This document shows positions 1-64,000 of a stretch of DNA of 64,000 bases, in pieces (position 1 is the stretch's first letter; every line of letters begins with the position of its first letter). The notes beneath the pieces were generated by a model. The model made no database searches. It had not been told where the DNA came from and saw nothing but the letters and a program-made list of their open reading frames with translations. The position numbers and the translations under genes were made by a program. The DNA is from Bacteroidales bacterium (GTDB taxonomy: Bacteria; Bacteroidota; Bacteroidia; Bacteroidales; VadinHA17), in contig JAOZPG010000013.1 in the NCBI GenBank assembly GCA_029932855.1, forward strand, positions 1-64,000, in the 5' to 3' direction.

Positions 1-1666
1 TATAGCGCAGATAGTACCAGCATGAACCTGCCCACTGGGGCATTGTATTGGTTTCCCGCCTGCCTTTCCTGCCTTTTCCGTCTGTTACATTAAGCCAGTC
101 CCCGGCATTTGCAAGGGCCGATTCACCATTGCGTCCCGGTTTATAATCATCCATATCGGGAAGCTCCAGCGGGAGTTTCGATTCGTTCAGTATTTCAATC
201 TCTCCATCTTCCCAATGTATTACGGGGAATGGTTCTCCCCAATAGCGTTGGCGACTGAAGAGCCAGTCGCGCATCTTATAGTTTACCTTGGGGGTTCCCA
301 GCTTATTATCTTCAAGCCATGATATGGTTTTTTTAATTCCCTCATCTTTGTTCAGACCGTTAATGTCGAGACCGGTTTTTATGCTGGATGAGTTAATATA
401 ATTCCCGTCGCCTGTCCAGCATTCCTCTTTAGCCAGTATCCGTGTCCGTAAATTCTTGTCAACATTGGCAGGATCAAGAATAGGGTTTATTTTAAGCTGA
501 AAAGTCTTTGCAAATTCAAAGTCGCGCTCATCGTTTGAGGGAACGGCCATGATAGCCCCGGTACCGTATCCCATTAATACATAATCAGCTATCCATATGG
601 GAATCTTCTCAAGGTTTACAGGATTCAGGGCATAGCTACCGGTAAATACGCCTGTTTTTTCCTTTGAAAGGTCGGTCCTGTCCATTTCCGACTTAAGGGC
701 TGAGCTTTTTATATAGTCTTTAACATCTTTTTCCTGCCCGGGTGTGGTAAGTTCTTTTACAAGTTCATGTTCAGGTGCAAGAACCATATAAGTGGCCCCG
801 AACAGTGTGTCCGGACGTGTGGTGAATACCCTGAGTTTATGTTCAGATCCTTCAATCTTAAAATCAAGTTCAGCACCCGTGGATTTACCTATCCAGTTCT
901 TCTGCATGTCCTTTATCCCCGCCGGCCAGTCAAGATCATCAAGTCCTTCAAGCAGTCTCTCGGCATACAAGGGGATTCGCAGCATCCATTGTTTCAGGTT
1001 TCGTTTGCTAACCTGGTTGCCGCATTTCTCGTGGCTGCCATCAGTAAGTACTTCCTCGTTTGAACACACTATCTGGCAGTGGCTGCAGTACCATACCTGG
1101 GCGTTGGCATAATAGGCAAGTCTTTTTGAGTCTGTATATTCCCGGACAGCCTTATCTCCAAGAATCTTTATTTCCCGGGGGATGGTCAGTTCTTCAATTG
1201 GTCTTCCCTTTTGCCGGTCTTCATCGAACCATGTATTATAAAGCCGGATAAATATCCATTGAGTCCACTTGAAATATCCGGGATCTGTTGTATTTACTTC
1301 CCGGTCCCAGTCATAACCCAGCCCCAGCGATTTTATCTGGCGTCTGAAAGTTTCTATATTATGTTTGGTAGTTGCGGCAGGATGTGTCCCCGTTTCAATA
1401 GCATATTGTTCTGCCGGTAGGCCAAAAGCATCCCAGCCCATGGGATGAAGTACATTAAAGCCTTTCATTCTTTTATAGCGTGCAAGGATGTCGGTTGCGG
1501 TATATCCTTCGGGGTGTCCGACATGCAGCCCGCTACCTGAGGGATAGGGAAACATATCAAGTATATAATACTTGGGCAGCGAAGTATCCATTCCTGTTTT
1601 GAAAGTTTTATTCTCTTCCCAGTATTCCTGCCATTTTTTTTCTATTTCACCAAACTTATATTCCAT
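1..1666 (-). CDS. leuS: Leucyl-tRNA synthetase, 3' end beyond left edge
   Basis: Class I aminoacyl-tRNA synthetase charging tRNA-Leu in the cytoplasm. Reading the minus strand from the ATG at 1666 gives [16 protein letters not shown], followed by the family's N-terminal block [15 protein letters not shown], which contains the HIGH-type ATP-binding motif (HVGH). Further on come a zinc-like CSHC/C region ([12 protein letters not shown]), the connective-peptide editing domain with [19 protein letters not shown], and the [11 protein letters not shown] block. The frame stays open to base 1, so about 555 residues are visible out of roughly 900 to 950. The KMSKS loop and anticodon-binding domain lie outside the window. 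Several open frames on the plus strand here (for example 767-1063) are shadows. Identity is certain; only the 5' part can be judged. Confidence 0.97.
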
Positions 1667-1814
1667 AAAACTCCGCTGATTATTAGATTACCCGTGCAAA
1701 TTACCGCTCTTCCTTATTCAAGCTGCGAAATTAGGAAAAGTTTAGCAATTACTCTAAAGCACAGCTCACTAAATCCCGGGGAGCAGTTATATATATACAA
1801 TGGATTAATTTTTG

Positions 1815-1822
1815 TACTTTTG
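1815..1822 (+). promoter_or_regulatory. Candidate Bacteroidota -7 element for tRNA-Arg
   Basis: TACTTTTG matches the Bacteroidota -7 consensus TAnnTTTG and lies 12 bp before the tRNA 5' end. No convincing TTTG/TTG -33 element is seen at the expected 19-bp distance, so this is a partial match. Confidence 0.4.
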
Positions 1823-1834
1823 ACACAGTAAAAT

Positions 1835-1908
1835 GGTCCCGTAGTTCAGCTGAATAGAACGTCAGATTCCGGTTCTGAAGGTCGTGGGTTTGAATCCCGC
1901 CGGGATCA
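1835..1908 (+). tRNA. tRNA-Arg (anticodon CCG)
   Basis: A 74-nt cloverleaf can be drawn by eye. The acceptor arm GGTCCCG pairs with CGGGATC (one G-U), discriminator A. The D-arm is GTTC/GAAC. The anticodon arm is TCAGA-TTCCGGT-TCTGA with CCG at positions 34-36, which reads the Arg codon CGG. The T-arm is GTGGG/CCCGC around a loop TTTGAAT that departs from the canonical TTCGAAT. No CCA is encoded. The T-arm and acceptor 3' strand is the sequence echoed in the repeats downstream. Confidence 0.95.
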
Positions 1909-1947
1909 CAGAACAAAGCACTGCGTAAGTAGTACAGACTAATTAAG

Positions 1948-1984
1948 AAACCCAGGTAAAGCTTGCTTTGACCTGGGTTTTAAA
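1948..1984 (+). terminator. Intrinsic terminator after tRNA-Arg
   Basis: Ten-bp perfect stem AAACCCAGGT / ACCTGGGTTT (1948-1957 and 1971-1980) around a 13-nt loop, running into TTTTAAAAATTT. It sits 40 bp after the tRNA and should end its transcript before the repeat array. Confidence 0.75.
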
Positions 1985-2026
1985 AATTTGTCTGTTTGAC
2001 TACCGCCGGTAGGCTTTGGTTATGTT

Positions 2027-2190
2027 TAATCCCACCATTGTGGATCATGAGCCTGCTTCCAGGCGAGTAATCCCACCATTGTGGATCATTAGTCTGCTTC
2101 CAGGCGAATAATCCCACCATTGCGGATCATGAGCCTGTTTCCAGGCGAATAATCCCTCCATTGCGGATCATGAGCCTGTTTCCAGGCGAG
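2027..2190. repeat. Four tandem 41-bp repeats resembling the tRNA-Arg 3' end
   Basis: Four head-to-tail units, each exactly 41 bp: 2027-2067, 2068-2108, 2109-2149 and 2150-2190. Each starts TAATCCC-(A/T)CCATTG(T/C)GGATCA, which is the tRNA-Arg 3' segment AATCCCGCCGGGATCA with about five extra bases in the middle. Each then carries a hairpin GCCTG-(C/T)TTC-CAGGC; in unit 2 the stem keeps pairing through a G-U (GTCTG). Units differ at only a few positions. There are no unique spacers, so this is not a CRISPR array. The array lies after the tRNA terminator, and a final unit at 2191 turns into an uninterrupted copy of the tRNA end. Confidence 0.9.
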
Positions 2191-2255
2191 TAATCCCGCC
2201 GGGATCACAAAACAATAAGCACTTTCTCTTATATATTAAGGGTTAGTACTATCTT
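2191..2255. repeat. Copy of the tRNA-Arg 3' end and left arm of a direct repeat
   Basis: Bases 2192-2209 (AATCCCGCCGGGATCACA) are identical to the tRNA end and flank at 1893-1910, and similarity continues through AACAA(T)AAGCAC. From 2204 to 2255 the sequence also matches 3535-3584 with a few changes, including the shared cores AACAATAAGC, TTTCTCTTA and ATTAAGGGTTAG. It is thus both a partial tRNA duplicate, as attachment sites often are, and one side of a repeat enclosing the next gene. Confidence 0.75.
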
Positions 2256-2364
2256 TACTTAATATCTACTGAAGCGTTACTGAAACAATTCATTTATTTA
2301 CTTCCCTGGATTATTGATGTTAAACAGTGGTTACAAAATATTTCATCACTCTAATTCACCTGAA

Positions 2365-3408
2365 ATGAAAGCTAAAAACATAATTATCAATGTCCTTATT
2401 ATTTCAACGGTATTTTTAAGTATGGTTCACTGTACTAAAAAAGACAATGATATATTAACAGTTGAGACTCAGCTTGTAGATTCAATAAGACTTACTTCTG
2501 CTCGCATAACAAGTAAAGTGACAGACAAGGGTGGCTCAGGTGTTACAGTTAAAGGAATTTGCTGGAGTACACAATCTGATCCTGTAATAACAAATCATAA
2601 TCTTCCGGCCGGACCTGGTGAGGGCTCTTTTGTTAGCATAATGACCGGATTGGAAGAAGATATTACTTATTTCGTAAGAGCTTATGCCTCAAATAATCAT
2701 GGAATTATATATGGAAATGGAATAAGTTTTACTATTGAGAATCCAAATATTAACTGGATCTCCGGAATAGATTGGATTGATGTCAGGGATTGGCAGAGTT
2801 ATGGAACAGTTCAGATCGGTGACCAGATATGGATGTCTGATAACCTGAATTATGGTAAAATAATTGACTCAGGAAAAGAACATGCAAACAATGGTGTTGT
2901 CGAAAAATACTGTTACAATGATAACCCTTCGAATTGCGAAAAATTTGGTGGATTATATACTTGGGATGAAACAATGAATTATGACACAATAGAAGGAATT
3001 CAGGGTATCTGTCCTGAGGGTTGGCATCTCCCAACTGAACAGGAATGGGTCACTCTATTCCGATATTTAGGAAATGAAGATGGTTATGGGGTTGCAATAA
3101 AGCTAAAAGAGGCGGGTTCAGTTAATTGGAATTCATTTAATCAAGGAACAAATGAAAGTGGTTTTACAGCACTTGGAGCAGGAAGTTGGTTTCAACATTC
3201 CGTTTTTAGAGGATATGAATTTACCGGGACACATAATTCAACTCTGTTTTGGGCATCAACTGATACTCTTATAGACAGGGGCGAAATGACTACACCTCGA
3301 TTTGCTGATCACGCATATTACATATATATTGAGTCATTTGACCACCAGGCTGTTCTATGCCATGGGGATAAAATGAGCGGGTTTTCAGTACGATGTATTA
3401 AGAACTAA
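2365..3408 (+). CDS. FISUMP-domain lipoprotein
   Basis: Predicted surface or periplasmic lipoprotein of 347 residues; function unknown. I chose the ATG at 2365 because it gives a compact signal peptide (MKAKNIIINVLIISTVFLSM) with a lipobox ending VHC, Cys23; the longer frame from a TTG at 2314 hides this. After the signal comes a fibronectin-type-III-like segment (about residues 30-130, with GICWSTQSDP and YFVRAYASN). The C-terminal part has marks of the Fibrobacter succinogenes major paralogous domain (TIGR02145): IGDQIWMSDNLNYG, GGLYTWDETM, GICPEGWHLPTEQEW, SGFTALGAG and a closing GFSVRCIKN. It has no operon partner, is AT-rich compared with neighbours, and lies between two copies of a direct repeat (2204-2255 and 3535-3584), which suggests it arrived or duplicated as a unit. 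Confidence 0.85.
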   Translation: MKAKNIIINVLIISTVFLSMVHCTKKDNDILTVETQLVDSIRLTSARITSKVTDKGGSGVTVKGICWSTQSDPVITNHNLPAGPGEGSFVSIMTGLEEDITYFVRAYASNNHGIIYGNGISFTIENPNINWISGIDWIDVRDWQSYGTVQIGDQIWMSDNLNYGKIIDSGKEHANNGVVEKYCYNDNPSNCEKFGGLYTWDETMNYDTIEGIQGICPEGWHLPTEQEWVTLFRYLGNEDGYGVAIKLKEAGSVNWNSFNQGTNESGFTALGAGSWFQHSVFRGYEFTGTHNSTLFWASTDTLIDRGEMTTPRFADHAYYIYIESFDHQAVLCHGDKMSGFSVRCIKN

Positions 3409-3654
3409 ATTCATAATACATAATCAACTTGTGCATTAGTTTGTTTATGAGATTTTGCTAAAAAACCCACATTGTTATTTCCTATTTATAACTTCTGTAC
3501 GACTATCCTCAGACACAAGGAAAAATTGAGCGCTATCACAGAACAATAAGCGATTTCTCTTACATTAAGGGTTAGCGCTTTCTTCTTGGAAGCTTTTATC
3601 ATGGAATATGGATTTTCGAATTCTGCCTTGAACTATTCGGTCCGGTTTAACAGA
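3409..3654. other. Gene-free stretch holding the right repeat arm
   Basis: No open frame with coding character was found. The only recognisable element is the direct-repeat copy at 3535-3584. AGCGCT occurs just before (3529-3534) and inside the end of that copy (about 3574-3579). Confidence 0.5.
3535..3584. repeat. Right arm of the direct repeat flanking the FISUMP gene
   Basis: Fifty bases closely matching 2204-2255 (ATCACAGAACAATAAGC, TTTCTCTTA, ATTAAGGGTTAG) about 1.33 kb away. Only the left arm still has the adjoining tRNA T-arm sequence; here the match begins at the tRNA's final ATCACA. Confidence 0.75.
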
Positions 3655-4353
3655 TCAAAAACAATATCCAACTGAAAGACCTGCGGATAGATGAAATTCA
3701 TAGTTATGTCCTTCATATTCAAGAAAGGGGGTAAAGCCTGCTTTGAAAATAATCCTCCCCTCAGGAGCCTGTTAACGATAAGCAATTCTTCCGCTTATAA
3801 CTCCACTCCAGAACCATGATACCGGATTATTCTCAATATCCCTGGAGGCCTCCCTGATAATCACATATCCTGCCCCCAGTTCAATATGATGTTTTTGAAA
3901 TGAAAAGATTTCGTTAACCAGCAGAGGTATCCAGAAGTCTCTGACACCGGTAATTTTAGGATAATATGAAAAACCTGCCTGTGCTGCGGTTTTAAATTTA
4001 TCAGCGTTAAAGATTATTCTTTCATAATTAATGGAGTAAAACATCCCGTGTCCTCCGGCTTCAAGCTGAATACTGTTTTTCTTTCTAAAATTGAAAGTTA
4101 ACTGATGCGGGAAGCTAATGCCGCCAATAAATGGAACTGTTCCTGTTCCAATAGAAGCATTAATAAAATAATTTGATTTAAAAGAAAGTTTCCTGCTGTA
4201 ATTTACAGAGGCAAATAATCCGGTTCCGCCCAGAGATAAATCAATGCTATTTTTTTTTAATTTTTTCAAGCCATTTTCCTTGCTATAAGCCATTATTGAT
4301 AATGATAGCAGCAAGCCAACAATACTTACGATTCTATTTTTTTCATTTTTCAT
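3655..4353 (-). pseudogene. Small beta-barrel-like protein gene split by an in-frame TAA
   Basis: The frame opens with a signal peptide (MKNEKNRIVSIVGLLLSLSIMAYS) and continues with alternating aromatic/polar strands typical of a small outer-membrane barrel (GGTGLFASVNYSRKL, GGHGMFYSINYERI). It stops at a TAA at 3772-3774 after 193 residues (GVISGRIAYR-stop). The same frame continues past that stop as QAPEGRIIFKAGFTPFLE and closes with SAGLSVGYCF and TGA at 3655. That tail is the expected end of the barrel, with the final Phe of outer-membrane proteins. The undisturbed product would be about 232 residues. A nonsense mutation (such as TAT to TAA) is the simple reading; readthrough or a sequencing error are the alternatives. 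Family function is unknown. Confidence 0.75.
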
Positions 4354-4478
4354 CCTGTTTATTGGTTCTGCAGGCTTTGTCTTCTTATAACGAAATAATC
4401 ATCTTTTTTTTTCATAATTTACCGATAAGCGAAGTTCTGTATGGTGGACTAGTATATTTAAATAGAAACTGAAGTATT

Positions 4479-4516
4479 AAAAAATGCACCATCATCAGGA
4501 TAACAGTGCATTTTTT
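4479..4516 (-). terminator. Bidirectional intrinsic terminator after the cyd operon
   Basis: Eleven-bp stem AAAAAATGCAC / GTGCATTTTTT around a 16-nt loop, A-tract on one side and T-tract on the other, so it can work both ways. It lies 167 bp after the last cyd-operon gene on the minus strand. Confidence 0.75.
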
Positions 4517-4682
4517 ATAATAATTGATTGTGATTTATCAATAGAATAAATTTATATTAAATTGTCATTTTAGTCATAGCAAGCTTATGCTTTAAGTTTA
4601 AGCGATATGACAATAAAATTAAACATAGCTGTTATTACAGAAGCTGCTTCCGGGATTACAGCTTTTCGCATTTTAATAATAG
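4517..4682. other. 3' untranslated stretch with a nested stem
   Basis: AT-rich and non-coding. An 8-bp perfect inverted repeat, ATTGTCAT (4561-4568) with ATGACAAT (4607-4614), encloses a second stem GCTTA/TAAGC. It lies between the last cyd-operon gene and the terminator, so it would be part of that transcript's 3' end. No known RNA family is recognised. Confidence 0.4.
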
Positions 4683-4787
4683 TTATATTGATTTTTGTTT
4701 CTTAAGAAAAAATTTAATCAGCTGATAAGAAAGAATTATTAACAAAGGCCAGCTGATGATCCATATTATTGGTTCAAGGTAATTCAT
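4683..4787 (-). CDS. 34-residue single-TM protein behind cydB (CydX-like position)
   Basis: A short frame starting at ATG 4787, 20 bp after the cydB stop and on the same strand, ending TAA at 4683. The protein begins MNYLEPIIWIISWPLL, continues as one hydrophobic helix and ends in a basic tail (FFLKKQKSI). Its length, single helix, short polar N-terminus and position right after cydB copy the features of CydX, the small subunit of proteobacterial cytochrome bd, although no sequence similarity to CydX is claimed. A role as a small subunit or assembly factor of the bd oxidase is inference from position and shape. No strong Shine-Dalgarno is visible, which is normal in Bacteroidota. Confidence 0.7.
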   Translation of the reverse strand: MNYLEPIIWIISWPLLIILSYQLIKFFLKKQKSI

Positions 4788-4807
4788 AATTAATGGTTTT
4801 TGGTAAT

Positions 4808-5962
4808 TTAATACTTCATTGAATCATTTTCTAAATCCGATTCACTGACTTTCTTCTTGTTGAGTGACTTCCATGCATACCAGATATATGCAATCACAAT
4901 GGGTACAAGCAGTGAAACCCAGCCCATAACTTTCAGGGTATATTCACTGGAACTGGCATTACGTATGCTTAAAGAACTTTGCAAGTCGAAGGTGGAAGGA
5001 TAAAAAGCCGTGTTGTTAAGACCTGCCAGCATTAACAATGCCAAAACTGTAAGAACTGTTCCTGCCCCGGCAAACCATATCCCCCGGGATGAGCTTTTAA
5101 AGCTTCCCAGGAAAATTCCATATAAAACACCAACTACACCTGCTAAAAACATGATTAGCACGATGGGCATCTCAATAAGGTTATGCAAATATTTGAATTT
5201 CTCCATGTAAACCAGCCTGGTTCCCGGATCAATAGCAAAGCCTTCTTTGGTAAGGATCAGTGCAAGAAAGAGCAGGAAAAACACCAGGAAAGCACTACTG
5301 CAATATCTAAGTGTTTTAGCTGAACGCTTAATGATAGAGTCGTTGTCAATATTATTAATAAAATAAAGCATTGCCAGGATGCGCGATAAAAAAAGCAAAG
5401 CAAGCCCCAATGATAAATTAGTAATATTCAGGGCAGCTTCAAGTCCGTGACTTGCAGTTTCCCAACGTGAAATAACAGGATCTGCAATATTGGTTATATT
5501 TAACCTGTTGACTGAAAATTCGGAGCCTGTAAAAAAGCTGCCAACTGCTGTGCCTATCAGTAAGGGGGCTAACAAACCATTTACAAATAAGAATGTATCG
5601 TAGGTTTTCCGGCCCAGGAAATTATTTGCTTTTGTCCGGTATTCGTACGAAACAGCTTGTATGATAAAACTGAATAAGATGAGTGTCCATACCCAGTAAG
5701 CACCACCAAAGCTGGTAGAGTAAAATAATGGGAAGGATGCAAAGAATGCACCTCCAAAAGTCACCAGCGTTGTAAAAGTGGTATCCCACCTGCGACCAAT
5801 GGAATTAACCAGAAGGGACCTTTCGATTTCGGTTTTAGATAACTGTCTTAACAATGTTTGTCCGCCCTGTACAAACATCAGGAATACTAAGAGCGCTGCT
5901 AAGAGGGATACAATTATCCACCAGTAAGTCTGTAAAGCTTCGTATGACATATTATTAAACAT
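4808..5962 (-). CDS. cydB: Cytochrome bd ubiquinol oxidase subunit II
   Basis: Membrane subunit of the bd-type quinol:O2 oxidoreductase, which reduces oxygen at low tension without pumping protons. At 384 residues it has the usual length, with repeated hydrophobic helices and the N-terminal helix followed by FMFVQGGQTLL. Mid-protein blocks such as TFVTFGGAFFASFPLFYSTS and the FLSRILAMLYFINNI helix fit CydB. Its start overlaps the end of cydA by 8 bp (5955-5962), so translation is probably coupled. It is followed at 20 bp by a 34-residue membrane protein. CydDC exporters are not in the window. Confidence 0.95.
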   Translation of the reverse strand: MFNNMSYEALQTYWWIIVSLLAALLVFLMFVQGGQTLLRQLSKTEIERSLLVNSIGRRWDTTFTTLVTFGGAFFASFPLFYSTSFGGAYWVWTLILFSFIIQAVSYEYRTKANNFLGRKTYDTFLFVNGLLAPLLIGTAVGSFFTGSEFSVNRLNITNIADPVISRWETASHGLEAALNITNLSLGLALLFLSRILAMLYFINNIDNDSIIKRSAKTLRYCSSAFLVFFLLFLALILTKEGFAIDPGTRLVYMEKFKYLHNLIEMPIVLIMFLAGVVGVLYGIFLGSFKSSSRGIWFAGAGTVLTVLALLMLAGLNNTAFYPSTFDLQSSLSIRNASSSEYTLKVMGWVSLLVPIVIAYIWYAWKSLNKKKVSESDLENDSMKY

Positions 5963-7484
5963 GGCTGCCTCCTTTCTCGGGACCCTTTTTTATCTGGGTA
6001 ATTAATATTTTTATTTCTGCAATTAACAAAACGCTGAACAGGGCAAAAAACATAAAGAATGTAGTTTGTACCGAACCAACACTCAGGTGTGATGTGGAAG
6101 CTGTAACCGGTAAAAGATCCTGTATGGTCCAGGGCTGGCGGCCAACTTCGGCAACTATCCATCCCAGTTCTGTTGCTATGTATCCTAAAAGAAGCGACCA
6201 GAGGGAAATAATTAAAAGCAATTTGTTTTTTACCAGTCTGTCTTTTAGGCTTACATACAAGAGCCAGGCAAACAATAAGATAAAGAATAAGCCCAGGGCT
6301 ACCATGATATGGAATGAATAAAATGTTAATGGCACATTGGGGACTATTTCTTCTTTATCTTTGAAAAAGCCATACCCGAAGTGGGAATAATTTGTTTCAA
6401 ATTCTTTGAGTTTCTGATCTGCCAGTTCATCATTTCCTTCTTTTCTGGCTTGTTTATAATCAGCAAGAGCCTTAATTGCAATCTTTCCTTTCTCTATCCT
6501 GCTTTCGGCTGAAAGGATTCCCTGTTCTTCATTCCCATTTAGTATGTCGTTTACCCCCGGCACAAAAGCATCTGCATTCCTGAAAGCCATAATTGAAAGC
6601 ATGCCGGGTATTTTTATTCCTTTAAAGTTTGTATTGTCTTTATTTTTATTTAAAAGACCAACAACATATAGGTCAGCACTTTCTTCACCATCGTATAAAG
6701 CTTCCATAGCAGCTAATTTCATGGGTTGTGTGTGTGCTATATTAAAGGAAGAACTGTCGCCGGTAATGCTAACAAAAACAGATGCCAGCAAGCCGAAGAC
6801 CGAAGCAATGATTATACTTTTTCTGGCAAAAAGCAAATGCCTGTTTTTCAGTATGAACCAGGCACTGATGGAAATAACGAACAAAGCGCCAATTACATAA
6901 GATTGCGAGACGGTATGCAGGAATTTAAATACTGCTGTAGGCGAGAGGGCAATATCAAAAAAGTTTACCATTTCGTTACGGGCTGTATCGGCATTAAATG
7001 CGGTACCTGTCGGGTTTTGCATCCATGCATTGGCAATAAGTATCCACAATGCCGATAAGTTTGAGCCAATTGCAACAAACCAGGAAGAGAGCATGTGAAA
7101 TTTTTTGCTAACACGATCCCATCCAAAAAACATTATTGCAATAAAACTGGATTCAAGGAAAAAGGCAAGGATACCTTCAATGGCTAACGGTGCGCCAAAA
7201 ATATCTCCAACAATCCACGAATAATTCGACCAGTTCAGTCCGAATTCGAATTCAAGTATAATGCCGGTGGCAACACCAATTGCGAAGTTAATTCCAAACA
7301 GTTTCATCCAGAATCTTGTCATAATCTTCCACTCTTCATCTCTTGTCTTGTAGTAGATAGTGTGCATAAATGCCACAATAAACGACAATCCAAGAGTTAG
7401 CGGAACAAAAATCCAGTGGTAGAGGGCAGTTAATGCAAACTGAGCCCTGGACCAGTCTACTAAAGCTAAATCGAAATGTTCCAT
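5955..7484 (-). CDS. cydA: Cytochrome bd ubiquinol oxidase subunit I
   Basis: Haem-carrying subunit of cytochrome bd. The N-terminus VDWSRAQFALTALYHWIF has the early His (His23) that serves as a haem axial ligand in the family. FGINFAIGVATGIILEFEFG and EGILAFFLESSFIAIMFFGWDRV are the conserved transmembrane blocks with acidic residues of the haem/proton path. The quinol-side loop region (about residues 240-370) is of medium length and charged, and VAEVGRQPW is the conserved GRQPW motif. At 509 residues it is full length. It follows the DUF4492 gene by 19 bp and overlaps cydB by 8 bp. Confidence 0.97.
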   Translation of the reverse strand: MEHFDLALVDWSRAQFALTALYHWIFVPLTLGLSFIVAFMHTIYYKTRDEEWKIMTRFWMKLFGINFAIGVATGIILEFEFGLNWSNYSWIVGDIFGAPLAIEGILAFFLESSFIAIMFFGWDRVSKKFHMLSSWFVAIGSNLSALWILIANAWMQNPTGTAFNADTARNEMVNFFDIALSPTAVFKFLHTVSQSYVIGALFVISISAWFILKNRHLLFARKSIIIASVFGLLASVFVSITGDSSSFNIAHTQPMKLAAMEALYDGEESADLYVVGLLNKNKDNTNFKGIKIPGMLSIMAFRNADAFVPGVNDILNGNEEQGILSAESRIEKGKIAIKALADYKQARKEGNDELADQKLKEFETNYSHFGYGFFKDKEEIVPNVPLTFYSFHIMVALGLFFILLFAWLLYVSLKDRLVKNKLLLIISLWSLLLGYIATELGWIVAEVGRQPWTIQDLLPVTASTSHLSVGSVQTTFFMFFALFSVLLIAEIKILITQIKKGPEKGGSHV

Positions 7485-7503
7485 TAATTTAGTTTTTTGT
7501 TAA

Positions 7504-7710
7504 TTATTCCTGACCTATTAGTTGTTCGATTACATAATCGCCTTTTTCTTTATCGGTATCGAATTTTGAGTTAAGAAAATTTGGGAAGAAAAAAATCTTT
7601 AAGATGATAAACATAATAAAAAGCTTCACGAGAATAATGACCCACAGTTTTTTATTGTGAACCGACATTTCTTTAAAGCCACTAATATAGAAATCAATAA
7701 TTTTTTTCAT
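7504..7710 (-). CDS. DUF4492-type small membrane protein of the cyd operon
   Basis: A 68-residue protein: amphipathic start MKKIIDFYISGFKEMS, one hydrophobic helix (VIILVKLFIMFIILKIFFFP) and a soluble acidic C-terminus. Size, sequence style and location directly before cydA fit the DUF4492 family, which is commonly found at the head of cydAB in Bacteroidota. Its biochemical job is not known; a part in assembly or stability of the oxidase is inference from the conserved position. Only 19 bp separate it from cydA. Confidence 0.85.
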   Translation of the reverse strand: MKKIIDFYISGFKEMSVHNKKLWVIILVKLFIMFIILKIFFFPNFLNSKFDTDKEKGDYVIEQLIGQE

Positions 7711-7759
7711 TGACAGTATCCTTTCCTTTCCTGCCTGAGATGGACTGCCCCGGTGTTTT

Positions 7760-8446
7760 TTACCTGATTGCTGCCAGGACAGTTCTTTCTTTTAGCTTGC
7801 CTTTTTTGTCGTAGGTCTCACTTTTTACTACTCCCAGGTCTTTTGCATACCATGTGCTTAGCGAGTAAGTAAATTTGAATATAGCCTTCATCTCCATCTT
7901 ACTGTTCACTTTAATGCATTCAAAGCTGCCGGCATCGGTGGTCACGGTTTCCACTGCCTCTACTTTTCTTTCCTTTACATCCAGGCTAATAGTAATCAGC
8001 CTCGTATCGCCGTTATATACTTCGGCAACTACCCTGCCACCTCCCAGGTCATCACCGGCTTTTGCGTTCCCCGGTATGCTCATATTGTCTGCTGTGACCC
8101 TGGTTTCCATATCTCCGTATGCACTCATCTGCTCATTGTCCATTAACATAGATTCCATATCAACAGACATAGCTCCGTTTTCACATTTAATGGTATATTC
8201 AATAGTTGTTGTAGTATCAATATCTACCTCTTTATTTTCTTCCCTGATCCTTACCTCTAAACCTCCGGGTATCTTTTTTTTACTTAAAACGGTCTTTGTT
8301 GAAGTAGCGGTAAGCTTCCCCTTTTTGTTAAGGTCATGGTATTCAAATACCTTTCCTTCTTCCTGTGGAAAAAAGGATTTACAATCCTGGGCATTTAGAA
8401 ATCCTGCTACTAATAATATGAGCGAAAGAGCAAATAGTTTTTTCAT
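7760..8446 (-). CDS. Secreted TapB/DUF3108-like protein
   Basis: A 228-residue protein with a signal peptide (MKKLFALSLILLVAGFLNAQ). The mature part begins DCKSFFPQEEGKVFEYHDLN, a phrase common in Bacteroidota periplasmic proteins of the TapB/DUF3108-like type, and has beta-rich repeats ending STWYAKDLGVVKSETYDKKG. It probably folds as a beta-barrel-like domain in the periplasm or outer membrane. No catalytic motif is evident. It is 49 bp upstream of the DUF4492/cyd genes on the same strand and could share their transcript, though no functional tie is known. The family call is from sequence style and is moderately sure. Confidence 0.65.
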   Translation of the reverse strand: MKKLFALSLILLVAGFLNAQDCKSFFPQEEGKVFEYHDLNKKGKLTATSTKTVLSKKKIPGGLEVRIREENKEVDIDTTTTIEYTIKCENGAMSVDMESMLMDNEQMSAYGDMETRVTADNMSIPGNAKAGDDLGGGRVVAEVYNGDTRLITISLDVKERKVEAVETVTTDAGSFECIKVNSKMEMKAIFKFTYSLSTWYAKDLGVVKSETYDKKGKLKERTVLAAIR

Positions 8447-8640
8447 TTAATGATGTAGTTTAATGTTTATTCGAGTATTAATATTTATTCGTGTAAAAAT
8501 AAAAGTAATATATCTTTACGATAAATCCAGCTTTTCAAGGGCTAAAAAAACCCGGGAACAGAAGCCGGCTTTTACAATGCAGACCAGAAACATATATGTT
8601 TATCTCAACAATATGCTGTGAATTAAAGTACGAACTTATA
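8447..8640. other. Non-coding spacer
   Basis: AT-rich gap between the TapB-like gene and the serine hydrolase gene. No promoter with a full consensus, no RNA gene and no clear terminator was found. Confidence 0.4.
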
Positions 8641-10203
8641 TTATTCGGGCTTAAAAGAAAGCTTAAGATACTGTACCCTGGGATCGTGTTCGGGACTGAG
8701 ACTGAAGAAAATATCCAAGGTCCCCTTATCCGTTTTATAGATAAACTTTCCACGCAGCTGGTTTAGAGCTTTTTTATCAATCAGTTCCCCGATCGTACCG
8801 GCCTTTTCGAGTAAAGCCCTGATTTCAGTCATACGATGTTCCCTTGACTTATCAAGGTAAAAGTTTTCCGCAAGTATTCTTTCCTCCAGGGAGCTGTCCC
8901 ATGTCTGAATCATTTTTATAATTTGCTCCTGCCTTGTCATCAATATGTCTGAAACAGGCAGTTCACGAGTTTGTAATTCAATATTTTCAAACAAAAGAGC
9001 TTCTATCTTTTTCAGGGGATAAGGGCTTGTATATGTAAGGTTACAAAAGGCCATAATGCCCAGCCCGTATTCCGGATAAAAAACATAGTTGCTTCCATAT
9101 CCCGGCAGGGCACCGCCGTGACCTATTTTTTTTAGTTTATTACAATTCTCAGATATACGAAGTCCGTAGCCATATCCTGTAAAAGAAGGACATGCTTCTC
9201 CGTGGAAGCCGGTGTCATTGGTATTTAGCCGGGGGAACAGGGGACTGTGCATTTCACGTAGTGTACTTCTGCTTACAGGTCCCTCATCTGCCTCACTACG
9301 TGGCGGCCAGGCTGAAAGATGAAAGCTTACATATTTCCCGAAGTCTTCAATGGTAGTCATCAGTCCTCCTATAGCACCGAAGGAGCCATCGTGCAAGATG
9401 GGTTCGGTTTTCCACTGTTCATCTTCCCAGCGGTAGCCTGTTGCCATTTCTTCGGCCGGGATACTGTCGTATTCCCAGTAGGTATTACACATTCCAAGGG
9501 GCTGCAGGATATTTTTCCTTATGTATTCCTGGTATGGCATTCCCGATACCACCGAAATAATCCTGCCCAGCATGGCAAAGCCGGTATTGCTGTATTCATA
9601 GCTGTAAGAAGCAGGGTTGGAAAGTGATAATCCTTCAGCTATCAGATCACTTAGCATTTGCTCGGACTCATCCATCTGTCTGTCACCCCAGGGATTATCT
9701 TCGGGAAGGCCCGAAGTCATAGTGAGCAGGTTTTTTATGCTTATTACCGGACTGTCATTTGTAAGATATTCAAGCCTGGCCAGTTCGGGAATATATTTTT
9801 CTGCCGGATCACTAAGTTGTAAATAGCCTTTATCCCTGAGTTGAAGTATGGCCATGGCTGAAAAGCTTTTGCTCATTGAAGCAATACGAAAATGTATTTG
9901 ATGAGTGACTGCCAGTTTTTCTTTTATATTGGCAAGTCCGGTTGATCCACTTATAATAAGACTGTCATCTACAACAATACCGTAAGCAATACCGGGGATA
10001 TGATTATTTTTAGCATGTTCTTCTATTAACTCCTGCAGGTCGGGTATTATGCTTTGAATATTTTCAATACGCCTGTCATTAATAAAAACCTGCTCTTTAT
10101 AAGTTGATGATATAAGCCTGGTATTTTTTTCAGACTGATGATTACATGCAGCCAGTACTGTAAAGACTGCAATAGAAAAAAACAGTTTAATAAATGTTTT
10201 CAT
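8641..10203 (-). CDS. Serine hydrolase, class C beta-lactamase/DD-peptidase fold lipoprotein
   Basis: A 520-residue lipoprotein (signal ending VLAAC, Cys20) of the beta-lactamase family Pfam PF00144. The catalytic SxxK is Ser109-Met-Ser-Lys112 (RIASMSKSFSA), the YxN motif appears in YEYSNTGFAMLG (near residue 206), and the third motif is HGG in KIGHGGALPGYG. DNPWGDRQMDESEQ and YGYGLRISEN are typical of the periplasmic esterase/peptidase branch rather than true beta-lactamases. After about residue 400 comes a C-terminal domain of unknown role. The substrate cannot be read from sequence; cell-wall peptides, D-amino-acid esters or other esters are all possible. It is transcribed alone, divergent from tldD. 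Confidence 0.9.
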   Translation of the reverse strand: MKTFIKLFFSIAVFTVLAACNHQSEKNTRLISSTYKEQVFINDRRIENIQSIIPDLQELIEEHAKNNHIPGIAYGIVVDDSLIISGSTGLANIKEKLAVTHQIHFRIASMSKSFSAMAILQLRDKGYLQLSDPAEKYIPELARLEYLTNDSPVISIKNLLTMTSGLPEDNPWGDRQMDESEQMLSDLIAEGLSLSNPASYSYEYSNTGFAMLGRIISVVSGMPYQEYIRKNILQPLGMCNTYWEYDSIPAEEMATGYRWEDEQWKTEPILHDGSFGAIGGLMTTIEDFGKYVSFHLSAWPPRSEADEGPVSRSTLREMHSPLFPRLNTNDTGFHGEACPSFTGYGYGLRISENCNKLKKIGHGGALPGYGSNYVFYPEYGLGIMAFCNLTYTSPYPLKKIEALLFENIELQTRELPVSDILMTRQEQIIKMIQTWDSSLEERILAENFYLDKSREHRMTEIRALLEKAGTIGELIDKKALNQLRGKFIYKTDKGTLDIFFSLSPEHDPRVQYLKLSFKPE

Positions 10204-10397
10204 AATTATTATCCGGGATTTTGTTAGTTCTTACAAAGTAAGTTAAAAGAGGGAATCAAAGCTATGCTCTAAAACACTTTCTTCCCTGTTTGGATTTTTG
10301 GCTTTTATTCACCGGGCTTGAATAGTTTGTAAATATAGATTACCTTTATTTTTCTTGCTTTGTATTATTATTTTTAAGACTTATTATTTAATATTTT

Positions 10398-11921
10398 ATG
10401 AGTATTAAAAGACGTGATTTTATTAAAACTGGTGCTGTGGCAGTAGCCGGCAGCATGATCCTGCCACCATTCTTGCAATCGTGTCAGGGGAATCAAATAT
10501 CTGCAGATGTGAAAAACTATTTAGATCATTTTGAGGTTTCGGCTGAATTAATGCAAAATATTATTGCCGAAGCAATGTCAAAAGGAGGCACATATGCCGA
10601 CCTCTTCTTTGAGCATAAAATTTCAAATTCACTTGGACTTGAAGATGGCAAGGTGAATAAGGCATATTCAAATATTGATTATGGAGTTGGTATCAGGGTG
10701 CTGAAAGGAGACCAGACCGGTTTTGCTTATTCTGAGAGTGTGGAAACAGGAGCGATGATGAATGCTGCCCGTATGGCAGCGAATATTGCTGATAGCAGTG
10801 TCGGATTCAACCAGGGAGATATTTTTGAAAAGTTACCGGCAGACTATTATAAGATCTCAAAGAAGTGGGAGGATGTATCGGTTGAAGAAAGGGTCCCCTT
10901 TCTGCAGAAAGTAAATGATAAGCTTTTCAGCCTGGATCCTAAGGTAATAAGGGTAATGGCATTCCTTAATGACGAATCATCATATATTCTTTTCTATAAT
11001 TCTGAGGGAAGACTGAGCTATGATTACCGTCCTATGATAAGTTTTGGTGTTGTTTGCATAATGCAGAAGGGAGAGCAGATAGAAAACTCTTATGTTGCCC
11101 GCTCTTTTCGTAAAGGCTTTGAATGGCTGGATGAGAGTATTGTGGATGAACTGGCAAATGAGGCAATTGAAAAAACGAACATACTTTTTGATGCCACAAA
11201 ACCAAAGGCAGGAGAGATGCCCGTTGTTCTTGGAGCCGGAGGCTCGGGAATATTGCTCCACGAAGCTATTGGACATACCTTTGAGGCCGACTTTAACCGA
11301 AAAGGAACTTCCATCTTCAGTGATAAGATGGGGAAGAAGGTGGCAGAGAGCTTTATTAATATTATTGATGATGGTACCCTGCAAAATAACAGGGGTTCAA
11401 TTAATATTGATGACGAAGGCAATGAGGTTCAGAAGACCTATCTTGTAAAGGAAGGGATACTTAATTCTTATATGCACGACCGTATAAGTGCAAATTATTA
11501 TAAGGTTGAACCTACCGGCAACGGGCGGCGCCAGGACTTCAGGAATATTCCTATTCCAAGGATGAGAGCGACCTATATGGAGGCTGGAATGAGTAAGCGT
11601 GAGGATCTTATTGCAAGTGTTGATTACGGGGTTTATGTAGATAATTTTACTAATGGTGAAGTAAAAATTGGCGCGGGAGATTTTACATTTTTTGTTAAGT
11701 CGGGGTACCTGATCGAAAAGGGGAAATTAACATCTCCTATAAAGGATATTAATATAATCGGGAACGGGCCACAAGCCCTGGCAGATATTTCAATGGCGGC
11801 TGATGATTATAAGACCGATGACGGTACATGGATGTGTGGTAAGGACGGGCAGTCTGTGCCTGTAACAGTCGGACTTCCCTCTGTGCTGGTGAAAAAGCTT
11901 ACAGTTGGGGGACTGAGCTGA
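10398..11921 (+). CDS. tldD: TldD-type metalloprotease with an N-terminal Tat/lipoprotein-like leader
   Basis: Active subunit of the TldD/TldE zinc protease, which degrades modified peptides in other bacteria. The metal-binding HExxxH is His288-Glu-Ala-Ile-Gly-His292, within GSGILLHEAIGHTFEADF. RISANYYKVEPTGNGRRQDF and YGVYVDNFTNGEVKIGAGDFTF follow as in the family. Unlike the E. coli enzyme, the protein starts MSIKRRDFIKTGAVAVAGSM, a twin-arginine motif, and then reaches ILPPFLQSCQ, which could be a lipobox. If used, this leader would place the protease outside the cytoplasm. At 507 residues it is longer than E. coli TldD by about the leader. tldE follows 45 bp downstream. Confidence 0.93.
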   Translation: MSIKRRDFIKTGAVAVAGSMILPPFLQSCQGNQISADVKNYLDHFEVSAELMQNIIAEAMSKGGTYADLFFEHKISNSLGLEDGKVNKAYSNIDYGVGIRVLKGDQTGFAYSESVETGAMMNAARMAANIADSSVGFNQGDIFEKLPADYYKISKKWEDVSVEERVPFLQKVNDKLFSLDPKVIRVMAFLNDESSYILFYNSEGRLSYDYRPMISFGVVCIMQKGEQIENSYVARSFRKGFEWLDESIVDELANEAIEKTNILFDATKPKAGEMPVVLGAGGSGILLHEAIGHTFEADFNRKGTSIFSDKMGKKVAESFINIIDDGTLQNNRGSINIDDEGNEVQKTYLVKEGILNSYMHDRISANYYKVEPTGNGRRQDFRNIPIPRMRATYMEAGMSKREDLIASVDYGVYVDNFTNGEVKIGAGDFTFFVKSGYLIEKGKLTSPIKDINIIGNGPQALADISMAADDYKTDDGTWMCGKDGQSVPVTVGLPSVLVKKLTVGGLS

Positions 11922-11966
11922 CAGCCGGGAATAAGCAGTTGATAATAAAATTATAAAATAATAATC

Positions 11967-13286
11967 ATGACCAAAGAGGAAAAATATAAATTAGCTAAAT
12001 GGGCGGTGAAGCATGCACTTGAAAAAGGCGCTCAGGATGCGAGGGTGAGTATTTATGAAAGTCAGAACAGTAGCGTGGAGGTAAGGGAGGAGAAGATAGA
12101 TAAGCTTGAACAGTCAACCCGGTCAGGACTTAGCATCTCACTTTACGTTGACAATAAGTATTCAGCTCATTCAACAAGCAGGCTTAATAATAAAGAGGAA
12201 CTGAAAAGTTTTATTGAAGAAGCTATTGCAGGAACAAGATTTCTGGCTGAAGACGAATATCGCAGATTGCCGGAACCGGAATTGTATTTCAAGGGCAAGG
12301 TAAAAGATCTAAAAACATTTGATGAAGAATTTTTATCAGTTGACCCACAGGATAAAATAAAAGCTGCATTTGCTTTGGAAAAAGAAGTCCTGGGGAAAGA
12401 TGAGAGGATAATTTCTGTATCTGCAAGTTATTATGACGGGATGAGCAGCAGTGTGATGGTAACCAGCAATGGTTTTGAAGGGGATACAGAAAACACTTAT
12501 TATGGTTTATATGCTTCTGTGTCTGTTAACGGAGGAGATTCCCGTCCTGAATCGGGCTGGGGTGATAGTGCCATTCATTTTAAGGATCTTGAAACACAGG
12601 GAATAGGAGAGACTGCACTGAAGCGCGGTCTGGATAAGATCGGACAGCAAAAGATTGAATCTGTTAAAATGCCCATGATCGTTGAAAACAGGTCTGCAGG
12701 GCGTAGTTTAGGTCCTCTTATTTCCGCGCTTAACGGCTCGGCAATACAGCAAAAGAATTCCTTCCTGGTAAACAAGCTGGGTAAAAAGATAGCTTCGGAT
12801 ATATTTACACTGCTTGATGATCCTTTTATTGAAGGCGGACGTGGATCAAGAATGTTTGACGGAGAAGGCCTTGCTCTTAAGAAAAGGGCAATAATTGAAG
12901 AAGGAATACTTAAGACTTACTATATCGACACTTATTATGCCAGAAAACTGGAGATGGATCCAACAACCGGGGGTACTACAAACTTAGTACTGAAACCAGG
13001 AAATCGAAGTCTGGAGGAAATGATTTCATCTCTTGACAGGGGTCTTTTTATTACCGGTTTTATTGGAGGGAACACAAATGGCAGTACCGGGGATTTTTCT
13101 TATGGGGTTGAAGGCTTCCTTGTTGAAAAAGGGAAGATCGTTAAACCTGTATCCGAGATGAATATTACAGGTAATATGATAGATTTGTATTCTAACCTGG
13201 TGGAGGCCGGCAATGATGTTTATGATAAGTCATCATGGAGATTACCTTCCCTTATGTTTAAAGATGTCGAATTTAGTGGTAAGTAG
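11967..13286 (+). CDS. tldE: TldE/PmbA-type partner subunit
   Basis: A 439-residue homologue of TldD without HExxxH, matching the non-catalytic TldE/PmbA subunit that forms a heterodimer with TldD. Supporting blocks are KGAQDARVSIYESQNSSVEV near the start, FIEGGRGSRMFDGEG in the middle, TYYIDTYYARKLEMDPTTGG, and the C-terminal GNTNGSTGDFSYGVEGFLVE. It begins MTKEEKYKLAKWAVKHALEK and has no signal peptide, unlike the TldD encoded just upstream. Both genes are likely on one transcript. How the two subunits meet if TldD is exported is unclear. Confidence 0.92.
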   Translation: MTKEEKYKLAKWAVKHALEKGAQDARVSIYESQNSSVEVREEKIDKLEQSTRSGLSISLYVDNKYSAHSTSRLNNKEELKSFIEEAIAGTRFLAEDEYRRLPEPELYFKGKVKDLKTFDEEFLSVDPQDKIKAAFALEKEVLGKDERIISVSASYYDGMSSSVMVTSNGFEGDTENTYYGLYASVSVNGGDSRPESGWGDSAIHFKDLETQGIGETALKRGLDKIGQQKIESVKMPMIVENRSAGRSLGPLISALNGSAIQQKNSFLVNKLGKKIASDIFTLLDDPFIEGGRGSRMFDGEGLALKKRAIIEEGILKTYYIDTYYARKLEMDPTTGGTTNLVLKPGNRSLEEMISSLDRGLFITGFIGGNTNGSTGDFSYGVEGFLVEKGKIVKPVSEMNITGNMIDLYSNLVEAGNDVYDKSSWRLPSLMFKDVEFSGK

Positions 13287-13429
13287 CAAACAGTCCAGGG
13301 CAATACAAAAGGATAAACCTGACTGATATTATATTTTGCTGAGTTTTGTCAGGGGTATTTTAGCTATGTTTTTGTAACATTGTTTATGTAAAAATTTATT
13401 AAGATATTTCTACTAAAACTGAAGCTCTA

Positions 13430-14716
13430 ATGAAATCAACAGTGTATAATCCTTTTGAAACTGCACGACAACAATTCGATCATGCAGCAGACCTGCTTGA
13501 GCTGGACAATACTACCAGAGAGTTGTTAAGGACCCCGATGAGGGAATATCATTTCAATATTCCTGTTAGGATGGATGATGGCACAAAAAAAATATTCAGG
13601 GGTTTCAGGATACAGCATAATGATGCCCGTGGACCTGCCAAGGGGGGAGTGCGTTTCCATCCCCTGGAGACTATAGATACTGTAAGGGCCTTGTCGATGT
13701 GGATGAGCTGGAAAACAGCCGTTGCAGATATACCCCTTGGTGGAGGGAAAGGAGGTGTTATCTGTGACCCGCATCATCTCAGTAACTCTGAGCAGGAGCA
13801 ATTATGCCGGGGTTGGGTCAGGCAGATTGTCAGAAACCTGGGTCCCAATATCGATATACCTTCCCCGGATATTATGACCAACGCCCAGCATATGCTCTGG
13901 ATGCTGGATGAGTACGAAACCATTATGGGAGGCCACTTTCCGGGTTTTATCACTGGTAAGCCTACAGGCCTGGGAGGGTCCCTGGGTAAGAAAGAATCAA
14001 CGGGCTATGGTGTTATAATAGCCATCAGGGAGGCCTTGAACGAATTGGGTCTTAAGGCTGCCAATACTGTTGCAAGCGTCCAGGGTTACGGAAACGTTGC
14101 AAGATATGCTATTGAGTTATACCAGAAGATGGGAGGGAAGGTGATATGTGTATCCTGCTGGGATGAAGAGGATCACAAGACTTGTGCTTTCAGGAAAAAG
14201 GATGGTATTATTACAGAGGAACTGGATAGCATTTCTGATGTATTTGGGGGGATTGACAAGCATAAAGCCCGGGATATGGGATATGAGCTTTTTAGTGGTA
14301 ATGAATGGTTGAGCCAGGAGGTGGATATTCTCATTCCTGCAGCACTGGAAAACCAGATCACTATGGATAATGTTAATAATATCAGGGATAGTGTAAAACT
14401 GATTGCCGAAGGAGCAAATGGTCCTGTTAGTCCGGACGCAGATAAGATACTTGCTGATAAAGGCATATTTATGATCCCCGATTTCCTTGCAAATGCCGGT
14501 GGGGCAATAAGCAGTTATTTTGAGCAGGTTCAGAGCAATATGAACTATTACTGGGAGAAGGATGAGGTATTGGGGAAGCTTGATGTAAAAATGACATCAG
14601 CCTATGCTGCAGTGAGTGATTTTGCAAAAGAAAATAAACTAAGTATGAGGGATTCAGCATATGTTATCTCAATTGACAGGGTTGCACAAGCCTGTCGTGA
14701 AAGGGGATGGGTATAA
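13430..14716 (+). CDS. Glutamate dehydrogenase, RocG/GudB-like clade
   Basis: Oxidative deamination of glutamate to 2-oxoglutarate, or the reverse. The 428-residue protein has the family's substrate and catalytic residues in ARGPAKGGVRFHP (Lys71), MSWKTAVADIPLGGGKGGV (Lys95, Lys107) and DIPSPDIMTN (Asp147), and a Rossmann motif QGYGNVARYA. It belongs with the shorter bacterial/archaeal hexameric group (RocG, GudB, Thermotoga Gdh), unlike the two longer paralogues at 21.2 and 23.9 kb. The end of the second Rossmann strand, VSCWDEEDHKTCAF, differs from the usual SDxxG pattern, so coenzyme choice cannot be called. The next gene, a PPDK_N-like protein, starts 17 bp downstream, implying a two-gene operon. 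Confidence 0.92.
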   Translation: MKSTVYNPFETARQQFDHAADLLELDNTTRELLRTPMREYHFNIPVRMDDGTKKIFRGFRIQHNDARGPAKGGVRFHPLETIDTVRALSMWMSWKTAVADIPLGGGKGGVICDPHHLSNSEQEQLCRGWVRQIVRNLGPNIDIPSPDIMTNAQHMLWMLDEYETIMGGHFPGFITGKPTGLGGSLGKKESTGYGVIIAIREALNELGLKAANTVASVQGYGNVARYAIELYQKMGGKVICVSCWDEEDHKTCAFRKKDGIITEELDSISDVFGGIDKHKARDMGYELFSGNEWLSQEVDILIPAALENQITMDNVNNIRDSVKLIAEGANGPVSPDADKILADKGIFMIPDFLANAGGAISSYFEQVQSNMNYYWEKDEVLGKLDVKMTSAYAAVSDFAKENKLSMRDSAYVISIDRVAQACRERGWV

Positions 14717-14733
14717 AATAAAGCTATAAAATA

Positions 14734-16464
14734 ATGCAGGATACAGAGTTGCCAGGTTTTGACAGGAAGTTTTTTGAGTCTGAAAACAGGATAAGCTATA
14801 TAGGGTCAGGCTCTCTGGGTGGCAAAGCCAGTGGACTGACTTTTATAAACAATATTCTGGATACTATTCCGGCTAATGACTTTCCCGGAATTGAGGCTGG
14901 TATCCCCCGGATGATAGTTATACGAACAGATGTGTTTGATTCTTTTATGAGCTCGAATAAATTATATCAGATAGCCGGTTCAGATGCATCGGATGAAAGA
15001 ATAGCCCTGGCATTTCAAAAGGCCGACCTTCCTTTTGAGTTGCTTGGTGACTTGCGTACCCTTATCTCCAACATTAAGCAACCCCTGGCCGTTCGTTCCT
15101 CAAGCATGCTGGAAGATGCTATGTATGAGCCCTTTGCAGGCGTGTATGCTACCAAGATGACCCCTAATAATCAGCTCGATGCCGACACTCGCTTCAGGAA
15201 GCTTACAGAAGCAATAAAATTTGTATATGCCTCCACATTCTTTAAGGCTGCTAAAGATTATATAAGGGGCACAAATCATAAGGCGGAAGAGGAGAAGATG
15301 GCTGTTATTATACAGGAAGTTGTTGGAGAAAGACATAATGAAAGGTTTTATCCTGAACTTTCTGGTGTTGCAAGGTCATATAATTATTATCCGACGGGCC
15401 ATGCAAGTCCCGGTGACGGGGTGGTTAACCTTGCTCTTGGATTGGGAAAAACTATTGTTGACGGAAGTATTTCCTGGGCATATTCACCTTCTTATCCTGC
15501 TACGAATCCTCCTTTCAGATCTATGTCTGATATGCTCAAGTATACACAGACCAGGTTCTGGGCCATAAATATGGGAAAGCCTCCTGAATATGATCCTGTA
15601 AAGGAAACAGAATATATGGTAAATGCCTCCCTTACTGATGCAGAAGTTGACGGAACACTGAAAAACCTGGTATCTACTTATGATGCGGGTTCAGACAGAA
15701 TATGGCCGGGAATGAGTGATACAGGACCAAGGATTCTTACTTTCTCCCCAATATTAATGGAAGATAGTCTGGGTTTAAATGATTTTATTAAATATTTACT
15801 AAAAAAATGTGAAGCTGCACTAAAAGCTCCTGTTGAAATAGAGTTTGCCTTTAATTATTCTGCCAGTGGGGATTTTCCTCACAACTTTGGTTTTTTACAG
15901 GTAAGACCCATGGTCGTATCTGATGCACTGGTTGATCTGACCGAGGAAGAGCTTAAGGCTAAAGATGTACTGGCTGCCTCGGTTAATGTGCTGGGGAACG
16001 GAGTTATAGATACTGTCAGGGATATAGTGTTTACAGATCCTGAAGCTTTTCAGACACGCTATTCCATGAAAATAGCGGATGAAATATCTGTGATCAATAA
16101 AAAACTGCTTGAAGAAAATAAAGATTATCTGTTAATTGGTTTTGGACGATGGGGTACAACAGATCCTACAGCAGGTATTCCTGTAGATTGGGGAATGGTG
16201 TCTGGTGCCCGTGTTATCATAGAGGCAAGCATGGAGAATGTTTTTGTAGAGATGAGTCAGGGTTCCCATTTCTTTCATAATGTTACGGGCTTCCGGGTTC
16301 AATATTTTTCTATCCCTTTTGCCTGTATATATACGGTGGACTGGGACTGGTTGCTGGAACAGCGATTAGTAGAAGAAGGAAAATTTATCAAACATGTGAG
16401 ACTGAGTACTCCTTTGCTTATAAAGGCAGATGGCCGGACAGGCAGGGGCGTGATAAAAAAATAA
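14734..16464 (+). CDS. Stand-alone PEP/pyruvate-binding (PPDK_N-like) protein
   Basis: A 576-residue protein with the ATP-grasp half of PEP synthase/pyruvate phosphate dikinase (PF01326). Marks are GSLGGKASGLTFINN, LAVRSSSMLEDAMYEPFAG (about residues 117-135), GLGLGKTIVDG, and the closing IEFAFN ... FLQVRPM (near 388). It has neither the swivelling phosphohistidine domain nor the PEP/pyruvate TIM barrel, so it cannot run the full PEP synthase reaction alone. The last roughly 170 residues carry IGFGRWGTTDPTAGIPVDWG and MSQGSHFFHNVTGF, also found in larger Bacteroidota PPDK-like proteins. The real activity is unknown; ATP-dependent phosphorylation of a partner or small molecule is possible. Its pairing with the upstream glutamate dehydrogenase (17 bp) is the main clue. 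Confidence 0.8.
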   Translation: MQDTELPGFDRKFFESENRISYIGSGSLGGKASGLTFINNILDTIPANDFPGIEAGIPRMIVIRTDVFDSFMSSNKLYQIAGSDASDERIALAFQKADLPFELLGDLRTLISNIKQPLAVRSSSMLEDAMYEPFAGVYATKMTPNNQLDADTRFRKLTEAIKFVYASTFFKAAKDYIRGTNHKAEEEKMAVIIQEVVGERHNERFYPELSGVARSYNYYPTGHASPGDGVVNLALGLGKTIVDGSISWAYSPSYPATNPPFRSMSDMLKYTQTRFWAINMGKPPEYDPVKETEYMVNASLTDAEVDGTLKNLVSTYDAGSDRIWPGMSDTGPRILTFSPILMEDSLGLNDFIKYLLKKCEAALKAPVEIEFAFNYSASGDFPHNFGFLQVRPMVVSDALVDLTEEELKAKDVLAASVNVLGNGVIDTVRDIVFTDPEAFQTRYSMKIADEISVINKKLLEENKDYLLIGFGRWGTTDPTAGIPVDWGMVSGARVIIEASMENVFVEMSQGSHFFHNVTGFRVQYFSIPFACIYTVDWDWLLEQRLVEEGKFIKHVRLSTPLLIKADGRTGRGVIKK

Positions 16465-16490
16465 AGCCACCCGGTTGAGGCAGCTTTATT
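16460..16490. terminator. Bidirectional terminator between convergent genes
   Basis: AATAAAGC (16460-16467) pairs with GCTTTATT (16483-16490) over a 15-nt loop. It overlaps the stop of the PPDK_N-like gene and precedes, head to head, the end of the exbD operon. Confidence 0.6.
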
Positions 16491-16511
16491 ATAAATAAAT
16501 CATGAAAATTT

Positions 16512-16985
16512 CTATTTCAGTTTTGTTGTTTTAATAGATGAATAATTTAACTTCAGGGCGCTGGCACGTCTTAATGCTTGTTTTACATCGGTAACAACTC
16601 CCATTTTAGTTTTTTCATCCACTTTCATTGAAACTGACATTTTTGCCTGGTCGGCCTCATTCATGGCATCCCTTTCCTGAGCGATGAAGTCCTGGATGTC
16701 TGCAACATTCTTGAACTGATCATTTAGTTGTATCCTTGGTTCTGTTCCAAATAATTTCTGATACGACCTGGAAGGTTTGCCTATATAAATAAAAGAAACA
16801 AGAGATTTCTTTTCCAGTTTTTTTGCTTCAGTGGCATCAGGTAATTTAATGCTCACTTTTAAATCCACTTCTTTCATAACAGTGGTTGTCATGAAGAAGA
16901 AGAGAAGCATAAAAACTATATCAGGAAGAGAGGCAGTATTTATTGCCGTAACTCCTTTTTTCCCTTCTTTTTTAAATCTTGACAT
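16512..16985 (-). CDS. exbD: ExbD/TolR-type transport protein (second copy of the operon)
   Basis: A 157-residue inner-membrane protein with one N-terminal helix and a periplasmic domain, part of the proton-driven motor that energises TonB-dependent outer-membrane receptors. The helix SLPDIVFMLLFFFMTTTVM carries the essential Asp (Asp22). The periplasmic part is ordinary for the family (DLKVSIKLPDATEAKKLEKK). Its start shares one base with the stop of the preceding exbD (TAATG), so the two are co-translated. No tonB gene is nearby. Confidence 0.92.
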   Translation of the reverse strand: MSRFKKEGKKGVTAINTASLPDIVFMLLFFFMTTTVMKEVDLKVSIKLPDATEAKKLEKKSLVSFIYIGKPSRSYQKLFGTEPRIQLNDQFKNVADIQDFIAQERDAMNEADQAKMSVSMKVDEKTKMGVVTDVKQALRRASALKLNYSSIKTTKLK

Positions 16986-17569
16986 TATTTACCTCCTCCA
17001 ATATTTTTAGGTTCGGCTTCAGAAAGCACAGCAGTATAATATTTCTTTACAGCTTTTTGCTGATCTTCTTCAAGGTCATCATATTTGTTTCCAAACTTCT
17101 GTAAAGATAATTCATTCCTGAGCTCGTTCTTGGCTGCCAGGATCTCATTTTGCACCATAAGGTATGTCCCATATGATGTCCCCCTGTCATTCTGCAGGGA
17201 AATGATAGGATTTTTAGGAACATAAACCCTCCCAAAAAATGGCAAATCCTTATAGTCTTTAGCCGGAAGATTATCCAGGTCTTCAGGGTTTGCTATGAAT
17301 TCCTTGGCTTTTTCACGAAGCTGATGAATATCCATTGGCTTGTTCTCAACCAAAAGCTGATCAAATTTATTGATCTTCACAACAAACACATTCCTTTCTT
17401 TTATCTGGTCCTGGTTTTCAGGCTGGTCTTTATCAGGAATTGGAGGCAGACCTCTCATTAGGCCGGTATCAACATCCATTGTGGTTGTTACCAGGAAAAA
17501 GATTAAGAGGAGGAATGCAATATCGGCCATCGATCCTGCATTGATTTCTTGTAATTTCCTCTTTGACAT
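16985..17569 (-). CDS. exbD: ExbD/TolR-type transport protein (first copy)
   Basis: A 194-residue ExbD paralogue. AGSMADIAFLLLIFFLVTTTM contains the membrane Asp16. The periplasmic domain is longer than in the other copy and includes RNVFVVKINKFDQLLVEN and IISLQNDRGTSYGTYLMVQN. Two dissimilar ExbDs with one ExbB is a usual Bacteroidota set-up and may give a hetero-dimeric ExbD within the ExbB pentamer (inference). It follows the four-TM gene by 15 bp. Confidence 0.92.
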   Translation of the reverse strand: MSKRKLQEINAGSMADIAFLLLIFFLVTTTMDVDTGLMRGLPPIPDKDQPENQDQIKERNVFVVKINKFDQLLVENKPMDIHQLREKAKEFIANPEDLDNLPAKDYKDLPFFGRVYVPKNPIISLQNDRGTSYGTYLMVQNEILAAKNELRNELSLQKFGNKYDDLEEDQQKAVKKYYTAVLSEAEPKNIGGGK

Positions 17570-17584
17570 GTTATATGGTATTAT

Positions 17585-18043
17585 TTATTTAAAATACTTT
17601 ACAACTTCAGAATACAGGATCGCCAGTACAGCGCCTATAGCCAGAATATAAGTTGTCCATAAACCTGTGCCTACCCATTTAAGGGTTACAGGTTCGTTTT
17701 GAGTTCCGTCATAGCCATCCATAGTAAGAGTGGCATCTGAAGCAAGGAAATAAGCAACAACAATAAGAACAGCTACTCCCAACAGAACAAGCAATCCTTT
17801 TTTCAAGCCTTTAGGATGAATGATCATATTGAATATTGAAAATCCCAAAACAGTAACTGCGGTTCCTATTACCAATAAATATGTCCATCTCAGGAAAAGT
17901 TCGGTAATAACCGGTTCTTCCATACTTGTTCCTTCGGTTCCCGGCACAACACCTCCAATGTAAAATATCAATATCAGTACAATGGAGATTCCTAGCAGGG
18001 AATAAAGGATGTAATTTATTATCTTAGAAAGTTTGTTTGACAT
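17585..18043 (-). CDS. Four-TM protein inside the exbB-exbD operon
   Basis: A 152-residue membrane protein of unknown function. Four hydrophobic segments are visible: about residues 8-30, 50-72, 78-100 and 125-147. The second is preceded by acidic TEGTSMEEPVITE and the third is followed by a polar loop (LASDATLTMDGYDGTQNEP). It lies 11 bp after exbB and 15 bp before the first exbD, so it is made together with the motor proteins. An accessory role in that complex is inference from gene order. It has no cofactor-binding motif. Confidence 0.8.
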   Translation of the reverse strand: MSNKLSKIINYILYSLLGISIVLILIFYIGGVVPGTEGTSMEEPVITELFLRWTYLLVIGTAVTVLGFSIFNMIIHPKGLKKGLLVLLGVAVLIVVAYFLASDATLTMDGYDGTQNEPVTLKWVGTGLWTTYILAIGAVLAILYSEVVKYFK

Positions 18044-18054
18044 AGCAAGTTGGT

Positions 18055-18900
18055 TTATTTCTTAACATTATACTTAACAAGCATATCGATAAGTGAAATG
18101 GAAGAATCTTCCATTGAGTTTACAAGAGCATCGATCTTTGATAAAATATAGTTATAAAATATCTGCAGAATAACGGCAACGATGAGACCTGATACAGTTG
18201 TGATAAGAGCAATCTGAATACCACCTGCAACAAGCTGAGCAGAAACAGTACCCGCAATCCTTATCTGGTCAAATGCAGCGATCATACCAATAACAGTACC
18301 CATGAATCCTAACATAGGAGCAATAGCTATAAAGAGGGATATCCAGGAAAGGTTTTTCTCAAGTAATCCCATTTGAACACTGCCATATGCGATGACCGAC
18401 TTTTCAGCCATTTCAATTCCCTGGTCATAACGGTCGAGACCCTGATAGAAAATACTTGCTACAGGCCCCCTGGTGTTTCTGCATATCTCTTTGGCAGCAT
18501 CAATGCCACCTTCTTCAAGGGCAGCTTCAACCTGGTTTAATAATTTTTCGGTGTTTGTGGTTGCCATGTTCAGGTAAATAATCCTTTCAATTGCAAGTGC
18601 AAGTCCGAATATCAATGTTAAAAGTACGGCACCCATAAATTCTGCGCCTCCTTCAATAAACTTGGCCTTGATCTTTTTGTGGAGTTCCCCGCCTGATGCA
18701 GGTGCTTCTTCAGCAGCCTCTTCAGAAACTTCTTCTGCAGGTGCTTCAGCAACTGTTTCATCCATAGTGCCTTCTTCAGCAACAGCGGTAGTGTCTTCAG
18801 TAGTTGTTTGGTCTGCGGGCTCCTGCTGTGCATTAACATACTGTAAAGCGCTCAACCCTAACATCGCAAATACCGCCACAATAGCAAATAATTTTTTCAT
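18055..18900 (-). CDS. exbB: MotA/TolQ/ExbB proton-channel protein with signal and acidic linker
   Basis: A 281-residue ExbB-family protein. It starts with a signal-like helix (MKKLFAIVAVFAMLGLSAL) and an acidic, Ala/Glu/Thr-rich stretch (about 25-75) before the family's first helix (MGAVLLTLIFGLALAIERII). The MotA_ExbB core follows: AYGSVQMGLLEKNLSWISLF, APMLGFMGTVIGMIAAFDQIR and AGGIQIALITTVSGLIVAVI, with the conserved helix Thr/Ser residues. It leads the four-gene exb operon and has a good upstream promoter. An extra periplasmic N-terminal segment is frequent in Bacteroidota ExbB proteins. Confidence 0.93.
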   Translation of the reverse strand: MKKLFAIVAVFAMLGLSALQYVNAQQEPADQTTTEDTTAVAEEGTMDETVAEAPAEEVSEEAAEEAPASGGELHKKIKAKFIEGGAEFMGAVLLTLIFGLALAIERIIYLNMATTNTEKLLNQVEAALEEGGIDAAKEICRNTRGPVASIFYQGLDRYDQGIEMAEKSVIAYGSVQMGLLEKNLSWISLFIAIAPMLGFMGTVIGMIAAFDQIRIAGTVSAQLVAGGIQIALITTVSGLIVAVILQIFYNYILSKIDALVNSMEDSSISLIDMLVKYNVKK

Positions 18901-18977
18901 GATTAATGGTCTGTTTAGTTATTAAAGAAATCCTTTTTTCAGTTTATAAATCTAAAAATAATTAAATAATTATTTCA

Positions 18978-19008
18978 CAAATGTAAAAATCATTGATAAA
19001 CAAGCAAT
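18978..19008 (-). promoter_or_regulatory. Promoter of the exb operon
   Basis: On the minus strand TACATTTG (plus 18978-18985) matches TAnnTTTG and ATTG (plus 19005-19008) lies exactly 19 bp upstream, the Bacteroidota spacing. The exbB start is 78 bp downstream. Confidence 0.6.
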
Positions 19009-19146
19009 ATCAAATTGATATTTTATTTAACTTTTTCTATAAAAATACAGCAAAAAACAATAAGAATGAGATAAAATTTATAATCCCTTATTGTCTTTTT
19101 TTCATCTCCCGGTTTCTCATTAAACGCACTGCTCTCCTTAATGTTG

Positions 19147-19237
<91 letters not shown>

Positions 19238-19294
19238 TATCCCTTATTAGCTATGGGAATCAGCGATGCAAAATACAAAAAAATAGTAAATCTG

Positions 19295-20329
19295 CTAAGT
19301 AATTTCTCCAATTATTGACTGATTAAGTCGTATTAGGATTTCTTTTTTTGAAATATCCTGACCGAGGAGGTACATAAGCTTGGTAAGTGCTGCTTCGCTT
19401 GTAATATCTGCTCCGCCAATAAGTCCCGCCTGCTGTAGAGCAAGGCTGGTTTCATATTTTCCTTGTTCAACCGATCCGGCCAGGCATTGTGTGACATTTA
19501 GCACAATGCCTCCTTCTTTTATATATTTCTCCAATAATTTTGTAAACCATGATTCTGTAGTACTGTTACCGGCTCCAAAACTCTCAAGGACTATTGCTTT
19601 CAATTTTTTGTTTGTAAGCACAGGCTCAACGAAGTCCCTGCTTATTCCCGGAAATATCTTCAGTAATCCAACACTGGTATTAAACTTCCTGTTAAGGATA
19701 AGCTTCTTCTCAGTGTCGGGATAATATATGTTTTGCCGGTGGAACTTAAGATATACGCCCGACTCGGCCAGGGGAGGGTAATTAGGGGAAATAAAGGCAT
19801 TAAAATTATCAGCACTGTATTTAGTCGTTCTGTTGCCCCTGAGCAGTTTGTTCTCGAAATAAACACTTACTTCAGGGACCATCGCCCTGCCTTTTTCTTT
19901 TACTGCTGCTATTTCTATTGCCGAGATAAGATTCTCCCTGCCATCGGTTCTTACCAGTCCTATAGGTAACTGAGAACCCGTAAACACTACTGGTTTATTA
20001 AGATTTTGCAGATGAAAACTCAGGGCAGAGGCTGAGTATGCCATGGTATCTGTGCCATGTAGTATTATGAAGCCATCGTATTTATTGTAGTTCTTAAAAA
20101 CAGTTTCGGCCATTAACTTCCAGTTCTCAGGTTTAACATCTGAAGAATCAATAACAGGATCAAGACTCATCCAGTGAAGCTCATGAGCAATTTTTCTAAG
20201 CTCGGGGATTTCTTCTGTGATATGATTAAAATCTAAAGGTTTCAGGCTATTGTCTGCAGTATCCTTTACCATGCCTATGGTACCCCCGGTATAAATGATG
20301 AGTATTGATTGTTTTTCCTGTGAGCTCAT
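19295..20329 (-). CDS. ansA: L-asparaginase, type I-like
   Basis: Hydrolyses asparagine to aspartate and ammonia, most likely in the cytoplasm as there is no signal peptide. The 344-residue protein has both asparaginase signatures: IIYTGGTIGMV near the N-terminus (nucleophile Thr) and GFIILHGTDTMAYSASALSF with the second Thr-Asp of the active site. It ends in a C-terminal domain (VLESFGAGNSTTESWFTKLL) fitting the type I homotetramers. It lies 8 bp behind tatD on the same strand, so the two form an operon; the pairing has no obvious metabolic sense. Confidence 0.93.
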   Translation of the reverse strand: MSSQEKQSILIIYTGGTIGMVKDTADNSLKPLDFNHITEEIPELRKIAHELHWMSLDPVIDSSDVKPENWKLMAETVFKNYNKYDGFIILHGTDTMAYSASALSFHLQNLNKPVVFTGSQLPIGLVRTDGRENLISAIEIAAVKEKGRAMVPEVSVYFENKLLRGNRTTKYSADNFNAFISPNYPPLAESGVYLKFHRQNIYYPDTEKKLILNRKFNTSVGLLKIFPGISRDFVEPVLTNKKLKAIVLESFGAGNSTTESWFTKLLEKYIKEGGIVLNVTQCLAGSVEQGKYETSLALQQAGLIGGADITSEAALTKLMYLLGQDISKKEILIRLNQSIIGEIT

Positions 20330-20337
20330 ATTATATT

Positions 20338-21105
20338 TTATATTCCATAAACTTCTAATGCATTCCTGTTGGTCTTATTTGCCACGGTTTCCAGCTTTTC
20401 TCCGCTTATTTCAGCTATTTTTTCAGCAATATGAAGCAGATAAGCACTTTCATTCCTTTTTCCCCTGTATGGTACAGGTGCAAGGTAAGGAGAATCGGTC
20501 TCCAGTACCAGGTGGTCGGTCCCCAATGCTGCAACAGTCTTGTCGAGGCCTGAGTTTTTAAAGCTTACTATGCCGTTTATTCCTATCTTAAACCCCATTT
20601 GAATAGCTTTTTCTGCCTGTTCAATACTTCCTGTAAAACTATGAAATATTCCTTTTAGCTTTTTCCCGGAAAAGGGCATTAGTGTTGAAAAGATCTCGGG
20701 GAATGAATTACGTGTATGAATTATCAGTGGCAGCTTATGTTTTAGTGACAATTGTATCTGGTGGCTGAATGCTTTTATCTGTTCTTTCCGGAAGCTTGTG
20801 TCCCAATACAGGTCAATGCCAACTTCACCTATGCCATAAAATTTTTCTTTCTTAAGCCATAACTCAACATTTTCAAGTTCCCTTGTATAATTTTCTTTTA
20901 CTGAAGTGGGATGTAAGCCTATCATAGGAAAGCAGTGCTGTGGGTATTCCCCGGCCAGCCTGAGCATAGCCGGAACACTTTTTGAATCAATATTGGGAAG
21001 GAATATCTTATTAATATTGTTTTTAAATGCTCTTTGCATCACATCATCCCTGTCGCTATCGAATTCAGGGAGGTATATATGGCTATGTGTATCTGTAAAA
21101 AACAT
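20338..21105 (-). CDS. tatD: TatD-family metal-dependent hydrolase/DNase
   Basis: A 255-residue TIM-barrel hydrolase. Metal ligands appear as TDTHSHIYLPEFD near the start (HxH), GIGEVGIDLYW (Glu), LPLIIHTRNSF (His), GIFHSFTG (His) and VLETDSPYLAPVPYRGKRN (Asp). TatD proteins act as 3'-5' exonucleases or deacylases of D-aminoacyl-tRNA-like substrates; which one applies here cannot be told. It is the first gene of a pair with ansA. Its start lies 27 bp from the gdhA terminator, so transcription of gdhA should end before it. Confidence 0.94.
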   Translation of the reverse strand: MFFTDTHSHIYLPEFDSDRDDVMQRAFKNNINKIFLPNIDSKSVPAMLRLAGEYPQHCFPMIGLHPTSVKENYTRELENVELWLKKEKFYGIGEVGIDLYWDTSFRKEQIKAFSHQIQLSLKHKLPLIIHTRNSFPEIFSTLMPFSGKKLKGIFHSFTGSIEQAEKAIQMGFKIGINGIVSFKNSGLDKTVAALGTDHLVLETDSPYLAPVPYRGKRNESAYLLHIAEKIAEISGEKLETVANKTNRNALEVYGI

Positions 21106-21132
21106 TTTTTAAGTTTTCAAAAATAAGAAAAA

Positions 21133-21160
21133 AACCGGGTAGCAGGATAGCTACCCGGTT
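21133..21160 (-). terminator. Intrinsic terminator of gdhA
   Basis: Eleven-bp perfect stem AACCGGGTAGC / GCTACCCGGTT with a 6-nt loop, followed on the minus strand by seven T's. A weaker hairpin (CCTGC/GCAGG at 21164-21180) precedes it. Confidence 0.85.
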
Positions 21161-21198
21161 GATCCTGCTTTAAAGGCAGGTTTTAAAATAGAAGTCTT

Positions 21199-22542
<1,344 letters not shown>

Positions 22543-22578
22543 TTACGGTTTTAAGTTATTTATTGTAATGCATTTGAG

Positions 22579-22609
22579 CAAACATAGAGATTTTTTTATT
22601 CTGTTCAAA
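22579..22609 (-). promoter_or_regulatory. Full-consensus Bacteroidota promoter of gdhA
   Basis: On the minus strand TTTG (plus 22606-22609), 19 bp, then TATGTTTG (plus 22579-22586): an exact match to TTTG-N19-TAnnTTTG. The gdhA start codon is 40 bp downstream of the -7 element. Confidence 0.8.
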
Positions 22610-22802
22610 TGATATTGCTTATGTTATTTTTTAGTTAAGAATAGTATAATCAGCATATTGTAAGGTGCTTAGATGCCTTATGGGGGAGATACAACTACAT
22701 TTAACTGTTTTAGAACATGTTTATATCCGGGAAATATTGCCGGATATTGCAAGGAAATATAATTAGGTAGCCAGTAAACATGATCAGGGAGGATTTATAT
22801 CT
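22610..22802. other. Spacer between dprA and gdhA
   Basis: Non-coding. A perfect 8-bp hairpin ATATCCGG / CCGGATAT lies at 22723-22747, 56 bp after the dprA stop, but without a T-tract, so it may mark the dprA mRNA end only weakly. Confidence 0.4.
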
Positions 22803-23906
22803 TCAAACCATGCTATATATTTTGCCGGGCAGGCTTCTGATCAGGCCTTTGAACTCAAGATTAAGCAAAATGCCTGATAGCTGACTGCCGGGAAGATCCA
22901 TAGCTGCGGAAATATCGTCCAGACTTAATTTATCATTTTCTTCCAGCTTCTTCAGCAGCTTCTTTTCTTCAGCATCCAGTTCAATAAGTAATTTTTTCTG
23001 AGGCTTATTGTCTTCAGTCTGCTGCCAGCCCATTATATATTCGAAGTTGGAAACATCTTCGATCAGGGCTGCCCTGTTAGTGAGAATAAGCCTGTTACAA
23101 CCTTTCGACCACCGGTCATTCACTCTTCCCGGAAAAGCAAAAACATCACGATTGTACGAATTTGCCATATTTGCTGTAATCAGCGCACCTCCCTTGATTC
23201 CTGATTCCACAACTATGGTGGCATCAGATAATCCTGCAATTATTCTGTTTCTTTTTATAAAGTTTTGCTTTTCCGGTGTTTCATAACTTAAGAACTCGGT
23301 AAGCAGGGAACCCTTTTCTGTTATTTTTTTGGCAATATCGCGGTGTGCCGCAGGATATAAGGTGGACAATCCGTGTGCCAGAACAGCCACAGTTGACATT
23401 TCATTATCAAGGGAAGCCTTATGTGCAGTTATATCTATGCCATAGGCAAGGCCACTGACTATTATTATTCCCGGGTGTCTTTCTCCTATTTCTTTTACAA
23501 AGTTTGTACACAGTTCCCTTCCCCCGGGTGTTGCCCTTCTTGTGCCAACAATACTTATTACTTTTTGCCTGTTCAGTTCACACTTACCCTTACGGAACAA
23601 CACTATCGGGGCATCATTACATTGCTTTAAACGATCGGGGTATTCGGGATCGAGATAAAACAGGGTATCCAGCTCGTATTTTTCAATAAATTCAAGCTCT
23701 TTTTCTGCTTTTCCCAGTATTTCATTTACAGGAAAATTATCAAAGAGAGTATTAGCCATACCGGGGATCAGTTTAAGATTTTTTCCTGATTCCCGGAATA
23801 TAGCTTCGGCACTCCCGGTATGGGTTATTATTTTTTTTGCGTTTACCGGTCCGATCCCTGGTATTAAACTTAGGGCAATTTTATATTTGAGATCGCCGGA
23901 TGACAT
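22803..23906 (-). CDS. dprA: DNA processing protein DprA
   Basis: A 367-residue single-strand DNA-binding protein that loads RecA during natural transformation; it is also widely kept in bacteria not known to be competent. There is an N-terminal helix-hairpin-helix (LIPGIGPVNAKKIITHTG), then the Rossmann-like core with SIVGTRRATPGGRELC, GLAYGIDITAHKASL, STVAVLAHGLSTLYPAAH and FPGRVNDRWSKGCNRLI, and a C-terminal winged-helix segment (SLDDISAAMDLPGSQLSGIL). Its ATG directly follows the TAA of the upstream glutamate dehydrogenase (TAAATG), so it is translationally tied to that gene. It is framed by two gdh paralogues. Confidence 0.95.
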   Translation of the reverse strand: MSSGDLKYKIALSLIPGIGPVNAKKIITHTGSAEAIFRESGKNLKLIPGMANTLFDNFPVNEILGKAEKELEFIEKYELDTLFYLDPEYPDRLKQCNDAPIVLFRKGKCELNRQKVISIVGTRRATPGGRELCTNFVKEIGERHPGIIIVSGLAYGIDITAHKASLDNEMSTVAVLAHGLSTLYPAAHRDIAKKITEKGSLLTEFLSYETPEKQNFIKRNRIIAGLSDATIVVESGIKGGALITANMANSYNRDVFAFPGRVNDRWSKGCNRLILTNRAALIEDVSNFEYIMGWQQTEDNKPQKKLLIELDAEEKKLLKKLEENDKLSLDDISAAMDLPGSQLSGILLNLEFKGLIRSLPGKIYSMV

Positions 23907-25244
23907 TTATATTACTCCCTGGTCGAGCATTGAATTGGCCACTTTAATGAAACCGGCAATATTGGCTCCTTTTACATAATCGACATAGCCGTCATCATTT
24001 TTGCCATACTCTATGCAGGAGTTATGTATGTCTTTCATTATCTGGTGCAGCAGGTCATCAACTTCCTTACGTGTCCAGCTCAGTTTAAGTGAGTTTTGAC
24101 TCATTTCAAGTCCTGAAGTGGCGACACCTCCTGCATTTGCTGCTTTGCCGGGACCGTAAAGGATCTTGTTTTTATGGAAGACATCTATTGCTTCGGGTGT
24201 GCTAGGCATATTGGCTCCCTCACTGACACAGATACATCCGTTATCAATAAGTGTTTGGGCATCATCACCATTCAGCTCATTTTGTGTGGCACAGGGCAAG
24301 GCAATATCTACTTTTAATTCCCATGGCCTTTTGCCGGGATGAAATTCCGCACTGGGAAATTTGTCAGCATAGGGACTTACAATATCATCGTTGGTAGCTC
24401 TTAGCTCTAACATATAATCAATTTTTTCACCTTTAATCCCGTCCGGATCATATATATAGCCATCGGGTCCTGAAAGACTAACTACCTTGCCACCCAGTTC
24501 GGTGACTTTTTGAACAGCTCCCCAGGCAACATTACCAAAGCCTGAAACAGCTACAATCTTGTTCTTGAAGCTTTCCTTTTTGGTTGCAAGCATCTCTTTT
24601 GCAAAATATACATTCCCAAATCCTGTTGCCTCAGGACGGATTAAACTACCACCCCAGTTCCTTCCTTTGCCTGTAAGAACCCCCGAGTGTTCCCGGGCAA
24701 GCTTTTTATACATTCCGTATAAATATCCAATCTCCCTGCCTCCAACACCAATATCACCTGCAGGAACATCAGTCTCCGGACCAATTATTTTCCACAGTTC
24801 AAGCATGAATGACTGACAGAAGCGCATTATCTCAGCATTTGATTTACCCTTAGGGTCAAAATCACTTCCTCCTTTACCACCACCCATAGGCAGGGTGGTA
24901 AGACTATTTTTAAATATTTGTTCGAAGCCAAGGAATTTCAGAATGCTCAGGGTTACACTTGGGTGAAACCTCAGGCCTCCTTTATACGGACCGATGGCGT
25001 TGTTGAATTGTATTCTGTAGCCAAGGTTAACATGAGTATTCCCTTCATCATCCAGCCAGGAAACCTTAAAAGTCATTATTCTGTCGGGTTCCACTATTCG
25101 TTCCAGTATTCCTGCCGATTCAAATTGCGGATTTTGATTATAAACTTCCTCAATTGACTCCAGTACCTCTCTTACTGCCTGAAGGTATTCTTGTTCGCCC
25201 GGATGCCTGGCTTCCAGGTTGTTCATAAAATCATTTACATTCAT
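23907..25244 (-). CDS. gdhB: Glutamate dehydrogenase, NAD(H)-type signature
   Basis: A 445-residue paralogue of the enzyme at 21.2 kb with the same catalytic set: Lys88 ([11 protein letters not shown]), Lys124 ([11 protein letters not shown]) and Asp164 (PAGDIGVGG). The coenzyme region differs: VSGFGNVAWGAV (235-) and a second strand ending SLSGPDGYIYD (258-261). From memory this GPDG form resembles the NAD-specific Clostridium symbiosum enzyme, so a catabolic, glutamate-oxidising role is inferred. The symbol gdhB is only a label for the second copy. The dprA start abuts its stop codon. Confidence 0.95.
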   Translation of the reverse strand: MNVNDFMNNLEARHPGEQEYLQAVREVLESIEEVYNQNPQFESAGILERIVEPDRIMTFKVSWLDDEGNTHVNLGYRIQFNNAIGPYKGGLRFHPSVTLSILKFLGFEQIFKNSLTTLPMGGGKGGSDFDPKGKSNAEIMRFCQSFMLELWKIIGPETDVPAGDIGVGGREIGYLYGMYKKLAREHSGVLTGKGRNWGGSLIRPEATGFGNVYFAKEMLATKKESFKNKIVAVSGFGNVAWGAVQKVTELGGKVVSLSGPDGYIYDPDGIKGEKIDYMLELRATNDDIVSPYADKFPSAEFHPGKRPWELKVDIALPCATQNELNGDDAQTLIDNGCICVSEGANMPSTPEAIDVFHKNKILYGPGKAANAGGVATSGLEMSQNSLKLSWTRKEVDDLLHQIMKDIHNSCIEYGKNDDGYVDYVKGANIAGFIKVANSMLDQGVI

Positions 25245-25284
25245 TGCTTATTTTGTATTAGTTTGTTTTTAAATATTTTATATG

Positions 25285-25292
25285 CAAATTTA
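25285..25292 (-). promoter_or_regulatory. Candidate -7 element upstream of the gdhB-dprA pair
   Basis: TAAATTTG on the minus strand fits TAnnTTTG, 41 bp before the start codon. The -33 element at N19 is poor (TATT), so this is a half-supported promoter. Confidence 0.4.
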
Positions 25293-25339
25293 TCTAATTA
25301 GCACTATCTTAAATAATGATTTTGATCATACAAATTTTA

Positions 25340-25825
25340 TTATCCGGTAACTTTGCTTAAGCTTGTGAATAATGTTATCAGCTGGTTTCTTTGTTTTTCT
25401 TTCAGGCCGCTTAGCGTGATAGGAGGATATTTAGCAATACCCTTTTTCAATTTCCTGTACAATACGATATTCTCCCTGAGATTAAAAAAGCTTTTATAAA
25501 GTTCGAATTTATAGAATTCATTTGCCGGAAACTCAAATGATTTCCTGCTCCCTGGTATAAACCCAATAGTATAGAACTTGATACTTATTTTATTGTCTTC
25601 ATGAGACATATAGATAAACTGGTATTTAAGGATAATTGGTTTCAAAACCAGGTAAAGATAAATTGCAATAAACAGTAATATGATCTCAACCGGTCCTATT
25701 CCCAGAATGGGCTCATCAAGCAGGGGGGTCATAAAGAGTATAATTGCAATTGCACTGAGCAGGATGGTACTAATAAGATTTCTTATCCATATATGCATTG
25801 CTGTTTTTACATTTTCTATTACCAT
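25340..25825 (-). CDS. Two-TM protein of unknown function
   Basis: A 161-residue protein with a polar N-terminus, two hydrophobic helices (TILLSAIAIILFMTPLL and EIILLFIAIYLYLVLKPIIL) and a soluble basic C-terminal half (about 80-161), which has a PH-like feel (ISIKFYTIGFIPGSRKSFEF). I chose the ATG at 25825: the longer frame starts from a TTG at 25864 and would overlap the gene before it. It follows a secreted-protein gene by 10 bp. No family was recognised. Confidence 0.7.
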   Translation of the reverse strand: MVIENVKTAMHIWIRNLISTILLSAIAIILFMTPLLDEPILGIGPVEIILLFIAIYLYLVLKPIILKYQFIYMSHEDNKISIKFYTIGFIPGSRKSFEFPANEFYKFELYKSFFNLRENIVLYRKLKKGIAKYPPITLSGLKEKQRNQLITLFTSLSKVTG

Positions 25826-25835
25826 GGTCTTGTTA

Positions 25836-26543
25836 TTATATTGGCAGGGAGTTATAGTATTCAATAAGTTTTATCATGTCTTTATCTTTTCTGAGTTTCA
25901 GATCATTCTCATTGATAAAAATCTTAAGTTCTTTTTCTTTGTCTGATAATACACCCAATATGCTTTTCTTCGATTTATAAATAATACGGGCAGGCTCTCC
26001 GGATTTACTTATATAATATTCTCTTAGGGTACGAAAATAATCCCTGTAATTTTTCCCGGCCATTTCCGAAGGGGGAAGAGGCTCTCTTTTAATGATAGAT
26101 GACCGGTAGTAAAGAAGGCTGGCTGTACCGGATACAAGAACTTCGAAATAAGCTGATTTCAGTTTCCCTCCCTGGTAATACTTTACATACTTGAATATAT
26201 GATCATTAAAAGAAGCCTGCAGAAGATCTTCAGGATTGGGAATGGTATAAATATTTTCATCCCTGGTAAATTCCAATAAACCACTATGGTGGTTAAATCT
26301 TAATCCGATTTTTTCAATTCTTGAAGAATCTTTAAATAGTAATGAGCCCTCATTAAATTCTTTGTCGATATATGGATTCCCCTGCACATTCTTATAAACC
26401 TCTGTACTATATAGTGTTGTGGTGCTGATAAGTGCTTGTAGCCTGGCACTCATTCCTGTGCTGGGATTGATCTGTGAGTAATTTGGAGATGAGACTATAA
26501 GGGCAAGAATAAAAAATAAGTACCGTGATATATATGTTTTCAT
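25836..26543 (-). CDS. Secreted protein of unknown function
   Basis: A 235-residue protein with a signal peptide (MKTYISRYLFFILALIVSSP). The mature part is mixed alpha/beta and begins INPSTGMSARLQALIS; the C-terminal third is charged (SDKEKELKIFINENDLKLRK) and ends LIEYYNSLPI. Segments such as VYKNVQGNPYIDKEFNEGSL are seen in small hypothetical Bacteroidota proteins, but no function is known to me. It is followed at 10 bp by the two-TM gene and probably shares its transcript. Confidence 0.7.
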   Translation of the reverse strand: MKTYISRYLFFILALIVSSPNYSQINPSTGMSARLQALISTTTLYSTEVYKNVQGNPYIDKEFNEGSLLFKDSSRIEKIGLRFNHHSGLLEFTRDENIYTIPNPEDLLQASFNDHIFKYVKYYQGGKLKSAYFEVLVSGTASLLYYRSSIIKREPLPPSEMAGKNYRDYFRTLREYYISKSGEPARIIYKSKKSILGVLSDKEKELKIFINENDLKLRKDKDMIKLIEYYNSLPI

Positions 26544-26613
26544 GAATTTACTTTTTCAATACTTGATTATTCATTATAAATATAAACTAATCGTATTGCA
26601 ATGGGAACAATTA

Positions 26614-27060
26614 TTATCGTTTTTTTTGAAAATATGATTTCAGAAGGCTGCTGCTTTCTTTTTCAAGTATTCCGGGTACTATCAATGTCATTGTCTTCAG
26701 CAGGTCACCTGAATATTTTTGATATCCTTTTCCCGGATCCCTGGCCCCGAATACCAGCTTACTCAGCCTGCTAAGTTCAATGGCCCCGGCACACATGATA
26801 CATGGTTCCAGGCTTACATAAATGCTGCAATTAATTAAGAACTTGCTGCCAAGGTGATTCTCTGCGGCTGTTATAGCCAGTATTTCGGCATGGGCAGTAA
26901 CATCATTAAGAGATTCGACCTGGTTATGAGCCCTTGCAATTATCTGGTTTTCCGAAACAATTACTGCCCCTACGGGAACCTCATCTTTGTAAAATGCTTT
27001 TTGAGCTTCTTTTATTGCTTCTTTCATGTAAAATTCGTCTGAAAGAAATTCTTTGTTCAT
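26614..27060 (-). CDS. tadA: tRNA-specific adenosine deaminase (nucleoside deaminase family)
   Basis: A zinc-dependent deaminase of 148 residues, probably converting A34 to inosine in tRNA-Arg(ACG). Zinc ligands and catalytic Glu are His57-Ala-Glu59 (VTAHAEILAI) and Cys87-x-x-Cys90 (EPCIMCAGAI). The N-terminal YMKEAIKEAQKAF helix, VPVGAVIV and HNQVE fit TadA rather than a cytosine deaminase, as does FGARDPGKGY. It stands alone, divergent from aspS. The tRNA-Arg(CCG) at 1.8 kb is not its substrate. Confidence 0.9.
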   Translation of the reverse strand: MNKEFLSDEFYMKEAIKEAQKAFYKDEVPVGAVIVSENQIIARAHNQVESLNDVTAHAEILAITAAENHLGSKFLINCSIYVSLEPCIMCAGAIELSRLSKLVFGARDPGKGYQKYSGDLLKTMTLIVPGILEKESSSLLKSYFQKKR

Positions 27061-27241
27061 ATTTTATAATTTTGCGAGCCACATCAGGGTTAAATACAGG
27101 GCGGATATATTAAAGTTGTCTTAGCCTGTTTTTTTGTTGTCCGGACCTATTCTTTAGTGTAATTTGAAAGGATTTCTAAATAAAAGTATTTAAAATTGTT
27201 TGATTCTGAAAAAGTATTTTTCCCCTGCTTGATTTTTTCAG

Positions 27242-27249
27242 TAATTTTG
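27242..27249 (+). promoter_or_regulatory. Candidate -7 element of aspS
   Basis: TAATTTTG fits TAnnTTTG, 19 bp before the aspS ATG. No -33 element at N19 is clear. Confidence 0.4.
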
Positions 27250-27268
27250 TAAATCAAAAATTAAGATC

Positions 27269-29026
27269 ATGTACAGAACACATAATTGCGGGGAGTTAAG
27301 TAAATCAAATATCGGAGATGAAGTTGTTTTAAGCGGATGGGTGCAGAAATCAAGGGATCTTGGAGGGATGACTTTTATTGATCTACGCGACAGGTATGGA
27401 ATTACACAGCTTGTATTTAATATGGAAAGCCTTCCTGAATTATGTGAGCAGGCAAGGAAGCTGGGGAGGGAATATGTGATCAGGGCTGTGGGAACAGTGC
27501 TTGAAAGAAGCAATAAGAATTTAAAGATCTCTACGGGGGACATAGAGGTTGATGTTAAGCAATTACAAGTATTAAGTTCTTCAGAATTACCGCCCTTTAC
27601 AATTGAAGACGAGAGTGACGGAGGTGATGAACTAAGAATGAAATTCAGATATCTGGATCTGAGGAGGAACCCTCTCCAGAGAAATTTGCATCTCAGGCAT
27701 AAAATGGCGCAGGAGATAAGGAAGTATCTTGATGAGCAGGGCTTCCTGGAAATAGAAACTCCTTACCTGATAAAATCCACACCTGAGGGTGCCAGGGATT
27801 TCGTGGTTCCCTCAAGGATGAATAAGGGACAGTTTTATGCATTGCCCCAGTCGCCGCAAACATTTAAACAGCTCCTGATGATATCGGGTTATGATAAGTA
27901 TTTTCAACTGGTAAAATGTTTCAGGGATGAGGACCTGAGGGCTGACCGGCAACCGGAATTTACCCAGATCGATTGTGAAATGTCATTTGTTGAGCAGGAA
28001 GATGTATTAAACATGTTCGAGGGAATGATCAGGCACCTTCTTGACAAAATGAGAAATGTAAAGATAGGAAATGATTTTCCCAGGATCTCCTACGATGAAG
28101 CATTACGGGATTATGGTACAGATAAACCAGACCTGAGGTTTAGTATGAAGATCAGGGAAATAAGCCGGCTGGTAAAAGGAAAAGGATTTATGGTTTTTGA
28201 CAAGGCCGACTATATAGGGGGGATAAAAGTTGAATCATGTGCTTCTTATTCCAGGAAACAACTCGACCGGCTTACTGATTTTGTAACTCAGCCTCAGGTT
28301 GGGGCAAAGGGACTTGTTTACCTGAAGATTAATGAAGACGGTAGCTATAAATCTTCGGTTGATAAATTTTTTAAAGAGGAAGATTTCCGGCAATGGAAGG
28401 ATGAGTTTGATGCCGTGGAAGGAGATCTTTTGCTTATACTGGCTGGAGGGAAGGATGAAAGCTTATTTGCTCTCTCGGAGTTGCGGCTGGAAATGGGTTC
28501 AAGGCTGGGATTGAGAAGCAATAATGAATTCAAGCCACTCTGGGTGCTTGATTTCCCTCTCCTGGAATGGGATGGGGAGAATAACAGATATTCGGCCATG
28601 CATCATCCATTTACTTCTGCCAGGGCAGAAGATCTTGAATTTATTGAATCAGATCCCGGGAAACTTAGGGCTAATGCCTACGACCTGGTGATTAACGGGG
28701 TTGAGATCGGAGGAGGTTCAATACGAATACATGACATGAAAGAGCAGAAACAAATGTTCAGAAACCTTGGTTTTAGCGATGAACAGGCAGAGTCACAATT
28801 TGGCTTCCTGATGGAGGCATTTAAATATGGTGCACCACCCCATGGCGGTATTGCCCTGGGTTTTGACAGGCTGGTTGCATTGTTCGGAGGTTCCGAATCT
28901 ATACGTGATTATATAGCTTTCCCAAAGAATAATTCTGGTCGTGATGTTATGATCAACAGTCCCTCGTCAATTTCTGACAAACAACTGCAGGAACTATCTG
29001 TAAAACTGGATATTAAGGATAAATAG
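27269..29026 (+). CDS. aspS: Aspartyl-tRNA synthetase
   Basis: A class II synthetase of 585 residues. The N-terminal OB-fold ([29 protein letters not shown]) binds the anticodon. Class II motifs follow: [10 protein letters not shown] and [21 protein letters not shown] (motif 1 region), [19 protein letters not shown] (motif 2) and [15 protein letters not shown] (motif 3), with the bacterial GAD-type insertion between. Length and order are standard for bacterial AspRS. A -7 element lies just upstream. Confidence 0.97.
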
Positions 29027-29145
29027 TCGACAATTAGGGATTTATTAAGCCAGTTTCCTTTGATAACTTGTGAAATAACTTGTAGTTTAGCCGCTAATTT
29101 TTTTAGGGAGTCCATTCTGTTTTTGGGCGATATTTATTTTTTATT

Positions 29146-29478
29146 ATGTTTGAAATTACCAGTGAGAAAGATAAGTATATAGTTTCTTTTAAAGGTTTAA
29201 ACAGGTTGAATTACTTTGTTGTTGAAGAGCTTAGCAAGGAGCTTTCCTTATTTTTCACCAATCCTGCCGGGAAGCTTTTAATTAACTTCAAGGGAATAGA
29301 TTTTATTGATTCATCCGGTTTCAATTTGTTGGGATTAATATCAAAAAAGGCCGTGGAACTTGGCTTTAAGTTTGAGATATGTCATATGTCGGATGAAATT
29401 AAGGAACTGATTGAAAGGGTTGACCTGCCCGGGATCATTATGATAGAAAGTCTTGTAGAGGCAAAGCCCTGCACATAG
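29146..29478 (+). CDS. Single-domain STAS protein (anti-sigma-factor-antagonist-like)
   Basis: A 110-residue STAS domain: beta strand start (FEITSEKDKYIVSFKG), helix NYFVVEELSKELS, then LLINFKGIDFIDSSGFNLLG with the conserved DSSG (Asp55-Gly58), whose Ser is the phosphorylated residue in SpoIIAA-type proteins, and a last half ending PGIIMIESLVEA. It probably takes part in partner-switching or structural signalling. No matching kinase, phosphatase or sigma factor is adjacent, so its circuit is unknown. It lies 119 bp after aspS and 119 bp before a gene for a predicted outer-membrane protein. Confidence 0.82.
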   Translation: MFEITSEKDKYIVSFKGLNRLNYFVVEELSKELSLFFTNPAGKLLINFKGIDFIDSSGFNLLGLISKKAVELGFKFEICHMSDEIKELIERVDLPGIIMIESLVEAKPCT

Positions 29479-29597
29479 CCTGCCCTTCTTTTCCTTCCTG
29501 CTCCTGGCTTTGATCTTTAATCAGAATGTTAGATATTTTGGAATTAAATTATTAACTTACAATTTCATAATTCAAAGCTTAATTTAAAATTAATATT

Positions 29598-30494
29598 ATG
29601 AAAGATATGTTATTAACTAAGTTAATATTGGCAATATTGATACTATTATTGCCTGGAGCTATGTTGTTCTCACAGCAGGAAGTTTCGCAGGAACCAGCAA
29701 AACAGCTAATTGTAAAACTAAAGGATGGGACAACAATGATGGGCGAACTGATCTTTGAGGATGCAGAGAGTATTAGTCTCAGTACATCTTCACTAGGAGA
29801 GGTTACTATCAACAGGTCTGATATTAGGAATATTTCAGAAATCAAGCCGGAGCAGATGAAAAAGGGGGGGCTCTGGTTTGCAAATCCTAACTACTCAAGG
29901 TATCTTTTTACCCAGACCGGAAGGAACCTCAGGAAAGGGGAAGCTTATTATCAGAATGTACTTTTTACCACAAGTCTGGCTCATTATGGTGTAACAGACT
30001 GGTTTTCAATAGGAGGGGGATTTGAAGCAATATCAACCTTTTCGGGGAAACCGGTATTTTTTATTCTCCCGAAATTCGGGTTTAATATCACAGAAAAAAT
30101 TTCAGTTGGAGCAGGATATACTTATGCTAATGCAGCAGCTGCTTTTGATGAGGAAGATGGATTTAAGGGAATTGGTTTTGGATACGGAGTCTTTACTTAT
30201 GGAACTGACGATAATCATGCCAGCTTTGGTCTTGGCTGGGGACAGGCAGCCGGGGAGTTTACCAATAAGCCCTTATATATTCTTAGCGGAATGACACGTG
30301 TTAGCAGAAAGATTGCTCTGGTTACTGAAAACTGGATCATCCCGACGGATCCTTATTACTGGGTGTTTACTTATGGTATAAAAATACTTGGAGAGCGTTC
30401 GTCTTTCGATATAGCCCTTGTTAATTCGAAAGATATTGCCGATATATTCCCTGTAGGATTGCCGATATGGTTTAGCTATAATTTTTACTTCTGA
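29598..30494 (+). CDS. Secreted, beta-strand-rich protein of unknown function
   Basis: A 298-residue protein with a signal peptide (LILAILILLLPGAMLFSQ). Residues about 35-85 form a small beta domain (LIVKLKDGTTMMGELIFEDA, SLGEVTINRSDIRNIS) similar to secreted Bacteroidota domains with an SH3/LSm-like look. The remainder reads like a membrane beta-barrel (RYLFTQTGRNLRKGEAYYQN, GVTDWFSIGGGFEAIS, FGFNITEKISVGAGYTY) and ends in an aromatic FSYNFYF. Outer-membrane location is likely; the function is unknown. A strong terminator follows. Confidence 0.75.
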   Translation: MKDMLLTKLILAILILLLPGAMLFSQQEVSQEPAKQLIVKLKDGTTMMGELIFEDAESISLSTSSLGEVTINRSDIRNISEIKPEQMKKGGLWFANPNYSRYLFTQTGRNLRKGEAYYQNVLFTTSLAHYGVTDWFSIGGGFEAISTFSGKPVFFILPKFGFNITEKISVGAGYTYANAAAAFDEEDGFKGIGFGYGVFTYGTDDNHASFGLGWGQAAGEFTNKPLYILSGMTRVSRKIALVTENWIIPTDPYYWVFTYGIKILGERSSFDIALVNSKDIADIFPVGLPIWFSYNFYF

Positions 30495-30515
30495 TTAAGT
30501 AATAGCAAATAATAT

Positions 30516-30545
30516 AAGCCCGGCATGAATAAGCCGGGCTTTTTA
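30516..30545 (+). terminator. Intrinsic terminator
   Basis: Nine-bp perfect stem AAGCCCGGC / GCCGGGCTT with an 8-nt loop, then TTTTT, 22 bp after the stop of the preceding gene. Confidence 0.9.
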
Positions 30546-30559
30546 TATAAAGTATTTGT

Positions 30560-30567
30560 TATTTTTG
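30560..30567 (+). promoter_or_regulatory. Candidate -7 element for the YebC gene
   Basis: TATTTTTG fits TAnnTTTG and lies 35 bp before the ATG, just after the previous terminator. No clear -33 element. Confidence 0.4.
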
Positions 30568-30602
30568 TGCTTCAGAATATATTTAATTGATTTATCAGTA
30601 TT

Positions 30603-31349
30603 ATGTCAGGACACAGCAAATGGTCAACAATTAAAAGGAAAAAGGGTGCTGCAGATGCAAAACGCTCAAAAATATTTTCAAAAATAGTTAAGGAAATACA
30701 GGTTGCTGTAAAAGAAGGAGGGGCAGATGACACTGCTAACCCCAGGCTAAGGCTTGCTGTTCAGAACGCCAAGGGTGTTAATATGCCCAAAGACAATGTC
30801 GCCAGGGCAATTAATAAGGCCTCAAGTGGAGAGGCCAATTTCCAGGAAGTTAGTTTCGAGGGCTATGGGCCGGGAGGCATAGCAGTCTTTATAGAATGTC
30901 TAACGGATAATAATAACCGCACAGTAAGTGTTATCAGGTCTATCTTTACGAAAAAAGGTGGTAACCTGGGAACTAATGGTTCCCTGAGCTTTTTATTTGA
31001 AAGGAAAGGGGTCTTTACTGTTCCCGGGGGAGAGATCGATAAGGATGAATTTGAGCTTGAGATGATAGATGCAGGGGCCGAAGATATAGAGGACGAGGGT
31101 GAAGTTTATATTATTACCACCGCACTTGAAGATTTTGGCAATGTACAAAAGAAGCTAGAGGAACTTAATATAGAGCCCGAAAATGCCGAATTACAGAGAA
31201 TACCAAATGACACAAAAGAGTTGGATACCGATTCTGCTCTTAGGTTCCTGAAGATGATAGATGATTTTGAAGAAGATGATGATGTACAAAATGTATATCA
31301 TAATCTGAAGATGACAGATGAGCTTATTACAGTCCTTGAAGCCGATTAA
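30603..31349 (+). CDS. YebC/PmpR-family protein
   Basis: A 248-residue cytoplasmic protein of the YebC/TACO1 family. The diagnostic start MSGHSKWSTIKRKKGAADAKR is present in full, followed by KIVKEIQVAVKEGGADDTAN, PKDNVARAINKASS, YEGYGPGG-type FEGYGPGGIAVFIECLTDN and the acidic middle domain. Family members have been described as transcription regulators or as ribosome-associated factors that relieve stalling; which applies here is not visible. Its stop overlaps the next ATG (TAATG at 31347-31351). Confidence 0.95.
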   Translation: MSGHSKWSTIKRKKGAADAKRSKIFSKIVKEIQVAVKEGGADDTANPRLRLAVQNAKGVNMPKDNVARAINKASSGEANFQEVSFEGYGPGGIAVFIECLTDNNNRTVSVIRSIFTKKGGNLGTNGSLSFLFERKGVFTVPGGEIDKDEFELEMIDAGAEDIEDEGEVYIITTALEDFGNVQKKLEELNIEPENAELQRIPNDTKELDTDSALRFLKMIDDFEEDDDVQNVYHNLKMTDELITVLEAD

Positions 31350-31807
31350 TGAAAGTATACCATAAAGCTATAATACTGCTTTTTATGCCTCTGATACTTA
31401 GCAGTTGCATAATGATGCAGGATTTATATATTGGTGACGCAGAGGGGATTGACCTAAAGGATATGGATGTAAAACATATAGATATCGTTTTATATGTGCC
31501 CATAGAAAATCCCGGGATGCTGAATCTTAAGCTTCGCAAGCTTGAGGTGGATCTTTTCCTGAATGATATAGAAATAGGAAGGCTTGTAAATAATAAAAAA
31601 GTAAAGATTCGTCGAAGATCAAGTGAGCTTTACAGCTTTCCTCTTGAGGTGGAGCTGAAAGGCTTATTTACAACAACAATTGCTGTAATGTCGTTGGCCA
31701 ATAGTGACAAGGCAAAATACCGTCTTGTTGGAGATATAGATATAGGATTCCTTGTGCTCAGGAAGAATTTTGATCTTGATGAGGAGGGTTGGGTTGATCT
31801 GTATTAG
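31349..31807 (+). CDS. LEA-type-2-like lipoprotein
   Basis: A 152-residue lipoprotein (signal MKVYHKAIILLFMPLILSS, Cys20). The mature part contains a Water-stress/LEA_2-like beta domain: IVLYVPIENPGMLNLKLRKL, VDLFLNDIEIGRLVNNKKVK, and LEVELKGLFTTTIAV. Such domains are frequent in Bacteroidota envelope lipoproteins, with no proven function. Its start shares a base with the YebC stop, so the two are co-translated. Confidence 0.75.
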   Translation: MKVYHKAIILLFMPLILSSCIMMQDLYIGDAEGIDLKDMDVKHIDIVLYVPIENPGMLNLKLRKLEVDLFLNDIEIGRLVNNKKVKIRRRSSELYSFPLEVELKGLFTTTIAVMSLANSDKAKYRLVGDIDIGFLVLRKNFDLDEEGWVDLY

Positions 31808-31891
31808 GGACGGAATAATTCTTCATTCATTTTTTGTATATTTAAAAACCTGTAATAAATAATAATATTCTTGAATTTAAAAATATTACAA

Positions 31892-32731
31892 ATGAAAAGT
31901 ATTTTAGTTCCTGTAGATTTCTCAAAAGATTCAATCAATGCCCTGGAATATGCAATGCAAATTGCAAATAAAGTAAAAGCAAGCATCACTGTAATTCATG
32001 TCAGAAAAGACAAAAACTACGATCAGCCCTTTATAATTGAAGGGAGTGAAAAGGAGTATGGTAAGACCGTTGATGATTTTTGTAATGATCTTATTAAAAA
32101 GTATTCCGGGAAATACAAGGGAGGTGGTAGTATAAATTATGTTATCAAGCTAGGCAAGATATATAAGGCGATCTCTGACCAGGCTATAAAGGACAAAGCT
32201 TTTCTTATTATTATGGGAACACATGGAGTATCGGGATTTGAAGAATTCTGGCTGGGCAGTAACTCATACAGGGTAGTATGCAAGGCGCCATGCCCGGTTG
32301 TAACAGTAAGGCAGGGTTTCCATAAGAAAGAAATAAAAAAGATAGTCTTACCAATTGATGCATTCCGGGAAACAAGGAAAAAAGTTCCCTTTACTGCCGA
32401 CCTGGCATCCGAACTGGGTGCTGAGGTTCATGTTATAAGTGTAAGAACCACGCAAAGGGTGGATATTAAGAAACGTCTTGGCAATTATGTAAATCAAACT
32501 GCCGATTACCTTAAAAAACGGAATATTAAAGTAATTACAGATGAATTGTATGGCAGCGATATTGCAGATATAACTGCTTCGTATGCCGTGCATGAAGGAG
32601 CTCAGCTGATTTCAATAATGAGTAACCACAGGGGTACACCGGTTAATATGCATATCAGCACTACTGCTCAGCAAATGGTAAATCATTCAGCTATTCCTGT
32701 TCTTAGTATTCATCCATCATACCTGAGTTAA
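31892..32731 (+). CDS. Tandem universal stress protein
   Basis: A 279-residue protein of two Usp domains (about 1-145 and 146-279). The first has VPVDFSKDSINALEYAMQIA and an ATP-type motif IMGTHGVSGFEEFWLGSNS ending PCPVVTVR. The second opens IVLPIDAFRETRKKVPFTAD and ends IPVLSIHPS with a weaker, diverged nucleotide loop (MSNHRGTPVNMHISTTAQQ). I placed the start at the ATG at 31892; an upstream TTG at 31871 only adds seven odd residues. Probably a stress or energy-state sensor; the target is unknown. The next gene begins 3 bp after the stop. Confidence 0.9.
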   Translation: MKSILVPVDFSKDSINALEYAMQIANKVKASITVIHVRKDKNYDQPFIIEGSEKEYGKTVDDFCNDLIKKYSGKYKGGGSINYVIKLGKIYKAISDQAIKDKAFLIIMGTHGVSGFEEFWLGSNSYRVVCKAPCPVVTVRQGFHKKEIKKIVLPIDAFRETRKKVPFTADLASELGAEVHVISVRTTQRVDIKKRLGNYVNQTADYLKKRNIKVITDELYGSDIADITASYAVHEGAQLISIMSNHRGTPVNMHISTTAQQMVNHSAIPVLSIHPSYLS

Positions 32732-32734
32732 ATT

Positions 32735-33199
32735 ATGATAAGGAGACTTATTTTCCTTTTATTAATACTTGGCAGTTTCTGTCTGCTACCTGGTCAGGCA
32801 AGAGATGTTTCATATAATAAAAACATACAGGTGGTGCCCGACAGTCTTCCTCCTGCAGGGGAGCTGAAGTTGTATCAGGAGAGAAGGCTTGATGAGCTTG
32901 ATGAGCGATACAGGAGGTTAAATAGCTTAAGGAATGGCATGGATGGATACAGGATTCAGATATTTTTTGAATCAGGCAGAGAGGCAAGAGAGAATGCTTA
33001 TGAGGCTAAAGCAAAATTTCTTTCCAATTACCATGGAATAGGAGCATATATTGAATACCATGCTCCTTTCTTTAAAGTAAGAATTGGTGATTTCAGGACA
33101 AAAAGAGAAGCCTATATATTATACAGGAAATTAAAAAGACAATTTCCAAATGCATATATTACACCTATAGAAACTATAAGACTTCCTGAAATTGAATAA
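32735..33199 (+). CDS. SPOR-domain protein
   Basis: A 154-residue exported protein: signal peptide (IRRLIFLLLILGSFCLLPG), a charged helical linker (ERRLDELDERYRRLNSLR), and a C-terminal SPOR domain (about 70-145: GYRIQIFFESGREARENAYE, FKVRIGDFRTKREAYILYR). SPOR domains bind peptidoglycan stripped of stem peptides, often at the septum, so a periplasmic cell-wall role is likely. It is 3 bp behind the Usp gene. The dcw cluster starts 4 kb downstream. Confidence 0.88.
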   Translation: MIRRLIFLLLILGSFCLLPGQARDVSYNKNIQVVPDSLPPAGELKLYQERRLDELDERYRRLNSLRNGMDGYRIQIFFESGREARENAYEAKAKFLSNYHGIGAYIEYHAPFFKVRIGDFRTKREAYILYRKLKRQFPNAYITPIETIRLPEIE

Positions 33200-33285
33200 T
33201 AATTATATGCCTTAGTAATATTGGGCTATAAATAAGGAGTCATATTAAAAGAAAAACTATTTTTAAATATTTGATGGCTATTGAT

Positions 33286-33293
33286 TAGTTTTG
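33286..33293 (+). promoter_or_regulatory. Candidate -7 element of the PurF-like gene
   Basis: TAGTTTTG fits TAnnTTTG and lies 28 bp before the GTG start. A -33 element at N19 is not evident. Confidence 0.35.
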
Positions 33294-33320
33294 TGGGGTT
33301 TTGAAATTAATGTTTAGATC

Positions 33321-35222
33321 GTGAGTGATGCTATAAAGCATGAATGTGGGATTGCCCTTGTAAGGCTGCTTAAACCTCTAGAATACTACAGGGTTAAATA
33401 TGGTAGTTGGAGATATGGATTGCAAAAGCTGTATCTCCTTATGGAAAAACAACATAACAGGGGCCAGGACGGAGCAGGTATGGCAAGCCTGAAGCTGGGG
33501 ATGCCGCCCGGAAATAAATACATACACAGATACAGGTCGAACAGGTCAAATCCTTTAAAGGAGATATTTGAAAGGCTGAATATTGATTATCATAATATTT
33601 CCGGGAATAATTCTGATCTCTTAAATGATCCCTCCTGGGCAAAGGAACATCTTCCTTTTGCCAGTGAGGTTTATCTTGGGCACCTAAGGTATGGAACGTA
33701 CGGAGGCAATAAAATTGATTTTGTTCATCCTGTAAGTCGTGAGAATAACTGGAGGTCAAGGAACCTGGTACTTGCGGGCAATTTTAATCTTACAAATGTT
33801 GATGAGATATTCAGGCATCTGCTTGAACTGGGTCAGAATCCAAAAGATTTCTCCGACACTGTAACTGTACTTGAGAATATTGGTCACTTCCTGGATGATG
33901 AGAACCAGAAAATATTTGATAATAATAAAAAGAAAGCTTCTTCGAATAAGGAAATTTCACAGATCATAGAAAAAGAACTTGATGTTTCGAAGGTATTGAG
34001 GCGTGCGAGCCAGAGATGGGATGGAGGTTATGCCATTGGGGGTATGCTGGGTCATGGCGACTCCTTTGTGGTACGTGATCCCTGGGGTATCAGGCCTGCT
34101 TATTATTATTATGATGAAGAGATAGTTGTTGTTGCATCTGAAAGGCCCGTTATACAAACGACCCTGAAGGTTTGTTCTGATAAGGTTAATGAGCTTCCAC
34201 ATGGAAGTGCCATAGTGATTAAAGCATCAGGCGAAATCAGAATTGATGAAGTTAGGCCTCCCCGGGAGAAGAAAGCCTGTTCCTTTGAGCGTATTTATTT
34301 CTCACGGGGAAGTGATAAGGATATATATAGTGAAAGAAAAAAACTTGGGCATCTGCTTACTTCCCAGATACTTAAGATGGTTGATAATGACCTGAGAAAA
34401 ACAGTTTTTTCATTTATTCCAAATACTGCAGAGACTGCTTATCTTGGAATGGTGAGGGGTATGGAGGAGTATTTAAATGACATAAAGATTTCCAAGATAG
34501 AAGCCATGAAGGCAAATGGCAACTGGGAGGACCTGGAAAGAGTTATTGGACTGCGTCCCCGTGTTGAGAAGGTTGCCATTAAGGATGTTAAGATGCGTAC
34601 ATTTATCGCCGAGGATGCAGGCAGGGACGACCTGGTGGAGCATGTTTATGATATTACTTATGATACTGTAAACAAAGCTGAGGATAATCTTGTGATCCTT
34701 GATGATTCAATTGTAAGGGGTACAACCCTGAAGAAAAGTATTATAAGGATACTTGACAGGCTTGAGCCAAAAAAAATAATTGTTGTTTCTTCATCACCAC
34801 AGATAAGATATCCCGATTGTTACGGTATTGACATGGCCAGGCTTTCAGACTTTATTGCTTTTAAGGCAGCTATAAGCCTCTTAAAGAAAACAGGACGGGA
34901 AAGCATAATTAATAATGTATACCGGAAGTCGAAAGAGCAGCAAGGCCTTCCTAAAGAGGATATAGTAAATTACGTTAAAGAGATATATTTGCCTTTTAGT
35001 GATGAAGAGATATCAGCAGAGATTGCCAATATGCTTCATACTCCTGATGTCAGGGCAGAAATTAAGGTTATTTATCAGACTGTGGATAATCTTCATCTGG
35101 CCTGTCCCAACAACCTTGGCGACTGGTACTTTACCGGTAATTATCCGACTCCGGGCGGGAACAAGGTGGTAAATACCTCCTTTATAAACTTTATAGAGGG
35201 AATTAATGCCAGGGCATATTAA
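33321..35222 (+). CDS. Long amidophosphoribosyltransferase paralogue (PurF-like)
   Basis: A 633-residue Ntn-type glutamine amidotransferase fused to a phosphoribosyltransferase, like PurF but about 130 to 150 residues longer. A GTG start at 33321 is needed: it gives an 8-residue leader before Cys9 (KHECGIALVRLL), the catalytic N-terminal Cys after propeptide removal. EKQHNRGQDGAGMA and GHLRYGTYGG are amidotransferase motifs; NLVILDDSIVRGTTLKKS (near 455-470) is the PRPP loop. Cys320, Cys500 and Cys595 sit where Bacillus PurF has [4Fe-4S] ligands, but the first Cys of the CxxC is His592 (HLAC). It may replace or complement ordinary PurF; a divergent substrate is possible. Confidence 0.85.
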   Translation: MSDAIKHECGIALVRLLKPLEYYRVKYGSWRYGLQKLYLLMEKQHNRGQDGAGMASLKLGMPPGNKYIHRYRSNRSNPLKEIFERLNIDYHNISGNNSDLLNDPSWAKEHLPFASEVYLGHLRYGTYGGNKIDFVHPVSRENNWRSRNLVLAGNFNLTNVDEIFRHLLELGQNPKDFSDTVTVLENIGHFLDDENQKIFDNNKKKASSNKEISQIIEKELDVSKVLRRASQRWDGGYAIGGMLGHGDSFVVRDPWGIRPAYYYYDEEIVVVASERPVIQTTLKVCSDKVNELPHGSAIVIKASGEIRIDEVRPPREKKACSFERIYFSRGSDKDIYSERKKLGHLLTSQILKMVDNDLRKTVFSFIPNTAETAYLGMVRGMEEYLNDIKISKIEAMKANGNWEDLERVIGLRPRVEKVAIKDVKMRTFIAEDAGRDDLVEHVYDITYDTVNKAEDNLVILDDSIVRGTTLKKSIIRILDRLEPKKIIVVSSSPQIRYPDCYGIDMARLSDFIAFKAAISLLKKTGRESIINNVYRKSKEQQGLPKEDIVNYVKEIYLPFSDEEISAEIANMLHTPDVRAEIKVIYQTVDNLHLACPNNLGDWYFTGNYPTPGGNKVVNTSFINFIEGINARAY

Positions 35223-35251
35223 AAGAATGTCAGAAGCGGATAAGCAGGTTC

Positions 35252-36199
35252 TTAATCGGTAGGAAGCTCGAAGTCGGGCTTATAAGAATAAAAGTGCCTT
35301 TTTGTCTTTGACATATACAGGTCTTTTAGAGTGATCATTATTCCTGTTTCTTCCACATTTCCAAAGCTATTGTTGATCACTGTGCCAAAAGTTTTCATGC
35401 TTGGGGAAAGGTTCATATAAGCATTAATAAGCGGAGGAATATTTTCTCCCAGCTGCCTCACCCAGGAAGACAGTATCTTATAGTCTTCTTTGTGATTATT
35501 TCCAATGAATATTTTGTCAAGTTTTGTTTTGTCAAGATCCAGTTGAAGAGGTTCATAAGGTATAAGTAGATTCTCATGGTCACCAAAATACTTATGAAGA
35601 AAATATAAGATCATATTTCTTGCTTCCTTATTAAAATGAGTGTACATGGTAACCTTCCCAAAGAAATATCTTATTCCGGGATTATCTATAACCAGAGCGC
35701 CAAGGCCATCCCAGAGATTGTCGAGTGCAAAAACGCCTTTTCTTGATCCTCCTGTTTTCTGGAGTGTAGGAGGCACGAATGACCTTCCAAGCTCAATCAT
35801 TTTAGGGAGGTAATTTTTAGTGAAATTTTCAGAGAACTTAAAAAGTTTGGATGTGGCCAGTTTCTCAAATCTGGAACAGTTGTCCAGTCCCTTGTTGCAA
35901 AGAAAGTAACGATAGCCTCCTGTTATTTCCCTATCTTCAGGATTCCAGACAAAAAGTTGCCTATAGGATTCCTCTGATGTGTCATATGAATCAAGATCAC
36001 AGTCTTTTCCGGTCCCTCCGCCTGCATGTCTGAAGGCAAACTCACGCAGCCTGCCTATTTCTTTTACAATCAGGGGCGTCTGATTGTAATCGGTGGTATA
36101 TACTTCATTAGCTCCATAATTGGTTTTTCTCAGAAAATGGGCTTTATTAAGCTCTTTCTCAAGTTCAGTCTTTGGTATAGGCGAAATAATATCCTTCAT
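35252..36199 (-). CDS. glsB: GNAT-like N-acyltransferase, GlsB-type (glycine lipid synthesis)
   Basis: A 315-residue OlsB/hemolysin-like acyltransferase. EIGRLREFAFRHAGGGTGKD, NPEDREITGGYRYFLCNKG, MIELGRSFVPPTLQK and LWDGLGALVIDNPGIRYFFG are the family's acyl-transfer blocks. With the neighbouring PlsC-like gene it matches the GlsB/GlsA pair which in Bacteroides makes N-acyl glycine and then acyloxyacyl glycine lipid. The start is the ATG at 36199; a TTG five codons earlier is part of an 18-bp duplication that also creates an ATG-TAG directly upstream. It runs convergent to the PurF-like gene. Confidence 0.85.
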   Translation of the reverse strand: MKDIISPIPKTELEKELNKAHFLRKTNYGANEVYTTDYNQTPLIVKEIGRLREFAFRHAGGGTGKDCDLDSYDTSEESYRQLFVWNPEDREITGGYRYFLCNKGLDNCSRFEKLATSKLFKFSENFTKNYLPKMIELGRSFVPPTLQKTGGSRKGVFALDNLWDGLGALVIDNPGIRYFFGKVTMYTHFNKEARNMILYFLHKYFGDHENLLIPYEPLQLDLDKTKLDKIFIGNNHKEDYKILSSWVRQLGENIPPLINAYMNLSPSMKTFGTVINNSFGNVEETGIMITLKDLYMSKTKRHFYSYKPDFELPTD

Positions 36200-36232
36200 G
36201 TCTGGGTTCAACTACATGTCTGGGTTCAACTA
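36197..36232 (-). repeat. Perfect 18-bp tandem duplication over the glsB start
   Basis: The unit catgtctgggttcaacta occurs twice without a gap (36197-36214 and 36215-36232). On the minus strand this gives ATG-TAG-TTG-AAC-CCA-GAC-ATG: a start codon at 36217 immediately followed by a stop, then 12 bases later the true start at 36199. Confidence 0.9.
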
Positions 36233-36278
36233 ATTAAATCAAAAATACGAAAAAATCATTAATCCCTGAGCATAATAT

Positions 36279-37088
36279 TTAGTCTGGCATTTTTTGTACT
36301 AATTCCCTGAGCTTGTCCGACCATTCCTGGTGGCTTAATCCTGCTTCAATAAGTTCTTTATGACTAATGGGCTTTCCAAATCTTATCTTTATTTCTTTGT
36401 TTTTTTGTTTAAACATTTCATCGGGCAGGTATAACATTTCTATGTTTGCACTAAGACCTGTGAATTTCCTTACATTGGCCAGTTTATAAAAGAAGTTTGA
36501 ATTTGTTCCGCTAAAATGGACGGGGATGATATCCCTGTTATGTTTTATTGCCTTGGCTACAAAGCTTTTTTTCCACTCAAGATCTTCTATTTTTCCTTTC
36601 TGTTTTCTTGAACACAAGCCGGCCGGGAAATACAATATCTGTGAGTCTGAGGCATAAGCATCTTCTATCATCATAGCCGATTCCCTGGCTTGTTTTCCAT
36701 GCTTGTTTACCGGAAGGAACAGTCCATCAAAACTATCAATATTCAAGAGCATATCGTTCACGGGGAATTTCAGATCAGGAAAAAATTTCCCAACAACATC
36801 AATGAAGACAATACCGTCCAAACCGCCAAGAGGATGGTTTGAGGCAAACAGGAATCTCCCTTTTTCAGGTATATTTTCAGTTCCGCTTATAGAATAACTG
36901 ATTCCCATATATTTTAGCACTGCACTTACAAATTCAAGTTTTTTCAGATGACCATATTGCTTAAGAATGTTATTTATATCATCCTGGTGTATGGTTTTCT
37001 TTAAGTATGAAATGATAAAAGAAGGGAGGAGGCGGAAAAGCCGGGGATTCTTATCATTTAGAACTTTGGCTACATCTATCTGATTCAT
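36279..37088 (-). CDS. glsA: PlsC-like acyltransferase, GlsA-type
   Basis: A 269-residue lysophospholipid-type acyltransferase. The HxxxxD motif is in FASNHPLGGLDGIVFIDVVG, and the second substrate motif in ILYFPAGLCSRKQKG. KKSFVAKAIKHNRDIIPVHF and IRFGKPISHKEL complete the pattern. Next to a GlsB-type N-acyltransferase it is most likely the O-acyltransferase that adds the second fatty acid to N-acyl-3-hydroxy-acyl glycine. I took the ATG at 37088; a TTG-initiated extension to 37124 is possible. It precedes glsB on the minus strand by 79 bp and is divergent from mraZ. Confidence 0.85.
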   Translation of the reverse strand: MNQIDVAKVLNDKNPRLFRLLPSFIISYLKKTIHQDDINNILKQYGHLKKLEFVSAVLKYMGISYSISGTENIPEKGRFLFASNHPLGGLDGIVFIDVVGKFFPDLKFPVNDMLLNIDSFDGLFLPVNKHGKQARESAMMIEDAYASDSQILYFPAGLCSRKQKGKIEDLEWKKSFVAKAIKHNRDIIPVHFSGTNSNFFYKLANVRKFTGLSANIEMLYLPDEMFKQKNKEIKIRFGKPISHKELIEAGLSHQEWSDKLRELVQKMPD

Positions 37089-37212
37089 AACTATTTGCTG
37101 ATTTTTTTGAAGACGGGATATCAAATTTATTCAGGAAAAATTCAAAAATCAAAAGTAATGAATTTCTTTCCAAAACATATGCCTGCGGAATAGCTAAAAG
37201 TTATTAACAAAG

Positions 37213-37247
37213 TGGGAAAAAATGGGATAAAGTGGTACAAAATGGGA
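37213..37247 (+). promoter_or_regulatory. MraZ operator: four boxes with 10-bp period
   Basis: TGGGA-N5-TGGGA-N5-TGGTA-N5-TGGGA at 37213, 37223, 37233 and 37243. This is the known MraZ-binding layout (TGGG-type repeats with 5-bp spacers), 36 bp before the mraZ ATG. The third box has one change (TGGTA). MraZ is expected to bind here and repress the dcw cluster. Confidence 0.9.
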
Positions 37248-37282
37248 TTTTTTCTATATTTTTACTTTCTAAAGATAAAGAA

Positions 37283-37744
37283 ATGGGAGCTTTTATTGGT
37301 GACTATACATGTAAGCTTGATGCCAAGGGAAGAATTTTACTCCCTTCGGCATTCTTAAAACAGTTGCCGGCAACAGGCCAGGACAGGTTTGTTGTAAAGA
37401 AAGACATTTTCGAAAGATGCCTGGTGCTTTATCCTATAAATGAATGGGAGAATCAGAATAAGCTGATACGAACAAGAATAAATCCTTATAAAAAAGAGCA
37501 TAATCTTTTCTTAAGGAACTTCTACAGGGGAACTGCCGAACTGGTGCTTGACGGGAACAAACGTATTCTTATTCCAAAGCGTTTACTTGAACTCCTGGAT
37601 CCGGGCAAGGAGCTTGTTCTTGCAGGTCAGGATTCCAGGATAGAGATATGGGCTAAGGATGAATATGATAAATATGCCCCTGGAGAAGATGATTTTGCCC
37701 ACTTGGCGGAAAAGATCATGGGCGGTTCTTTGCAGGAAGAATGA
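37283..37744 (+). CDS. mraZ: Transcriptional regulator MraZ
   Basis: A 153-residue AbrB-fold protein of two SpoVT/AbrB-like repeats that multimerises into a ring and binds the TGGGA boxes upstream. MGAFIGDYTCKLDAKGRILL starts the first half; the second has YRGTAELVLDGNKRILIPKR. The ATG at 37283 gives the standard N-terminus; an upstream extension to 37232 would run through the operator. It leads the dcw cluster and overlaps rsmH by 4 bp (ATGA). Confidence 0.96.
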   Translation: MGAFIGDYTCKLDAKGRILLPSAFLKQLPATGQDRFVVKKDIFERCLVLYPINEWENQNKLIRTRINPYKKEHNLFLRNFYRGTAELVLDGNKRILIPKRLLELLDPGKELVLAGQDSRIEIWAKDEYDKYAPGEDDFAHLAEKIMGGSLQEE

Positions 37745-38649
37745 GCAGTTATCACATACCGGTTTTGTTAAATGAAAGTGTGGACGGACTAAATATCAAT
37801 CCCCGGGGCAACTATGTTGATGTAACCTTTGGCGGGGGTGGCCATAGCAGGGAAATACTTGGCAGGCTTGAAGATGGCAGGTTGATTGCTTTTGACCAGG
37901 ATCCGGATGCCACGGCTAATATTCCTGATGATCCCAGGTTGATATTTTTGAGGCAGAATTTCAGCTTTCTGAGTAATAATCTTAAGTACCTGGGCATAGA
38001 TAGTGTTGACGGGATAATTGCGGACCTGGGAGTGTCATCTCATCAGTTCGACCGACCAGAAAGAGGTTTTTCATTCCGCATGAAGGGGGATCTTGACATG
38101 AGGATGAATCCTGATGCCGCTTTCTCTGCCAGGGAGCTGGTAACAGAATATAGCGAACAGGAACTGATACGGATATTTTCGGCATACGGGGAAATAAGAA
38201 ATGCCAGGACACTGGGGAGGTGTATAATAGAGAATAGAAAAAGGAAAGAGATAATAAGTACTGAGGATCTTATTGAAGCTGTAGCCGGATGTACGCCCAG
38301 GCATGGAGAATACAAGTACCTGGCAAAAGTGTTCCAGGCACTCAGGATAGAGGTGAACAAGGAATTAAACGGGCTGGAGCAGTTGCTTATACAGTCTGTT
38401 GATGTAATAAAAGAAGGTGGCAGGCTGGTAATTTTGAGTTACCATTCGCTTGAGGACAGAATGGTAAAAAATTTTATCAGGTACGGGGATTTTTCCATGG
38501 AGAAAGAGTCTGACATATATGGTGGCAGGAAGCTTCCCTTTAAAGCCGTTAACAGGAAAGTTATACTGCCGGGACCCGGGGAGACTGATAGAAATCCAAG
38601 GGCCAGGAGCGCCAGGTTAAGAATTGCTGAAAGGACAGGAAATAAGTAA
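37741..38649 (+). CDS. rsmH: 16S rRNA (cytosine-1402-N4)-methyltransferase
   Basis: A 302-residue SAM-dependent methyltransferase modifying C1402 of 16S rRNA. HIPVLLNESVDGLNINPRGN, YVDVTFGGGGHSREIL (SAM-binding), IADLGVSSHQFDRPERGFSF, MDMRMNPDA-type LDMRMNPDAAFSA and ILSYHSLEDRMVKNFI are present, as is the DPRARSAR-type RNPRARSARLRIAE end. Start overlaps the mraZ stop (ATGA). Confidence 0.97.
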   Translation: MSSYHIPVLLNESVDGLNINPRGNYVDVTFGGGGHSREILGRLEDGRLIAFDQDPDATANIPDDPRLIFLRQNFSFLSNNLKYLGIDSVDGIIADLGVSSHQFDRPERGFSFRMKGDLDMRMNPDAAFSARELVTEYSEQELIRIFSAYGEIRNARTLGRCIIENRKRKEIISTEDLIEAVAGCTPRHGEYKYLAKVFQALRIEVNKELNGLEQLLIQSVDVIKEGGRLVILSYHSLEDRMVKNFIRYGDFSMEKESDIYGGRKLPFKAVNRKVILPGPGETDRNPRARSARLRIAERTGNK

Positions 38650-38669
38650 TCGATCAATGATACTGACTG

Positions 38670-39053
38670 ATGGAGGAGAGAATTGAGTTTATAGATCAGC
38701 CTGAAAAGTCAAAGAAGGCCAGAACTGCAAAAAAGGGACTGCTTAAAGGGATTTTTGATGGCAGTATACTTACCAGGGATGAGGTTGCAGGACAGTTGCC
38801 CTTTCTGATTTTTATAGCCTTCCTGGCTATAATATATATAGGCAACAGGTATCATGCTGAGAAGATAGTCCGGGAAGAAAGTAAGCTGCAGGTTGAGATC
38901 AGGGAGCTAAGGGCAAAATCAATATCTACGGCTGCTGAGCTGATGGATATCAGCAGGCAGTCGGAAGTGTCAAGAATGATAAAAGAAAGGGGTATGGATC
39001 TTAAAGAGGCAGTAAAGCCTCCAAAAAAAATAAGTATTGATCATAAGGAATAA
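38670..39053 (+). CDS. ftsL: FtsL-like division protein
   Basis: A 127-residue bitopic protein: charged cytoplasmic start (MEERIEFIDQPEKSKKARTA), one helix (LPFLIFIAFLAIIYIGNRYH) and a coiled-coil periplasmic part (KIVREESKLQVEIRELRAKS). Size, topology and its place between rsmH and ftsI identify it as FtsL, since sequence alone is poorly conserved. It shares a base with ftsI (TAATG). Confidence 0.85.
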   Translation: MEERIEFIDQPEKSKKARTAKKGLLKGIFDGSILTRDEVAGQLPFLIFIAFLAIIYIGNRYHAEKIVREESKLQVEIRELRAKSISTAAELMDISRQSEVSRMIKERGMDLKEAVKPPKKISIDHKE

Positions 39054-41167
39054 TGTCGCTTAAAAAAGATATAATATGGCGGGTTGGACTGGTATATGCA
39101 CTATTCCTGATATTGGGCCTTAGTATTATTGCCAGGGTACTTTACCTCCAGCTGTTTGAAGGGGAGAAGTGGACCACCAGGGCAGAAACACAGACACTCA
39201 GGGATTTTACCATTCTGCCTGAAAGAGGTAATATTTACGATTGTAAAAATAAGCTTCTTGCCACTTCTGTACCAATTTACGAGATAAGGATGGATTTGCT
39301 TAGTGATGCTATGCCTGTACATGTCTTTGAGGAAAACATTGATGAGCTGGCAAGAAAACTCTCCGGTCTTTTCAGGGACAAATCAGCCTCGGAGTATAAA
39401 CGACAGTTAATAAATGCAAAAAGAAGGGGCGACAGGTATTATCTTATAAAGAGAAATGTCAGTTATTCTCAGTTAAGTGAACTTCGTACTTTTCCCATTT
39501 TTAAACTGGGCAGGTACAAGGGAGGTTTGATTTCTGTGCCCGGCAATAAGCGGGTACTTCCACATAAAGAATTGTCGGCACGCACTATAGGTTATATTAA
39601 CAAAGGACAGTCGGGAAATGTTGTGGGAATAGAAGGGGCATATGATAATTACCTGAAGGGTGTTGTTGGTGTGAGAATGATGCAGAGGCTTTCAGGTAAT
39701 GTATGGATGCCCGTAAATGATAAGAATGAGGTCGATCCCAGGAATGGTCAGGATGTTATAACAACCATAGATGTAAATCTGCAGGATGTTGCCCATCATG
39801 CCTTATTGAGACAGCTGAAAAAGAATGATGCACATCATGGAACTGTTGTATTGATGGAGGTGGAAACCGGAGAGATAAGGGCAATTGCAAATCTGCAACG
39901 TGGTAAGGACGGAAGATACCATGAAAGCTATAACTATGCAATAGGGGAAAGCTCTGAACCGGGCTCCACCTTTAAGCTTCCGGTACTGATGGTTGCTCTT
40001 GAGGACGGACTGATAAGTCTTGACGACTCGGTAGATACGGGAAATGGCAGGATACGTTTCTATGATCAGATAATAAAAGATACCCGTCCGGGGGGTTATG
40101 GGACCATTAGTGTTAAGGATGTGCTGGTATATTCCTCAAATGTAGGCGTCTCAAAAATCATACAGGAGAATTACAGAGGCAGGGAAAAAGATTTTATAAA
40201 CAGGCTTTATAGTATGGGCCTTAATGAGAAACTGGGAATTGAAATAAAGGGAGAGGGTAAACCAGACATAAAATATCCGGGAGACCCATTGTGGTCGGGG
40301 ATATCACTTCCCATGATGTCTCATGGCTATGAGGTTAGAATGACCCCTATACAAATATTAAGCTTTTATAATGCTGTGGCCAATGATGGAAAAATGGTCA
40401 GGCCAAAATTAGTTAAGGAAATACGTTATCATGGCGAGCTGGTAAAGGAAATAGGTACCGAGATCATCAATCCTTCAATTGCTTCGGCAGCCACTATCAG
40501 GGATGCAAAGAAAATGCTTGAAGAAGTGGTTGAAAGAGGTACCGCCAGGAATCTTAATAACAAGGATTATAAGATTGCAGGAAAAACAGGAACGGCACAG
40601 ATAGCCGATCAGAACCTCGGCTACAGGGGAAAGATACAGTACCAGGCATCTTTTGTAGGCTACTTTCCGGCCGATCATCCAAAGTATTCATGCATTGTGG
40701 TGGTAAATGCTCCTTCAAATTCGGTTTATTACGGTAACCTGGTGGCTGGACCTGTATTTAAGGAGATATCGGATAAAGTATATGCAGGCATGCTTGAATT
40801 GCAGGAAGAGAAGGAATATAAGGAGAACATGCCATTTGCTGCTCCCTATTCCAAGAATGGGATGCTGGCCGACCTGGAGAAGGTTCTTAATGAATTTGAT
40901 ATTGAAACAAATGCAGATGCTAATACTATGGATTGGGTTATTCCCGGCTCAAGCGATTCAATAGTCAATGTAAGAAACCTGGCTATGAAGGAAGGCCTTG
41001 TGCCAAACGTAATGGAAATGGGACTAAAGGATGCAGTTTACCTGCTTGAGAACTGTGGACTGAAGGTACTGGTGGATGGCTGGGGGAAAGTCAGGTCGCA
41101 GTCTCTTAGTCCGGGCAGCCCTGCCAGGTCGGGACAAACAATAAAACTGGAAATGAGTTTTGTATAG
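39053..41167 (+). CDS. ftsI: Division-specific transpeptidase (PBP2B/FtsI) with PASTA-like C-terminus
   Basis: Class B penicillin-binding protein of 704 residues that cross-links septal peptidoglycan. One N-terminal helix (VYALFLILGLSIIARVLYLQ), the dimerisation region (TILPERGNIYDCKNKLLATS), then the catalytic domain with Ser305-Thr-Phe-Lys308 (SEPGSTFKLPVL), SSN (VYSSNVGVSK) and KTGT (AGKTGTAQIAD). The last 60 or so residues (VRNLAMKEGLVPNVMEMGLKD ... SPGSPARSGQTIKL) form a PASTA domain, as usual in Bacteroidota FtsI. Confidence 0.96.
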   Translation: MSLKKDIIWRVGLVYALFLILGLSIIARVLYLQLFEGEKWTTRAETQTLRDFTILPERGNIYDCKNKLLATSVPIYEIRMDLLSDAMPVHVFEENIDELARKLSGLFRDKSASEYKRQLINAKRRGDRYYLIKRNVSYSQLSELRTFPIFKLGRYKGGLISVPGNKRVLPHKELSARTIGYINKGQSGNVVGIEGAYDNYLKGVVGVRMMQRLSGNVWMPVNDKNEVDPRNGQDVITTIDVNLQDVAHHALLRQLKKNDAHHGTVVLMEVETGEIRAIANLQRGKDGRYHESYNYAIGESSEPGSTFKLPVLMVALEDGLISLDDSVDTGNGRIRFYDQIIKDTRPGGYGTISVKDVLVYSSNVGVSKIIQENYRGREKDFINRLYSMGLNEKLGIEIKGEGKPDIKYPGDPLWSGISLPMMSHGYEVRMTPIQILSFYNAVANDGKMVRPKLVKEIRYHGELVKEIGTEIINPSIASAATIRDAKKMLEEVVERGTARNLNNKDYKIAGKTGTAQIADQNLGYRGKIQYQASFVGYFPADHPKYSCIVVVNAPSNSVYYGNLVAGPVFKEISDKVYAGMLELQEEKEYKENMPFAAPYSKNGMLADLEKVLNEFDIETNADANTMDWVIPGSSDSIVNVRNLAMKEGLVPNVMEMGLKDAVYLLENCGLKVLVDGWGKVRSQSLSPGSPARSGQTIKLEMSFV

Positions 41168-41181
41168 ATTTAATTGATATA

Positions 41182-42651
41182 ATGTATAAGCTGGCTGACA
41201 TATTTGAGGGGATAGATATAGTTAAAGTACGCGGTAGTCTTGATGTGGAGTTTGGCAGGATACAGTCTGATTCGCGCAAGCTTTCTTCCGGAGATATGTT
41301 TGTTGCCATCAGGGGCATCATGGCCGATGGGCATGATCATATTCAGGAGGCGGTGGAGTCGGGTGTTAATGTTGTTGTTTGCGAACAATTGCCCCAATCT
41401 GCAGAGGAAGGTATCACTTATGTGCTTGTTAAGTCAACACACCAGGTACTGGGGCTTCTGGCTTCAGCATATTACGGGCATCCTTCAAGGCAGCTCAGGC
41501 TTGTTGGTGTTACCGGAACAAATGGTAAGACATCTGTGGTTAGCCTCTTACATGAGATATTTGAGTCGCAGGGTATTAAGTCAGGTCTTATTTCAACTAT
41601 TAAGATACTTGTTCATAAAGAAGAACTACAGGCGAGTTACACAACACCTGATGCTCTGAGCTTGCAGGAACTGCTGGGCAGTATGCTTAAAGCCGGTTGC
41701 CGTTATGTTTTTATGGAGGTCAGTTCACATGCTATTGACCAGGACAGGATAGCAGGTGCTGAATTTGCCGGGGCACTGTTTACAAATATCACACATGATC
41801 ATCTTGATTATCACGGATCGACAGATAACTATATAAGAGCTAAAAAGAAGTTCTTCGATAATCTTGGCACCGCTTCATTTGCTCTTTTGAATTCCGATGA
41901 CAGGAGATCCCGGTTTATGGTGCAGAACACAAAGGCAAAAATATCTTTTTATGGATTAAAAACCCCGGGTGGGTTTAAAGGGCGGATAATTGAATCCAGT
42001 ATTGAGGCCAGCTATATAAGCATTGATAATACAACTGTCTGGGTTCCTTTCATAGGGGAATTTAATATATATAATATCCTTGCTGCTTATGGTGCTTCTG
42101 TATTGCTAGGACTGGAAAAGGATGATGTGCTGAGGTCAATTAGTAAAGCCCATCCTGCTCCCGGAAGGTTCGAGACAATAAGGTCGGAAGAAGGGAAACT
42201 GGCCATTATTGATTATGCACATACCCCCGATGCCCTGATGAATGTTTTAAAAACCATAAACAGTCTTAGGAAGGAAGGATCGGAAATTATATGCATCCTG
42301 GGTGCAGGAGGTGACAGGGATAAACTGAAACGCCCGGAGATGGGGAAGATAGGAGCCGAATACAGCGACCGACTGATACTCACTTCAGATAATCCGAGGA
42401 GTGAGGATCCCGGACAGATAATAAATGATATTAAGATAGGTATTCCTCAGGAGATGGCAGATAATACATTGATGATTGTTGACAGGAAGGAAGCAATCAA
42501 AACAGCCTGCATGATGGCAAAAGCAGGAGACATAATACTTATAGCAGGGAAAGGGCATGAAACATACCAGCTGATAGGAAATGAAAGACTGCATCATGAT
42601 GACAGGGAAGAAGTTAGAAGATTATTTAAAACAGATGAAAAAACAGCCTGA
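41182..42651 (+). CDS. murE: UDP-MurNAc-tripeptide ligase (meso-diaminopimelate adding)
   Basis: Cytoplasmic ATP-dependent Mur ligase of 489 residues. [18 protein letters not shown] is the P-loop; the first domain has [30 protein letters not shown] and [14 protein letters not shown] follow. [10 protein letters not shown] contains DNPR, the signature for meso-diaminopimelate over lysine, so this organism's peptidoglycan is expected to be of the DAP type. It is 14 bp after ftsI and 5 bp before mraY. Confidence 0.97.
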
Positions 42652-42656
42652 ACAAG

Positions 42657-43880
42657 ATGATTTATTATTTATTTAAATATCTGGAGACTTTTGATTTTCC
42701 CGGGGCAGGGATGTTTCATTACATCTCTTTCAGGGCATCACTTACTATTATTACTTCTCTTGCCATATCAATGCTATTCGGGAAAAGAATAATACAATAC
42801 CTGCAAAAGATGCAGATTGGGGAGGTGGTAAGGGACCTGGGACTTGAAGGACAGTACCGCAAGGAGGGAACTCCTTCAATGGGTGGACTCATTATTATTG
42901 CCTCCATAGTTATCCCGGTTATTCTTTTTGGCGACCTCAAAAATGTGTATGTTATTCTTATGCTCATAACAACGTTATGGCTTGGTATTATTGGGTTTAT
43001 AGATGATTATATTAAAATATTCAAAAAGAATAAGGAAGGCCTTGCAGGCAGGTTTAAGATTGCAGGGCAGGTAATACTGGGACTGGTGGTGGGTCTGACA
43101 CTATACCTGAGCGATGATGTTGTTATTCGTGAGCAATTGTCTGTTGCACCGGGAACTACCGTGATTACAGAAAATCCTCAGTATGAATCGCAGGATATTA
43201 AATCTACCAAGACAACGATACCCTTTGTTAAAAACCACGAGTTTGATTATTCCTTACTGGTGAAATTCCTGGGCGATAAAAGTCAGCAGTGGGCATGGGT
43301 GATATTTGTGCTTGCAGTAATATTTATTGTTACAGCTGTTTCAAACGGAGTGAACCTGACCGACGGACTTGACGGACTGGCGGCAGGAACTACGGCAATA
43401 AGCGGAACCACTCTTGGAGTTCTGGCATATCTGTCGGGTAATGTGATCTATGCAGGATATCTTAATATTATGTATATTCCCTATACGGGTGAGCTGGTGA
43501 TCTTTGCCAGCGCTCTTATAGGGGCAACCATTGGCTTCCTCTGGTATAATTCTTATCCTGCTCAGGTATTTATGGGAGATACCGGAAGCCTTGCCCTGGG
43601 TGGCATACTGGCTGTATTTGCCATTATAATAAGAAAAGAACTGCTGATACCTGTACTGTGCGGTGTGTTTCTTATTGAGAGTGTCTCAGTATTACTTCAG
43701 GTAAGCTATTTTAAATATACAAGGAAGAAAACCGGCCGGGGGATAAGGCTGTTCCTTATGGCTCCCTTGCATCATCATTACCAGAAGAAAGGATATACCG
43801 AACCAAAAATAGTATTGAGATTCTGGATAATTGGAATAATGCTGGCAGTAATAACGATTGTAACACTTAAGATGAGATAA
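42657..43880 (+). CDS. mraY: Phospho-MurNAc-pentapeptide transferase
   Basis: Integral membrane enzyme of 407 residues making lipid I from UDP-MurNAc-pentapeptide and undecaprenyl phosphate. [37 protein letters not shown] (Asp pair), [34 protein letters not shown] and [17 protein letters not shown] (HHH) are all present. There is an extended loop at about 150-200 ([19 protein letters not shown]) that Bacteroidota MraY often carry. Confidence 0.97.
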
Positions 43881-43882
43881 GG

Positions 43883-45229
43883 ATGGGCATTAAGGCAAAA
43901 TATATTGTTGTGCTGGGAGCCAGGGAAAGTGGTACAGGAGCAGCCGTACTTGCCAGGAAGCAGGGCTTTGAAGTATTTGTTTCAGATAAGGGCCCTGTTG
44001 ACGACAGATACAGGAAAATACTTGATAGTTATAAAATAGAATGGGAGGAGGGGAAGCACAGTGAAGAAAAAATATTGAATGCCGATGAGGTGGTTAAGAG
44101 TCCCGGAATACCCGAAGATGCCGAACTGGTTAAAAAGCTGAAGGAGAAGGGCACAGGAGTAATTTCAGAGATCGAGTTTGCAGGACGCTATAGTGATGCA
44201 TTAAAGATATGTGTTACAGGTAGTAACGGGAAGACCACTACAACCAATATGATATGGCATATGCTCAGAAAAGAGGGACTTAATGTTGAGATGGCAGGAA
44301 ATGTAGGAGAGAGCTTTGCAATGAAGGTAGCCGGGGGAGATGCTGATATATATGTACTGGAACTCAGTAGTTTTCAGCTTGATGGGATGTTTGGTTTTAA
44401 GGCTGATGTAGCAATAATAATGAATATAACACCCGATCATCTCGACAGGTATGGATATGAGATGCAGAAATATGTTGATTCAAAGTTCCGGATTACCAGG
44501 AACCAGACAAAGGATGATTACCTGATTTATTGCAGTGATGATGAGATTATAAATAAAGAGCTTGAGAAAAGGCAATTAACCACAAAGCTTTTGCCTTTCT
44601 CACTGAGAAAGACAGAAGATCAGATAGCTTATGCAGATAAAGAAAAAATAATAATTGAGTATAAAAACCAGAAAATAACCATGTTAATAACAGATCTTGC
44701 ATTAAAGGGCCGGCATAATACTTATAATTCTATGGCAGCTGCTATTACCGGTCAGGTACTAAGAATAAGAAAAGAGACCATACGTCAGAGCCTGAGTGAT
44801 TTCCAGGGTGTGGAACACAGGCTTGAGCCTGTAATTAAGGTTCATGGTATATTATTTATAAATGATTCCAAGGCTACCAATATCAATTCAACCTGGTATG
44901 CACTGGAGAGCATGAAGGAAAATGTTGTTCTTATCCTTGGGGGTGTGGACAAGGGGAATGATTATTCCGAGCTTAAAGAGCTGGTTAGTGAAAAGGTAAA
45001 GGCCCTGGTTTGTATAGGCAGGGATAATTCCAAGATATTGAGATCTTTTGATGATATGAATATTCCGATTGAAGAGGCTGTTTCCATGGAAGAAGCAGTG
45101 AGAAAAGCTTATAAGCTTGGTAAAAAAGGCGATACTGTACTGCTTTCACCTGCCTGTGCAAGTTTCGACCTGTTTGAAAATTATGAGGACCGTGGCCGTA
45201 AGTTTAAGAAGGCTGTAAGGGACCTGTAG
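43883..45229 (+). CDS. murD: UDP-MurNAc-L-alanine:D-glutamate ligase
   Basis: Mur ligase of 448 residues. VVLGARESGTGAAVLARKQG starts the UDP-binding domain; VTGSNGKTTTTNMIWHML is the P-loop; LELSSFQLDGMFGFKADVAI and NDSKATNINSTWYALESM are conserved; it ends LLSPACASFDLFENYEDRG. Only 3 bp separate it from mraY. Confidence 0.97.
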   Translation: MGIKAKYIVVLGARESGTGAAVLARKQGFEVFVSDKGPVDDRYRKILDSYKIEWEEGKHSEEKILNADEVVKSPGIPEDAELVKKLKEKGTGVISEIEFAGRYSDALKICVTGSNGKTTTTNMIWHMLRKEGLNVEMAGNVGESFAMKVAGGDADIYVLELSSFQLDGMFGFKADVAIIMNITPDHLDRYGYEMQKYVDSKFRITRNQTKDDYLIYCSDDEIINKELEKRQLTTKLLPFSLRKTEDQIAYADKEKIIIEYKNQKITMLITDLALKGRHNTYNSMAAAITGQVLRIRKETIRQSLSDFQGVEHRLEPVIKVHGILFINDSKATNINSTWYALESMKENVVLILGGVDKGNDYSELKELVSEKVKALVCIGRDNSKILRSFDDMNIPIEEAVSMEEAVRKAYKLGKKGDTVLLSPACASFDLFENYEDRGRKFKKAVRDL

Positions 45230-45296
45230 TAAGGATATAGATAAGCAGTGTTTATTAGTGAATATATTATAAGATATTTTCGGGAGCTTTAAAAGA

Positions 45297-46490
45297 ATGA
45301 AAGAGAGTATACAAAAATTATTTTGGGGTGACAGAGTGGTCTGGGGAGTGATCATTGTGCTTACTTTCTATTCATTGCTTGCCGTATACAGCTCTACAGG
45401 TACACTTGCCTATCTGAAGATGGATGGAAATACCACATATTACCTGATACGGCATGGAGTATTTATTGCCATAGGTATTTCTATTATTTTTGTTACCCAC
45501 CTTATACCCTATAGATACTATTCCAGGCTGTCACAACTTTTCCTGTTCTTATCAATACCTCTTTTGCTTATTACCTTGTTACTGGGGACTAATATTAATC
45601 AGGCATCCAGGTGGCTGACATTGCCTGTGCTGGGACTGACCATACAAATATCAGATTTTGCCAAGCTGGCTCTGGTAATGTACCTGGCCAGGACTCTTTC
45701 GCAAAAGCAAACGCAGATAAAGAGTTTTAAAGATGCATTCAGGCCTTTAATAATACCCGTGGTGCTGGTATCTGTGCTTATAATGCCTGCAAACCTTTCA
45801 ACAGCACTAATAGTCTTTGCTACGGCAGTCATTCTCATGTTTATAGGCCGGGTACCTTTAAAATATCTCCTTTCCGTTATTGGAATTGGCATCTTTATAC
45901 TTGCACTCTTTATAAGTATTTCACTTGTTATAAACAAGGAAGGCCGTATCACAACATGGAAGAATCGTATAGAAAATTATATTGATGAAAGTTCTGATGG
46001 GAACTTTCAGGTTGAGCAGGCCAAAGTGGCTATTGCCACAGGAGGTTTAGTGGGTAAGGGTCCGGGAAAAAGTACCCAGAGAAACTTTCTTCCACATCCT
46101 TATTCTGATTTTATATTTGCAATAATTATTGAAGAGTATGGTCTGGTACTGGGTGCTATACCACTGATACTGGCATATCTTATTTTGTTGTACCGGGGAG
46201 GGGCAATAGTTCAAAAAGCAAACCGTACATTCCCTGCCTTTCTGGGAATAGGATTAAGCCTTTTAATAGTTTTTCAGGCCTTTGTGAATATGGCAGTTGC
46301 CGTTAACCTGTTTCCGGTAACGGGACAGACACTGCCATTCGTGAGTATGGGAGGCTCATCATTATTATTTACAAGTATTGCATTTGGTATAATCCTGAGT
46401 GTAAGCAGGGGGGTTGAAAAAGATTTGATAAGCGAAAGTGAAGAAATAACTGGAGAAGCAGCAGAAAATGAAACAGAACAGGCAATATAA
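45297..46490 (+). CDS. ftsW: Septal peptidoglycan polymerase FtsW (SEDS)
   Basis: SEDS-family glycosyltransferase of 397 residues with about ten hydrophobic helices. Family blocks: YSTGTLAYLKM-type start (VYSSTGTLAYLK), GASRWL-like NQASRWLTLPVLGLTIQISD, PNLSTA-like PANLSTALIVF, GKGPGKSTQRNFLPHPYSDF with the catalytic-region Asp, FIFAIIIEEYGLVLG, and GQTLPFVSMGGSSLLFTSIA. The last 23 bp overlap murG. Confidence 0.95.
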   Translation: MKESIQKLFWGDRVVWGVIIVLTFYSLLAVYSSTGTLAYLKMDGNTTYYLIRHGVFIAIGISIIFVTHLIPYRYYSRLSQLFLFLSIPLLLITLLLGTNINQASRWLTLPVLGLTIQISDFAKLALVMYLARTLSQKQTQIKSFKDAFRPLIIPVVLVSVLIMPANLSTALIVFATAVILMFIGRVPLKYLLSVIGIGIFILALFISISLVINKEGRITTWKNRIENYIDESSDGNFQVEQAKVAIATGGLVGKGPGKSTQRNFLPHPYSDFIFAIIIEEYGLVLGAIPLILAYLILLYRGGAIVQKANRTFPAFLGIGLSLLIVFQAFVNMAVAVNLFPVTGQTLPFVSMGGSSLLFTSIAFGIILSVSRGVEKDLISESEEITGEAAENETEQAI

Positions 46491-47586
46491 ACGCTTTATA
46501 ATAAGTGGTGGTGGTACGGGGGGACATATCTTCCCGGCACTTTCTATTGCCAGGGCTCTGCTTGAACGGATGCCGGATGCCGGAATACTATTTGTTGGTG
46601 CAGAGGGCCGGATGGAGATGGAAAAGATACCTGCTGCAGGCTTCAGGATTATCGGATTGCCTGTACAGGGTCTTGTAAGGAAGTTTAGCCTGAAGAATTT
46701 TATTGTGCTCCTGAAGTTGTTAAAGAGTTTGCTGAAGGCAGGTTCAATAATAAGGGAGTTTAAACCTGATGCGGTAATCGGGACGGGCGGTTATGTCAGT
46801 GCGCCTGTATTAGGTATGGCAGGAAGAAAAGGGATACCTACATTTATACAGGAACAGAACTCTTACCCCGGAATAAGTAACAAGCTATTGGCAAAGAAGG
46901 CAAAAAAAATATTCGTTGCCTACCCGGGGATGGAAAAATTTTTTCCCGGGGAGAAAATCCTTCTAACAGGTAATCCTGTACGTAAAGACCTTAAGTTCAT
47001 AAAGGAGAAGACAGATGAGGCCAGTGAATATTTTAAACTTGGTAAAGAGAAAAAGATAATCTTAATAATCGGAGGCAGCCTTGGTGCCGGAACTCTTAAT
47101 GATGCTGTGAAGGAAAAGCTTGAGATGATTGCTGCTTCCGATATCCGGCTTATCTGGCAATCGGGCAGTTATTATTATGAATCGGCAAAGCAAAGCCTGG
47201 ACAGAAGCACTTGCAGCAATGTGAAGTTATATGATTTTATAAGCAGGATGGATCTTGCTTATGCAATAGCAGACCTGGTTGTGTCGAGGGCAGGGGCAGG
47301 AACAATCTCTGAGTTGTGCCTGTGTGCAAAACCTGCAATACTGGTGCCCTCACCCAATGTGGCAGAGGATCACCAGACACATAATGCAATGGCTATGCTT
47401 AGGCAGGGAGCTGCAGAAATGATTGAAGACAAGAGGGCTGTTAAAGATTTATTTGACGAGGCGATAAAGCTTGTTTCTGACGAGGAAAGGCTTAAGAGCC
47501 TGTCGGAAGAAGCAGCTAAACTGGCAGTTAATAACTCGGCTGAGCTGATTGCGGCTGAGATTGAAAAATTTGTATTAAGCGCATGA
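46468..47586 (+). CDS. murG: Lipid II synthase (GlcNAc transferase) MurG
   Basis: GT28 glycosyltransferase of 372 residues at the inner face of the membrane. IISGGGTGGHIFPALSIA is the G-loop, VIGTGGYVSAPVLGMAGRKG and FIQEQNSYPGISNKLLAKKA are conserved, IGGSLGAGTLN is the second G-loop, and VSRAGAGTISELCLC with LVPSPNVAEDHQTHNA binds UDP-GlcNAc. It starts inside ftsW and overlaps murC by 4 bp. Confidence 0.97.
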   Translation: MKQNRQYKRFIISGGGTGGHIFPALSIARALLERMPDAGILFVGAEGRMEMEKIPAAGFRIIGLPVQGLVRKFSLKNFIVLLKLLKSLLKAGSIIREFKPDAVIGTGGYVSAPVLGMAGRKGIPTFIQEQNSYPGISNKLLAKKAKKIFVAYPGMEKFFPGEKILLTGNPVRKDLKFIKEKTDEASEYFKLGKEKKIILIIGGSLGAGTLNDAVKEKLEMIAASDIRLIWQSGSYYYESAKQSLDRSTCSNVKLYDFISRMDLAYAIADLVVSRAGAGTISELCLCAKPAILVPSPNVAEDHQTHNAMAMLRQGAAEMIEDKRAVKDLFDEAIKLVSDEERLKSLSEEAAKLAVNNSAELIAAEIEKFVLSA

Positions 47587-48977
47587 AGATTAATGAAATA
47601 AACAGGGTTTACTTTATTGGGATAGGAGGCATTGGAATGAGTGCCCTGGCCAGGTATTTCATTGCTTCTGATTGCGATGTGGCGGGTTATGACAGGAGAC
47701 CAACTGCATTGACGGATAAACTTGCCGGGGAAGGCTGCCTGATACATTTTGAGGCAGGTATAAATAATATACCGGAGGCTTTTGCCAGTATACATAATAA
47801 GAATTCCACACTGGTTATTTATACGCCGGCAGTAAAAACAGATAATATTGAATACCGTTTCTTTGAATCTAATGCATTTAATATACTTAAGCGTTCGCAG
47901 GTACTTGGACTGATATCTGAAAAGATGTCGGCCATAGCTGTTGCAGGGACACATGGTAAAACCACGGTATCTTCCATGCTTGCACATATACTCAGTCAGT
48001 CGGAAGCCGGGTGCACAGCCTTTTTGGGGGGGATACTTAAGAATTACGACAGCAATGTGCTACTGGGTGAGGGAGACCTGGCCGTGGTGGAGGCCGATGA
48101 GTTTGACAGGTCTTTCCTGCACTTAAAGCCCTCAACTGCAGTCATTACTTCTATAGATCCCGATCACCTCGACATATACAAGTCGAGGTCGAATATTGTA
48201 GAATCATTTATACTTTTTATTGAAAGGATAAGAAAGGGAGGTAAGCTGCTTATTAAGAAAGGAGTGGAGAGAGATATTCAAACGGCACATCTTAAGGATC
48301 TGGATGTATATAGTTATGCCCTTGACAGTGAAGCAGATTTCTATGCCAGGAACATTAAGCTGTCAGGATCATTTTACGATTTTGATGTACATACCCCCGG
48401 AAAAGTGATCGAAGGCATGAGGCTGGCTATGCCGGGAATGATAAATATTGAAAATGCCATAGCGGCAGCAGGCATGGCATGGCTGCATGATATTCCTGCC
48501 GGCATAATAAGAAAAGCACTACTTAGTTTTAGTGGTATTAAACGCAGGTTTGATATTCGATACAAGGGTTCCGCTTATGTATATATTGATGATTATGCCC
48601 ATCACCCTGTTGAAGTAAAGTCTTTTATACAATCTGTAAGAAAATTATATCCCGGGAAAAGGATATTGGGGATATTTCAGCCTCATTTGTTTTCGAGAAC
48701 ACGCGACCTGTATGCCGGTTTTGCGGAAAGCCTGCAGATACTTGACGAACTGATACTACTGGATATATATCCGGCCCGTGAAAGAGAAATAGAGGGAGTA
48801 AGTTCAGAGCTAATACTTGAGAAAGCGGATATAAAGGAAAAGCAGATATTATCGAAAGAAGAATTAGCTGCTTATATAAGGAATTCGGAATTTGATGTCA
48901 TACTTACTATGGGTGCAGGAGATATTGATACCCTGGCTGAGGCAATAATTAAAATACTGGAAGAAAAAGAAAGATGA
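47583..48977 (+). CDS. murC: UDP-MurNAc:L-alanine ligase
   Basis: Mur ligase of 464 residues. YFIGIGGIGMSALARYFIA opens the UDP domain; VAGTHGKTTVSSMLAHIL is the P-loop; VVEADEFDRSFLHL and DPDHLDIY are conserved; IDDYAHHPVEVKSFIQSV and IFQPHLFSRTRDLY close it. Start and stop overlap neighbours by 4 bp each, indicating tight translational coupling. Confidence 0.97.
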   Translation: MKINEINRVYFIGIGGIGMSALARYFIASDCDVAGYDRRPTALTDKLAGEGCLIHFEAGINNIPEAFASIHNKNSTLVIYTPAVKTDNIEYRFFESNAFNILKRSQVLGLISEKMSAIAVAGTHGKTTVSSMLAHILSQSEAGCTAFLGGILKNYDSNVLLGEGDLAVVEADEFDRSFLHLKPSTAVITSIDPDHLDIYKSRSNIVESFILFIERIRKGGKLLIKKGVERDIQTAHLKDLDVYSYALDSEADFYARNIKLSGSFYDFDVHTPGKVIEGMRLAMPGMINIENAIAAAGMAWLHDIPAGIIRKALLSFSGIKRRFDIRYKGSAYVYIDDYAHHPVEVKSFIQSVRKLYPGKRILGIFQPHLFSRTRDLYAGFAESLQILDELILLDIYPAREREIEGVSSELILEKADIKEKQILSKEELAAYIRNSEFDVILTMGAGDIDTLAEAIIKILEEKER

Positions 48978-49747
48978 ATAAGGCATTGAAAATATTGATG
49001 TGGACCGGGCTTATGGCTTATATGTTGTTGGTATTGGGACTGGTTGCCGACAGGACAGCAAAGGCCCCGTGTCAGTCAATAGAGATTGAGATACTTGATT
49101 CGCTAAGTAATTCTTTTGTGTCGAGGGATGAGGTTTATGGGATTCTGCACGATGGCAATAGGCAGATACTGGGATCGGAGATGGGAAGGATAAACACCCT
49201 GAATCTTGAAGAGAGACTCAACAACACTCCTTTTATTAAAGAGGCAGAGATATATAAAAGTTCCGGCTCAATATTAAATATTCATATTTCCCAGAGGAAA
49301 CCCATTGTTCGTGTACTGACTACTGATGGCAGGGGTTATTACATTGACAGTGAGGGCTATATCCTCCCACTGGACAGTCAGTTTACGGCCAGGGTGCTGG
49401 TGGCAAACGGACATAAGTTACCCGGTCTTAGTCCCGGCGTGAACATTATGGATGAACAGTATGCAGGCAGCAGGGTGAAAGAGCTTTATGAAATAGCTCT
49501 ATATATATTCAATAATGAGTTCTGGGAAGCCCAGCTTGAGCAGGTTTATATTAAGGATTCAGGGGAGTTCCTGTTGATACCCAGGGTAGGTGCCCATATA
49601 ATAGAGTTTGGAAGCCTAAGGGATTATGAAGAGAAGTTTAAAAAGTTAAAGGCCTTATACAGTCAGGGATTTTTGAGGGAGGGATGGAATAAATACAGCA
49701 GGATAAACCTTAAATACGAGGGACAGGTGGTATGTACAAAAAAATAA
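48974..49747 (+). CDS. ftsQ: FtsQ/DivIB-like division protein
   Basis: A 257-residue bitopic protein: short cytoplasmic part, one helix (LMWTGLMAYMLLVLGLV), a POTRA-like region (IEIEILDSLSNSFVSRDEVY, NTPFIKEAEIYKSSGSILNI) and the FtsQ beta domain (RKPIVRVLTTDGRGYYIDSE). Position between murC and ftsA supports FtsQ. Sequence conservation is low, as usual for this family. Confidence 0.9.
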   Translation: MNKALKILMWTGLMAYMLLVLGLVADRTAKAPCQSIEIEILDSLSNSFVSRDEVYGILHDGNRQILGSEMGRINTLNLEERLNNTPFIKEAEIYKSSGSILNIHISQRKPIVRVLTTDGRGYYIDSEGYILPLDSQFTARVLVANGHKLPGLSPGVNIMDEQYAGSRVKELYEIALYIFNNEFWEAQLEQVYIKDSGEFLLIPRVGAHIIEFGSLRDYEEKFKKLKALYSQGFLREGWNKYSRINLKYEGQVVCTKK

Positions 49748-49801
49748 GCACTGAGAATAAACAAAAATTATATAAAAGTTTAACCGGATAAATAAAGTAC
49801 T

Positions 49802-51121
49802 ATGAGTAAACATGACAAAATAGTCGCAGCTATCGACATAGGCACCACTAAGATAGTGACGATAGTTGGAAGAAAGAACGAAGATGGCAAGCTGGAGGTT
49901 CTTTCATTAAGCAAAGCTCCTTCAAAGGGAGTAAAAAGAGGTGTAGTCCAGAATATTGAAGAAACAGTCAATTCAATACGAACAACCGTAGAGGAGGCCC
50001 AGGGGAAATCGGGTGTTATTTTTTCCGAGGTTTTTGTCGGTATTGCCGGGCAGCACATAAAAAGCATAAAGAACAGGGGCTATATTAACCGGAATTCTGA
50101 CGAGGGAGAGATAACGAAAGAAGACATAAAACAATTGATAGAGGATATGCGTAATATCCCCATTGATGTTGGCGAGGAGATTATTCATGTTCTGCCCCAG
50201 AGCTTTATAGTTGATCATGAAGCGGGCGTCAAGAATCCTGTTGGCATGTCGGGAAGAAGGCTTGAAGGGAATTTCCATATTGTTATAGGCAAAGTGGCTT
50301 CGGCAAGAAATATTGAAAAGTGTGTAAACAGGGTAGGCCTGGATATAAGGGAACTGATACTTGAGCCCCTGGCTTCTTCGGAGGCTGTGCTTACAGAAGA
50401 TGAAAAGGAAGCAGGCGTGGTGCTTGTTGATATAGGAGGGGGGACCACCGATGTGGCTGTTTATTATGATAATGTGATTCGTCACACTGCCGTAATACCA
50501 TTTGGTGGCAATGTGGTAACAAATGATATTAAGGAAGGTTGTTCTATACTTAACAGGCAGGCAGAATCACTTAAGAAACAATTCGGATCGGCACTGGGGG
50601 GTATTGCTGCTACTGAGAAAGTGGTGACCATACCCGGTATAAGTGGCAGGGAGCCAAAAGAAATATCTTTTAAGAGCCTGGCTTATATTATTCAGTCGAG
50701 GATGGAAGAAATAATTGATGCGGTGAATTTTGAGGTGCAAAACTCAGGCTTTGCTGAGAAGATTGCAGCCGGTATAGTGCTGACAGGCGGCGGAGCATTG
50801 CTGAAACACCTCCCGCAACTGGTTAAGTTCAGAACAGGCATGGATGTTAGAATAGGCTTGCCGAAATTACATCTTGCAGGCGAGGTGGATGATGAGATTA
50901 ATCAGCCAATGTTCTCAACAGGTATAGGCCTTATATTAAAAGGATTTGAATACTCGGGGACTAATGAGGCCAGGGAAGAGCCAAAAGAGGAGATAGTATT
51001 TGATATGGAGGATGAGAAAGCTGATAAAGTTGCTGATAACGGGACTCGGCGTAGCCTATTTGAATGGTTCAAAGGCTCACTGGGGGAGTTGTTTGTTGAA
51101 AATGATGCAGAGATGAACTGA
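49802..51121 (+). CDS. ftsA: Division protein FtsA
   Basis: Actin-like ATPase of 439 residues that ties FtsZ to the membrane. IVAAIDIGTTKIVTIVGRK is the phosphate-1 loop, then the 1C domain, VVLVDIGGGTTDVAVYYDN (phosphate 2) and GIVLTGGGALLKHLPQLVKF (adenosine). It ends in an acidic tail and an amphipathic helix (RRSLFEWFKGSLGELF) fit for membrane binding. 54 bp separate it from both ftsQ and ftsZ. Confidence 0.96.
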   Translation: MSKHDKIVAAIDIGTTKIVTIVGRKNEDGKLEVLSLSKAPSKGVKRGVVQNIEETVNSIRTTVEEAQGKSGVIFSEVFVGIAGQHIKSIKNRGYINRNSDEGEITKEDIKQLIEDMRNIPIDVGEEIIHVLPQSFIVDHEAGVKNPVGMSGRRLEGNFHIVIGKVASARNIEKCVNRVGLDIRELILEPLASSEAVLTEDEKEAGVVLVDIGGGTTDVAVYYDNVIRHTAVIPFGGNVVTNDIKEGCSILNRQAESLKKQFGSALGGIAATEKVVTIPGISGREPKEISFKSLAYIIQSRMEEIIDAVNFEVQNSGFAEKIAAGIVLTGGGALLKHLPQLVKFRTGMDVRIGLPKLHLAGEVDDEINQPMFSTGIGLILKGFEYSGTNEAREEPKEEIVFDMEDEKADKVADNGTRRSLFEWFKGSLGELFVENDAEMN

Positions 51122-51175
51122 TCTACACTCTTTACTTGATATTATTAATGTATATAAATTTAAAACTCAAATATT

Positions 51176-52648
51176 ATGACTGAAGAACTCATGAATTTTG
51201 ATCTGCCTGTTGACAAGTCTTCACTTATAAAGGTTCTTGGAATTGGAGGTGGTGGCAGCAATGCTGTTAACCATATGTTTAGACAGGGAATAAAAGATGT
51301 GAACTTTATGGTTTGCAATACAGATTCTCAGGATCTTGAGAGCAGTCCTGTTTCAGTAAAGATACAGATCGGTGAGTCTATTACTGAAGGAAGGGGAGCA
51401 GGTAGTAAGCCTGAGATTGGAAAGCAGGCAGCACAGGAGAATCTTGATGATGTAATGGAAACCATCTCAAAAAATACCAAGATGGTATTTCTTACGGCAG
51501 GAATGGGGGGAGGAACCGGTACAGGAGCTACGCCGGTAATTGCCAGGGCATGCAGGGAGATGGGAATCCTTACCGTGGCTATTGTTACTATCCCTTTCAG
51601 GTTTGAGGGTCACAAGAGAATACAGCAGGCAAAGGAAGGCATAGCTGAATTAAAAGATAATGTAGATTCCCTGCTTGTAATAAATAATGAAAAGCTGCGT
51701 GAGATTTATGGGGACCTGAAAATATCAGAAGCATTTTCTAAAGCTGATGATATTTTAACTAAGGCAGCAAAGGGAATTGCCGAGATAATTACAGTTCACG
51801 GATATATCAATGTAGACTTTGCCGATGTTGAGACAGTAATGTTTAATTCAGGTGTGGCCATGATGGGCTCAGGTGAGGCTGCAGGTGAAGACAGGGCCAG
51901 GAAGGCAGTTGAAATGGCTGTAACATCACCATTGCTTAGTTCCGATGATATAACAGGTGCAAGGAGTATATTATTGAACATTACTTCAGGTAATGCTGAA
52001 ATAAGCATGGATGAAGTAGGAGAGATTACCGATTATATTAATGAGGTAGCTGCCGATAATGTTATGATAATATGGGGAACGGGCAGTGATGATACACTTG
52101 AAGATAAAGTGGCTGTTACTGTAATTGCAACTGGCTTTGAATCGGGTTCAATACCTGAATTGTATACTGTTAAAAAAGACATAGAGAGGGTAATACTTGA
52201 AGGAGAGAACCAGCAAAGCACATCTGTCCCGGATAGCGACTTTGTTGTGAAGGACAAGAATCTGGGAAGTTATACTATTAATGAACTGGATACAGAGCAG
52301 AGATCTATAGATTTCGAGCTTTTCCGGGATGAGTCTGCAGGAGATGCTGAAGCTGATGAGCTTGATGAATCTTATTTCCCTGGTGATGAAGAAAAAACCA
52401 ATGAAAGACTGGAAAAGATCAAGAAGCATCGTTCATACCTGAAAAACCATGGTTATCTGGAAGAAGATAAGGAGAATGAGATAGAGCAGCTTGAAAACGA
52501 GCCAGCTTATATCAGGAAGAAAATGAAGATAAATAAGCCGGTTCATTCTTCCGGCAAGAAGATATCGAAATATTCTCTATATGATGATGAAGAAAACGGG
52601 ACCCGTCTGAGCTCGGATAATTCCTACCTTCATGATAATGTGGATTAA
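51176..52648 (+). CDS. ftsZ: Division GTPase FtsZ
   Basis: Tubulin-like GTPase forming the Z ring, 490 residues. IGGGGSNAVNHMFRQGI, the tubulin signature FLTAGMGGGTGTGATPVIAR and FADVETVMFNSGVAMMGSGE are present. The globular domain ends near residue 325, leaving a long acidic linker of about 150 residues and the Bacteroidota-style tip SDNSYLHDNVD in place of the usual proteobacterial tail. It is the last gene of the cluster and ends 30 bp from a convergent gene with no clear terminator between. Confidence 0.97.
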   Translation: MTEELMNFDLPVDKSSLIKVLGIGGGGSNAVNHMFRQGIKDVNFMVCNTDSQDLESSPVSVKIQIGESITEGRGAGSKPEIGKQAAQENLDDVMETISKNTKMVFLTAGMGGGTGTGATPVIARACREMGILTVAIVTIPFRFEGHKRIQQAKEGIAELKDNVDSLLVINNEKLREIYGDLKISEAFSKADDILTKAAKGIAEIITVHGYINVDFADVETVMFNSGVAMMGSGEAAGEDRARKAVEMAVTSPLLSSDDITGARSILLNITSGNAEISMDEVGEITDYINEVAADNVMIIWGTGSDDTLEDKVAVTVIATGFESGSIPELYTVKKDIERVILEGENQQSTSVPDSDFVVKDKNLGSYTINELDTEQRSIDFELFRDESAGDAEADELDESYFPGDEEKTNERLEKIKKHRSYLKNHGYLEEDKENEIEQLENEPAYIRKKMKINKPVHSSGKKISKYSLYDDEENGTRLSSDNSYLHDNVD

Positions 52649-52678
52649 GATGTATCTGCAGGAAGGCAGGAATATCTG

Positions 52679-54802
52679 TTAATAGAATTTAGATCTTTTA
52701 TCAACCACTGCAGCATTTTCAAGCAGGGCATTGTATACTTCATAATTTGCCCTGTTGCGTAAGTTGGTTAACATGCTGTTTCTTTGTAATTCAGCATCCT
52801 GGGTTTTATTTTCCCTGACGGCTGTTACTTCAGCAACATAAACGCCATTGAGCCCTTTCACGGGATTTGAAATGCTGTTTTCATCCATGGCCAAGACAGT
52901 ACCTGTAAGAGCAGGCTCTATTCCGGCACCAGGAATTGAGAATGAATTAAAATTAATACCTGAAGCCTGTTTTACCCTGAGATTAAGAGCATCTGCCAGT
53001 TCATTCATGCCCGAAGTAGTATTGATCTTTTCTTGTATGGACTTAATAATCTTTTCTGCTTTTTTCTCTTTCCTTACATTAAATTCAAGGTCGCTTATAA
53101 CCTGTTCATAGGGGGCTGTTCCTTTTTCTTTGACATCTGTAAGATATGCTACAACGAACTTATCTTCGAGTTCGAATACAGCCTGATGGTTAATGTCAAG
53201 CACAATATTATTTTTATCTGACTGGTAAACAGCGCGAATCAGGCTGCGTGGTGATTCAAGACCTGGTATCTGGCGGTCATCTTCCTTAATATCATTGGCA
53301 ATTCTTTTGTTTATCCCCTCTTTTTCAACAGAAGCTATGAATTTATCGTAAGTATCATTCAGTCCGGCAAAACGGCTTGCTTCAGAATAGATCTGCTCAT
53401 AGGTGTTGGTACTTGGCTGAATAGACCTGATTAGAATGCTTACCTGAACCTTTTTGCTTTTCGGGCCCTGGTCTAGAATTTCTATAATATGGTAACCAAA
53501 CTGAGTTTCAACTATTGTCAGGTCTCCCTTATTGCCATTAAAGCAGGCTTCATTGAATGGCTGTACCATGGTGCCATCTGCAAACCATCCCAGGTCGCCA
53601 CCAATTTGTGCACTTCCCTGGTCGTCGGAATTTGTAAGTGCCAGAAGGGCGAAATCGCTACCTTTTTCTATCAGTGATTTCAGGCTGTCTGCAATAGCCG
53701 AAGCCTGCCGGGTTGTTCTTTCAGTATTAGGACTTATAAGAATATGCCTTGCCCTGACTGAATCGGGTATCATATTTATATTATTCAATTTTGCCAGCCT
53801 GTAGCTTTCATTTTCCATATAAGGGCCATATACGGCGCCAGGCTCATTATTAAACATAAATTCCCTTAAAACTTCAGATAATTCATCCTGCTTGTAATTT
53901 TTTGCATCATAGGGTTCATCTGAATTAGCATTTATAAATTGTTCTGTATTGGAGCTTGCTTCAAATTCAGGCTTGATATCGTTTATCCATTCTTCAGCAT
54001 TTGCTATATCATTTTGAGATGCCTTCACCTCAAACACTACATATTCAATATTTCTTGAGGCGGATTGCTCATAATCGTCCTGATGCTTCTGGTAATAATC
54101 CCTGAGTTCTTTATCTGAAATACTTACAGCTGAGTCGGGAATGCTTGAATAGCTTTGAACAATATAATTGAAATCAACCTGTTTGCTATTATTTGCAATG
54201 TTATTGCTTGCTTGCAGAGAATTAACATATAAACCCTTTTGTATAAGATTGATATATTTGGTGAACATTTGTTCATCATTTATCTGAGACTCCATGAACA
54301 TCCAGTATTTCTTTTGATTGCCACTGGGATCGTTTTCCATATTTTTCAGGAACTGTATCAGTGCTGACCTGTTAAACATTCCGGATTGAGGATCTGTAAA
54401 AAGCTGGCGAACATACTGGTGAGGATTATCACCCTGTATCAGGTCAAACAGCTCTTCTGAGCTAACTGCAAGTCCGATATTCTTATATTCTTCACTCATT
54501 ATATATTCACGTATCATTTGGTCCCACGCCTGTTGCTGAATGCTTAGGTTGGTTGCTTCATCAATACTTGTATTTCCCGATAGCTTGTATATATCTATAA
54601 GGTCATTAACCCTCTTATCATATTCCAGGTATGAAACTGAATGCTTTGCTATTTCTGCTATCTCAAGCTTCTTCTTCATCCCAATTCTTTGAGAGTTGCC
54701 TTTTCCAAGGAAATCACCAAGTACAAAGGCCAGTATTGCAAGACCTATAATAACAGCAATCAGGATACCTGCTCTATCCCTTATTGTTTGTAATGTTGCC
54801 AT
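52679..54802 (-). CDS. PpiC/SurA-type periplasmic peptidyl-prolyl isomerase (PpiD-like)
   Basis: A 707-residue membrane-anchored foldase. One N-terminal helix (AGILIAVIIGLAILAFVLGD) anchors a SurA_N-type chaperone domain, followed by a parvulin domain at about residues 345-445: RARHILISPNTERT, IEKGSDFALLALTNSDDQGS, GGDLGWFADGTMVQPFNEAC and VETQFGYHIIEILD. A second, degenerate parvulin-like stretch may lie C-terminal. It probably assists outer-membrane protein folding. It is 108 bp behind the CBS-domain gene on the same strand. Confidence 0.9.
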   Translation of the reverse strand: MATLQTIRDRAGILIAVIIGLAILAFVLGDFLGKGNSQRIGMKKKLEIAEIAKHSVSYLEYDKRVNDLIDIYKLSGNTSIDEATNLSIQQQAWDQMIREYIMSEEYKNIGLAVSSEELFDLIQGDNPHQYVRQLFTDPQSGMFNRSALIQFLKNMENDPSGNQKKYWMFMESQINDEQMFTKYINLIQKGLYVNSLQASNNIANNSKQVDFNYIVQSYSSIPDSAVSISDKELRDYYQKHQDDYEQSASRNIEYVVFEVKASQNDIANAEEWINDIKPEFEASSNTEQFINANSDEPYDAKNYKQDELSEVLREFMFNNEPGAVYGPYMENESYRLAKLNNINMIPDSVRARHILISPNTERTTRQASAIADSLKSLIEKGSDFALLALTNSDDQGSAQIGGDLGWFADGTMVQPFNEACFNGNKGDLTIVETQFGYHIIEILDQGPKSKKVQVSILIRSIQPSTNTYEQIYSEASRFAGLNDTYDKFIASVEKEGINKRIANDIKEDDRQIPGLESPRSLIRAVYQSDKNNIVLDINHQAVFELEDKFVVAYLTDVKEKGTAPYEQVISDLEFNVRKEKKAEKIIKSIQEKINTTSGMNELADALNLRVKQASGINFNSFSIPGAGIEPALTGTVLAMDENSISNPVKGLNGVYVAEVTAVRENKTQDAELQRNSMLTNLRNRANYEVYNALLENAAVVDKRSKFY

Positions 54803-54910
54803 GAATATCTAATGCTTATTGATTGTAATAAAATTTCAGGATGCAAATATAAAAAAAATGCAACACCTGTGTGATATTAGTTAAGATTAAAAATCAAAAA
54901 AGAAGATTTT

Positions 54911-56170
54911 TTAGTCAATAATGCTAAGCTGGACAAGTTCAATTTTTGTCTCACTAACTTTTAGGATCTTTAATTCAAGATTTTCAATAATTATATGGTG
55001 GTTTAGTTTTGGAATACTTTCGTGATAATAAAGTATCAGCCCTGCAAGGGTTTCATAATCATCTTTCTCAGGAAGCTTAAGCCTGTATCTTTCGTTCAGG
55101 TAATCGATTTCAAGCCTGCCTGAAAAGATAAATTCTTTTTCATTTATCTTTTTTTCCGTTAGCTCAATAGTATCATGCTCATCGGTGATTTCTCCGAATA
55201 TCTCTTCCAGTATATCTTCTATGGTTACAATGCCTGATGTTCCGCCGAATTCATCAACAACAAGTGCAATCTTCATCTTATCATCAACAAACATCTGAAG
55301 CAATTTGTTTGCAGGCATTGACTCTGGTACTATTGTTATTGGTACTATGTGCCGGTTGATGGTTTTTACAGGCTTAAACAGGTCCTTCATATTTACAAAG
55401 CCTATGATATTATCAATAGACTCCTTGTATATCAGTATTTTAGAAAGTCCGGATTCAATAAAGCTATGCCTTAATTCTTCAATATCTGTATTTTCTTCAA
55501 CTGCCACAAGTTCTGTCCTGGGTATCATACATTCCCTTAGTTTTACATTAGACAGGTCGAGTGCGTTCTGAAAGATCTTCAGGTTGGTATCATCTTTCAT
55601 TTCAGTACTGGTCTCTTCCTGTGCTTCATGCAAAAGGTGATCCAGGTCGGGTTTACCAAAAACTCTGTCATTTGATATTTCTTTAATTTTAATCCTGAAG
55701 AATATCCTTAATATTATATGAGCCAGCCAGATGGTAAACTTGCTTACAGGGTAAAAAAACAGGTAAAAAATAAAAATGGGAAGACTAAAAACTCTCAATA
55801 ATCCATTTGCATTTATTCTGAAGATGGCTTTTGGAATAAACTCTGCAGCAACAAGTATGAGCAGGGTTGAGAGGACTGTCTGTATAATAAGTATGTATGT
55901 TTCCGACTGTATATATATGCTAATTACAGGCTCCAGCACCATGGCCATCATTATGCCGTAAACCACCAGGGCAATATTATTTCCGATAAGCATGGTAACA
56001 ATATACTGGCCGGGGTTTTTAGTATAAATGGATAATATGCCCGAGCTGAAATCCCCTTTTTGTTTACTAATCTCCAGGCGCAGTTTGTTTGAGGCTACAA
56101 ATGCTATTTCCATACCTGAAAAGAAAGCAGACAAAAGCAGGCTTAGCAATATAATAATCAGGTAATTCAT
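54911..56170 (-). CDS. CNNM/CorC-type membrane protein with CBS pair
   Basis: A 419-residue 'hemolysin family' protein: DUF21/CNNM membrane domain (about 1-180; SLLLSAFFSGMEIAFVASNK, VTMLIGNNIALVVYGIMMAM), two CBS motifs (RECMIPRTELVAVEENTDIE, LLQMFVDDKMKIALVVDEFGG) and a CorC_HlyC domain (FIFSGRLEIDYLNERYRLKL). Relatives act in Mg2+ export; GldE of gliding flavobacteria belongs to the same group. I use the ATG at 56170; the longer frame begins at a TTG and overlaps the symporter gene. Only 1 bp separates it from the stop of the symporter gene. Confidence 0.88.
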   Translation of the reverse strand: MNYLIIILLSLLLSAFFSGMEIAFVASNKLRLEISKQKGDFSSGILSIYTKNPGQYIVTMLIGNNIALVVYGIMMAMVLEPVISIYIQSETYILIIQTVLSTLLILVAAEFIPKAIFRINANGLLRVFSLPIFIFYLFFYPVSKFTIWLAHIILRIFFRIKIKEISNDRVFGKPDLDHLLHEAQEETSTEMKDDTNLKIFQNALDLSNVKLRECMIPRTELVAVEENTDIEELRHSFIESGLSKILIYKESIDNIIGFVNMKDLFKPVKTINRHIVPITIVPESMPANKLLQMFVDDKMKIALVVDEFGGTSGIVTIEDILEEIFGEITDEHDTIELTEKKINEKEFIFSGRLEIDYLNERYRLKLPEKDDYETLAGLILYYHESIPKLNHHIIIENLELKILKVSETKIELVQLSIID

Positions 56171-56171
56171 C

Positions 56172-57530
56172 TTAACTTCCTTTATGCCTGGCAAAGTAAT
56201 CTTTGTAGGCTGCTTTAACTTTTGGAGCAAGTAATAAAGCCGCTATCATCGTAGGGATAGCCATTAAGCCATAAACACCGTCAATAATGTTGATTATTAC
56301 TTTTAATGAAGCTGTGGCTCCCAGTATTATTGAAAAAATATAAAAGTAGTTATACAAATATTGTTTTTTAGCACCAAAAAGGAATCCGAATGATTTTGTC
56401 CCGTAATAGGGGAATGCAAACAATGAACTCATGGCAAAGAATGTAATTGCCAGTATCAGGACATATTTTCCTATAAATGGTATGCCTGCGCTAAAAGCTT
56501 CTGCAGTAAGAGTGATTCCATCAATATCGGGATTATCCCAGACGCCCGTAACTATTATAGCAAGAGCAGTCATGGTACATATAAAGATAGTATCTATGAT
56601 AGGCTCTATCATGGCAACCAATCCTTCACGAACAGGTTCTTTGGTCTTGGCTGCACCATGGGCCATGGGAGCAGTTCCAAGTCCGGCCTCATTTGAGAAA
56701 GTACCTCTCTTAATACCTGTTATTATTAATTGACCCAGGGCCCCTCCAAGTATGGCTTTCCCCGTAAAGGCATCATTGACAATCAGCTTTAGTCCCGGTA
56801 TTAAACCATCGATGTTAGTGCCAAGAATGACAAGTACTGCAATAATATACAGCAGGGACATGAAAGGAACCAGTTTGCTTGCAACCTTGCCTATTCTTTT
56901 AATTCCCCCGAAAATTACAAGAGAAACAAAAAATGTCAGTACCAGTCCCGTTAAAAGGTTTGTAATAAAAGATCCCTCAATACCAAAGTCGGCGAGTACA
57001 ATATCTCTTACTGCCTGGGTATACTGGTTTACCTGGAACATTGGAAGAACACCTATCATTCCTGCCATTGCAAAGAATACTGCCAGGGGCCTCCATTTCT
57101 TACCCAGTCCCTCGGTAATGAAATACATTGGCCCACCCTGTATGTTGCCATTACTGTCACGCCCCCGGAATAATACTGCTAATGTACATGTAAAGAATTT
57201 TGTGGTAATCCCGAAAAAAGCACTTACCCACATCCAGAATATTGCCCCCGGGCCACCTGTGGCAATTGCTATGGCTACCCCACTCACGTTTCCCATTCCC
57301 ACAGTTGCTGAAAGAGCAGTTGACAGGGCCTCAAAGTGATTTATCTGTCCCGGTTCATCCGGATCGTCATATTTGCCTCTTATAATATTTATTGAGTGCC
57401 TGAAATACCTGAAGACCAGAAATTTTGAGTAAATAAGAAAAAAGAAGCCGCCTCCCAGCAATAGGAGAACAAGAGGTGTTCCCCATACAAAGCCACTAAA
57501 AGCTTCGCTTATTTGTTCAAGTTGTTTCAA
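56172..57530 (-). CDS. Alanine/glycine:cation symporter (AGCS family)
   Basis: A 452-residue Na+-coupled amino acid carrier with about ten helices. Family signature: ALSTALSATVGMGNVSGVAI, ATGGPGAIFWMWVSAFFGIT, GGPMYFITEGLGKKWRP and GTFSNEAGLGTAPMAHGAAK. Substrate is likely alanine or glycine. It can only start at the TTG at 57530 (no in-frame ATG before the conserved core; an in-frame TAA lies 15 bases upstream), and this TTG overlaps the TGA of the small upstream gene, so coupling is likely. It is not a usual member of the envelope operon it sits in. Confidence 0.93.
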   Translation of the reverse strand: MKQLEQISEAFSGFVWGTPLVLLLLGGGFFFLIYSKFLVFRYFRHSINIIRGKYDDPDEPGQINHFEALSTALSATVGMGNVSGVAIAIATGGPGAIFWMWVSAFFGITTKFFTCTLAVLFRGRDSNGNIQGGPMYFITEGLGKKWRPLAVFFAMAGMIGVLPMFQVNQYTQAVRDIVLADFGIEGSFITNLLTGLVLTFFVSLVIFGGIKRIGKVASKLVPFMSLLYIIAVLVILGTNIDGLIPGLKLIVNDAFTGKAILGGALGQLIITGIKRGTFSNEAGLGTAPMAHGAAKTKEPVREGLVAMIEPIIDTIFICTMTALAIIVTGVWDNPDIDGITLTAEAFSAGIPFIGKYVLILAITFFAMSSLFAFPYYGTKSFGFLFGAKKQYLYNYFYIFSIILGATASLKVIINIIDGVYGLMAIPTMIAALLLAPKVKAAYKDYFARHKGS

Positions 57531-57742
57531 GATTTCAGGTTTTTATTTATTTGTTTTCTCAGTACAAACATAAGAAAACTCACACCGGAAATTACCAAAA
57601 GCATATTGTTAACGGAATTTCTTTCTCTGATGTAAGTGTATATCCAGGTAGTTAAACTAAAAATAGCAATAACTAACCATGTCCATTCCATGACTAGCTG
57701 GATTTTGCTGTTCTTTTTTTTCCTTTCAGGATGCTTTGTCAT
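57527..57742 (-). CDS. Small two-TM protein
   Basis: A 71-residue protein: basic N-terminus (MTKHPERKKKNSKIQLVMEW), a helix (WLVIAIFSLTTWIYTYI), a short charged loop and a second helix (MLLVISGVSFLMFVLRKQIN). The ATG at 57742 is chosen over an upstream TTG at 57763. It lies 29 bp after lptC and overlaps the symporter start (TTGA). Function unknown. Confidence 0.7.
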   Translation of the reverse strand: MTKHPERKKKNSKIQLVMEWTWLVIAIFSLTTWIYTYIRERNSVNNMLLVISGVSFLMFVLRKQINKNLKS

Positions 57743-57771
57743 AAAAATATAATAAAAAGCCAAAATTAAGC

Positions 57772-58344
57772 TCAGGGCTGGTCAATATGATAAATGGTCC
57801 CTGTCATTTTCCTGATCTTCCATGAAGAGAAGGTCTGGTCAGCTTCAAAACCTTCACCATGGATCACATCACTACCGGTGGTGATCTTTACAAATTTGTC
57901 AGAATATATTGTTTCTGAATTCTCGTCCCAGAATAAGAGTTCCGTATTTAGTATCTCTCCTTCAGCATTTACAGCCACAACACTGTCCGATGCTTCCCAC
58001 AGACCTTTGTCCTGGTGGTAAATAGCATATTTTGAAGAAAGGTGGGATTCCTCAAATCCATCACGATTGAAGAATTTTACCAGTATACCTTCAGGGAAAT
58101 ATATATTCTTATTGTCTTCTTTCGAATATTTTTTCATATAAGCTGCATGCACAACAAGTCTTATGCGGCCCGAATCGGTATAAGTGGTGTTAAGGTCCCA
58201 TACCGATATTGAAGGGAGAGTGTCCTTGCTTGTAAAGACATTAACTATCTCAAGGTCATTCTTTTTACAGGAAAAAAGAAGCATAAGAGTTACAGGAATA
58301 ATAACTGCTATGCTTCTTAGTTGTATATTGTTAAATATGAAAAT
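57772..58344 (-). CDS. lptC: LPS export lipoprotein LptC, probable non-AUG start
   Basis: Periplasmic LptC-like protein that would bridge LptBFG and LptA in lipopolysaccharide transport. Mature part: SISVWDLNTTYTDSGRIRLV, YFPEGILVKFFNRDGFEESH, GLWEASDSVVAVNAEGEILN, ELLFWDENSETIYSDKFVKI and GEGFEADQTFSSWKI. The only ATG in frame (58284) gives MLLFSCKKN, too short for a signal peptide. The same frame upstream reads NNIQLRSIAVIIPVTLMLLFSC, a proper lipoprotein signal, and has no ATG back to an in-frame TAA. An ATT at 58344 (or ATA at 58338) behind AAAGAGAAA, 11 bp after the TPR gene, is the likely start. Confidence 0.8.
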   Translation of the reverse strand: MFIFNNIQLRSIAVIIPVTLMLLFSCKKNDLEIVNVFTSKDTLPSISVWDLNTTYTDSGRIRLVVHAAYMKKYSKEDNKNIYFPEGILVKFFNRDGFEESHLSSKYAIYHQDKGLWEASDSVVAVNAEGEILNTELLFWDENSETIYSDKFVKITTGSDVIHGEGFEADQTFSSWKIRKMTGTIYHIDQP

Positions 58345-58354
58345 TTTCTCTTTG

Positions 58355-59704
58355 TTATTTTGTCCTTACAATTGTAGTTTCGTTTATCCAGCCTCCGAGC
58401 TTAAAACTGTCACCAACCTTAAATCCAAAAAAGAAAACCATTTCGGTATCAGGGAAATATTTTGAATATGCCATTATCCTGTCGTTGGCAATAGATGTTA
58501 ATTCCTTATCCAGTTGCTTGGCTTTCTTGTACTGGTCAACAGCTACCCAGTAAACAGCCTTATGTGCAAGTTCATCCTCTCCAAAGTCTTTAACACCTGC
58601 ATAAATATTTCCCAGCAGGAGATATGGCCTGCCTGAGTTCGGATCGGCTTTAATAGCTTGTTTAGCCAGTTTCTTGGCTTGCGGAAGATCATTGTATTCA
58701 CTTTGTATAATATAACCCAGCTCAACAAGGTACCTCGATTTGATAAGTTGTTCAGGTTCCTGTTCAATAGCTTGTTTATATAATGAAACAGCCGACTGGT
58801 AGCTCTTACGTTTTACATAAAGCTGAGCGATATGATATGCAAGTGTAGCACTTGGCTCAATCTTATTCAGGGCTATTGTAGCATCCAGGTAGAGGTCAGA
58901 TTCATTACATCCTGTATTATTCAGCCAGTAAGTTATCTTTTTAAGTATATCCACATCCCCGGGATTTTCCTTGAACTGGGGAGTAAAAAGCTGTATAAGG
59001 GACTCGCATGATGCTGCGCCGCTGTTGGCAAAGCTCGAACTTATTGATTCTTTAAGGATATCAAGTTCTTCGTCTTCAGGCTTATTCTCGATCTGTTTCT
59101 TAAGAAGAGCCATTGTCCTGGCATAGTTGTTAACAACCTCTGAATCGTTAAGTTCATTGTTCTCAAATAACATAAGGGTTGTTTGCATATAGGTATTAAT
59201 AACAGATTTGGGACTTTTTGTCCTAAGCAGGGCCATAGACTCACTGCTGAATTCATATGCTTTTTTAATACATTCCATTTCCTTTGTCTTATAATGGAGT
59301 ATATCAGATGCTTTATATCCGAGCACCTTACCTTTATCTCTGGGGTACCATTTTATTCTTTGATCATATATCTGCATAAGGGTATCTACCAGTTTGTATT
59401 TTAATTCCAGATCATTCTTATTATGAGCCTGAATGATATAAAATTTATACATATTTGCCCCACGGGTATATACATTCTTACTAACTACAGGGCAATCATG
59501 AAATGCATCTCTCCAGTATGGCAGGGCATCATTATAATTCTTTTGTTTATAATATTCACTAAACAATGAATAGTTCCTCATACACTGGATGGAATCTTTA
59601 CCATGCCCGTATTTAGAACCATCTTCATAGCCCTTTTGAGAATAGCCGGCAAATATTGCCATAAATAATAATACTACACTAAGACTTGTTTTTGCGGGTT
59701 TCAT
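58355..59704 (-). CDS. TPR-repeat secreted protein of the lptC operon
   Basis: A 449-residue exported protein (signal KPAKTSLSVVLLFMAIFAGYS) made largely of tetratricopeptide-like helices: LFSEYYKQKNYNDALPYWRD (about 47-66), LAYHIAQLYVKRKSYQSAVSL, RPYLLLGNIYAGVKDF and HKAVYWVAVDQYKKAKQLD. It ends in a short beta-rich segment. TPR proteins at this place are usual in Bacteroidota coaX-lptC blocks, presumably as periplasmic scaffolds; the partner is not known. 14 bp separate it from the upstream barrel gene. Confidence 0.85.
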   Translation of the reverse strand: MKPAKTSLSVVLLFMAIFAGYSQKGYEDGSKYGHGKDSIQCMRNYSLFSEYYKQKNYNDALPYWRDAFHDCPVVSKNVYTRGANMYKFYIIQAHNKNDLELKYKLVDTLMQIYDQRIKWYPRDKGKVLGYKASDILHYKTKEMECIKKAYEFSSESMALLRTKSPKSVINTYMQTTLMLFENNELNDSEVVNNYARTMALLKKQIENKPEDEELDILKESISSSFANSGAASCESLIQLFTPQFKENPGDVDILKKITYWLNNTGCNESDLYLDATIALNKIEPSATLAYHIAQLYVKRKSYQSAVSLYKQAIEQEPEQLIKSRYLVELGYIIQSEYNDLPQAKKLAKQAIKADPNSGRPYLLLGNIYAGVKDFGEDELAHKAVYWVAVDQYKKAKQLDKELTSIANDRIMAYSKYFPDTEMVFFFGFKVGDSFKLGGWINETTIVRTK

Positions 59705-59718
59705 GTCAAAATATTTAT

Positions 59719-61011
59719 TTATTGATATTTAAATTTTCTAAACCAAAGATCGTATAAACTCAGGCTAAAAATAATCATTCCGTGCTTCTCAAGAACCATA
59801 TCGTTATTTCTTGATCCCCTCTGTCCATAATCAAATGATATATTAAATGTTGAACCTACACGTCCTATAGGAAAACCTGCTCCAAAAGTTATGCCAACAT
59901 CATTTAACTGTTTGCCATGAACCTTTAAATATGAGTTAGTATAATATGCTCCGGCCCGGTAATGTATCCTTAAAGGATATACATCTGTGTTTTTTGGCCT
60001 GGGTGTATATTCCATGCCAAAAAGGTAAGAACTGCTGTTTGCCAGGGAATCTGTATTCAGCAAAGTTGAATTTTTCCACTGAACAGATCTGTAATCGATG
60101 CCTATAACAAATTTTTCTCCTTTATTAAAGCTTAAACCAAATCCGTAACTTGAAGGGAACAACTTTTTTACCGGGGGACTTGTTTCAAGAAGCAGTGTGT
60201 CGATTATGGCACCTGATCCAGAGAGTAGTAAAACATTAGTCTTTTTAAGTTCGTTTTTAATTTTTATTTTACTTTGTCTGGAATATTTGGCTCCGGCCGA
60301 GATTTCCCAGTCATTAGACAGGCTGGCATAGTATTGAAGTCCCAGATTAAAGTTAAAACCCGATAAAAGCTTTTCACTTTCAACTTTAGGATTAAAACTG
60401 TTTTCTTCTTCCATAAAACTTACAGCCTGTACCGTTAATATATTTCCAAAAAGATAATTGGAATTTATTCCCAGTGATAAATTTTTTGTCAGTTTATAGC
60501 CTGCACCGAAAAAGACCTGATTTACTCCGCCTTCCCCTCTGAAGATATAGTCCAGTTCACCTACATCAGGGTTATAATCAGTATCAGTATTCCTCACATG
60601 ATCGATAAAACTGTAATTAATGGTACTGTATGGAACCAGGCCTGCTCCGACTGCGAGTTTCCCGTTTAAAGGGAAACTGAAGGCCATATGACTGAAGTTC
60701 ATGTCCCAGGGAGCTTCATCCTTGTTTGATGTGGCAACCACAGAGGCCTTCAGGGCAGTTCCGAATTCAAATAGCATAGACAAGGAATCCCTGGAACTAT
60801 AGCTGGCAGGATTTGAATAATCTATATATTCAGAGTTCCTCATTGCCAGACTTATTCCTCCCATTGCACTATTTCGGACAAAGCCTTTAAATGTCAGGTC
60901 TCCAAGTCCGAAGCTTGAATAGGGTGAATTAAAACTACTTTGAGATGTAGCATGAAATTCAGCAAAAAAGAAAATGCTGAGTATAATAATTATCTTAAAT
61001 GTTCTAAACAT
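59719..61011 (-). CDS. Outer-membrane beta-barrel protein
   Basis: A 430-residue barrel with a signal peptide (FKIIIILSIFFFAEFHATS). It starts FNSPYSSFGLGDLTFKGFVR and AMGGISLAMRNSEYIDYSNP, resembling FadL-type hydrophobic-compound channels, followed by repeated amphipathic strands (VFFGAGYKLTKNLSLGINSN, VGITFGAGFPIGRVGSTFNI). The transported compound is unknown. I use the ATG at 61011; the longer frame begins with a TTG. It overlaps the end of coaX by 8 bp. Confidence 0.85.
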   Translation of the reverse strand: MFRTFKIIIILSIFFFAEFHATSQSSFNSPYSSFGLGDLTFKGFVRNSAMGGISLAMRNSEYIDYSNPASYSSRDSLSMLFEFGTALKASVVATSNKDEAPWDMNFSHMAFSFPLNGKLAVGAGLVPYSTINYSFIDHVRNTDTDYNPDVGELDYIFRGEGGVNQVFFGAGYKLTKNLSLGINSNYLFGNILTVQAVSFMEEENSFNPKVESEKLLSGFNFNLGLQYYASLSNDWEISAGAKYSRQSKIKIKNELKKTNVLLLSGSGAIIDTLLLETSPPVKKLFPSSYGFGLSFNKGEKFVIGIDYRSVQWKNSTLLNTDSLANSSSYLFGMEYTPRPKNTDVYPLRIHYRAGAYYTNSYLKVHGKQLNDVGITFGAGFPIGRVGSTFNISFDYGQRGSRNNDMVLEKHGMIIFSLSLYDLWFRKFKYQ

Positions 61012-61729
61012 TAAATTCAAGTATTCTGTTAAGGCCTTTTAGTACCAGATTTGAGTCCACAAAGATGCTATTTTTTAGCTTTGTTTCAAAAAAAATAGCA
61101 TCCCCACCGCTTAAAACGACTTTATGCACTTTGAATTGTGCTTTAAAGTCATTTATTATTCCGTCTATTTCTTTAATTATCCCTGTCTGAATACCTGATA
61201 CTATGGCCTCCCGGGTATTGTTGGCAGGTAGCTTAAATTTGTCGGAGGCCTGTAAAAGGGGCAAACGGGCAGTATGATCATTTAAAGACCGGTAGCGTAA
61301 ATTCAATCCGGGTGATATGCCTCCTCCCAGGTAATGGCCATGGGAATTTATATATTCATATGTAATTGCTGTACCTGCGTCAATAACCAGTACATTATAA
61401 CCGGGAAATAATAAATAAGCTCCCACTGCTGCTGCCAGCCTGTCATTGCCAAGGGTTGATTTGGTCTTATAAAGATTTTTTATTGGCAGGGGAGTGTTAT
61501 TATCAAGGCTTATCAAAATATCCAGTTTTTCACTAAGAAATTTAATAATATCCTCGTCATCTTTACCAACAAGTGAAACGATTCCATGTTTAATGCCTCC
61601 TGTGGTATCAAGTATTTCTGCCAGTTGCTGGTTGTTAAACTTTGTTTGTTGAACAAGTTTGCTTATCCTGCCATGCTCAAACAGGGCAAGCTTGCTAAAT
61701 GTGTTTCCTATATCTATTACAATGTTCAC
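61004..61729 (-). CDS. coaX: Type III pantothenate kinase
   Basis: First step of coenzyme A synthesis: phosphorylation of pantothenate. The 241-residue ASKHA-fold protein starts with GTG at 61729 (NIVIDIGNTFSKLALFEHG, phosphate-1 loop) and carries GNDRLAAAVGAYLLFPG, VLVIDAGTAITYEYINSHG (catalytic Asp) and GGGISPGLNLRYRSLNDHTA. VVLSGGDAIFFE closes it. It heads the envelope operon, divergent from the nucleoside-kinase-like gene. Confidence 0.95.
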   Translation of the reverse strand: MNIVIDIGNTFSKLALFEHGRISKLVQQTKFNNQQLAEILDTTGGIKHGIVSLVGKDDEDIIKFLSEKLDILISLDNNTPLPIKNLYKTKSTLGNDRLAAAVGAYLLFPGYNVLVIDAGTAITYEYINSHGHYLGGGISPGLNLRYRSLNDHTARLPLLQASDKFKLPANNTREAIVSGIQTGIIKEIDGIINDFKAQFKVHKVVLSGGDAIFFETKLKNSIFVDSNLVLKGLNRILEFNV

Positions 61730-61832
61730 AGGCTAATTATAAACAAACTCAATTTGTTTCAAAAATATAAAATTATGTAATTTGCAGCACTTAGTGAAAA
61801 CATTATAATACAATACAAAGGCAATTAGGAAA

Positions 61833-62336
61833 ATGATAATAGGAATCGGAGGCATAAGCAGGTCGGGAAAAAGTATGCTGGGAGAATTATTAAAGCAAAT
61901 GTTCCCGGAAAGAAGTACATATGTTATCAGTCAGGACTATTTTGTTTTTGAAGAAAGTAAAATACCAAAAGTGAGGAATGAGACCGACTGGGAGCATCCT
62001 GCCTCTATAGATTTTGAGAGATTTGCTGATGCCATAAATAAAGCTGCTGAAGAGTATGATATTGTAATTGCTGAAGGACTGCTGGTATTTTATGATCCTG
62101 ATATTTGTGCTCTTTTTGACAGGAAGATATTTCTTGAAATAGAAAAAGAACTTTTCGAGCAGAGAAAATCAGCTGATAAGCGCTGGGGGGATTTCCCGGA
62201 TTGGTATGTCGAACATATATGGCAGAGTTACCTTAAATACGGGGTTATAGGGCATGACCGTAAAGATTTCCTTTTTCTTGAAGGTGTTGGATCCTTTGAC
62301 CTTAAGAGCCTGAAAGAGTTTTTAGGGTTAAAGTGA
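61833..62336 (+). CDS. Small P-loop kinase, uridine/nicotinamide-riboside kinase-like
   Basis: A 167-residue protein with Walker A at residues 7-14 (GISRSGKS), a lid-like SQDYFVF, and DWEHPASIDFERFADAI, which resembles the substrate region of eukaryotic nicotinamide riboside kinases and uridine kinases. IVIAEGLLVFYDPDICALFD is the Walker B region. A cytosolic nucleoside kinase is likely; the substrate cannot be fixed. Its last 9 bp overlap convergently with the mfd end. Confidence 0.75.
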   Translation: MIIGIGGISRSGKSMLGELLKQMFPERSTYVISQDYFVFEESKIPKVRNETDWEHPASIDFERFADAINKAAEEYDIVIAEGLLVFYDPDICALFDRKIFLEIEKELFEQRKSADKRWGDFPDWYVEHIWQSYLKYGVIGHDRKDFLFLEGVGSFDLKSLKEFLGLK

Positions 62337-64000
62337 TCTTTTCAGGTCTTCAAGCACTCCTGTCGCAGCCAGTATGCCTTCAATGTTTTTTATGCTCAGG
62401 ATCAGTTTTGAATTTTTCTCCCTGATACGGTAATCCGGTTTTTTTTGTATGGCATTTATCAGACTGCCAAAGACCGGTGATTTATAGAAAACAGATTCGG
62501 GATTTGATATGAAATGAGATATCAGGATATTGTTTTTAAGTATTATTTTTTCAAAACCAAGCTCTTTGGCCAGTTTCCTCAGGCTTACTACATTCATAAG
62601 TCCCATGGCCTGGGGCGGAATAATACCGAAGCGGTCTGCCAGAGCATTTTTGAAAAGTTTCAGATCATCGGGATCATCAATATCATCCAGTTTTTTATAG
62701 AGCCTTATTCTTTCTGCCGTGTTTTCAATATAATCTTCAGGAAACAGTAATTCAAGGTCGGTTTCAATATGAACATCATTAACAAATTCTTCAGGGAATT
62801 CAATAAGGGTTTCAGTCTCATCGACCTCTTTTTTCTCAAGCTGTTCATAAAACCCGGCTTCTTTCAGTTCTATTACTGCTTCATCCAGTATGCGTTGAAA
62901 TGTTTCCAGTCCTATTTCTGCAATAAAGCCGCTTTGTTCGGCTCCCAGCAGGTTTCCGGCACCCCTTATGTCGAGGTCCTGAAGAGCTATATTAAAACCG
63001 CTACCCAGTTCTGAGAATTCCTCAATTGCGCTTAATCTTCTTTTTGCTTCAGATGATAAGTTTTGCAGGGGAGGGGCCATCAGGTAACAAAATGCTTTCT
63101 TATTCGATCTGCCTACCCTGCCCCTTAGCTGGTGAAGGTCGCTAAGGCCAAAATTCTGGGCATTATTAATAAATATTGTATTGGCATTGGGGATATCAAG
63201 TCCCGATTCAATAATTGTGGTAGCAATAAGAACATCGAATTCGCCTTTTATAAAGTTTAGCATTGTCGATTCAAGCAGTTTCCCCTCCATCTTTCCATGG
63301 GCAATGGCAGTGCTGACCTTTGGGATTAATGCTTCAATTGTTTTTTGTATTTCCAGGATACTGTCAAGCCTGTTATGAATAAAAAACACCTGTCCTCCCC
63401 GGCTTAATTCAAATTCTATGCCCTCACGGATTATTTCCGTATTAAAAGTATGGAGCTCTGTTATTATGGGATGGCGGTTTGGTGGGGGAGTCCTCATAAC
63501 AGACATATCACGGACACCCAGCATCGAAAACTGCAGTGTTCTGGGTATAGGTGTTGCAGTAAGGGTAAGTGTATCTATGTTTGCTTTTAGTTTGCGGATC
63601 TTTTCTTTTACACTTACCCCGAATTTTTGTTCCTCATCTATAATAAGAAGGCCAAGATCTTTGAACTTTATGTCCTTGCTGACAAGCCTGTGGGTGCCAA
63701 TGATTATATCTACCCTGCCTTTTGCCAGGTCCTCGATTATTGTTCTTTGCCTTGCAGCACTTACAAAACGGCTAAGGTATTCCACCCTGCCGGGAAAATT
63801 TCTCAGTCTTGAGCGAAAAGTATTGTAATGCTGCAGGGCAAGTATGGTAGTAGGAACAAGAACTACTACCTGTTTACTGTCGCATATTGCTTTAAAAGCT
63901 GTGCGAATGGCAATCTCGGTTTTTCCGAAGCCAACGTCTCCGCATACCAGCCTGTCCATAGGATATAATGCCTCCATGCCTTTCTTAATTGCTCTGGTTG
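62328..64000 (-). CDS. mfd: Transcription-repair coupling factor, 5' end beyond right edge
   Basis: C-terminal 557 residues of Mfd, the translocase that removes stalled RNA polymerase and recruits UvrA. The visible part begins TRAIKKGMEALYPMDRLVCG and runs through the RecG-like helicase: GDVGFGKTEIAIRTAFKA (Walker A), VVLVPTTILALQHYNTF, DIIIGTHRLVSKDIKFKD, LLIIDEEQKFGV (DEEQ box), TLTATPIPRTLQFSMLGVRD, and the second half with IATTIIESGLDIPNANTIFI, LRGRVGRSNKKAFCYL and GSGFNIALQDLDIRGAGNLL. The D7 TRCF domain follows. The N-terminal half (UvrB-like and RNAP-interacting parts) is outside the window. Confidence 0.96.
   Translation of the reverse strand, partial: TRAIKKGMEALYPMDRLVCGDVGFGKTEIAIRTAFKAICDSKQVVVLVPTTILALQHYNTFRSRLRNFPGRVEYLSRFVSAARQRTIIEDLAKGRVDIIIGTHRLVSKDIKFKDLGLLIIDEEQKFGVSVKEKIRKLKANIDTLTLTATPIPRTLQFSMLGVRDMSVMRTPPPNRHPIITELHTFNTEIIREGIEFELSRGGQVFFIHNRLDSILEIQKTIEALIPKVSTAIAHGKMEGKLLESTMLNFIKGEFDVLIATTIIESGLDIPNANTIFINNAQNFGLSDLHQLRGRVGRSNKKAFCYLMAPPLQNLSSEAKRRLSAIEEFSELGSGFNIALQDLDIRGAGNLLGAEQSGFIAEIGLETFQRILDEAVIELKEAGFYEQLEKKEVDETETLIEFPEEFVNDVHIETDLELLFPEDYIENTAERIRLYKKLDDIDDPDDLKLFKNALADRFGIIPPQAMGLMNVVSLRKLAKELGFEKIILKNNILISHFISNPESVFYKSPVFGSLINAIQKKPDYRIREKNSKLILSIKNIEGILAATGVLEDLKRSL

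Follow-up and report, generated by a model that had tools for sequence, protein, structure and literature searches.

Introduction

The 3' ends of tRNA genes are classic landing sites (attB) of bacterial mobile DNA, and the elements described at these sites are large and coding. The attC sites of integrons are characterized by the core GTTRRRY/RYYYAAC, and 3'ETS-leuZ of E. coli is a tRNA external transcribed spacer that acts as a small RNA. According to the available parts of the respective articles, YRs insert downstream of tRNA genes (PMC8138268), REP palindromes carry a GTAG or CGTC tag at one end (PMC3733652), and the BrickBuilt MITE of Porphyromonas gingivalis combines a 23-nt minisatellite with inverted-repeat ends (PMC4596501).

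Here we analyze an array of short repeats behind a tRNA-Arg(CCG) gene of a Bacteroidales bacterium. On balance, we slightly favor the interpretation that this array belongs to a miniature element that has inserted into the 3' end of tRNA-Arg(CCG), of which it forms the hairpin part, P5. In the literature covered, in which subscription journals are thinly represented, the available parts of the articles (including PMC8040213, PMC2864571, PMC3733652, PMC8138268, and PMC4596501) describe no such element.

The tRNA-Arg Locus and Its Tandem Array

Contig C3 of a 2.6-Mb assembly begins with the window, a stretch of 64,000 nucleotides. The features relevant to the locus are the following.

1835–1909, + strand: tRNA-Arg(CCG), the host gene, with its T-loop TTTGAAT at 1889–1895 (ARAGORN; Rfam RF00005)
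1893–1910, + strand: direct repeat copy 1, from T-loop A58 to the first trailer bases (AATCCCGCCGGGATCACA; alignment)
1914–2018, + strand: trailer fold (folding)
1914–1919 with 2013–2018, + strand: trailer helix P1
1934–1995, + strand: long trailer hairpin P3, with a CUUG loop at 1962–1965
2000–2012, + strand: P4-like CTACCGCCGGTAG in the trailer fold
2027–2190, + strand: four tandem 41-bp units, each consisting of linker and P5 (Tandem Repeats Finder, alignment)
2042–2073, + strand: P5 hairpin of unit 1 (exact pattern; model R1, 40.1 bits)
2083–2114, + strand: P5 hairpin of unit 2, with TAG for GAG (model R1, 28.4 bits)
2124–2155, + strand: P5 hairpin of unit 3 (model R1, 42 bits; among R1's own source sequences)
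2165–2196, + strand: P5 hairpin of unit 4, whose right arm continues into the tRNA-end copy (model R1, 39 bits)
2192–2209, + strand: direct repeat copy 2, an unsplit tRNA-Arg 3' end (alignment)
2214–2250, + strand: probable older tRNA-Arg trailer (AATAAGC...GGTTAGTACT), which resembles the sequence behind the element in the relative G013 (alignment with L007)

A preliminary description of this DNA had reported four tandem 41-bp units after tRNA-Arg(CCG), and both Tandem Repeats Finder (period 41, 4.2 copies, 93% matches at 2027–2197, top score among 7 rows) and alignment bear this out. The four units agree pairwise at 35–39 of 41 positions, corresponding to 2–6 differences, and all of them share the layout TAATCCC-n-CCATTG-n-GGATCAT-... 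The hairpin that had been noted in each unit is likewise present: GCCTG-YTTC-CAGGC pairs exactly in units 1, 3, and 4, and unit 2 (GTCTG/CAGGC) keeps the pairing through one U.G. A fifth start at 2191 continues as TAATCCCGCCGGGATCACA and, as previously read, turns into an unsplit copy of the tRNA end, since 2192–2209 is identical to 1893–1910 at 18/18 bases. The distance from C61 (1896) to its equivalent base in copy 2 (2195) is 299 bp. No terminator is found in the trailer of this copy by a strict rule, no ORF of at least 80 aa is listed in 1113–2313, and we infer that the units code for no protein.

Two copies resembling the 3' end and trailer of tRNA-Arg (ATCACARAACAATAAGC...AAGGGTTAG), located at 2214–2250 and 3533–3584, bracket an adjacent segment of 1.3 kb. 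This segment holds one Fib_succ_major ORF (PF09603) at 2314–3408 and is perhaps a second, coding insert at tRNA-Arg.

A Hairpin Family Behind tRNA Genes

The hairpin of the array belongs to a family with the consensus GGATCAYGAG-stem-CGARTAATCC, whose members occupy tRNA 3' ends of Bacteroidota; judging by these other carriers, the window would itself be assigned to this phylum. Cultured carriers include Robiginitalea myxolifaciens DSM 21019 and Luteirhabdus pelagi A3-108. An exact pattern of the hairpin matches 19/98 genomes of the window's family, compared to 0/98 for the reversed pattern used as a control, and it occurs in at least 114 stretches of the species-genome collection and in one viral contig. 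When the species-genome collection and the viral contigs are pooled, the matches listed comprise 138 distinct sites. Among these, 90 have a tRNA within 1 kb upstream, and in 90/90 of them P5 has the orientation of the tRNA strand. Of these 90 sites, 47 lie 130–160 nt past the tRNA end. The tRNAs ahead of the 90 sites are Ser, Pro, Tyr, Arg, Val, and Lys, with 15 isoacceptors among the matches listed. In a set of 95 tRNA genes with P5, the core is also present at the junction behind Gln tRNA.

Wide occurrence of the 41-mer outside any tRNA context had been named in the preliminary description as an argument against its reading of the array. Sites of this kind exist: 48 of the 138 listed show no tRNA within 1 kb upstream. 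Of these, 14 come from contigs whose titles name other phyla, probably by chance, and several are truncated at a contig or locus end or lie beside damaged tRNA ends; some sites in Bacteroidota have no visible tRNA at all. In the window's own genome, weaker copies (GAGCTCATGAG...CGAATAAC) are dispersed off tRNA genes at C16:40139, C18:9229, and C6:32343, those at C16 and C18 having flanks in common.

The distribution of the family is patchy. Model R1 matches 17/21 genomes of the window's family (18/35 overall, own genome included), as opposed to 6/246 other genomes in a phylum sample under stricter filters, and the strict P5 pattern is found in 16/294 genomes across the class. Within the own genome, the junction, P5, or a combination of the two is seen by eye at 9–10 of the 30 tRNAs surveyed, three of the 30 having too little downstream sequence. 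A pattern built from the downstream trailer has no match in the viral contigs. At the gathering score, Rfam returns only tRNAs and one DUF805 RNA for window positions 1500–4500 and 33 loci; with no match over the elements, a known Rfam RNA can be rejected, in agreement with the earlier statement that no known family is recognizable. The DUF805 RNA (RF03081) lies at 1823–1891 of locus L036, about 0.3 kb beyond the element.

The sameness of the core among pattern matches is partly built in, since most of the core is fixed by the search pattern. Two positions are left free, and these covary: in the 90 listed tRNA-associated sites they read C-G 67 times, T-A 16 times, T-G 6 times, and C-A once. 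The outer stem occurs by eye as GGGAT/ATCCC, GTGAT/ATCAC, and GAGAT/ATCTC, and variants without the G.A pair exist as well (G009). For 30 picked P5 sequences, the pairing score is 0.293 compared to 0.097 after shuffling, and cells with both sides changed number 51 compared to 17.0; covarying pairs (6 vs. 5.6) and pair types (15 vs. 15.0) show no excess.

These data also bear on the proposal that the units are modeled on the end of tRNA-Arg. The segment GGATCA...TAAT does not vary with the host, whether this is a Ser, Pro, Val, Tyr, or another tRNA; half of the array's likeness to the tRNA (GGATCA) is part of a hairpin that is unchanged behind tRNAs with very different ends. As P5 follows 15 isoacceptors, the likeness of GGATCA to tRNA-Arg is not a copy of that tRNA. 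Over 74 elements, the host tRNA is tracked only by the outer-end bases of P5 and the bases beyond: the first three bases agree with the host at 2.73/3, compared to 2.39 in permutations (0 of 2000). Past the tRNA end, 13 positions in the same 74 elements show no likeness (3.35 vs. 3.42 permuted). The constant core and the permutation test thus rule out the whole unit as a copy of tRNA-Arg, and what stands of the proposal is the tracking of the host by the outer P5 bases.

Spare tRNA 3' Ends, Filled and Empty Sites

In 16 of the 95 tRNAs, the host's own 3' end is repeated right behind P5, starting from the T-loop, at 12/16 bases or more, whereas 2.57 cases are expected from the ends of other isoacceptors. 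At 14/16 bases or more, 14 tRNA genes compare to 0.81 expected on the same basis. tRNAs with a T-loop outside the motif were dropped from the 95, including that of the window (TTTGAAT), which reaches 15/16 bases on this measure. No tRNA-end copy is visible in the remaining 79/95 tRNAs with P5. Around C61, the number of the 16 cases that are identical is 15–16 at positions -3 to +11 and 14–15 at +12/+13, and it drops to 11 at +14, 4 at +15, and 0 at -4 to -8. A stretch of 17 identical bases is hence delimited sharply on both sides, with the reservation that the cases were selected by the match itself and that the three bases ahead of C61 are fixed in P5 anyway.

The units in these 16 cases measure 64–206 bp. 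The smallest ones, of 64–98 bp (L114, L134, L111, and L214), keep P5 and the repeat and show no four-way junction by eye, which identifies P5 as the constant part. What follows the tRNA-end copy, as judged by eye, is an ordinary terminator in L106, L119, L147, and L027, as expected of an original trailer, and another trailer of like sort in L040, L137, and L111.

A filled and an empty site can be compared in genus g8. At tRNA-Ser(GCT), the repeat is present twice, 98 bp apart, in G009 and once in G117, with flanks identical at 77/77 positions on the left and 224/250 on the right. By eye, the 98-bp insert of G009 is unlike the trailer behind it, and it is therefore not a mere duplication of that trailer. 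That the empty site came first is our inference; slippage can also remove a direct repeat spaced by 98 bp, in which case the empty state would be the derived one. A bounded direct repeat in a minority of copies, together with one filled and one empty site, is nevertheless established, and the tRNA-end duplication or attachment-site history that the preliminary description had suggested is in outline supported by the repeat in 16/95 tRNAs and the window and by the filled/empty pair.

Evidence for movement or exchange between tRNA genes comes from the same two genomes, whose Ser anticodons were assigned by eye. The units at Ser(CGA) and Ser(GGA) of G117 are identical at 187/189 bases, whereas the Ser(CGA) units of the two genomes match each other at 169/194. 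This near-identity reflects spread or conversion within the genome, and gene conversion between tRNA-Ser genes could also make units alike. In genus g12, the element behind tRNA-Val(TAC) is of type A in G028 and of type B in G069, whereas G033 shows B followed by an A-like start and G013 a plain terminator (by eye, with synteny assumed); the single case of G033 suggests that the newest insertion adjoins the tRNA. Elements also appear to reside long at their sites, as the nearest neighbor has the same isoacceptor in 37/80 elements, compared to 9.7 after shuffling. Of the later array units, 25/41 keep a strand able to pair with the tRNA-abutting strand (z < -2, simple shuffles).

Related arrangements are visible at further loci. 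Units of about 100 bp lie upstream of tRNA-Ser(GCT), several in G117 (L338, C8) and one in G009 (L342, C25); in them, the 5' half of the tRNA bears a hairpin (TCCGCC...GGCGGA, then TAA) where the anticodon arm would lie, and they resemble a mirror-image array on the 5' side. Upstream of tRNA-Ser(TGA) in the own genome (L175, C9), fragments of the tRNA-Ser 5' part have a D-loop interrupted by P5-like hairpins. The viral contig L167 carries at 7160–7830 an integrated-looking element with an integrase-like ORF (by eye), which ends in a tRNA-Ser 3'-end copy with a junction-P5 array behind it; a tRNA that bore small elements beforehand may thus have served as the target of a larger one.

Proposed Mechanism of Insertion

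If the array is indeed part of a miniature inserted element, its general unit would begin with a replacement 3' end for the tRNA, running from C61 up to the discriminator. Next would come a trailer, often folded as a terminator-bearing four-way junction, then some 20 nt of linker, and finally the P5 hairpin with TAAT at its end, P5 being the putative folded junction site. Units would join at or just past the T-loop (AAT^C61, or anywhere within the 17 identical bases), and joining at this position would leave the tRNA whole with a spare 3' end behind P5. We suppose that folded P5 and the T-arm are the substrates of a recombinase, and that recognition may proceed via the likeness of the two, with a T-stem copy outside and the loop replaced. 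Head-to-tail arrays could then grow beside the tRNA by repeated insertion or unequal copying.

The Trailer Fold and a Possible RNA Function

The stretch between tRNA and P5 is structured. Over 80 elements, the mean folding z is -7.06, with 77/80 below -3, and the minimum-energy fold is a four-way junction in 52/80. Its outer helix begins 0 nt past the called tRNA end in 46/80 elements, the long hairpin P3 is often CUUG-tipped (46 CUUG loops among the 80 elements), and 19–24 unpaired bases precede the P5 core in 47/65 elements with at least two branches. In stems with at least 8 Watson-Crick pairs, G.T exceeds A.C mismatches by 41:13 (p 2e-4; 175:166 in shuffles), which suggests that the folding strand is the tRNA strand; over six settings p ranges from 2e-4 to 0.08 and the direction is constant. 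In six Ser(TGA) elements, RNAalifold retains P3, the linker hairpin, and P5 in the consensus, with both sides changed in 17/39 pairs. We consider a strand-specific conserved fold of the tRNA strand as established.

These observations would all suit a functional structured RNA, in which the P1–P5 trailer of certain tRNA transcripts is retained as a guide for 3'-end processing or termination, or as a small RNA in its own right, and the duplications are by-products. The same applies to the six copies located between tRNA-Tyr and tRNA-Gly: by the strict rule, 0/6 have a terminator ahead of P5, compared to 55/85 copies outside such pairs, and four of the six retain a P3-shaped stem with CUCG or CUGG loops. 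The location of copies within tRNA operons and the conservation of the junction point to a role that goes further than insertion. As the principal explanation of the elements, we nonetheless regard an RNA function as rather unlikely. P1, P2, and P4 are absent from the consensus of the six Ser(TGA) elements, so their upkeep rests on single-sequence folds, and with 22 Ser(TGA) elements RNAalifold recovers only the P3 tip and P5; we think that the variable stems are misaligned by MAFFT. By eye, the smallest units lack the junction while keeping P5 and the repeat, the presence of the elements is patchy even among the tRNAs of one genome, and a terminator precedes P5 in the majority of the 85 copies. 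Moreover, the fold could be that of single-stranded DNA: trailer and array of the window fold beyond shuffles with z -5.76 as RNA and -5.67 as DNA, and GNA, GNNA, and CUUG loops fail to decide between the two. Of the structured RNA or binding array envisaged in the preliminary description, the structure has thus gained support from P5, P3, and the G.T excess, and an RNA or binding role is putative.

Improbable Alternatives: Passive Duplication and REP Palindromes

Passive tandem duplication, i.e., slippage or template switching at hairpins that copied the tRNA 3' end together with its trailer and involved no mobile element, could account for the tandem units with a truncated final unit in L339–L341 (by eye), for the repetition of the trailer in L137 and L111, and for the variable P5 spacing of 38 to 278 bp across 28 arrays, which hold up to five P5. 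We hold this to be improbable. One and the same P5 core is found at junctions behind Ser, Pro, Arg, Val, Tyr, and Gln tRNAs and near Lys, and slippage fails to explain P5 because it cannot invent one sequence common to different tRNAs. In addition, the likeness to the host stops at the tRNA end over the 74 elements, and the insert of G009 does not resemble the trailer that follows it.

That REP/RAYT-type palindromes settled by chance behind tRNA genes is very improbable and was rejected: short hairpins, tandem copies, the weaker dispersed copies off tRNA genes, and Y1_Tnp genes in 26/35 relatives are compatible with it, but Y1_Tnp has 0 matches in the two P5-rich genomes G000 and G020 (19 and 11 P5-model matches, respectively), the GTAG/CGTC tag is absent from the P5 alignment, and P5 has a single orientation in 90/90 tRNA-associated sites among the matches listed.

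Implications

If insertion into tRNA 3' ends is confirmed, folded units of 64–206 bp that insert at the T-loop, supply a tRNA end themselves, and form arrays would be the smallest tRNA-landing elements known to us. They would explain odd tRNA fragments in Bacteroidota and would offer clean filled and empty sites for seeking the enzyme. Should the fold work as RNA, it would represent an unlisted structured RNA attached to roughly one in three of the 30 own-genome tRNAs surveyed.

Comparison With Known Systems

Like 3'ETS-leuZ, the sequence behind the host gene is a tRNA 3' trailer that may act as RNA; a multi-helix fold common to the elements, the hairpin core, and the additional tRNA end set it apart. 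BrickBuilt is similar as a miniature Bacteroidota repeat with tandem units; the available part of its description mentions no tRNA-gene target (PMC4596501). REP/RAYT systems are alike in short hairpins and clusters, whereas P5 is tRNA-anchored, untagged, and of single orientation.

The parallels to integron cassettes are closer. In both, the 3' end of the unit is an imperfect folded hairpin that contains unpaired bases and ends variably, and both form head-to-tail arrays in one orientation. In contrast to cassettes, the units offer no room for an ordinary gene, and the target is the tRNA T-loop. A canonical integron was rejected: a GTTRRRY core is absent from the P5 alignment, in which P5 ends in TAAT^CC, and the integron integrase (TIGR02249), above the cut-off in 3/35 relatives, does not exceed it in G000 and G009. 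We tentatively speculate, with considerable doubt, about an integron-like system that uses tRNA genes as attachment sites, in which the cassettes would be replacement tRNA 3' ends with terminators, a recombinase would join folded P5, as a look-alike of the T-arm, to the T-loop, and new cassettes would enter beside the tRNA.

Insertion of a miniature element, which we favor, finds its nearest counterpart in the ICEs, prophages, and islands at tRNA 3' ends, which likewise display a tRNA 3'-end direct repeat and a restored tRNA; placement of the newest insertion beside the tRNA, suggested by G033 alone, would be a further common trait. Unlike these, the hairpin elements span only 64–206 bp (16 clear cases), lack an integrase gene of their own, share one core at many tRNAs, and stack in arrays. 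Tyrosine recombinase matches of below-cut-off strength occur in 34/35 relatives, and none is tied to P5. As the integron, REP/RAYT, and Rfam tests failed and no description was found, we class the elements as apparently undescribed tRNA-targeting elements. Altogether, they behave like a tRNA-targeting integrative element that is too small for an integrase gene of its own.
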